Made by a program: the position numbers and the translations under genes
IMG/VR virus record: IMGVR_UViG_3300022912_000043
Coordinates: 1-24,928 of that record
DNA: 24,928 nt
From: a virus
Direction: 5' to 3' (one strand)
In this document: positions 1-24,928 of the stretch, one piece after another
Layout: every line of letters starts with the position of its first letter
Position numbering within the stretch: the stretch's first letter is position 1
The notes under the pieces: generated by a model
The model's database searches: none
Seen by the model: the letters and a program-made list of their open reading frames with translations, nothing else
What the model was told of the DNA's origin: nothing

Positions 1-105
1 AATTAATTTGTCCGTATTCGTCCCCGCTGCAATTATTTGTGCATTGAGTTTCTCAAATTCAGCAACTACCTTCGGGTCAATTATTTGATTTATGTCTGCT
101 GCCAT
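1..105 (-). CDS. N-terminus of probable tape measure protein (partial)
   Basis: A reading frame opens with ATG at 103-105 and runs off the left edge, giving 35 residues that start MAADINQIIDPKVVAEF. It overlaps the end of the preceding gene by 16 nt, a tight coupling typical of this operon. The visible part is helical and polar with no diagnostic motif. The tape measure assignment is inference from position: it is the gene after the tail tube and the small tail genes, where siphoviruses place it. The missing rest of the gene, expected to be very long and coiled-coil rich, would settle it. Confidence 0.5.
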   Translation of the reverse strand, partial: MAADINQIIDPKVVAEFEKLNAQIIAAGTNTDKLI

Positions 106-659
106 TTCTTTAATTCTAAATCATAGACTTTCTTAAATTCCCAAAGTTTCATGTCCCTGTCAATTGGTATTTTTCGCGATGTTTCAACCATTACCACCAA
201 ATCGCTAAATGCAATCGTTTCGCCGTCCGTTGGATTATTGATTATTTTTAATTTATCTAATATCCTGTTATTTTCATCTGTTACACGTTTTAAATCTTTT
301 ATTTCTGTATAATCATACCCAAAAATATTAACGAACTCCTTCTTTGCATTTATCCCTTTTGAATAAAGCAATGAGTTATACATCGCTTGCAATTTCATGT
401 GCTTCAAAAATAAACGTGTCCTAAAAATATCATTTTCAAGTTGCTTATTTCCAGAATTAAATAACTGGTTGTATTCTAAAAGAAATGTATTAAAATTATG
501 TTCTTTACGAAACCCAAAGCATCCGCGAAAATTAGCATCAAAAATAAGTGATACCTGTTCTACTGATAATTTAAATGCCCAATAGCCGCTTATATTCGGT
601 TGCAATTCCGATTGAGTTTTTAAATTTAATATCTTCGCTATTTTCTTTTTGAAGTCCAT
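90..659 (-). CDS. Tail-region protein of unknown function (189 aa)
   Basis: I do not recognise this 189-residue protein. It is rich in Lys, Asn and aromatic residues, appears largely helical, and has no signal peptide, membrane segment or metal-binding cluster. It starts with ATG at 657-659 inside the end of the 142-aa gene upstream (89 nt overlap, different frame). Its stop overlaps the probable tape measure start by 16 nt. A gene between tail tube and tape measure is often a tail assembly chaperone in siphoviruses; that is only a positional guess, since I see no slippery heptamer joining it to the upstream gene. Confidence 0.75.
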   Translation of the reverse strand: MDFKKKIAKILNLKTQSELQPNISGYWAFKLSVEQVSLIFDANFRGCFGFRKEHNFNTFLLEYNQLFNSGNKQLENDIFRTRLFLKHMKLQAMYNSLLYSKGINAKKEFVNIFGYDYTEIKDLKRVTDENNRILDKLKIINNPTDGETIAFSDLVVMVETSRKIPIDRDMKLWEFKKVYDLELKKWQQT

Positions 660-999
660 ATATTTTTTTGCCGTACCTTTGGATTTGATATTTAGAATAA
701 TCGATTAAAGAATTGATTAAATATTGAGTAGGGAAAATACCCACCTTTAATTTATTTTGTAATTCCCCTGATAATTTCAAATCAACAACACCAGAAGGTG
801 CAAGGCTGCCAATCCTTTGTTTAAAATTGGCATACCTTTCACTTTTGTATCTTCCAACTTCTTGACCGTCTTCATTCTCACCGACTATCAATTGTTGCTG
901 AACACGTTCCTTTATCAACCCCGAATTTTGCTGTGCAACCTTCAACGCCAATTCCTGAACATTAATCGTTTTTGCCCTTGCTGCCAGTTCCCTTAACAT
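571..999 (-). CDS. Head-tail or minor tail protein (142 aa)
   Basis: The layout is an N-terminal helix, a central part with GENEDGQEVGRYKSERYANF, then a LKLSGEL strand and a closing YGKKIYGL segment. This resembles a small conserved protein found beside tail tube genes in Bacteroidota siphoviruses, recalled from general knowledge and not searched here. Its likely role is tail completion or minor tail structure. It begins inside the end of the 55-aa gene (38 nt overlap) and its last 89 nt overlap the following gene. The long second overlap is unusual, but the closing YGKKIYGL segment fits the family, so the C-terminus looks genuine. Confidence 0.75.
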   Translation of the reverse strand: MLRELAARAKTINVQELALKVAQQNSGLIKERVQQQLIVGENEDGQEVGRYKSERYANFKQRIGSLAPSGVVDLKLSGELQNKLKVGIFPTQYLINSLIDYSKYQIQRYGKKIYGLQKENSEDIKFKNSIGIATEYKRLLGI

Positions 1000-1129
1000 C
1001 GAATTGCTTTTTTAACTTTTCGAGTTCATCTTTCCAATCCTGAGAACGGTTTTCTTTTTCCCTCGCGGCAACCCACTTTTTCAAATCCTTTTTAGGCAAC
1101 TTCTTTATTTTATCGCTGATTATACCCAT
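962..1129 (-). CDS. Small basic coiled-coil tail-region protein (55 aa)
   Basis: A short frame starts with ATG at 1127-1129 and ends with TAA at 962-964, giving 55 residues. It starts six nt after the tail tube gene ends and overlaps the next gene by 38 nt, so it fills what would otherwise be a hole in the operon. It is rich in Lys, Glu and Asp in a helical pattern (KKLPKKDLKKWVAAREKE) and ends in a Gly/Lys tail. No function is recognised; a small structural or assembly role is the natural inference. Confidence 0.6.
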   Translation of the reverse strand: MGIISDKIKKLPKKDLKKWVAAREKENRSQDWKDELEKLKKQFDVKGTGSKGKND

Positions 1130-1134
1130 AGCGA

Positions 1135-2040
1135 TTAAGTTACACCCTCAATGCGAATCCATCCAGACATATGGGTAACATCCGAACCTGAAAGTTTTTT
1201 AACCCTCAAATATAATGCATCACCATCAACCAAATTAGCAGGGGTAGCTGCTTTCTGACATGTTAAAGTATAACTTCCCAATCCATTTTCAACCAACGCA
1301 GTAACCGCCGGAACTGCAACATTGCCAAATGCTGTCGATGTTTCAAAATCACCTACAACTAACCCAGTGTAAGCATCCGAACCGCGCAAATTAATCTGAA
1401 CTTCCTGGTCACCGCTTGCATAAACCGAAGGTTTCAATATGTTCAACCCTATTGGCATGGCATCAACTAACTCGCTTATTTCCCATGCAGCGGGACTAAA
1501 TACAAATTGATTTTCAACCTGTGAAAAATTCAAATGGTTTACGTAAACACGAAAAGCATTAACAGAACCTTTTTCCTGATTTAATTTTGTGTTTGCCTTA
1601 ATCGTTACTTGATATGGTTTAAGGTAACCTATTTCAGTTCCCGACTGGTCAATGCTCCCTAAAATCGTACCGTCCTCTAATTCATAAAACACGCCATAAA
1701 CACCACCTTTCAAAGTGGTTAACATGTTTTTAAAATCGCATACATTTGAATCTAAAAACAATTCAAAACTTGGTAACGGATTGTCGATTACCTTTTTCGC
1801 CATGTTGCCGCTCCCTACAATTGTAGGATCATCAGTAGTGTTATTGTACCCAACCAGCCCAGCGATTGCGTAAATAGTCAAATCCTGTTTTATTAAATTT
1901 GTCCAATTCGATAAAACCTCTTTTGCTGTATATGAAAAAGAAACATCTTTATCACATATTAACAAGTTCTTTACTTCCTTTAAGGGTATCTGGCAGTCGC
2001 CGCTTTTCCCCCCAGGTAGTAATACATTACATGTATTCAT
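1135..2040 (-). CDS. Probable major tail tube protein (301 aa)
   Basis: This 301-residue protein is rich in beta-prone segments, Gly, Thr and Asn and has few charged runs, as tail tube proteins are. The C-terminal third (about 205-301) looks like a separate beta-sandwich with Gly/Ala/Val-rich strands, possibly an Ig-like decoration. It follows the head-tail connector and completion genes and precedes the small tail genes, which is the normal place of the tail tube gene in a siphovirus. Cys4, Cys16 and Cys29 lie near the N-terminus. There is no signal peptide. The family assignment is by composition and synteny, not by a signature motif. Confidence 0.6.
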   Translation of the reverse strand: MNTCNVLLPGGKSGDCQIPLKEVKNLLICDKDVSFSYTAKEVLSNWTNLIKQDLTIYAIAGLVGYNNTTDDPTIVGSGNMAKKVIDNPLPSFELFLDSNVCDFKNMLTTLKGGVYGVFYELEDGTILGSIDQSGTEIGYLKPYQVTIKANTKLNQEKGSVNAFRVYVNHLNFSQVENQFVFSPAAWEISELVDAMPIGLNILKPSVYASGDQEVQINLRGSDAYTGLVVGDFETSTAFGNVAVPAVTALVENGLGSYTLTCQKAATPANLVDGDALYLRVKKLSGSDVTHMSGWIRIEGVT

Positions 2041-2064
2041 ATTTAATTTTTTACAATATTAATT

Positions 2065-2580
2065 TTAACAGCTTGGAGATATTTTCAATTCATTTATTTT
2101 TATCTCTAAAGCATCTAAAGTATCAAATAATTTGTTCTCCCTTTTATTCATTCCAAGAGATTCACCCCAAAATAAATGCTCCCACGTTTCAAAGTCCTTT
2201 ACAGAATATGAATTCACAGAAGTACTATTTGAACTATATTTTTTTATTAAATCCCAAATAGGGTACAAAATAGCTTCAAAATTATTCGTATAACGGTAAT
2301 CACTGGAATATTCGCTTTTTGTTGAATTACAAATAAAAATCCTTGGACTTAATGTATAAGTTGAACTGTTAACCCATGCCTTACGACTTTCACTAGCTTC
2401 CCAAACTAACCAAACCAAAGGATATTTAACCGCCCTGTTCAAGTCGTTTAACTTTGCGACCTTCGTTAATTCGAGATAAGTGCCAAACTCATAAATAGGT
2501 TTAACCCCCGCAACATCATATTCATCACGGACATTGTCCATAATATTTTCAAATACACGCGGGAATAATTGATAACTCAT
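2065..2580 (-). CDS. Probable tail completion / neck protein (171 aa)
   Basis: A 171-residue protein of mixed alpha/beta character whose N-terminus (MSYQLFPRVFENIMDNV) suggests an amphipathic helix. It starts four nt inside the preceding connector gene (ATGA-type overlap) and ends 24 nt before the tail tube gene. Neck and tail completion proteins of HK97-like phages sit exactly here and have this size. No catalytic or metal-binding motif is visible. The structural role rests on gene order and size. Confidence 0.6.
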   Translation of the reverse strand: MSYQLFPRVFENIMDNVRDEYDVAGVKPIYEFGTYLELTKVAKLNDLNRAVKYPLVWLVWEASESRKAWVNSSTYTLSPRIFICNSTKSEYSSDYRYTNNFEAILYPIWDLIKKYSSNSTSVNSYSVKDFETWEHLFWGESLGMNKRENKLFDTLDALEIKINELKISPSC

Positions 2581-3209
2581 AACCCAAAAATATTAACCCC
2601 CTTTTGTGGTGTAAAAACCCATTCAGGATAAGTTACTTTATTTGCAAATAAAAAATTATAAGCACTCGATAGATCATTATAAACAGATGGCAATTCACTG
2701 CCTAAAACAGAATCATGCCAAAATCTTATGTAAGGTGGGATAATCCCGTATAATTTACGCATTTCATAAAAAGCATCTGTCATTTTACGTATAGGGGAAA
2801 CTTTATCTGAATCTTCAGATTTCAAATCAGTATTCCCTACAACTGACATTTGATTTGCATTCCTTTCTACATATTTGTAAAATACATAGTAGGCAATTAA
2901 TGAAATTTTAGCAGTATTGCGAAACCCGTTCCATTTTAATGTTTGGTCAGTGCCAATGTAATCATTTGTAAATTCAGCACCATCAATAAGATTCGTGAAC
3001 CTTTCTGTTTGTGGATTACCGTCCCCATCCAAATCAGCCAATAATAATTTGTATAATGAATATCCCAATAATTGCGTTAATATATCAGCTTCATATTGCA
3101 CAATCGCTTGCAAAATATCACTGCCATAAACCGCTGGCGACACCGCTCCATACGTTAAATTAGGTATTAAAATAGACCCTGTAAAATATGATCCATCGAT
3201 TAAACTCAT
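2577..3209 (-). CDS. Head-tail connector-like protein (210 aa)
   Basis: A 210-residue protein with helical segments such as SDILQAIVQYEADILTQLLG and a long aromatic helix around 100-118 (AKISLIAYYVFYKYVERN). The pattern and position match small head-tail connector proteins of Bacteroidota phages, in which helices pack against the portal ring. It lies two genes after the major capsid gene and overlaps both neighbours by four nt. Its role would be to extend the portal and provide the docking surface for the tail. The family is recalled from general knowledge without a search. Confidence 0.65.
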   Translation of the reverse strand: MSLIDGSYFTGSILIPNLTYGAVSPAVYGSDILQAIVQYEADILTQLLGYSLYKLLLADLDGDGNPQTERFTNLIDGAEFTNDYIGTDQTLKWNGFRNTAKISLIAYYVFYKYVERNANQMSVVGNTDLKSEDSDKVSPIRKMTDAFYEMRKLYGIIPPYIRFWHDSVLGSELPSVYNDLSSAYNFLFANKVTYPEWVFTPQKGVNIFGL

Positions 3210-3466
3210 AATTCTTTCAACTTCTTGTTAAATGCTGCTTTTACGACTTGCCTCGAATCGCCTTTGTAACTGTTCAATCCTTCAATTGTTGTACATTCAG
3301 CGATTAATTCAGCAACTTCTTTTGCAGTTTGTACAGGGGACTTCTCAACCCCCGGTATTTTATTTCCTTGAATGAAAGCATTTAATTCGTTATCAGTAAT
3401 TTGCAATTTCTCACAAATTAATTCAACTGCTTTTCTATGCCTACGTTCATTTCTAATTTTCAACAT
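3206..3466 (-). CDS. Small helical protein between capsid and connector genes (86 aa)
   Basis: I place the start at the ATG of 3464-3466 (MLKIRNERRHRKAVELIC) because the longer frame can only begin at a TTG inside the end of the capsid gene. The product is 86 residues, basic at the N-terminus, helical, with segments ITDNELNAFIQG and TAKEVAELIAECTT. It ends in an overlap with the connector gene. Small helical proteins between capsid and connector are common in HK97-type operons, with proposed roles in head-tail joining or DNA binding at the connector. No specific function is recognised. Confidence 0.6.
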   Translation of the reverse strand: MLKIRNERRHRKAVELICEKLQITDNELNAFIQGNKIPGVEKSPVQTAKEVAELIAECTTIEGLNSYKGDSRQVVKAAFNKKLKEL

Positions 3467-3503
3467 GCTAATCAGGCTATTAATAATAATACAAATTTTT
3501 TCA

Positions 3504-4856
3504 TTATGCTGATATATCAATTGCGGTTACATCTGTAGAAATATCATCTGAATAAATAACAGCGGCTTTGTCACGTACACCAAAAGCATTCCGCACTTTG
3601 ATAACGACTGTTTTTTGCCCCTCTGTTAAGTCAGTGCTATTATAACCAATTTCCATGGTCATGTCTTTTCGAATACCAATCATTAATTGAGCTTGGTCAA
3701 CAACTGCCAAAGTATTGGCGGTGATTTCTGTAGATGCAATTATACGCATCCCAAATACAAATGTCGGGTTGCCCAAAGTGTCCCACCTCAATCGCCTGTC
3801 AGTTACTGAATTATCGTTTGCATCTTTCAATGATGCTAAACTATCAACATCCGAGGGGTTCATAATGACCACGTTCGGACGGTATTTGTTACCTTCACAT
3901 TGCAGTTTTGCTTTTGCAATCAAATCAATCATGTTAGCACCTGTAACAGTGTCGGTATATGTCACCGTTGCAAAATCTGTGTGTTTGTTTGCAGTAAATA
4001 GCCCGGCTATGTCCGTAGAATCATCCCCAGCAGTACCTAATACTTTACCATCAACAGAATCAAGTATCTTACTCGGTGCCACTATTGCAATTTCATCCAG
4101 TGCCTCTTCCAAATCGTCCAGTGTTTCATCGGATAAAACAAAATAAGTAGCATTATAAAACGCTTTAAATTCAACGGTTTTAAACAAGAAACTTGATTTA
4201 CTTGATGCTGAACCTTCGGTTTTTGTCCCCGAACCATCTTCATAACTGTAAACAACCAAAATAGACATATAAGGTCTGGCTATTTTTTTTGTGGGCATCC
4301 AGTCAAAAACATGTGGATAAATTGTTAACGGGATACCTACCCTCTGAGGGTCTAACTCTGTTAGTCTTACCGTTGCAACATTACTTTGAACAATATTACT
4401 TTCCAGCATGTCAACAGCCGTCTTTATCGTAAAGCTCGGAGTCCTTTTGTTCCCTGCTTCGGTAAAATAGTCTTTCAATGACATACGTTTACCATAGTCA
4501 TCATTTTTTTCAACTAACACCCCTTTCTTTTCCATTATCGCGGCCTTCACTGCTTCGCGGAATGTTTTCGGCAATTCTTTCTTTTGCGTTTCATTTTCCT
4601 TCAATCCTGACAATTCCAGCCCCTGGGCTTTCAACGCTTCGTTTGCCTCTGTCAATTCAGTTTTCATCGTATCAACTGTTTTTTTCAAATCAGCCATTTC
4701 ATCATTTGACAAATTCTCGGAAATGGTTTTGTTCACTTCTGCTATTTTGTCGTTCAAATCTTTTGCACTGACTTTTTCTTTTGTCGAATCAGTGATTATT
4801 GATTTGATTTTTAATTCGAGTTCTTTTAACAACTCTTTTTTTTCTTCGTCGTTCAT
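3504..4856 (-). CDS. Major capsid protein, HK97 fold, with N-terminal scaffold domain (450 aa)
   Basis: Residues about 1-95 form a charged coiled coil (MNDEEKKELLKELELKIKSI onward), the usual N-terminal delta/scaffold domain that a prohead protease removes after assembly. The rest resembles HK97-fold capsid proteins: an N-arm, a beta-rich E-loop-like part near LFKTVEFKAFYNATYFVLSD, and the C-terminal part with VVIMNPSDVDSLASLKD, DTLGNPTFVFGMRIIAST and VRNAFGVRDKAAV, which are typical of the family's A-domain and C-terminus. The gene overlaps the protease by four nt, as expected for a protease/capsid pair. It is the main building block of the icosahedral head. Confidence 0.9.
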   Translation of the reverse strand: MNDEEKKELLKELELKIKSIITDSTKEKVSAKDLNDKIAEVNKTISENLSNDEMADLKKTVDTMKTELTEANEALKAQGLELSGLKENETQKKELPKTFREAVKAAIMEKKGVLVEKNDDYGKRMSLKDYFTEAGNKRTPSFTIKTAVDMLESNIVQSNVATVRLTELDPQRVGIPLTIYPHVFDWMPTKKIARPYMSILVVYSYEDGSGTKTEGSASSKSSFLFKTVEFKAFYNATYFVLSDETLDDLEEALDEIAIVAPSKILDSVDGKVLGTAGDDSTDIAGLFTANKHTDFATVTYTDTVTGANMIDLIAKAKLQCEGNKYRPNVVIMNPSDVDSLASLKDANDNSVTDRRLRWDTLGNPTFVFGMRIIASTEITANTLAVVDQAQLMIGIRKDMTMEIGYNSTDLTEGQKTVVIKVRNAFGVRDKAAVIYSDDISTDVTAIDISA

Positions 4857-5683
4857 AATACAAAATTTTCATTTATTAATTCTTTCCATGTTTTTTGAGT
4901 GCTTTCCGGCGGCTCAATATCTCGTTTGTGAGTGTCTTTCGGCGGCTCACTTTTATTATTTTCCAATGTAGGTGTCACAAAATTACTTCCTAATGGCACG
5001 GCACTACCTTCAACTACCTTAGCTTCTAATACATACCAGAAATAACCTTTTTCATCAGCCGTTTTTTTATTCGCAATTTCCGGGTAGTATTTATTCCATG
5101 CCTCAAATTCATTTGGATAATCTTCGTCATTGATTGCCATGTCATACTTAACATATTTCATTCCTACCGAATGGTTTTTTACCCATCCATTGGCATATTG
5201 AATGAACATTCTTTCATTACGTTTCTTTTCAATTGTAGATTCAAATACCAATGCTTGTGTTTTCCCTTCATAATCGACACCTAACTCATTCCATGTATAG
5301 TCTTTTACATAGGCATTTAAATTTTTACCATCTGATATAATACTTGAAAATTCCATTTCATGCTCTTTCAAGTGCATTATCATTCGGTTTTCTTTCAGAC
5401 TTTTGTTCCAAATCCCTTTTATATGTACATCCGAATGAGAATCAAGTAAATTAGTTGTATTGATAATAACAACGACCTTCAATATTTCTAAGTTGTCAAT
5501 ATTAACAGGTTCATTTGATTTAAGTGAATCTTCTTTATTTCTAATAATAGTCGGCACAAATGAAACACAATCTGCTTTCTTTAGATTTGCTTTTTTTTGT
5601 GCTGATAAAGTATCTTTGTTCTCAACCAGAAAATCAAATAATTCTTTTTTGTTGTTGAACTTATTTTTATCAAATAATTCCAT
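4853..5683 (-). CDS. Prohead maturation protease, HK97 type (276 aa)
   Basis: The enzyme should cleave the scaffold domain of the capsid protein during head maturation. The fold shows in the strand ILKVVVIINTTNLLDSHSDV, the catalytic His region MHLKEHEM (His108), the catalytic Ser in NHSVGMKY (Ser172), and the family-typical EGSAVPLGSN near 225-234. It lies between portal and capsid genes, the standard position. About 70 residues at the N-terminus precede the protease core. The C-terminal tail has two EPP-containing units (SEPPKDT and IEPPEST), a low-complexity linker also seen as a repeat in the DNA at 4905-4950. Confidence 0.88.
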   Translation of the reverse strand: MELFDKNKFNNKKELFDFLVENKDTLSAQKKANLKKADCVSFVPTIIRNKEDSLKSNEPVNIDNLEILKVVVIINTTNLLDSHSDVHIKGIWNKSLKENRMIMHLKEHEMEFSSIISDGKNLNAYVKDYTWNELGVDYEGKTQALVFESTIEKKRNERMFIQYANGWVKNHSVGMKYVKYDMAINDEDYPNEFEAWNKYYPEIANKKTADEKGYFWYVLEAKVVEGSAVPLGSNFVTPTLENNKSEPPKDTHKRDIEPPESTQKTWKELINENFVL

Positions 5684-5687
5684 GTCA

Positions 5688-5771
5688 TTATTTTTTAATT
5701 AACTCCTTTGATTTATTGACTTTTTCTTTTTTAAGTTTGTCAATATCCTTTTTATTCAATTTCTTTTTCAT
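5688..5771 (-). CDS. Possible very short Lys-rich peptide (27 aa)
   Basis: A 27-codon frame starts with ATG at 5769-5771, inside the end of the portal gene, and ends four nt before the protease ATG. The product is almost entirely Lys, Asn, Asp and Leu (MKKKLNKKDIDKLKKEKVNK onward). Its overlap and spacing imitate the rest of the operon, which argues for translation. Its composition could equally be chance in AT-rich DNA. No function can be named. Confidence 0.35.
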   Translation of the reverse strand: MKKKLNKKDIDKLKKEKVNKSKELIKK

Positions 5772-7089
5772 ATTCGTTTTTATATTTGTCACCATCCTTA
5801 ATTCCTGGCAATTCAATTAATTCCAAATATTGATTTTTTGTAATTACAAAATTATCATAAGCATCTTTCGCAGTACGTCCTTTCAAATTTATTGCCGTTG
5901 CTTTTTCTTTAAATGCTTCTTGCAATGCTGGAATATGTTCCCATGATGTACGTATTTCAAACCCATATTTATAAGTATCCAATTTGTCGGACCAATATAA
6001 ATCCTCATCTGCAACCATAGGAATAGTAACGTCCTGATACAACCTTCTTACTGATTGTACTTGGTTTTCATATGTTGCCCCCTGTATGTATGTTTTGATT
6101 AATTCTGGTGGTATCCCGAATTCATTTGCAATTAATATTGAATTATTTGAGAACTCCTCATAAATTCCCAACTCTTTAGAATTCATTATTGTTTTTATGT
6201 AATCCAAAGCTACTGGGGTTAACAAAAAAGGGTTTTGTCCGTTCAATAATCCGTAATCTTGTTTAAAAGTATTATCAATTTCTTTTTTCTCATTTGCATT
6301 TAATGAAACTGCCGACCCCTGACCATCTGTCTTTTTAGGTGAAATTATACCCTGCATACCTCTATTTGACAATATAGTGTTCATTGCCTCGAATGCTTTT
6401 TGAGTGTTGCTTATTGGCATTTTCAATACTTCCAATTTGGATATCCCCATTATCGTAGGAGCTTCACTTGATATGTTCACCTCATTAAAATGTAATATTA
6501 AATTAGGGTCGTAATATTCAACCGGGTTGACATTTGTTCTGGCATAACTATTGATTATCCCGGTTATTTCCGTTTGACTATATATTTTCCCTGTTCTCTT
6601 GACCTCAATAAATCGGCTCGGTAAATTATACAATGCACCGATATTAAGTAAATCGATTGCTTTGTCTTTACCTATTGGGAGTACAGGGGTGACATATCTA
6701 TTCCCGAATGTTTTTAAATAGAATATGCCTTCAAAAGAAAATTCTTTAATTGATTGTATAGGGTTTGGGCGTTTGTTAAATAATTTGTTCGCTTGCTGTA
6801 TCGCAATATCATTTTCAGTCCATGGGATTGTCTCACCAGTATTTGTATCAATAGCAATTTTCCTACCATTACTTGCAGATGTTGACAATATATTTATTGC
6901 TGATTTTACAATAGGGTTATATCTTACTGCTTTTTCAAAATCTTCAGCAGTTGACAAACTTATCCATGCTGGCAAATTACCAAAATAATCATTTGAAAAA
7001 GGCGTTGAGTTTTGGTTAATATTAAAGAATCTATTATTTAACACCCTGTTTAACGACCAAGAGTCAAGAAATGAATTCAGTCCAAACAT
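5752..7089 (-). CDS. Portal protein (445 aa)
   Basis: The product forms the dodecameric ring at one head vertex through which DNA enters and leaves. Evidence is the size, the place between large terminase and prohead protease, and portal-like segments: the N-terminal VRYNPIVKSAINILSTSAS (a usual portal opening, x-NP-x-V-x-x-xI), a mid helix with LKMPISNTQKAFEAMNTIL, and the stem/clip region with ILIANEFGIPPELIKTY. FGIPPEL is a hallmark of HK97-like portals (FgvPp-like). The C-terminus (EYEKEIE) is short and polar. The gene starts 73 nt after the terminase ends, a gap that contains a promoter-like sequence. Confidence 0.9.
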   Translation of the reverse strand: MFGLNSFLDSWSLNRVLNNRFFNINQNSTPFSNDYFGNLPAWISLSTAEDFEKAVRYNPIVKSAINILSTSASNGRKIAIDTNTGETIPWTENDIAIQQANKLFNKRPNPIQSIKEFSFEGIFYLKTFGNRYVTPVLPIGKDKAIDLLNIGALYNLPSRFIEVKRTGKIYSQTEITGIINSYARTNVNPVEYYDPNLILHFNEVNISSEAPTIMGISKLEVLKMPISNTQKAFEAMNTILSNRGMQGIISPKKTDGQGSAVSLNANEKKEIDNTFKQDYGLLNGQNPFLLTPVALDYIKTIMNSKELGIYEEFSNNSILIANEFGIPPELIKTYIQGATYENQVQSVRRLYQDVTIPMVADEDLYWSDKLDTYKYGFEIRTSWEHIPALQEAFKEKATAINLKGRTAKDAYDNFVITKNQYLELIELPGIKDGDKYKNEYEKEIE

Positions 7090-7106
7090 GTTATTACCAT
7101 TTGCGA

Positions 7107-7137
7107 CAAAGGTAATAAATAAAATTTATTAAATAAA
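7107..7137 (-). promoter_or_regulatory. Candidate internal promoter upstream of the portal gene
   Basis: On the minus strand TACCTTTG (7107-7114) matches the Bacteroidota -7 consensus TAnnTTTG exactly. At a 19-nt spacing lies TTTA (7134-7137), three of four bases of the -33 TTTG. It sits in the only sizeable gap of the packaging/head operon, about 18 nt before the portal ATG. The surrounding AT-rich sequence makes a chance match possible. Confidence 0.4.
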
Positions 7138-7161
7138 ATCTATTAATTTTTTATTTATATA

Positions 7162-8601
7162 TCATTTAAACAGTCCGTAATGGCTTATCAAATACTTTGC
7201 AGCAGCAGCAATTGAATCAGCAGCATCATCTTCCTTTTTGCTCGTTTTCATTAACCTACAAAATTGGTTCATCAAATTAGTTGTTGTCACGTTTGGATTT
7301 TCCGGAAAATTGAAAAATAATTTTATAATACCTGAATAGTTCAATATCCTTGCAATCTTATTTGACTTTGACCAAAAACCTTGTATTTCAATCTCTGGCA
7401 ATAACTCCCTCATCCTTCGCACAAAATACGCCCCTGAGTTATTTGTTTCAATAAACAATACAGAAACTTTGTGTTCTTTTACTTTTACAACAACCTGATT
7501 TTCCTGTATTGTTAAATTGTCTTGGTCAAATATACAATCAATTAAATATACATCATTTTCAATTATCTGAAATATTGGCATTGAAAAATAATCAACCCCC
7601 TCATCTGCCGGATCAATGATTGCAAATGTCCACCCTTGCAATATTTCTTTTATTATACCATTTTCGTTTGATTTTTCATTAGGTATGTCTTTGTAATATT
7701 TTAATGAACTTCGCGGAAAAACTTTCGATTCATTGTCATCAATTGCAACCGCCATGTAATTGGCATAGAATATTGTTTTTGTCCTTGAATCAAAACACAT
7801 CCTTTTTTTTAATGATAAGAATGCTTTTTTTGATAGCAAGTCATCACATAACATTTTATCTGTTTCCTGGTCATATACTGGCATCGATAAAATGAACCAT
7901 TCCCCTTTTTCAGTTTGTTCTAAAATATACTGAGGATCACGTTCACCCCATAATGTAGCGCAAAATATTTCTTTCACTTCACCAGCTTCGGCACTGTTAC
8001 GACTAGAGAATGTACCGGACAACCATATCCATATCTTTTCGAGTGCCGTTTCATTGAGCGCCTGTTCAGCATCCTTGACAACATCGTCGATTATCCTTAA
8101 TGTTGCACCTTTCCCAGTAACCCCACCAGAAACGCCAACACCCAAATAATTAAAGTGTTCACCTTCCAACGCCCACTTTTGAACGGCAGAATCACCGCGT
8201 TTAATTTTTGTCTTTGGGAAAATATCTGAATAAACAACCTGTTCAGGTAAGTTTTTAATTTCGTTAATCCCGTCCCTTGTATATCTCGAAAAGTCCGTTG
8301 CCTGAGAATCCGAGCGCGAAGCGGTTATAATCCTTTCTTGTCTGTTCAACCCTAATATCCATTTCGTAAAATTTACAAGTGTACGCGATTTCCCTTGTTG
8401 AGGTGGAAGCCTTATTATCAACTTGGAAAAAGCCTCACCATTATCTTTTATCAATTTACCTTTGTAGAAATTATCTAATGTATTGCATATTTTGATTAAA
8501 TGTTCCCTGTCTGGTTTGTAAAAGTCTGGTTCCAACGTATTGCAAAACTCCCAAAAGTTGCGCCGGGACATTTCAATATTTAAAATCGAATCATAATTCA
8601 T
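7162..8601 (-). CDS. terL: Terminase large subunit (479 aa)
   Basis: This is the DNA-packaging motor, with an ATPase that pumps DNA into the prohead and a nuclease that cuts the concatemer. The ATPase half has Walker A in LPPQQGKSRT (66-73), Walker B in LRIIDDVV (Asp172/Asp173), and a coupling-motif-like FCATLWGERD (213-222). The nuclease half has an RNase H-like set of acids: FAIIDPADEG (Asp330), FIETNNSG (Glu385) and the final DDAADSIAAAA (Asp462). Length is typical for the family. The start overlaps the small subunit stop (ATGA). A 24-bp poly(A) run in the coding strand ends six nt before this ATG. Confidence 0.93.
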   Translation of the reverse strand: MNYDSILNIEMSRRNFWEFCNTLEPDFYKPDREHLIKICNTLDNFYKGKLIKDNGEAFSKLIIRLPPQQGKSRTLVNFTKWILGLNRQERIITASRSDSQATDFSRYTRDGINEIKNLPEQVVYSDIFPKTKIKRGDSAVQKWALEGEHFNYLGVGVSGGVTGKGATLRIIDDVVKDAEQALNETALEKIWIWLSGTFSSRNSAEAGEVKEIFCATLWGERDPQYILEQTEKGEWFILSMPVYDQETDKMLCDDLLSKKAFLSLKKRMCFDSRTKTIFYANYMAVAIDDNESKVFPRSSLKYYKDIPNEKSNENGIIKEILQGWTFAIIDPADEGVDYFSMPIFQIIENDVYLIDCIFDQDNLTIQENQVVVKVKEHKVSVLFIETNNSGAYFVRRMRELLPEIEIQGFWSKSNKIARILNYSGIIKLFFNFPENPNVTTTNLMNQFCRLMKTSKKEDDAADSIAAAAKYLISHYGLFK

Positions 8602-8963
8602 TCAGGTTTTTTTTTTTTTTTTTTTTTTTTCCCGTATTTCAAACGATATAATTCTTCGAAGGATAAATTTTCCAGTCCAGTATCTGAATTATCAGTTATG
8701 TTGGTGTTTATTTTTTGTGGCGATTTCCCAAACCCCCTATCTAAAATTTCCTGTGCCGCCCTTACGTCCCCTTTTAATGCCCGGTTGAACAGTGAAGTTA
8801 ATACCTTGTCTAATCCCGTTTCACTGCCATATTCCTTACCTAATACTTTTGATACTGCCTCTTTTAATTCTGGCAATATAGGAGGTCTGCCTTTTCTGTT
8901 TATCCTTGAATCACCTTTTTCGAAAGGTCTCATATTTTCTGGTGCGCCTCCTTTTCGTGCCAT
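8598..8963 (-). CDS. terS: Terminase small subunit-like protein with poly-lysine tail (121 aa)
   Basis: The N-terminus has FEKGDSRINRKGRPP, which fits the basic FkxGxSGNxxGRP-type motif of small terminase-like DUF5681 proteins. A helical region follows with LDKVLTSLFNRALKGDVRAAQEILDRGFGK, also usual there. The product should recognise viral DNA and bring it to the large subunit. It lies directly upstream of the large terminase and shares four nt with it. The C-terminus is odd: Gly, eight Lys, Pro-Glu, encoded by a pure run of 24 A. Length changes there would alter only the last few residues but could affect translation of the next gene. Confidence 0.8.
   Translation of the reverse strand: MARKGGAPENMRPFEKGDSRINRKGRPPILPELKEAVSKVLGKEYGSETGLDKVLTSLFNRALKGDVRAAQEILDRGFGKSPQKINTNITDNSDTGLENLSFEELYRLKYGKKKKKKKKPE
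8607..8630. repeat. 24-bp homopolymer (A on the coding strand)
   Basis: The plus strand shows 24 consecutive T, hence 24 A in the mRNA of the small terminase gene, coding for eight Lys just before Pro-Glu-stop. Such runs cause polymerase and ribosome slippage and vary by replication slippage. The exact length may also be a sequencing or assembly artefact. Confidence 0.9.
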
Positions 8964-9034
8964 TGTATTGTTGTTATATTGCAGTTATTTAGTACGAAAC
9001 CATTGTATCGCTATTTGATTGGCTATTTGTTTTG

Positions 9035-9256
9035 TTAATGCATGTCAAAATATTTAAAATAAAATTTGTCGAATTGTTTTTTAGTTTCAAAATGCCACAC
9101 CGTTCCATCATGTTCAACCAAATACGGATAGTCATCAATAAACACTTGGAATTTATCTTTTTGTAATTGCCCCGGATAACGAAAGATAAACCCTATGCTC
9201 CGTAAGTATTCAAAAAACCGTATATTCCCGCAAATATCATTTTTTAGTTTTGCCAT
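9035..9256 (-). CDS. Small protein of unknown function (73 aa)
   Basis: A 73-residue protein with many aromatic residues (FFEYLRSIGFIFRYPG, WHFETKKQFDKFYFKYFDMH). It resembles a compact alpha/beta protein, but I do not recognise it. Its ATG shares one base with the stop of the membrane protein gene before it (TAATG), so the two are likely translated together. It is followed by about 70 bp with no gene before the small terminase. An accessory late-operon role is the only inference offered. Confidence 0.6.
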   Translation of the reverse strand: MAKLKNDICGNIRFFEYLRSIGFIFRYPGQLQKDKFQVFIDDYPYLVEHDGTVWHFETKKQFDKFYFKYFDMH

Positions 9257-9489
9257 TATAAATAAGTTTTAAAATGTATTATCTCTACTATTGCCAAAAT
9301 TAAAACTATTGTTGAAAGAATGTCTATTGTGTCTAAATATTCGTAGATCAACACTATTAACGATGCTGTTATTGTCACGGGCCATAATATGCCGCCCCAA
9401 AAAGCGCGCACGCGTTCGTTGTCGTAATAAATCAACAACCCGATAAACATCAATATTGCACCTGATATGTAAATTATTATTAATTGCAT
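9256..9489 (-). CDS. Small membrane protein, possible holin-like (77 aa)
   Basis: Three hydrophobic segments are visible: about 2-21 (QLIIIYISGAILMFIGLLIY), 31-50 (WGGILWPVTITASLIVLIYE) and 56-74 (ILSTIVLILAIVEIIHFKT). Short charged loops (DNERVR, EYLDT) separate them. It should sit in the inner membrane. Size and topology would allow a holin, which makes the lysis hole, but no endolysin gene lies next to it in this window, so that is a guess. It is the first well-supported gene after the promoter at 9602-9632. Confidence 0.65.
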   Translation of the reverse strand: MQLIIIYISGAILMFIGLLIYYDNERVRAFWGGILWPVTITASLIVLIYEYLDTIDILSTIVLILAIVEIIHFKTYL

Positions 9490-9596
9490 AGGTAAAAAGG
9501 CATTACTTCAATATGGATTATACACCCCAATAATTCAGTATCATATAATTGCCATCCGCAATACCTCAATACTTGCTTATTGTTTATTAGTTTCAT
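9480..9596 (-). CDS. Possible small leader ORF (38 aa)
   Basis: A 38-codon frame starts with ATG at 9594-9596 and overlaps the start of the membrane protein gene by 10 nt. The product begins MKLINNKQVLRYCGWQLYD and has three Cys. The ATG lies only six nt past the -7 element of a strong promoter match, so the mRNA would have almost no leader. It could be a leaderless gene, a translational lead-in for the membrane protein, or a chance frame. Confidence 0.4.
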   Translation of the reverse strand: MKLINNKQVLRYCGWQLYDTELLGCIIHIEVMPFYLCN

Positions 9597-9601
9597 TTTG
9601 A

Positions 9602-9632
9602 CAAAGTTACGTTTTTATATTGACTTATCAAA
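9602..9632 (-). promoter_or_regulatory. Bacteroidota-type promoter for the late operon
   Basis: On the minus strand TTTG (9629-9632), 19 nt, then TAACTTTG (9602-9609) match the Bacteroidota primary-sigma consensus at both elements with ideal spacing. It lies just after the end of the early gene at 9643 and ahead of the membrane protein, terminase and structural genes, so it could drive late transcription. No operator-like palindrome is evident around it. Confidence 0.75.
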
Positions 9633-9642
9633 GTTAATAGTT

Positions 9643-9978
9643 TCAGTGAAATCGTTTTATTTTATACCTTTTAAAATCTTCGAAACTATTTATTTCATTT
9701 CGCATTGACAATATCCTGAATTTTTCACAAAAATCAAACATTTCATCAAATGTAAACTTTCTTTTTAATTCCGCTCCGTGTTTCACCACAAAATTAATTG
9801 ATTCTTTGCCAAATAAAAAAGGCGCTTGCTTAACTGTTTGCCAAACATTAAAATCACAATAATCCTGAAGTACTGAATATTTTGAAACTTCGATATCTGT
9901 TTTTAATTTCAAATATGATAACTTATCAGCATCAATTTCACATTGCGCCGCCCAATTATTTAAATCTTCAAAACTCAT
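9643..9978 (-). CDS. Unknown protein following the helicase (111 aa)
   Basis: A 111-residue protein, probably helical, with FTFDEMFDFCEKFRILSMRN and SFEDFKRYKIKRFH near its end. It overlaps the helicase gene by 11 nt and is the last gene of the early/replication group before the late promoter. I do not recognise a family. Coupling to the helicase suggests a replication-associated role, which is inference only. Confidence 0.65.
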   Translation of the reverse strand: MSFEDLNNWAAQCEIDADKLSYLKLKTDIEVSKYSVLQDYCDFNVWQTVKQAPFLFGKESINFVVKHGAELKRKFTFDEMFDFCEKFRILSMRNEINSFEDFKRYKIKRFH

Positions 9979-10924
9979 TGTTTGTTTTTACTTGAAAATC
10001 AAATGACTTAAAATTAAAATCAGTATCAGTCATCAATAAACGCAACCTGTTAAATTCGTAAACAATATCTAAAGTGTTCCCGGTTCCACGTTTGTTAACC
10101 AAGCGCATAGCACCAAAATCTTTATTGAATTCATCTTCATTTTCAAAAAGGCTGGCTGTTATATAAAAATCACAATTATCGATTATCTTCTCTGAACTCC
10201 TGACTTTGTCCGATAAGTCCCTATCTACTTTAGATCCGCCTTTTGAAACATGGCACACCAGGAATATCAATATTTTCCATTTATTAGCCAATTCCTTTAA
10301 TTCCTTTGAATGTTTTGAATATAGTTCCGTTTCACTTCCTTTACCTCCCATACCTGCCAAACCGTCAACAATCAAAATATCTATACGTTTATTTTGCAGC
10401 CTAAATTTGTTTAATAATTTTTCATATTGTTCGGTTTGCAAAGATGTATTTTCGGTAATAAAAAAACGGTTTTTAAACATCGGGGCAACCGTTGTACTAA
10501 AAAATTTCTTTGCATCTATTTTTTTTGTTTTATTATTGTGATATTCTAATTCTGCATGAGGGTTATACCCGTCCGCTGGCTCAACCGACATGTCTATTAA
10601 CCTATTTATTATTTGCGTTGCCCCCATTTCCATAGTTGAATAAATGCAACTTCCAAGCCCCTGTGTGATATTTTCGTAAGCAATATTTAAAGCCAATAAA
10701 CTTTTTTTAGTACCCCCGTAACCAATTATCGGGACCAATTTCCCCCTCAATTTGCCTTTAAATTCTTTGTTCCATGGTTCAAATTTCAGACTCAATTTAT
10801 TGTTTTCAGGTAAAATAGAGTCGTACCATTCACCGCCCCACTCAGCAACTTCCTTGCACACAAGTTCATCACTTACAAGTGGCAATTTCTCGAATTCATC
10901 TATATTTTTCGGAAATGGGGTCAT
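9968..10924 (-). CDS. Replicative helicase / RecA-fold ATPase, RepA-like (318 aa)
   Basis: The protein has the core of the RepA/DnaB-type RecA fold: a P-loop variant PIIGYGGTKKS (68-75, with Lys-Ser at the end), a second element CIYSTMEMG, Walker B in ILIVDGLAGMGG (Asp187) and the switch His in FLVCHVSKGG (His225). It has about 60 residues before the P-loop and no separate DnaG-binding domain, so it is closer to phage/plasmid RepA-type ring helicases than to full DnaB. It should unwind phage DNA at the fork. It overlaps the small upstream gene by ATGA and follows the replication-initiation-like gene. Confidence 0.85.
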   Translation of the reverse strand: MTPFPKNIDEFEKLPLVSDELVCKEVAEWGGEWYDSILPENNKLSLKFEPWNKEFKGKLRGKLVPIIGYGGTKKSLLALNIAYENITQGLGSCIYSTMEMGATQIINRLIDMSVEPADGYNPHAELEYHNNKTKKIDAKKFFSTTVAPMFKNRFFITENTSLQTEQYEKLLNKFRLQNKRIDILIVDGLAGMGGKGSETELYSKHSKELKELANKWKILIFLVCHVSKGGSKVDRDLSDKVRSSEKIIDNCDFYITASLFENEDEFNKDFGAMRLVNKRGTGNTLDIVYEFNRLRLLMTDTDFNFKSFDFQVKTNNEF

Positions 10925-11184
10925 GATCTTTTATGATAAGCCGTTATTAAACTGGCATAACAAAACGGCAAATATTTTTTATAGTCTTTTACTATTTCCG
11001 TTCTTATTTGTTTTAGCCTCGAAACATACATGACACTCCCTGACACCCATTTTATTAATTTGTCAGAAATATATAACAATTCCTTTTCGGTCATGTCTTT
11101 AATTCGCAACGATAATACCAAATCATTCAGGAAATTGTCAATTTCTTCCTGTGTTTGCTTTTCATTAAGGTCTTTAAATTGCAT
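10921..11184 (-). CDS. Small helical protein between initiator and helicase (87 aa)
   Basis: An 87-residue helical protein (LNEKQTQEEIDNFLNDLVLS onward, ending KRS) with no Cys cluster except a single FCYAS. It sits between the initiation-like gene and the helicase, two nt after the former and overlapping the latter by four nt. Helicase loaders or helicase accessory proteins often occupy this place, but nothing in the sequence proves that. I do not recognise a family. Confidence 0.6.
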   Translation of the reverse strand: MQFKDLNEKQTQEEIDNFLNDLVLSLRIKDMTEKELLYISDKLIKWVSGSVMYVSRLKQIRTEIVKDYKKYLPFCYASLITAYHKRS

Positions 11185-11186
11185 GA

Positions 11187-11855
11187 TTATCTTTTTAATT
11201 GTGGTGTTGTATTTTGTTTTGATTTTAATATTTCATCATTCCATCTTTGCCCGTTCAAAAATGTTGATGGGAGTGGTCTGTATTGTTTATCTGGATATTG
11301 TTTTATCCATTCAGGAACTATTCTAATAATTGTTTCACGTTCTTCATCTTTTAACGCCCCCCATTTATTTAAGCATTTTTGTTTATCTCCTGCCTTTCGA
11401 TCATATAAATTCCAAAAATTTTCAAATCCTTCTTTATCTTTAACTTTGTCCTTATCCTTGTCTTTATCTTTAGCCCCTTGTAAGGAGCTTATAAGGAGCT
11501 TATTGTTTTTTATTAATTTATATTTATTTAAAATTTTAATAACTGAATTATGTGCCCTATTTTCAATATTTAATTCTCCATATTGGAATTCAATAAATGA
11601 AGGAATAAACCATTTCGAACCTGAATTAATTTCTACAATTCTTTTTTCATCTGTATTGAAAAATCTCATTGCATCTTCTTTATTAATTGGCAAATCTATT
11701 CCAATATAAATTTGAGCTATGTCAAAATCTACAATCCATATTCCCGCATGGTCACAATCGTGATATAAATAATCCCAAAGCACCTTATAAGCCCCTTGCA
11801 AGCCCCTTATAAATGGTTTTTTGTATTTGTTTGTATCTGTAAATCGTTTAGCCAT
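11187..11855 (-). CDS. Phage replication initiation-like protein (222 aa)
   Basis: The N-terminal 100 residues (FTDTNKYKKPFIRGLQGAYK, CDHAGIWIVDFDIAQIYIG) resemble the winged-helix N-domain of phage replication/DnaD-like proteins. A low-complexity linker KDKDKDKVKDKEG (about 130-142) follows, encoded by a hexamer-like DNA repeat at 11440-11480. The C-terminal part FENFWNLYDRKAGDKQKC and PLPSTFLNGQRWNDEI matches the ending of many phage replication proteins that bind or load the helicase. It is the first gene after a promoter and an unusually structured leader, and it precedes the helicase, fitting a DNA-binding initiator or loader. Confidence 0.75.
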   Translation of the reverse strand: MAKRFTDTNKYKKPFIRGLQGAYKVLWDYLYHDCDHAGIWIVDFDIAQIYIGIDLPINKEDAMRFFNTDEKRIVEINSGSKWFIPSFIEFQYGELNIENRAHNSVIKILNKYKLIKNNKLLISSLQGAKDKDKDKDKVKDKEGFENFWNLYDRKAGDKQKCLNKWGALKDEERETIIRIVPEWIKQYPDKQYRPLPSTFLNGQRWNDEILKSKQNTTPQLKR

Positions 11856-11870
11856 AACTCACACTGTTAT

Positions 11871-11980
11871 AGGACAAAGTCCTGTAAGGGTGCGATTACC
11901 AAATGAGATTTGATACCTTACAGGAACAATGTCTATTTTATAAATACTATTTTATCTGAATTTCTCATTTGATAATCGCA
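11871..11980 (-). promoter_or_regulatory. Structured 5' leader with interleaved stems (candidate RNA switch)
   Basis: Two long complementary pairs occur in alternating order. P1: 11963-11980 pairs with 11891-11908 over 18 positions, 17 Watson-Crick and one G-U if the minus strand is transcribed. P2: 11916-11924 pairs with 11881-11889 over nine perfect bases, extended by GACA/TGTC farther out. Order along the RNA is P1a, P2a, P1b, P2b, the topology of a pseudoknot or of mutually exclusive folds. A third hairpin, AGGAC-TTT-GTCCT (11871-11883), uses the P2b bases and ends 15 nt before the initiator ATG. A promoter match lies just upstream, so the block would be the mRNA leader. Confidence 0.7.
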
Positions 11981-11983
11981 TTA

Positions 11984-12014
11984 CAAATATACAAAGAACA
12001 ATCGACTTAATCAA
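11984..12014 (-). promoter_or_regulatory. Candidate promoter for the replication operon
   Basis: On the minus strand TATATTTG (11984-11991) matches the -7 consensus TAnnTTTG. At 19 nt upstream is TTGA (12011-12014), part of aTTG and a partial -33 match. The predicted start point falls at the edge of the interleaved-stem leader, which would make those stems the first bases of the mRNA. Confidence 0.5.
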
Positions 12015-12027
12015 TTAATTTTATTGA

Positions 12028-12276
12028 CTATTTCAGGTCTATTTCAACTGTCCATAATATTTCCATATCGGTTATATTTATCCATTTAGCAGTTATTATC
12101 CCCTCGCAATCTGCATGTGGGTAATAATTTTTTATAACATCGTGAGTTTTTTCTTCTTCTGTAAATTGATAATATACAGTGTCTCCTATGTTGAAATTAT
12201 AATCAACTTCAACATATGTAAAAGGTTCTGCATCTTTGAATGTAAATACTATTATTTGTTTCATGTTTTTTTTCAT
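12028..12276 (-). CDS. Small beta-rich protein of unknown function (82 aa)
   Basis: An 82-residue protein with short strands (QIIVFTFKDAEPFTYVEVDY, GDTVYYQFTEEEKTHDVI, EILWTVEIDLK), possibly an SH3-like or OB-like small barrel; I do not recognise it. ATG is taken at 12274-12276; a second Met four codons later is also possible. A 20-bp motif shared with the CII-like gene lies 16 nt upstream of this ATG, suggesting that the two genes are co-regulated. The gene ends about 50 nt before the replication operon promoter. Confidence 0.65.
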   Translation of the reverse strand: MKKNMKQIIVFTFKDAEPFTYVEVDYNFNIGDTVYYQFTEEEKTHDVIKNYYPHADCEGIITAKWINITDMEILWTVEIDLK

Positions 12277-12292
12277 TGTATTTATTTAAATG

Positions 12293-12312
12293 TGAATATA
12301 CATCTTAGTTAG
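12293..12312 (-). promoter_or_regulatory. Leader motif shared with 18724-18743 (copy 1)
   Basis: The minus strand reads CTAACTAAGATGTATATTCA; 17 of 20 bases equal the copy at 18724-18743. In both places the motif ends exactly 16 nt before a start codon. It overlaps the stop codon of the 99-aa gene. It does not fit the usual promoter consensus, so it may be an operator or a leader element. Confidence 0.6.
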
Positions 12313-12608
12313 CGAACATACGTCACAACTAATTCTCCTTCTATAACTTGCGTCGGTGGTAAACGAGTTATGTCACTTTTCATTATTTGAATTGCTTGGT
12401 CTAATGGCATTGATTTAATCAATGCAGCACAAATATTAATATCTAAAGTACGTTCGCTAACAACTTCGTTATTGCAGAAATTTAATTCAGCCATTGACTC
12501 AATAAATGCTTCAACACTCATCACTGGTACAGTTTCACTATAACTGATTTCAATATGTGCATTAGTATTTTTAAAAAATAGTTTTCTTAATTCTTTTTCT
12601 GTTTTCAT
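12309..12608 (-). CDS. Unknown early protein (99 aa)
   Basis: A 99-residue protein, helical in the middle (VMSVEAFIESMAELNF, DINICAALIKSMPLDQAIQI) and ending in a strand-like VIEGELVVTYVR. No motif or membrane segment is visible. It starts right after the 89-aa gene and its end overlaps the shared leader motif of the next gene. No function is recognised. Confidence 0.6.
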   Translation of the reverse strand: MKTEKELRKLFFKNTNAHIEISYSETVPVMSVEAFIESMAELNFCNNEVVSERTLDINICAALIKSMPLDQAIQIMKSDITRLPPTQVIEGELVVTYVR

Positions 12609-12609
12609 G

Positions 12610-12879
12610 TTATGAATTTTGATATTTATCTTTTAATTTTAACATCTCTGCCAAATCTATAATCAACACCTCAGCCGCTTCACGCGACAAATTAAATGAA
12701 CTTACATTTATTTTTCCACGAACTAATCTTGAAATAATTCTCGGCTTATAATTATGGTCGATTATTTGAAATTCAATATGAAACCCGTCACCCTCTTTAA
12801 TTACAGTTACCCGGCGATTATGAAGCTTTGAACTGATTCCATTTGTGTAAACTGTGTGTCGTATTTTAGCCTTTTTCAT
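12610..12879 (-). CDS. Small basic early protein (89 aa)
   Basis: An 89-residue basic protein opening with alternating strands (KIRHTVYTNGISSKLHNRRV, DGFHIEFQIIDHNYKPRIIS) and closing with a helix (SREAAEVLIIDLAEMLKLKD). Such a beta-rich basic body with a C-terminal helix could bind nucleic acid, but I cannot name a family. It is separated by one base from the next gene, so both should be on one mRNA. Confidence 0.6.
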   Translation of the reverse strand: MKKAKIRHTVYTNGISSKLHNRRVTVIKEGDGFHIEFQIIDHNYKPRIISRLVRGKINVSSFNLSREAAEVLIIDLAEMLKLKDKYQNS

Positions 12880-12906
12880 TTTGTTTAATTAAATATAGAA
12901 GAGTTA

Positions 12907-13167
12907 TCAATCAGATTGCCTATCCTCACAATCAAAATCATTTACTAAGCAAGTATTATTATCTGTATTTCTTGTTGGACAATAATGGGTAAAGCATCGG
13001 CAAACCGTCGTTTCGCTCTTTATAATATCGTGCATAGAAAATAATTTTACTGCTGCATCAAATCCCTTTGTAAACACTCGAATATCACCATTATAATAAA
13101 TATCTAAATTTTCTTTTGCTTTCTCAATTGCCTTACTTTTCAATTGTTCAATTTCTTTTTTATTCAT
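12907..13167 (-). CDS. Small protein with C-terminal Cys cluster (86 aa)
   Basis: The start is taken at ATG 13165-13167 (MNKKEIEQLKSKAIEKAKEN); the longer frame opens only with TTG. The first half is a charged helix and a folded middle part, followed by a C-terminal segment with six Cys and one His (VCRCFTHYCPT, then TCLVNDFDCED). The cluster could bind zinc or form disulfides; there is no signal peptide, so metal binding is more likely. Function unknown. A 105-bp gap to the secreted protein gene upstream holds no gene. Confidence 0.6.
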   Translation of the reverse strand: MNKKEIEQLKSKAIEKAKENLDIYYNGDIRVFTKGFDAAVKLFSMHDIIKSETTVCRCFTHYCPTRNTDNNTCLVNDFDCEDRQSD

Positions 13168-13272
13168 AATATTTAGTGTAAAATCCGTATTATTCCACAA
13201 TTTAGACAGAAACGTTATAAAACAGTTGAAACCAGGAACAAAGTCAATCCTTCAGCTATCAAGAATCCGCTT

Positions 13273-13572
13273 TCATAACCTTTTATATTTAGTTTTTCCG
13301 TTACGAACAACAATCCGTTTTTTTTCAACTAAAAAAATCTTATACTCATTCATCATTTGAAAATAATCCGATTGAGTCAATTCTTTTTCAATGTCAACTT
13401 TCACATCCGGAAAATGGATGTTTAACTTTTCAGTTACCTTTTCAATTGTTGTAATTTTATGTCTTTTGGTATCATAAATACCTTTTACGTAAACCACATA
13501 ACCAATTGAATCGGTTTGCGATATTGCCGAAAATGATGCGGCAATGAATAAGAATATTATTAGTTTTTTCAT
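13273..13572 (-). CDS. Small secreted/periplasmic protein (99 aa)
   Basis: The N-terminus MKKLIIFLFIAASFSAISQ is a classic signal peptide with likely cleavage after SAISQ or close by, leaving about 80 residues. There is no lipobox Cys. The mature part is basic and alpha/beta (YVVYVKGIYDTKRHKITTIE, VEKKRIVVRNGKTKYKRL). Export by an early-region phage gene suggests a host-envelope role such as superinfection exclusion or lysogenic conversion, but this is inference. It is controlled by a promoter/leader block nearly identical to the one at 18403-18480. Confidence 0.7.
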   Translation of the reverse strand: MKKLIIFLFIAASFSAISQTDSIGYVVYVKGIYDTKRHKITTIEKVTEKLNIHFPDVKVDIEKELTQSDYFQMMNEYKIFLVEKKRIVVRNGKTKYKRL

Positions 13573-13641
13573 TTTGTTCTGATTTGATTTAAAACGAAAG
13601 TATGACCATTTAAGTCAATGTGAAATGATTTTTATCATGTT
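13564..13641 (-). repeat. 78-bp duplicated promoter/leader block (copy 1)
   Basis: From the first codons of the secreted protein gene upstream, 78 bp match 18403-18480 with only three differences. Inside are a palindrome ATGAT-AAAA-ATCAT (13625-13638) and a near -7 element TACTTTCG. Two of the three differences change both arms of the palindrome together (GTCAT to ATCAT and ATGAC to ATGAT), keeping its symmetry, which points to a selected operator or RNA hairpin. Confidence 0.85.
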
Positions 13642-13649
13642 TAATCATT

Positions 13650-13757
13650 TTATTTAAAAATAAATCTCAATAAAAACATCCAAATAAAACAACATAAAAC
13701 ACAGATAACAGTCCAAATCAATAATCTGATTTTTGGCGGGTAAATATTATTGTTCAT
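13650..13757 (-). CDS. Single-pass membrane micropeptide (35 aa)
   Basis: A 35-codon frame starts with ATG at 13755-13757 inside the end of the 58-aa gene. After MNNNIYPPKIR comes one hydrophobic stretch LLIWTVICVLCCFIWMFLLR, then FIFK. That is one membrane helix with positively charged flanks. It ends just before the duplicated promoter block. Small membrane peptides are frequent in phages, but the role is unknown. Confidence 0.5.
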   Translation of the reverse strand: MNNNIYPPKIRLLIWTVICVLCCFIWMFLLRFIFK

Positions 13758-13923
13758 TTCTTAGTATATTATTATTCAATATTTCAATCTCCCGGCGCAA
13801 TGATTTTAACCTTTTTATAATTAATACTTTTCCTGAGTCTGGAATCCAATGCCTATACGTCCATAACGAATATAATTCATTTGAATAGATACTCTTTGCA
13901 TGTTTCAATTTATCACTTTTCAT
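13747..13923 (-). CDS. Small basic protein (58 aa)
   Basis: The frame begins with ATG at 13921-13923, overlapping the stop of the winged-helix gene as ATGA, and gives 58 residues. It is basic and helical (MKSDKLKHAKSIYSNELYSL, then VLIIKRLKSLRREIEILNNN). The second half resembles a short amphipathic helix or coiled coil. The overlap pattern supports translation; function is unknown. Confidence 0.6.
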   Translation of the reverse strand: MKSDKLKHAKSIYSNELYSLWTYRHWIPDSGKVLIIKRLKSLRREIEILNNNILRNEQ

Positions 13924-14270
13924 AAGTTCAAAAGATTAAATTCATCTAATATAAACGGGTAATCTTTTTTCAACCATCTGCGCAAACTAATTTTGTTAAC
14001 AGGATGTTCTGGTAACTGTTCTGCAATTTGATACAAACTGTTTATATTTCCGTAATATTTTACCTCACCACAAACCTCTATAATCCCAATATTTAATAAA
14101 TCGGAAATTCTTTTTTTTATTCCTTCGTTGCTTAATTTAAGTTTTGCAGATAATCGATAACTATGTTGCCCAGGATTCCTATATAATTCACGAACAATCA
14201 ACGCGCAATGACTTTTAAATTTCCGCTTGTTCGTTTCATCAAAATAAGCGGATAAACTATTTGCTTTCAT
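13920..14270 (-). CDS. Winged-helix DNA-binding protein (116 aa)
   Basis: A winged-helix domain is readable at about 20-80: helix CALIVRELYRNPG, then HSYRLSAKLKLSNEGIKKRI as helix-turn-helix, SDLLNIGIIEVCGEVKYYG as the wing. The C-terminus LRRWLKKDYPFILDEFNLLN is a short helix. It probably binds DNA as a regulator or replication accessory. It overlaps the Cys-rich gene before it by 14 nt and the 58-aa gene after it by four nt, so it is part of a compact early operon. Confidence 0.7.
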   Translation of the reverse strand: MKANSLSAYFDETNKRKFKSHCALIVRELYRNPGQHSYRLSAKLKLSNEGIKKRISDLLNIGIIEVCGEVKYYGNINSLYQIAEQLPEHPVNKISLRRWLKKDYPFILDEFNLLNL

Positions 14271-14406
14271 AACTTAATAATTTTTTAATTCTGTAAATTA
14301 AACTCTCACTATATTTCAAACACCAGTTAGCATTTACCGATACATTAAACCGATATATCCGGCAATTTCCTTTTTTAAAATACTTGCAATATTTACAATG
14401 TTTCAT
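14257..14406 (-). CDS. Cys-rich small protein (49 aa)
   Basis: I take the start at ATG 14404-14406, since the protein then opens directly with its motif MKHCKYCKYFKKGNCRIY. It carries four Cys (CxxC, then C and a fourth in NANWCLKY), a spacing suited to one zinc site or cluster. The rest is basic (IYRIKKLLSYESK). A related but shorter Cys protein lies just upstream at 14485. Such proteins are common in phage early regions, with unknown roles. Confidence 0.6.
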   Translation of the reverse strand: MKHCKYCKYFKKGNCRIYRFNVSVNANWCLKYSESLIYRIKKLLSYESK

Positions 14407-14484
14407 TTTTAGTAGTTTTTGTAAAAAACCGCACCGGTTTGATAGTCGGGATATCACGGGTTTTATTCAGTAACAAAACAAAAT

Positions 14485-14592
14485 TCATTTTCTTTTCTTA
14501 AAAGTTCCACAATTATTATTTCCTTTTTGCGGTTGAAAATACCATTTATATTCACAGATTTTAAATCGTTTACAGTTCTCACATTTTCTCAT
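14485..14592 (-). CDS. Cys-rich micropeptide (35 aa)
   Basis: A 35-codon frame starts with ATG at 14590-14592 within the last codons of the HNH gene, in another frame. The product is MRKCENCKRFKICEYKWYFQ followed by PQKGNNNCGTFKKRK, with four Cys that may hold one metal ion. Its CxxC-x-x-F pattern resembles that of the 49-aa protein downstream. The overlap and shared motif support it as a real gene. Confidence 0.55.
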   Translation of the reverse strand: MRKCENCKRFKICEYKWYFQPQKGNNNCGTFKKRK

Positions 14593-14944
14593 TTATCTCT
14601 TTTTGAAGTTCTTTTAAAATAATTTCTTTTTCAAAAACATGCAATTTTCCTACAGAATGAGCGCGTATCATTAAATTTTGATACCATTTTTCACCTCTTT
14701 TGTTTTTTATCCATTCCCCAAAAGTCAAAGGATCTTTGTGTGCAGAATCATTTTTTAACGCATGACACCCAGCACACAAACAAACCCCGTTATCTATATT
14801 CCAACGCACAGATTTATTTGAACGGCTAAAAATATGATGTGAATTGAGATATGTTATTTTATAACATTTTTCACATTTATTATCAGCACGTAATTTTATC
14901 AATAAACTCCAGGCGGAATCTAATAAATTATCTATTTTTTTCAT
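14579..14944 (-). CDS. HNH endonuclease / NinG-like recombination protein (121 aa)
   Basis: With the start at ATG 14942-14944 the protein is 121 residues. A zinc-binding HNH domain is clear: Cys24 and Cys27 in NKCEKC, the His pair in LNSHHIFSRS (36-37), Asn in RWNIDNG, and CLCAGCHAL with Cys57, Cys60 and His61. HNH proteins of this size in phage replication regions are recombination or Holliday-junction-type nucleases like NinG, or packaging nucleases. Neighbouring NinB-like and DnaA-like genes favour recombination. A longer start at 14980 is possible but increases the overlap with the upstream gene. Confidence 0.75.
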   Translation of the reverse strand: MKKIDNLLDSAWSLLIKLRADNKCEKCYKITYLNSHHIFSRSNKSVRWNIDNGVCLCAGCHALKNDSAHKDPLTFGEWIKNKRGEKWYQNLMIRAHSVGKLHVFEKEIILKELQKEINEKM

Positions 14945-15155
14945 AATTTTCAATTGCTTGTGGAAAATATTCAATTTCAACTGCCGGAATGCTGAATTTC
15001 AAAGAATCAGCGATATAATCAAACCTGAGTTGCAACAAATCTATTTTTAGTTCAATTTTTTTCAATTGTTGAATTCTCTCTTTTTGAATAAAAATGTGAA
15101 TAATAGGATAAACTATCATAAGCCCGATTACAAATCCTTTTATAATATCTTTCAT
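14928..15155 (-). CDS. Membrane-anchored coiled-coil protein (75 aa)
   Basis: Residues about 5-24 (IKGFVIGLMIVYPIIHIFIQ) form one membrane helix, followed by a coiled coil (KERIQQLKKIELKIDLLQLR) and a polar tail. The topology suggests an inner-membrane protein with the tail on one side. It overlaps genes on both sides by a few nt. A spanin-like role is conceivable, but this is not a lysis context, so I call the function unknown. Confidence 0.6.
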   Translation of the reverse strand: MKDIIKGFVIGLMIVYPIIHIFIQKERIQQLKKIELKIDLLQLRFDYIADSLKFSIPAVEIEYFPQAIENYEKNR

Positions 15156-15646
15156 GGTAATTGTTTTAAAATTCCTGATTCGTTAATTTTTTGAATAAAC
15201 CTTTTCCGCCATGCCCTTTGAATATCTATCAAATATTTGTCCTTAGTATTTATGACCCCTATACCACGTAATGCCGTTGAACATGATTTCCCAAATAATA
15301 ACCCTGCATTTGTTGGGGTGAAATGTAAATATTTAAAAACAAACCAATAAACCAAATATTGTGAGAATACAACTTCCATAGAACTCGTATTTTGATGTAA
15401 TCTAAAATATGGAGTAGAACATGATTCTGCCGCCAATTTTTTTGCTTTTGATACTATTCGAATTTCTTCGTTATAAACAATACCTTTAATTATTTTTACT
15501 GCCATGTCCCCGTTATGTTTTATTTCACCAATTAATTCGCCTGTTAACACTGCCGTTTTCTTTTTTGAATCACATTTGATTATGATGTTTCCAAGTCCCA
15601 AAATGCCATGTTCATTTTCATCCATCTCTGAAATATATATACACAT
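15152..15646 (-). CDS. Protein with DnaA domain IV-like helix-turn-helix (164 aa)
   Basis: Residues about 88-135 (SSMEVVFSQYLVYWFVFKYL, then NAGLLFGKSCSTALRGIGVI) follow the pattern of the DnaA C-terminal DNA-binding domain: R-x-x-EVV-x-aRq-xxxyl, then iG-xxFg-xxDHSTVlHa. The signature RDHSTV is degenerate here (GKSCSTALRG). No AAA+ ATPase part exists; residues 1-80 are beta-rich and unlike DnaA. Bacteroidota phages often carry stand-alone DnaA-C-like proteins near replication genes. A role in origin binding or in competing with host DnaA is inference. An alternative start is Met8. Confidence 0.6.
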   Translation of the reverse strand: MCIYISEMDENEHGILGLGNIIIKCDSKKKTAVLTGELIGEIKHNGDMAVKIIKGIVYNEEIRIVSKAKKLAAESCSTPYFRLHQNTSSMEVVFSQYLVYWFVFKYLHFTPTNAGLLFGKSCSTALRGIGVINTKDKYLIDIQRAWRKRFIQKINESGILKQLP

Positions 15647-15651
15647 AATTG

Positions 15652-15846
15652 TTAACTATTTTTTGTGAAATTTAATTTTTTACAATCCCAGTTAATTTTA
15701 TTAACAATCAATTTTCTCACATCCTGCCTATTTGCCGTTTGTGGCAAATCTGCAAATATTTCAAAAACATCATTGACCATTGAATTAATCAACGATTCTG
15801 TAACCGGGACTTTTTGCCTTTGTAAATAATTAATTGTTTGTTTCAT
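15652..15846 (-). CDS. Small unknown early protein (64 aa)
   Basis: A 64-residue helical protein (MKQTINYLQRQKVPVTESLI onward) with no diagnostic motif. It overlaps the NinB-like gene by 17 nt and lies five nt before the DnaA-C-like gene, so it belongs to the same transcript. Function unknown. Confidence 0.6.
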   Translation of the reverse strand: MKQTINYLQRQKVPVTESLINSMVNDVFEIFADLPQTANRQDVRKLIVNKINWDCKKLNFTKNS

Positions 15847-16249
15847 AATTGTTTAAATAATAATCAAATTCACACGGGAAATTTAAAACAATACCACGTT
15901 CACCGAGAAACATATTTATTGCCTCAAATACTTGGTCAATTTGATTTCGTTTTAATTTTGTTGTTGATTCCGTGCCGAACATTCTAATTTGCATCGGCTT
16001 CCATGTATTTTCTTTGAAAAGTGTTTTTGTCCATCTGGTTTCAATCCCGCCCAATAACGGCAAAACACATGTAATACCCAACTCATTTAAATCTTTTGCT
16101 GCCAGTGAAAAAAATAAATGCAATGCCCGGTTTTGTTTCTTAGTCCTCGTTTGGACAACCTTTTTTATCTCAACTTCAACATTTAACTCTATTAACCTTG
16201 CAAGTTCTTTTTTTGCGGCGATTGCATTTATTTTCGTGTCAAATATCAT
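15830..16249 (-). CDS. NinB-like recombination protein (139 aa)
   Basis: The segment VQTRTKKQNRALHLFFSLAA, with R-T-x-x-QN-x-ALH, is characteristic of NinB-like phage proteins, and TKTLFKENTWKPMQIRMFG with STTKLKRNQIDQVFEAINMF continues the pattern seen in a widespread phage family. NinB of lambda (Orf) binds ssDNA and helps load recombination proteins. The neighbourhood (SSB-like, HNH, DnaA-C-like) fits recombination-dependent replication. The match to lambda NinB is distant and was made by eye, so the family name is tentative. Confidence 0.6.
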   Translation of the reverse strand: MIFDTKINAIAAKKELARLIELNVEVEIKKVVQTRTKKQNRALHLFFSLAAKDLNELGITCVLPLLGGIETRWTKTLFKENTWKPMQIRMFGTESTTKLKRNQIDQVFEAINMFLGERGIVLNFPCEFDYYLNNYETNN

Positions 16250-16488
16250 TCGATTATTTTCCTTATAATCTTTTCGTTTACTTCATTTTCAAGACAAGTA
16301 TCAGTTATGTATTTTTCAACCTTTGATTTTAACTTTGCCTTTTTCCCCCTTAATAAATCCGTTGCCTTATGATGTTGCTTTTCAAGTTCTGCAAGTTCCT
16401 TAGAAATTACTTTGATTTTTTTCTGAATTCCAGTTTTGTATTTACGGATTTTTAATGTTGATGCTTCAATCCTTTGCGTTACCTTCAT
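16246..16488 (-). CDS. Basic coiled-coil protein (80 aa)
   Basis: The whole protein is a Lys/Glu-rich helix predicted as coiled coil (QKKIKVISKELAELEKQHHK and LLRGKKAKLKSKVEKYITDT). It overlaps the NinB-like gene by four nt and follows the SSB-like gene after 12 nt. It may be a structural partner of either; no function is recognised. Confidence 0.6.
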   Translation of the reverse strand: MKVTQRIEASTLKIRKYKTGIQKKIKVISKELAELEKQHHKATDLLRGKKAKLKSKVEKYITDTCLENEVNEKIIRKIIE

Positions 16489-16500
16489 TTGTATTTTATT

Positions 16501-17232
16501 TTAAAATGGCATATCTGTTTGTTCATTATCCATTCCCTTAACATTATACACCTTCATTTTGTCCTGTTCAAAATTAGTTTCGTGTAAAATTTCAGTATCC
16601 GTTTTTTCTTCTTTCTCAATTTCAGATTCTATTTTTTGCGCTTTATATTGAGAAAAATAATCTTGCAATTGTTTGTCCATTTCAATCGCACTTTCAATTA
16701 ACTCCTCTTTTATCCCATATTTTTTAAATATCGGTTCTTTGTATTTTGTTGTCCCTTTTATTTTATCTATTGTTTCCCCGGTAATCCCTACGGCGTTTCT
16801 TTGAAAATCAAATTTGAATTCAAACCATGGACCAATAGACGAACCGTAAAGTTGGAAATTAACAAGTTCACAATTCAAATCTTTATCAAATGCCATGCAA
16901 TAAATAGATTTTGCAAATTTGCCCCCCGCACTTATAATTTCACCTTTGATATCTTTGTAAATTCCGGTTGCAGAAAACCCACCTTTGAAAGATTTTACTT
17001 TCAGAATTTCACTATCCAAATAATGTACTTCGTTTGAATATATCCCACAATTATAATTATCGGAATAACCTTTAATAGTGCTTAATTGGTCCAATACAAT
17101 AAAAAAGAAAGGCGTTTCAATTTCAATGTTTTTTCCATGTTCTTTGTCCCAATACTGAAAAACACCTCTACTGCCTTTGTACTCAATAAATTTTGAACAC
17201 GGGTTTTGTAATTTTGGTTTTGAAAAACTCAT
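16501..17232 (-). CDS. Probable phage ssDNA-binding protein with SSB-like acidic tail (243 aa)
   Basis: Residues 1-180 are beta-rich with many aromatics (GSRGVFQYWDKEHGKNIEIE, GPWFEFKFDFQRNAVGITG), compatible with an OB-type ssDNA-binding fold. Residues about 195-243 form a low-complexity acidic linker ending MDNEQTDMPF. That end imitates the bacterial SSB tip (acidic run, then D-x-P-F), which recruits replication and repair proteins. Position among replication/recombination genes fits. The core does not match the standard SSB signature in my reading, so a distinct phage family is likely. Confidence 0.55.
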   Translation of the reverse strand: MSFSKPKLQNPCSKFIEYKGSRGVFQYWDKEHGKNIEIETPFFFIVLDQLSTIKGYSDNYNCGIYSNEVHYLDSEILKVKSFKGGFSATGIYKDIKGEIISAGGKFAKSIYCMAFDKDLNCELVNFQLYGSSIGPWFEFKFDFQRNAVGITGETIDKIKGTTKYKEPIFKKYGIKEELIESAIEMDKQLQDYFSQYKAQKIESEIEKEEKTDTEILHETNFEQDKMKVYNVKGMDNEQTDMPF

Positions 17233-17252
17233 TTTTTTAGTTTTAGATTATT

Positions 17253-17420
17253 TTAAAATATATCTGGATATCCATATTCATCAATATCATTAATATCATT
17301 AATTCTTTCTTCTGCCAAAAGTAAGATATTTAAAAGATATTTATTTGTTAATGGTTTTTCACCATTTTTCTTAATACTCTTTTTGAGTATTTCAATCAAA
17401 ATTTCATAATTTTCTTCCAT
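17253..17420 (-). CDS. Small acidic early protein (55 aa)
   Basis: The frame starts with ATG at 17418-17420, sharing one base with the stop of the 156-aa gene (TAATG). It gives 55 residues: a basic helix (MEENYEILIEILKKSIKKNG), a Leu-rich helix and an acidic Asn-Asp-Ile repeat (NDINDIDEYGYPDIF). The repeat is visible in the DNA as two copies of an AATATCATT-like unit near 17281-17300. No function is recognised. Confidence 0.55.
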   Translation of the reverse strand: MEENYEILIEILKKSIKKNGEKPLTNKYLLNILLLAEERINDINDIDEYGYPDIF

Positions 17421-17890
17421 TATTTTAATATTACTGTTACCTGTGTAGTGCTTGTTTTTACAACGGGTTTTAATTGTGTCCCATCTCTTCCATAGACTTC
17501 CATTTCCGGGGTAATCGATTTTAAGAAAATTTCACGTTGTTTCTTTTTATCTGTTTCAAACTTTACATTGCTGTCTAATTGTTCCCAATCAACATCCATG
17601 CAATTAGTATAATCATATTTAACACCAACTTCTTTTATTTGAAATTTGGCGTTGCCATGCTCAAACGATTTCGAGCCGTATTTTTCAGCTTCTTGCAAAA
17701 TAACATCCTTTATCAAGTGGTCACTTTTTAAAGCTTTAAGAAGTTGTTCCAATGCCGAAATTCGAGCTGCGAACCTTAGCGGTTCAACTTCGCCATTTAA
17801 TACGGGAATCCGCATTAATATAGCATATTGTTTTACTTGACTTTTCGTTTCTGGTAATTTTTTGAAAATAGATATTGCTGATTCAATCAT
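17420..17890 (-). CDS. Conserved-type phage early protein (156 aa)
   Basis: An N-terminal helix LPETKSQVKQYAILM, then VEPLRFAARISALEQLLKAL and KDVILQEAEKYGSKSFEHGN, then a charged helix DTDKKK-like region before a short C-terminal strand. This layout recurs in early proteins of Bacteroidota phages that I recall without a named function. The N-terminal half is helical and may oligomerise. It precedes the SSB-like gene, so participation in DNA metabolism is plausible but unproven. Confidence 0.65.
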   Translation of the reverse strand: MIESAISIFKKLPETKSQVKQYAILMRIPVLNGEVEPLRFAARISALEQLLKALKSDHLIKDVILQEAEKYGSKSFEHGNAKFQIKEVGVKYDYTNCMDVDWEQLDSNVKFETDKKKQREIFLKSITPEMEVYGRDGTQLKPVVKTSTTQVTVILK

Positions 17891-17903
17891 GATTATTTAT
17901 TTT

Positions 17904-18014
17904 TTAATATTCAAATTCATCGGAATAATCGAATTCAAAATTTTCCCTTTCATCTGTTTCTCCCGTTTCATAATCCCATTCTTCAGTTGGGTCGGTATAA
18001 GTTGCAAAATACAT
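17904..18014 (-). CDS. Highly acidic micropeptide (36 aa)
   Basis: A 36-codon frame starts with ATG at 18012-18014, six nt after the 68-aa gene. The product MYFATYTDPTEEWDYETGET continues with DERENFEFDYSDEFEY; 14 of 36 residues are Asp or Glu and only one is basic. In an AT-rich genome such composition is not expected by chance. Acidic phage peptides can mimic DNA, but the role here is unknown. Confidence 0.5.
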   Translation of the reverse strand: MYFATYTDPTEEWDYETGETDERENFEFDYSDEFEY

Positions 18015-18019
18015 GTCAG

Positions 18020-18226
18020 TTAATAGTTTATTTCGGTTAATATTTTGTTAAATTTTCGTTTCCAATAATAAGAACATTTCTTATTGATTTCACATTGATG
18101 TTTCCATCGGTTTTCAGTTCCAAAGATTTTGTAATATTCCGGCATCCTTCCATTTATCCTTTTATCATATATTCGAATATATGAATAAATAGTGTCCAGT
18201 CGTTCTATTTCATTTTGTCTTTCCAT
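18020..18226 (-). CDS. Small basic early protein (68 aa)
   Basis: A 68-residue basic protein rich in Tyr and Lys (LDTIYSYIRIYDKRINGRMP, WKHQCEINKKCSYYWKRKFN) with two Cys. It is followed closely by the acidic micropeptide and preceded by the 56-aa gene. Basic charge hints at nucleic acid binding; no family is recognised. Confidence 0.6.
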   Translation of the reverse strand: MERQNEIERLDTIYSYIRIYDKRINGRMPEYYKIFGTENRWKHQCEINKKCSYYWKRKFNKILTEINY

Positions 18227-18240
18227 TTTGTTTTGTTTTG

Positions 18241-18411
18241 TTAATTTTTAACTTCAACTTCTTTCCATGTTGCCGGAGTATTTGAAACTTTTACCAGCCT
18301 GAATTTTTTACCAGCCTGAATTCTCTCATGTTTAGCGACTGCATCTTCAGCACGTTGCTTTATCAATGCAAGAGTTTCTTCTTTTGTCCAATTCTCATAT
18401 GATTTTTTCAT
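18241..18411 (-). CDS. Small early protein under the duplicated promoter (56 aa)
   Basis: The frame starts with ATG at 18409-18411 at the end of the duplicated 78-bp block and gives 56 residues: MKKSYENWTKEETLALIKQR, a charged helix, then KKFRLVKVSNTPATWKEVEV. A 15-bp sequence occurs twice in tandem with a 17-bp period at 18291-18305 and 18308-18322. Since 17 is not a multiple of three, gain or loss of one unit would shift the frame. Function unknown; it would be controlled like the secreted protein at 13273. Confidence 0.6.
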   Translation of the reverse strand: MKKSYENWTKEETLALIKQRAEDAVAKHERIQAGKKFRLVKVSNTPATWKEVEVKN

Positions 18412-18480
18412 TTTGTTCTGATTTGATTTAAAACGAAAGTATGACCATTTAAATCAATGTGAAATGACTTTTGTCATGTT
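18403..18480 (-). repeat. 78-bp duplicated promoter/leader block (copy 2)
   Basis: Second copy of the block at 13564-13641, with three differences in 78 bp. The palindrome is ATGAC-AAAA-GTCAT (18464-18477) and overlaps the stop codon of the CII-like gene. The distance from palindrome to the start codon of the downstream gene is identical in both copies. Confidence 0.85.
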
Positions 18481-18707
18481 ATTGCAAATAACACATCTAT
18501 TTCCATGAATTCTGCCATTTTTACCAATGTCCCAAAATCTTTTTGCTTACCAGAAAATATCCTGCTGACTTTTGAATCTGACAACCCTAATATCAAATTA
18601 CCGCCACGTTGCCAGTTTGTTTTCACTTTCTGCAAAAGTATTTCGTAAAATTCATCATATTTTGCATAATGTGAAAAATTAATACTTGATATGTTGCTGT
18701 TATTCAT
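18474..18707 (-). CDS. CII/XRE-like helix-turn-helix regulator (77 aa)
   Basis: With ATG at 18705-18707 the product is 77 residues. Residues about 30-77 (TNWQRGGNLILGLSDSKVSR onward) form a helix-turn-helix, and SDSKVSRIFSGKQKDFGTLVKMAEFM resembles lambda CII, in which the recognition helix is followed by a FxxLxxxxexm helix. It probably decides lysis or lysogeny or controls early genes. The preferred start is the ATG that lies 16 nt after the shared 20-bp leader motif; the longer frame would run into the accessory region. The palindromes at the duplicated blocks are candidate binding sites. Confidence 0.7.
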   Translation of the reverse strand: MNNSNISSINFSHYAKYDEFYEILLQKVKTNWQRGGNLILGLSDSKVSRIFSGKQKDFGTLVKMAEFMEIDVLFAIT

Positions 18708-18723
18708 GTGATTAACTAAAAGG

Positions 18724-18743
18724 TGTACATATATCTTAGTTAG
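18724..18743 (-). promoter_or_regulatory. Leader motif shared with 12293-12312 (copy 2)
   Basis: The minus strand reads CTAACTAAGATATATGTACA, 17 of 20 bases equal to copy 1, again 16 nt before an ATG. Its first bases coincide with the outermost R-box of the cassette-like region (18739-18747), so the accessory region joins the phage backbone inside this motif. Confidence 0.6.
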
Positions 18744-18747
18744 GTGC
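18739..18747. other. Outermost R-box (left boundary of the cassette array)
   Basis: GTTAGGTGC fits the integron core form GTTRRRY except for position 7. Its complement is found at 19444-19452 as ACACCTAAC (8 of 9 bases), as expected for the two ends of one cassette. Read on the minus strand, TAACTAA here and TTAGTTA at 18713-18719 also form a seven-bp inverted pair, so the site may itself be a short attC-like fold. Confidence 0.5.
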
Positions 18748-18783
18748 AATAAAATAAAAAAATCCCACCGCACTTTTGTTTTT

Positions 18784-19410
18784 TCAAAACAATTTTATTT
18801 GCATTTGTGCTATTTTTAAGCGTTTCATCGCTGCATTATAATATTCTGGATCTATTTCGCATGCTATTAATTTTCTTTTGTAATTATGACAAGCAATAGC
18901 AATACTTCCACTTCCTAAGTGAGTGTCCAGAATTAAATCACTATCACCAGTAAATTCTTTTAAAATCCATTCATATAATCTTATCGGCTTTTGAGTTGGA
19001 TGTATTGAATCAGTTCTTTCAATGAATTTCCTTCCAAAACCTATCCACTCCTGTTTGTAAATTCTATCACAATTTAGAAATGATGTCCAAGCGAGTTCAA
19101 AGTCGCTAAATTTTCCAGTTAAAGGATTAACCTTATCCCAACAAATCCACCCTTTTTTTAGTGGTAGTTGAAAATAATTTCCACCCCAAATAATTTGGTT
19201 TTTAGATACTCGCATCAGTTCATTCCAGTAGGATTTTTCAGGTGTTGCATTGTCCCAATTTTTGCTTTTATGTTTAGTCATTACAAAATTTCCCTTTTTG
19301 TCATTATCCACCGAAATTCCATAAGGCGGGTCAACAATGGCAATATCAAAATATTTATCAGGGTATTTAGCCATAATTTCCATACAATCAGCATTAAATA
19401 ATTCAATCAT
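18784..19410 (-). CDS. Site-specific DNA methyltransferase, beta class (208 aa)
   Basis: Methylates adenine N6 or cytosine N4 using S-adenosylmethionine. Motif IV is IVDPPYG (27-31); motif I follows near the C-terminus as LDTHLGSGSIAIAC (162-169 core, His in place of the usual Phe); IHPTQKP precedes it. The order IV then I defines the beta class. About 208 residues is short, leaving little room for a target recognition domain. No endonuclease gene is adjacent, so it is probably an orphan phage enzyme protecting DNA from host restriction. GGGAGG lies nine nt before ATG and may serve as ribosome binding site. It is cargo of the first cassette-like unit. Confidence 0.88.
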   Translation of the reverse strand: MIELFNADCMEIMAKYPDKYFDIAIVDPPYGISVDNDKKGNFVMTKHKSKNWDNATPEKSYWNELMRVSKNQIIWGGNYFQLPLKKGWICWDKVNPLTGKFSDFELAWTSFLNCDRIYKQEWIGFGRKFIERTDSIHPTQKPIRLYEWILKEFTGDSDLILDTHLGSGSIAIACHNYKRKLIACEIDPEYYNAAMKRLKIAQMQIKLF

Positions 19411-19443
19411 AAAAAAATCCCTCCCTATTTTTTTATTTTACAG

Positions 19444-19509
19444 ACACCTAACACACTTTATATGTCATGGCTGAAAAAGCCACGCCACATACAGCCATCC
19501 GTTATACAC
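19444..19509. repeat. attC-like element 1
   Basis: Left R-box ACACCTAAC (19444-19452), right R-box GTTATACAC (19501-19509). Between them ATGGCTG pairs with CAGCCAT, with an inner GGCT/AGCC and TATGT/ACATA fold, about 66 bp in total. It separates the methyltransferase unit from the two-gene unit to its right. The right box is repeated as an exact nine-base complement at 20111-20119. Confidence 0.6.
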
Positions 19510-19561
19510 AAGCGTAAGAAGTGTAGTATTTCAATTCAAAGCCTGTGCAAACTTGCCATAA

Positions 19562-19726
19562 TTATTTTTTGCCCTCGCTCTTTTGCCTATCGGCAATTAG
19601 GGTTTTAGCGTGGTTTTCCAAAATATCCTGAGCTAAGTTTTTAAAGTCACTACCTTTATCAATAGCCTCTTTTGCAATTTCTTTTATGCAATCTTCTGTT
19701 AAATCTAAATTTTTTCTTTTAAGCAT
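19562..19726 (-). CDS. Small ribbon-helix-helix-like protein (54 aa)
   Basis: The frame starts with ATG at 19724-19726, inside the last codons of the upstream 80-aa gene, and gives 54 residues. KRKNLDLTEDCIKEIAKEAI and DKGSDFKNLAQDILENHAKT have the strand-helix-helix pattern of Arc/MetJ or antitoxin-type proteins. With the overlapping partner it could be a toxin-antitoxin-like or regulator pair, but the partner shows no known toxin fold. Confidence in the gene is better than in the function. Confidence 0.55.
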   Translation of the reverse strand: MLKRKNLDLTEDCIKEIAKEAIDKGSDFKNLAQDILENHAKTLIADRQKSEGKK

Positions 19727-19961
19727 CGTAAGCAACTTTATAAGATGGACATAAATCTTTTCTAATATTAGCTCTATTTAATACAAACGAAGCCATTGTT
19801 TTTGTTTCTTCTTTCAAGTCAATTAATCCAAGTTGAAATAAGACAAAAGCAGCAGTATAATCTTTATCATCTTTAAATGTTGTAAATTGAGATTCTGCAT
19901 CTAATTGATTTACTAAGATGTTTTTGTAAACTTTTTCTTGTCTTTCCGTAAGTTGTAACAT
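19719..19961 (-). CDS. Small protein paired with the RHH-like gene (80 aa)
   Basis: I choose ATG 19959-19961 (MLQLTERQEKVYKNILVNQL); the longer frame adds a Tyr/Ile-rich stretch from AT-rich leader DNA that is unlikely to be coding. The 80 residues are helical, with FTTFKDDKDYTAAFVLFQLG and TMASFVLNRANIRKDL. Its stop overlaps the ATG of the 54-aa gene (ATGCTTAA), indicating joint translation. I do not recognise a family. Both genes form the cargo of one cassette-like unit (19502-20200). Confidence 0.55.
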   Translation of the reverse strand: MLQLTERQEKVYKNILVNQLDAESQFTTFKDDKDYTAAFVLFQLGLIDLKEETKTMASFVLNRANIRKDLCPSYKVAYDA

Positions 19962-20110
19962 AATCGTATGTTTTAAGTTTCTAATTAAATTTCTTATGTA
20001 AATATACATTTTATATTTTATATACACAAGAAATATTAAAGAAAAATAATCCTCCCCTAAAAATAATTATTACGTCCGTGTTTCAATTGTAGGCAAGTGG
20101 TTAAACGCCA

Positions 20111-20208
20111 GTGTATAACAACGCATAAAAATAAAAGCCTTTGGTAAGGTGGTATTTCAAATCAGCGTTATGCGGTCGGCTTCAATTCTTATGCAAACCG
20201 TTAGGGGC
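20111..20208. repeat. attC-like element 2
   Basis: Left R-box GTGTATAAC (20111-20119) is the exact complement of the box at 19501-19509. The right R-box is GTTAGGGGC (20200-20208). The arms GCATAAAAATAAAAGCC and GGCTTCAATTCTTATGC are imperfect inverted copies with small asymmetric bulges, as in attC sites. Length is 98 bp. The sequence closely resembles element 3 at 22739. Confidence 0.75.
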
Positions 20209-20255
20209 AAGGCAAGAAAACATACTACAAATATTAAAGGCACAGGATGATTAGT

Positions 20256-20263
20256 TATCTTTG
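20256..20263 (+). promoter_or_regulatory. -7 promoter element of the fused R-M gene
   Basis: TATCTTTG matches TAnnTTTG and lies 22 nt before the ATG of the plus-strand gene, a suitable distance. No good -33 TTTG is seen at 19-21 nt upstream. The promoter would be carried within the cassette-like unit, allowing expression against the direction of neighbouring genes. Confidence 0.5.
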
Positions 20264-20285
20264 TAGCTTTTTAAAAGGATAAAAT

Positions 20286-22730
20286 ATGATATTACGAAAT
20301 TGGGCAGTAAACAATATAAACGACTTCAATAGTAAAATAAAGACTGAAGAAGATGTAAAAATAAATGTGATTCTTCCATATTTGAAAGAACTTGGGTATG
20401 AAACGACCGAAATGCGGTTTGAAAATACAATTGACGTTCAGATTGGGACAAGAAAAGCTAAAGTACGCTCCGATATTGAGGTATTTATTGGTGATGACAT
20501 TCAATTAATAATTGATGCTAAGAGCCCCAAAGTATCAATCGCAGAAAAAGAAATATTACAATCTTCAAGTTATGCTAAACTTATTTCAACACCGCCAGCA
20601 ATATATGCTGTTACGACAAATGGGTTAGATTGTGTTGTAACGAATATCTATACAGGGCAAAGAAGTGGTGAAATCCCAACAAAAGAACAGCTTATTCGGG
20701 ATGTTAATAAAACAAGAAAAAGAGAATTATCTGAAATAGAAATACGAGAAATAAAAAGCGTTCTTCTTACGCTTTATAGTCAAGATGAATTATTCAAGAT
20801 TATTAATAAGTGTAAAGATATAATCGAAAAAAGAGCCTTAATTCGTTCTGACCAGTCTTTTAAGGAAATGACCAAAATATTATTGGTTAAGATGAACGAA
20901 GAAAGACGTTCCAAAAACGAAGAAACAAATAGGTTTTTAATAGAGTACATTTCCAAATGGTCAAAATCAGAGGAAGTAACTGAGTTGGAAATTTTCAAAA
21001 AATTGTTTCAAGACGCAAAAGATAGTTATCCTGCGATTTATAATTCATCAGAAGAACTATTTAAAATTACGGATAATGAAAGTATAGTTGAAATTATTAA
21101 ATTTCTTGAACCTTGGTCATTCCTTGGTACTGGTGATGACATTAAAGGTGCTGTATATGAGATTTTTCTAAAGTCAACTCTAAGGGGAGATTTTGACCAA
21201 TACTTTACACCTAGAGAAATTGTGGATTATATGGTTAAATTTTCAGACCCAAATATTGGAGACAAAATTCTTGACCCTGCATGTGGTTCTGGTGGTTTTT
21301 TAATACAATCTTTTAACCATGTTAATCAGCGGATTATTGATAGTCCTTTTTCAGAAGTCGAATCAAAGAAAAAATTTAACCATTTAGTAGATAAGTGCCT
21401 ATGGGGGCATGAGGCAGATGAAGATTTACATGTTTTAGCAAAAATTAATCTTATCATGCACGGTGATGGTTATAATAATATTTATCAAGGCGACACACTG
21501 CGTTCGGATAAATTACCTGATAACAGTTTTGATTTAATTCTTACAAATCCTCCATTTACAATACGCTATAATTTCAGTGATGTACTTTCAAATTATCAAT
21601 TAGGTATTGGAAAAGAAAGTGAAGAATTAGATATACTTTTTACGGAAAAATGTGTTAAAGCCTTAGATTCATCAAAAGGTGGGGAATTATATATCGTTTT
21701 ACCTGAGGGTCTTTTAAATGTTCAGTCATATCTATATTTCAGAGAGTGGTTATTGGAAGAATGTTATATTGTAACCGTAATAAGTTTACCTGAAGGTGCA
21801 TTTATCCCATTCGGTAAATCAGTGTCCAAAACTACAATTATAGGGCTTAGAAAAAAAGATAAAACAAACCCTGAACAAAATAAACCAAATAAAGTCTTCC
21901 TTGGTAATGCAAAAGAAGTTGGTTATGAAACGGGAAAATCAACCTATAAAGTAAAGGATAAAAATGACCTTAATGAGTTTTTGATAAAATCTCAATCATA
22001 CTTCGAAGGGATTTATGAAACAGGTACAGGGGGGGAGTGTGGATGGATAGACCAAGAAGAAATAATATCAAAAAGAATAGATGCTACATATTTGTTAAAC
22101 TTAATTGATAGAGCCACATTACATGCTCGTTTTGAGAACTTAGTACCATTAAGCAAAATATGCAGAATTAATAACAGGTCGTGTACTCCTAGCAATGGTA
22201 CAAAATATCATTATCTTGAAATACCTGATATATCCCCTGACACAGGAACAATTTCTAATATTAGGTTTTTAGATGGCTCGCAAATAAAATCATCAATGCA
22301 TAAATATACTGGTGGTGACTTAATTTATTCGAGAATAAACCCTAGAAAAAATCGTGTCACAATTGTTCCAGAAAATATTACTAATGGTGTTGTATCTAAA
22401 GAAGTTTATATCCTTGAATTATTAGACAACGAATATATAAAAAGCAAATATACACTTTGTGCTTTGCTACAATCAAAAGCAGTGAAAAACCAATTAGTAA
22501 GATTAGCAACAGGTTCTTCGTCTTCAAGAGCAAGAGTTCCTGAAACAGATATGATAGAGTATGTTTATATCCCTGTTCCTGAGGATTTAGTTCAAGAAAA
22601 TATTCACGTGAATTACAAGCGTATTTTAAATGACTACTGGGACTATGCTCAAAAATATGTAAATGGTTTTGTTGAAATACATGCTGATTTAATGTCTGAT
22701 TTTGAAAAAAATGATATTAATAAGGTATAG
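20286..22730 (+). CDS. Fused restriction-modification-specificity protein, Type IIG / Type I-like (814 aa)
   Basis: One chain holds all R-M functions. Residues 1-130 resemble the Type I R-subunit N-terminal nuclease: VRSDIEVFIG (Asp63) and LIIDAKSP (Asp77, Lys79) fit PD-(D/E)xK. Residues about 150-300 are a helical linker. The methyltransferase has YFTPREIVDYMV, motif I LDPACGSGGF (330-339) and motif IV LTNPPF (NPPF 421-424), hence N6-adenine. Residues about 610-800 are an HsdS-like recognition domain, ending SSSSRARVPETDMIEYVYIP. No helicase/translocase is present, unlike HsdR. It stands alone, inverted relative to neighbours, framed by attC-like elements. Restriction activity is inference; an anti-phage or competition role is likely. 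Confidence 0.85.
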   Translation: MILRNWAVNNINDFNSKIKTEEDVKINVILPYLKELGYETTEMRFENTIDVQIGTRKAKVRSDIEVFIGDDIQLIIDAKSPKVSIAEKEILQSSSYAKLISTPPAIYAVTTNGLDCVVTNIYTGQRSGEIPTKEQLIRDVNKTRKRELSEIEIREIKSVLLTLYSQDELFKIINKCKDIIEKRALIRSDQSFKEMTKILLVKMNEERRSKNEETNRFLIEYISKWSKSEEVTELEIFKKLFQDAKDSYPAIYNSSEELFKITDNESIVEIIKFLEPWSFLGTGDDIKGAVYEIFLKSTLRGDFDQYFTPREIVDYMVKFSDPNIGDKILDPACGSGGFLIQSFNHVNQRIIDSPFSEVESKKKFNHLVDKCLWGHEADEDLHVLAKINLIMHGDGYNNIYQGDTLRSDKLPDNSFDLILTNPPFTIRYNFSDVLSNYQLGIGKESEELDILFTEKCVKALDSSKGGELYIVLPEGLLNVQSYLYFREWLLEECYIVTVISLPEGAFIPFGKSVSKTTIIGLRKKDKTNPEQNKPNKVFLGNAKEVGYETGKSTYKVKDKNDLNEFLIKSQSYFEGIYETGTGGECGWIDQEEIISKRIDATYLLNLIDRATLHARFENLVPLSKICRINNRSCTPSNGTKYHYLEIPDISPDTGTISNIRFLDGSQIKSSMHKYTGGDLIYSRINPRKNRVTIVPENITNGVVSKEVYILELLDNEYIKSKYTLCALLQSKAVKNQLVRLATGSSSSRARVPETDMIEYVYIPVPEDLVQENIHVNYKRILNDYWDYAQKYVNGFVEIHADLMSDFEKNDINKV

Positions 22731-22738
22731 TAAGCCCA

Positions 22739-22872
22739 GCCCCTAACAATGTATAAAAATAATAGCCGAGATAGTAGTAAATTCAAGGGTTGTAGCCCGC
22801 TTTAGTTTTTGTTTAACTTGACAGGTATGAAGCCCGAAATCGGCTACTATTCTTATACGAAACGTTAGCAAC
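22739..22872. repeat. attC-like element 3
   Basis: Left R-box GCCCCTAAC (22739-22747) is the exact complement of GTTAGGGGC at 20200-20208, thus closing the unit that carries the fused R-M gene. The right R-box is GTTAGCAAC (22864-22872). Arms GTATAAAAATAATAGCCGA and TCGGCTACTATTCTTATAC are inverted copies with few mismatches, spaced from the R-boxes by unequal distances (3 and 5 nt). Total length 134 bp. The R'' plus arm (CTAACAAT...GCCGA) recalls known attC sites. Confidence 0.8.
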
Positions 22873-23146
22873 AATTAAAAAACTCATCTAAAAGCTTTTC
22901 ATAATCTTCATTGCGTGGCGTTCCTGTAAACCATTTACCATCTCCCCAGTCTAAAAAGTTTTTTAACAGTTCGCTTTGCTTGCTAACATTTTGTAAATGC
23001 AAATTTTTAAACTCGCTTACTACGGTATCAATAGCTATTCCTAGCTCTTTAGGCTCAGCCATTTTGTATTTTCCATCATTGTCACGTCTCCATTTATTAT
23101 GAATCTCTAGTATTTCAATTGCTTTTTGTATTTTCATTTTCTGCAT
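22865..23146 (-). CDS. Small phage-type protein of unknown function (93 aa)
   Basis: The sequence KIQKAIEILEIHNKWRRDND with PKELGIAIDTVVSEFKNLHL resembles a short protein often seen in Bacteroidota phages, with no assigned role. The rest is WGDGKWFTGTPRNEDYEKLL and a Cys-Cys end. Met4 is an equally good start. Its stop codon (TAA, 22865-22867) overlaps the right R-box of attC-like element 3, so the coding end is set by the recombination boundary. Confidence 0.6.
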   Translation of the reverse strand: MQKMKIQKAIEILEIHNKWRRDNDGKYKMAEPKELGIAIDTVVSEFKNLHLQNVSKQSELLKNFLDWGDGKWFTGTPRNEDYEKLLDEFFNCC

Positions 23147-23181
23147 TTTAATCGTTTAAAAATCAGCACTTACAATTTACC

Positions 23182-23190
23182 GTTAGCTGC
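23182..23190. other. R-box of a degenerate attC-like site
   Basis: GTTAGCTGC is an R-box whose complement TCAGCTAAC (8 of 9) is at 24319-24327, so it opens the unit carrying the second methyltransferase. A full left arm is missing; only a seven-bp pair AGCACTT/AAGTGCT surrounds it. The site may be decayed or the product of a deletion. Confidence 0.45.
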
Positions 23191-23209
23191 AAGTGCTACG
23201 TTTGTCCAC

Positions 23210-24277
23210 TTAATCAGCCTTATTCTGTTCATCCGTAAAAGAAAAAAGCCCTCGCTCTTCAACTTTTTCAAAGTTGTTGGGGTTTGGTTCAGCTCCTTTA
23301 ATTCGGTTCACTGCTATGTTAAAATAGTTCTCGTCTTTTTCAATACCAATAAAATTACGGTTGGTATTTTTACAGGCTACTCCAGTGCTTCCACTACCCA
23401 TAGTTAAATCAACCACTAAATTATTTTCATTACTAAAGGTTTTAATCAAATCTTCAAGCAATAATACAGGTTTTTGAGTCGGGTGGTAATTGTCTCTATC
23501 TCTTTTAAATTCAAAAACATTGTCTTTATATTTTTTACCTTCCCATAGGTTAAAGGTACTTGGGTATTGCTCGTTCATTTGTTTTAATAAATCCGTTCTA
23601 TATTCGGTATCTATTTTCTTTAATTCTGCAAACTCTTTAAATTCATTTACTTTATCAATATTAAATACATTAATCAATTTATCATAAACTTTATTTTGTA
23701 ACAAAGAAAATTGAGTTGATTTTTCAGCACCTAAAAAATGTATTTTTCCAGTTTGTATTTTATTCTGTATTTCACTTTGTTTTAATCCAATATAATCAAC
23801 TATGTTTTTCGCATAACTTCTTAATGGGTGCATTCCTTTAAAGTCGTGCTTTTGGTGGTTTTTACTAAAAACTAAAATATCTTCAGTCTTATAAAGTAAT
23901 GCTTTTTTACTTCTCATAAAACTACCTAAAGTATCTTTTAGCCAAATAGCTCTGTAATTAAATGGTAGACTAGGTATAGCATTATTCATTAATTTATTGG
24001 TAAATGGTTCTTGTGCAAATAAAATCATTTTACCATTTTTACGTAGTATTCTATTTGCTATTTCCATTATTTTATCAGTAGGTATAATGTTATCCCATTC
24101 GTGCTTTTCTTTCCCTTGGTGGTAAATTCCGCTATCACTTTGTCCTTCCATCGTTCCGTAAGGTAAATCTGTCAATATTAAATCAACACTACCATCTTTT
24201 ATATTCTCGTTTTCAATTAAGGTATCTCCTTTTATTAAATCAAAAAAAAGCCCCCCTATTTTTTCTTTTACTATCAT
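23210..24277 (-). CDS. DNA methyltransferase, beta class (355 aa)
   Basis: Motif IV is LILTDLPYGTMEG (DLPY at 37-40, Leu replacing the first Pro of DPPY); motif I is VVDLTMGSGSTGVACK (about 290-297), preceded by YHPTQKPVLLLEDL. The order is that of beta-class adenine-N6 or cytosine-N4 enzymes. Between the motifs lies about 250 residues, including FKGMHPLRSYAKNIVDYIGL and a helical insert that may be the recognition domain. It lacks an adjacent nuclease gene and so may be an orphan protecting the phage, or a partner lost by cassette exchange. It is cargo of the unit 23183-24380. Confidence 0.88.
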   Translation of the reverse strand: MIVKEKIGGLFFDLIKGDTLIENENIKDGSVDLILTDLPYGTMEGQSDSGIYHQGKEKHEWDNIIPTDKIMEIANRILRKNGKMILFAQEPFTNKLMNNAIPSLPFNYRAIWLKDTLGSFMRSKKALLYKTEDILVFSKNHQKHDFKGMHPLRSYAKNIVDYIGLKQSEIQNKIQTGKIHFLGAEKSTQFSLLQNKVYDKLINVFNIDKVNEFKEFAELKKIDTEYRTDLLKQMNEQYPSTFNLWEGKKYKDNVFEFKRDRDNYHPTQKPVLLLEDLIKTFSNENNLVVDLTMGSGSTGVACKNTNRNFIGIEKDENYFNIAVNRIKGAEPNPNNFEKVEERGLFSFTDEQNKAD

Positions 24278-24318
24278 TCGTTCATTTATTTAAGTTTGTA
24301 CTAAATTATCCGCACCAG

Positions 24319-24389
24319 TCAGCTAACACGTTGTATATTCCAGTTTTGTGAAAAACAAAACCGATAACATACAACCATTCGTTGTATTC
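24319..24389. repeat. attC-like element 4
   Basis: Left R-box TCAGCTAAC (24319-24327) complements the box at 23182; the right R-box is GTTGTATTC (24381-24389). In between GTTGTAT pairs with ATACAAC and GTTTTGT with ACAAAAC around a GAAA-like loop, giving a clear hairpin of about 45 bp with an internal loop. It differs in sequence from elements 2 and 3 but has the same layout. Confidence 0.6.
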
Positions 24390-24418
24390 AATTGCGCCTA
24401 AAAGCAGTGGTTTAAATT

Positions 24419-24493
24419 GAACAGAATAGCGGCGCAACTGTCGCACAAGAAGTGCTAATACAACAAAGTATAAATTGCAAAACTATTCCGTTC
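24419..24493. repeat. Inverted repeats of a gene-less segment (possible fifth attC-like site)
   Basis: GAACAGAATAG (24419-24429) pairs with CTATTCCGTTC (24483-24493), 10 of 11 bases, with AAC/GTT polarity as in attC. It interleaves with GTTGTATT (24381) / AATACAAC (24457-24464) and CAATTGCGCC / GGCGCAACTG (24389-24398 / 24431-24440). No gene fits between 24382 and 24525. Confidence 0.45.
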
Positions 24494-24524
24494 ATTTAAT
24501 TAACTTCTCAGGTAATTCGAGAAT

Positions 24525-24560
24525 AAAAAAGCCCCTCCCGCTTATAGTTTTACAAACTAT
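24525..24560 (-). terminator. Candidate terminator of the 108-aa gene
   Basis: Right at the stop codon a hairpin ATAGTTT-GTA-AAACTAT (24544-24560) is followed on the minus strand by AAGC...GCTT and six T (24525-24530). The second stem is only four bp, so strength is uncertain. Confidence 0.45.
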
Positions 24561-24883
24561 GTTTGGTCATAACACATTGGAGTCCCTTCTTTCATAGCAA
24601 GTGCGATTTTATACGCTTCTTCGTATGAATAATATTCCTGTATATGTGGGTGTCTTTCTCCCTCATAGAACGGGTAAAATGACTTTAATTTACGCTCAAA
24701 TAATTCTACGACTAAGCATAAGTTATGAGTTACAAATATTTCATCATCATAGGCGACTACATAAACTAATTTTTCTCTAACTTTTCCTAAAACAAACAAT
24801 GCCAAATCTTCCATAGAATCGAATTCATAAACAGGAATATCACCTTCCAGTTCAGCATGTGCATAATACAATTTGTGTTTCAT
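24557..24883 (-). CDS. Unknown acidic protein (108 aa)
   Basis: A 108-residue acidic alpha/beta protein: HKLYYAHAELEGDIPVYEFD, then MEDLALFVLGKVREKLVYVV, DEIFVTHNLCLVVELFERKL and YYSYEEAYKIALAMKEGTPM. It is not recognised. It is the rightmost complete gene. It lies beyond the last attC-like site, so it may belong to another cassette-like unit or to the phage backbone. Confidence 0.6.
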   Translation of the reverse strand: MKHKLYYAHAELEGDIPVYEFDSMEDLALFVLGKVREKLVYVVAYDDEIFVTHNLCLVVELFERKLKSFYPFYEGERHPHIQEYYSYEEAYKIALAMKEGTPMCYDQT

Positions 24884-24908
24884 TTTTATAATTTTAATTA
24901 ATAATAAA

Positions 24909-24922
24909 GAAGCCTACGCTTC
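24909..24922. terminator. Weak hairpin near the right edge
   Basis: GAAGC-CTAC-GCTTC is a five-bp stem flanked by short A/T runs on both sides. It could end a minus-strand transcript that starts outside the window. The stem is short and the evidence thin. Confidence 0.3.
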
Positions 24923-24928
24923 GCTTTT

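Follow-up and report, generated by a model that had tools for sequence, protein, structure and literature searches.

Structured leaders that act in cis are already known from phage mRNAs, and pseudoknots among them are, to our knowledge, rare. In T4, a pseudoknot in the gene 32 leader serves the translational autoregulation of a replication protein; this H-type pseudoknot is small, lies about 67 nt before the start codon and is accompanied by the A+U-rich target of a single protein (PMC3014915). The leader described here and the class of phage leaders to which we assign it resemble this system in that a pseudoknot precedes the ribosome-binding site within the 5′ leader of an mRNA for phage replication, but the leader studied here has an 18-bp stem (P1) at its predicted start site and the first gene behind the element varies across the class. 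Phage P4, with its CI RNA and the seqA–seqC early leader, provides an example of premature termination ahead of replication genes (PMC4825925). Here, the likeness consists in a replication-operon leader with complementary blocks and possible alternative pairing, and in the U-runs found in about half of our class. Immunity of the P4 type involves a processed antisense RNA directed at seqA/seqC and a prophage state. A scan of the P4 genome found the interleaved layout in the crr repeats only and not in the P4 leader, and P4-type immunity was rejected as a general explanation because of this absence and because integrases are missing in 12 of 13 phage contigs, although these may be fragments.

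HDV-type ribozymes fold with the strand order P1a-P2a-(P3)-P1b-P2b, a 7-bp P1 at the cleavage site, and P1.1 and P4 placed between P1b and P2b. Both this order and the position of P1 at the 5′ end are common to our class and to HDV-like ribozymes including the phage theta ribozymes (PMC10879173). In the class, however, P1 measures 7–22 bp rather than 7, P4 is mostly missing and the promoter abuts P1a, which leaves nothing to cleave; for the leader in focus, an HDV-like ribozyme was rejected on account of its 18-bp P1, the 1-nt link between P1b and P2b, the lack of P4 and the position of the promoter. Attenuators of the intrinsic-terminator type resemble about half of the class, which carries a U-run after P2b just before the first gene, but the stems of the class have no strand in common and the copy studied here has no U-run.

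The DNA analysed is the 24,928-base virus contig IMGVR_UViG_3300022912_000043, referred to as a whole as the window. It has no match in Rfam 15, nor do seven loci with elements at the gathering threshold, and a search of nine loci at E ≤ 1 gave only three weak and unrelated matches. In a literature search that covered mainly open-access journal papers, no description of such a leader was found. The group, which is defined by its layout, is thus apparently undescribed.

The leader of the replication initiation gene

On the minus strand of the window, a block of interleaved stems precedes a gene for a replication initiation protein, which is followed by a gene for a DnaB-like helicase (table 1). 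The record also encodes a terminase, methyltransferases and recombination genes, and our search of it gave no integrase or resolvase match. Bacteroidetes promoters follow the pattern TTTG-N19..21-TAnnTTTG, and a box of the TAnnTTTG type, TATATTTG, ends 3 nt before P1a, i.e. in the same placement as before other elements of the class. Since the promoter (TTG-N20-TATATTTG) ends at this point, the transcript should begin at P1a, and from the sequence, transcription of the leader is predicted to start with this strand or no more than about 3 nt away from it. This match to the Bacteroidetes consensus supports the proposal of an initial annotation that a promoter lies directly upstream and that the block is an mRNA 5′ leader.

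Table 1. Features of the leader and of the genes behind it (positions in the window).
Feature	Positions	Strand	Basis
Bacteroidetes-type promoter: TTG (12014-12012), N20, TATATTTG (11991-11984)	11984..12014	-	sequence
P1a, predicted transcript 5′ end; 11980-11963 pairs with 11908-11891	11963..11980	-	sequence, stem pairing
L1, A-rich linker, 37 nt, contains GACA (11933-11930)	11926..11962	-	element anatomy, composition
Outer P2 extension GACA/TGTC	11933-11930 with 11876-11873	-	
P2a TCCTGTAAGG; 11925-11916 pairs with 11889-11880	11916..11925	-	sequence, interleaved-pair scan
L2 TATCAAA, 7 nt; opens alternative inner hairpin TATCAAAT-CTC-ATTTGGTA	11909..11915	-	folding
P1b	11891..11908	-	sequence, stem pairing
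P2b CCTTACAGGA	11880..11889	-	sequence, interleaved-pair scan
Hairpin AGGAC-TTT-GTCCT, bases partly common to P2b	11871..11883	-	sequence, energies
Replication initiation protein gene, 222 aa, start codon 11855-11853	11187..11855	-	PHROG 270, E 7e-16
DnaB-like helicase gene, next after initiator gene	9968-10924		DnaB-like match, E 1.7e-21

Read in the direction of transcription, the strands follow each other as P1a-P2a-P1b-P2b plus a small hairpin, all between the promoter and the initiator ATG. P1 comprises 18 positions, i.e. 17 Watson–Crick pairs and one G-U, which would be A-C in the opposite sense. P2 consists of 10 bp, a single nucleotide links P1b and P2b, and not one nucleotide is shared between P1 and P2. 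The coordinates confirm much of what the initial annotation had described: a P1 of 18 positions with a G-U on the minus strand only, the order of the strands, the one-nt link, a third hairpin overlapping P2b and the four-bp extension of P2; P2 itself, however, had been taken for nine bp. The complete element is 101 nt long, with 24 nt between the end of P2b and the initiator ATG and 15 nt between the hairpin and this codon. In the tail after P2b (CTTTGTCCTA), the U-run that directly follows the stem of an intrinsic terminator or attenuator is missing.

The minimum free energy of the leader (−33.5 kcal/mol, z −4.3) was matched by none of 200 shuffles, and its interleaved P1/P2 pair was equalled in none of 2000 dinucleotide shuffles. 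With a score of 65.8, this pair also ranks first among the interleaved pairs found anywhere in the 24.9-kb record, compared with a peak of 54.8 in 20 whole-record shuffles.

A second strongly structured stretch (z −3.9) is located at 24494-24275 (minus strand), upstream of a methyltransferase gene (23210-24277). It contains a P1 (TGAACGGAATAGT/GCTATTCTGTTCA) interleaved with CAGTTGCGCC/GGCGCAATTG and then a long hairpin; its P1a has no promoter box, and its interleaved score lies inside the shuffled range.

Recurrence of the layout in other phages

With the initiator as query, 80 loci (numbered with an L below) were retrieved, and more were added with L029, L096 and an ERF-like neighbour as queries. 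Most relatives of the initiator come without a leader because their gene lies inside an operon. In those cases where the initiator is the first gene of its transcription unit, and at the front of the same early operon, the interleaved arrangement of the window leader recurs, made up of unrelated bases, for instance in L096 (ATGTTGGAATACA/TGTATTCCAACAT with GTGAGCCAGA/TCTGGCTTGC, then six T) and in L029 (P1 of about 20 bp, P2 of 14 bp, four T). Further examples of the interleaved layout are L206, L027, L022 and L060. A BLAST search with seven elements found no match among 50,697 phage records, and it is by architecture, not by sequence homology, that the window leader is a member of the class.

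A scan over both strands of 149 low-GC phage loci (2.05 Mb) gave 24 interleaved pairs with a score of at least 54, which take in the window itself and a few duplicate phages, versus 3 in shuffled sequence. With the same score and a promoter box 2–10 nt before P1a, there were 4 of the Bacteroidetes type and 10 of the sigma-70 type, with some overlap, and 0 in the shuffles; these thresholds and the list of curated elements were set after inspection of the data, and the scoring favoured G-U over A-C. Whole contigs contain about one interleaved element per phage contig. Eleven leaders of the initiator family or its neighbours gave p-values of 0.0025 to 0.052 when tested singly, and the Fisher combined p was 8e-10 with the two strongest of the 11 left out; single-leader p-values should not be over-read, since that of L041 (0.025) stems only from an ordinary terminator. 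Other low-GC phage loci, retrieved solely through a fortuitous DNA match, showed promoter-anchored elements only in the pattern-targeted homologues, and Tenacibaculum phage JQ and Pelagibacter phage HTVC106P showed no element of comparable strength. A clear promoter at P1a is missing in L241 and L244, and the weak members L021, L008, L031 and L060 depend on P1 stems of 6–10 bp. Two very strong interleaved inverted-repeat structures were seen in L340 (8123-8233 and 9434-9563, scores 79 and 94), which are 1.3 kb apart and have no promoter at P1a.

The 18 curated elements are mostly promoter-anchored and 82–118 nt long, with P1 of about 7–22 bp and P2 of 8–17 bp. L1 (11–37 nt) is rich in A and poor in G (49% A and 7% G, versus 38% and 19% in the context), and most elements carry a P3 hairpin in L2, i.e. 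between P2a and P1b. The link between P1b and P2b spans 0–29 nt, usually under 16, and is reduced to 0–1 nt in the window, L029, L206, L056 and L244. In 14 of the 18 elements, the first ATG follows 4–43 nt past P2b; in about half of the class, a U-run stands directly after P2b. The window leader agrees with the class in its promoter box TATATTTG 3 nt before P1a (range 2–10), its interleaved order, its length of 101 nt (about 82–118) and its end shortly before the first ATG; unlike most members, it has no P3, no U-run, a long L1 and the second shortest L2 (7 nt).

In L058, L258 and L056, the first gene has a ribosome-binding region to which P1b is also complementary (TCCTCCTA/TAGGAGGA; ATTGCATC/GATGCAAT), at a level reached by 5–7 of 200 shuffles. 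Sequestration of the ribosome-binding site by P1b was rejected as a general rule, as it is seen in only 3 of 18 elements.

In L315-L324, L226, L230 and L074, promoter and element are nearly identical and the gene directly after them differs, a pattern to be expected if the leader were swapped or retained as one block. Such near-identical elements in front of different first genes argue against control by the first gene. Self-regulation by the initiator, by analogy with T4 gene 32, where the encoded replication protein binds the leader pseudoknot, is possible but finds no support in this variable first gene.

A DNA-pattern search for a divergent homologue of the window leader found only L087 (IMGVR_UViG_3300025659_000028). 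Throughout the alignment, this second viral contig and the window are identical, i.e. the same phage was assembled twice, and the window lineage therefore yields no covariation. Another homologous set (L074, L316, L226, L230, L066 and L335) could be aligned without gaps over 93 columns; its members retain promoter and element but have different genes next to them. In this set, 97.1% of the cells in P1, P2 and P3 are paired, versus 32–44% in slid controls, and in nine pairs, of which three belong to P1, two to P2 and four to P3, both partners have changed. The covariation score was 0.384, versus 0.186 for shuffles and a maximum of 0.131 with slid partners, with the six sequences forming about three groups and thus representing a modest number of independent events. 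A P2 pair that changes from G-C to A-T between L058 and L258 is likewise compensated. Compensatory changes, which the initial annotation had named as a check on its structure, are thus present in the architectural set of L074 and L066, whereas the window's own relative L087 is identical to it.

Inside the curated stems, G-U (G-T) pairs outnumber A-C pairs by 26 to 4, a count that is supportive only, since the scoring is biased towards G-U and some of the elements are homologues of each other; orientation was counted within these stems, as a test with symmetric scoring was too noisy and ran into stem ends. The strand indicated by the G-U excess agrees with the directions of promoter and genes. 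Taken with promoter placement, recurrence and compensatory changes, this count upholds the initial view of a structured mRNA leader with interleaved stems that acts at the RNA level. We see about an even chance that these leaders make up a new class of phage RNA, i.e. a 5′-terminal pseudoknot of about 100 nt whose layout, but not its sequence, is conserved. It would stretch from the transcription start to the ribosome-binding site of a replication operon, be used both with Bacteroidetes- and with sigma-70-type promoters, and work either in pseudoknot-gated termination or in 5′ stabilisation and translational regulation.

Folding of the leader and competing explanations

An important question is whether P1 and P2 form together or exclude each other. 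P1 alone contributes −22.5 kcal/mol and P2 with the inner hairpin −18.1 kcal/mol, and P1 is complete at nucleotide 90, ahead of the synthesis of P2b. If P1a is blocked, the most stable predicted structure is one with P2 and the inner hairpin (−28.1 kcal/mol). In the predicted P1 fold, CUUACA of P2b pairs with UGUGAG just before the initiator ATG, and this modelled fold could mask the start region of the gene. By an ideal A-form estimate, which is steric only, the 7-nt linker, with a reach of about 50 Å, would have to span about 56 Å for full P1 and full P2 to coexist; opening one inner P1 pair makes coexistence feasible, and in five other members of the class it is feasible with none or one pair opened. 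By this estimate, the strain between the stems that had been noted initially would hold for the full stems, which are just beyond reach, but would be relieved once one inner pair opens. The further suggestion that the stems are mutually exclusive finds no support, since P1 and P2 use different nucleotides and the loops of most members are long enough for both.

Such a two-state switch, in which P1 blocks P2 until capture of P1a by a protein or a trans-acting RNA allows P2 to form and changes the output, a logic similar to that of an attenuator or of P4 immunity, is nevertheless the most serious alternative, though we rate it as unlikely. It would fit the higher stability of P1 and its formation before P2b is transcribed, the shift to P2 and the inner hairpin when P1a is blocked, the gap of 0–1 nt between P1b and P2b in the window and four other loci, the U-run following P2b in about half of the class, and the complementarity of P1b to the ribosome-binding site in the three loci named above. 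This complementarity is, however, missing in most members, the stems have no nucleotides in common, unlike those of attenuators, and the two can coexist once about one inner P1 pair has opened, or freely in most members tested. Moreover, tyrosine integrases are absent in 12 of 13 phage contigs checked and resolvase-type recombinases in all 13, which, although these contigs may be fragments, makes a general role in prophage immunity unlikely.

Since the stems have no bases in common, are each maintained in the homologous set and can both be formed, we favour a folded pseudoknot, which we consider about twice as probable as an exclusive switch. Our preferred reading, held with a slight lean in its favour, is that the block in the window is a transcribed 5′-UTR leader with pseudoknot topology, which belongs to a class defined by layout, recurring in front of replication or early operons of uncultured phages, and tunes the replication operon in cis. 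Transcription would begin at P1a, with the leader filling the UTR up to near the start codon of the initiator gene. P1 would nucleate first, and P2 would close later, probably after fraying of one or two inner P1 pairs in the window phage, and the folded leader would then set the output of the replication operon. In members with a U-run, P2 would probably act as a terminator near the first gene, with P1 helping or hindering its closure. In the window phage, which has no U-run and where P2b would compete with the UGUGAG before the ATG, control of translation or mRNA stability seems likelier for these two reasons.

It appears improbable that the repeats instead function as DNA, either as sites within a replication origin or as operators to which the initiator binds. 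The stem arms are inverted repeats, P2b (ACCCTTACAGG) resembles one iteron-like unit, and about half of the initiator genes among the relatives hold an iteron-like array (CCCCTTACAAG/CTTGTAAGGGG), but this array lies in the coding region and outside the leader. In addition, the bases of P1 and P2 differ entirely between phages while pairing order, promoter placement and length are retained, the compensatory changes preserve pairing rather than a site, and the G-U excess points to the transcript strand. Origin iterons in the leader were rejected, as the iteron-like array sits inside the initiator gene. Arrays like CCCCTTACAAG were observed in 21 of 45 relatives, mostly about 330–390 nt into the gene (SPLQGA codons); in the window, the iteron-like repeats AAGGGGCTT / AAGCCCCTT are found at 11479-11500 and 11783-11808, within the initiator coding region. 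By analogy with lambda O, this array within the gene is a candidate origin.

A further alternative is that the AT-rich leader contains inverted repeats merely by chance and that its relatives were chosen selectively. This would accord with the post hoc curation, the short P1 stems of weak members and the interleaved pairs in other low-GC loci as well, but is even less plausible, and for the strong members largely refuted, in view of the shuffles of the leader, the record-wide maximum score, the promoter-anchored excess over shuffled sequence and compensation in three helices of one set.

Possible implications for phage replication control

If the preferred reading of a folded, cis-acting leader is true, many lytic-looking phages would gate the entry into replication via a leader RNA that sequence searches have missed because only its layout is conserved. 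It would also provide a concrete rule by which such leaders can be searched for, i.e. a promoter box, followed by interleaved stems and a start codon.
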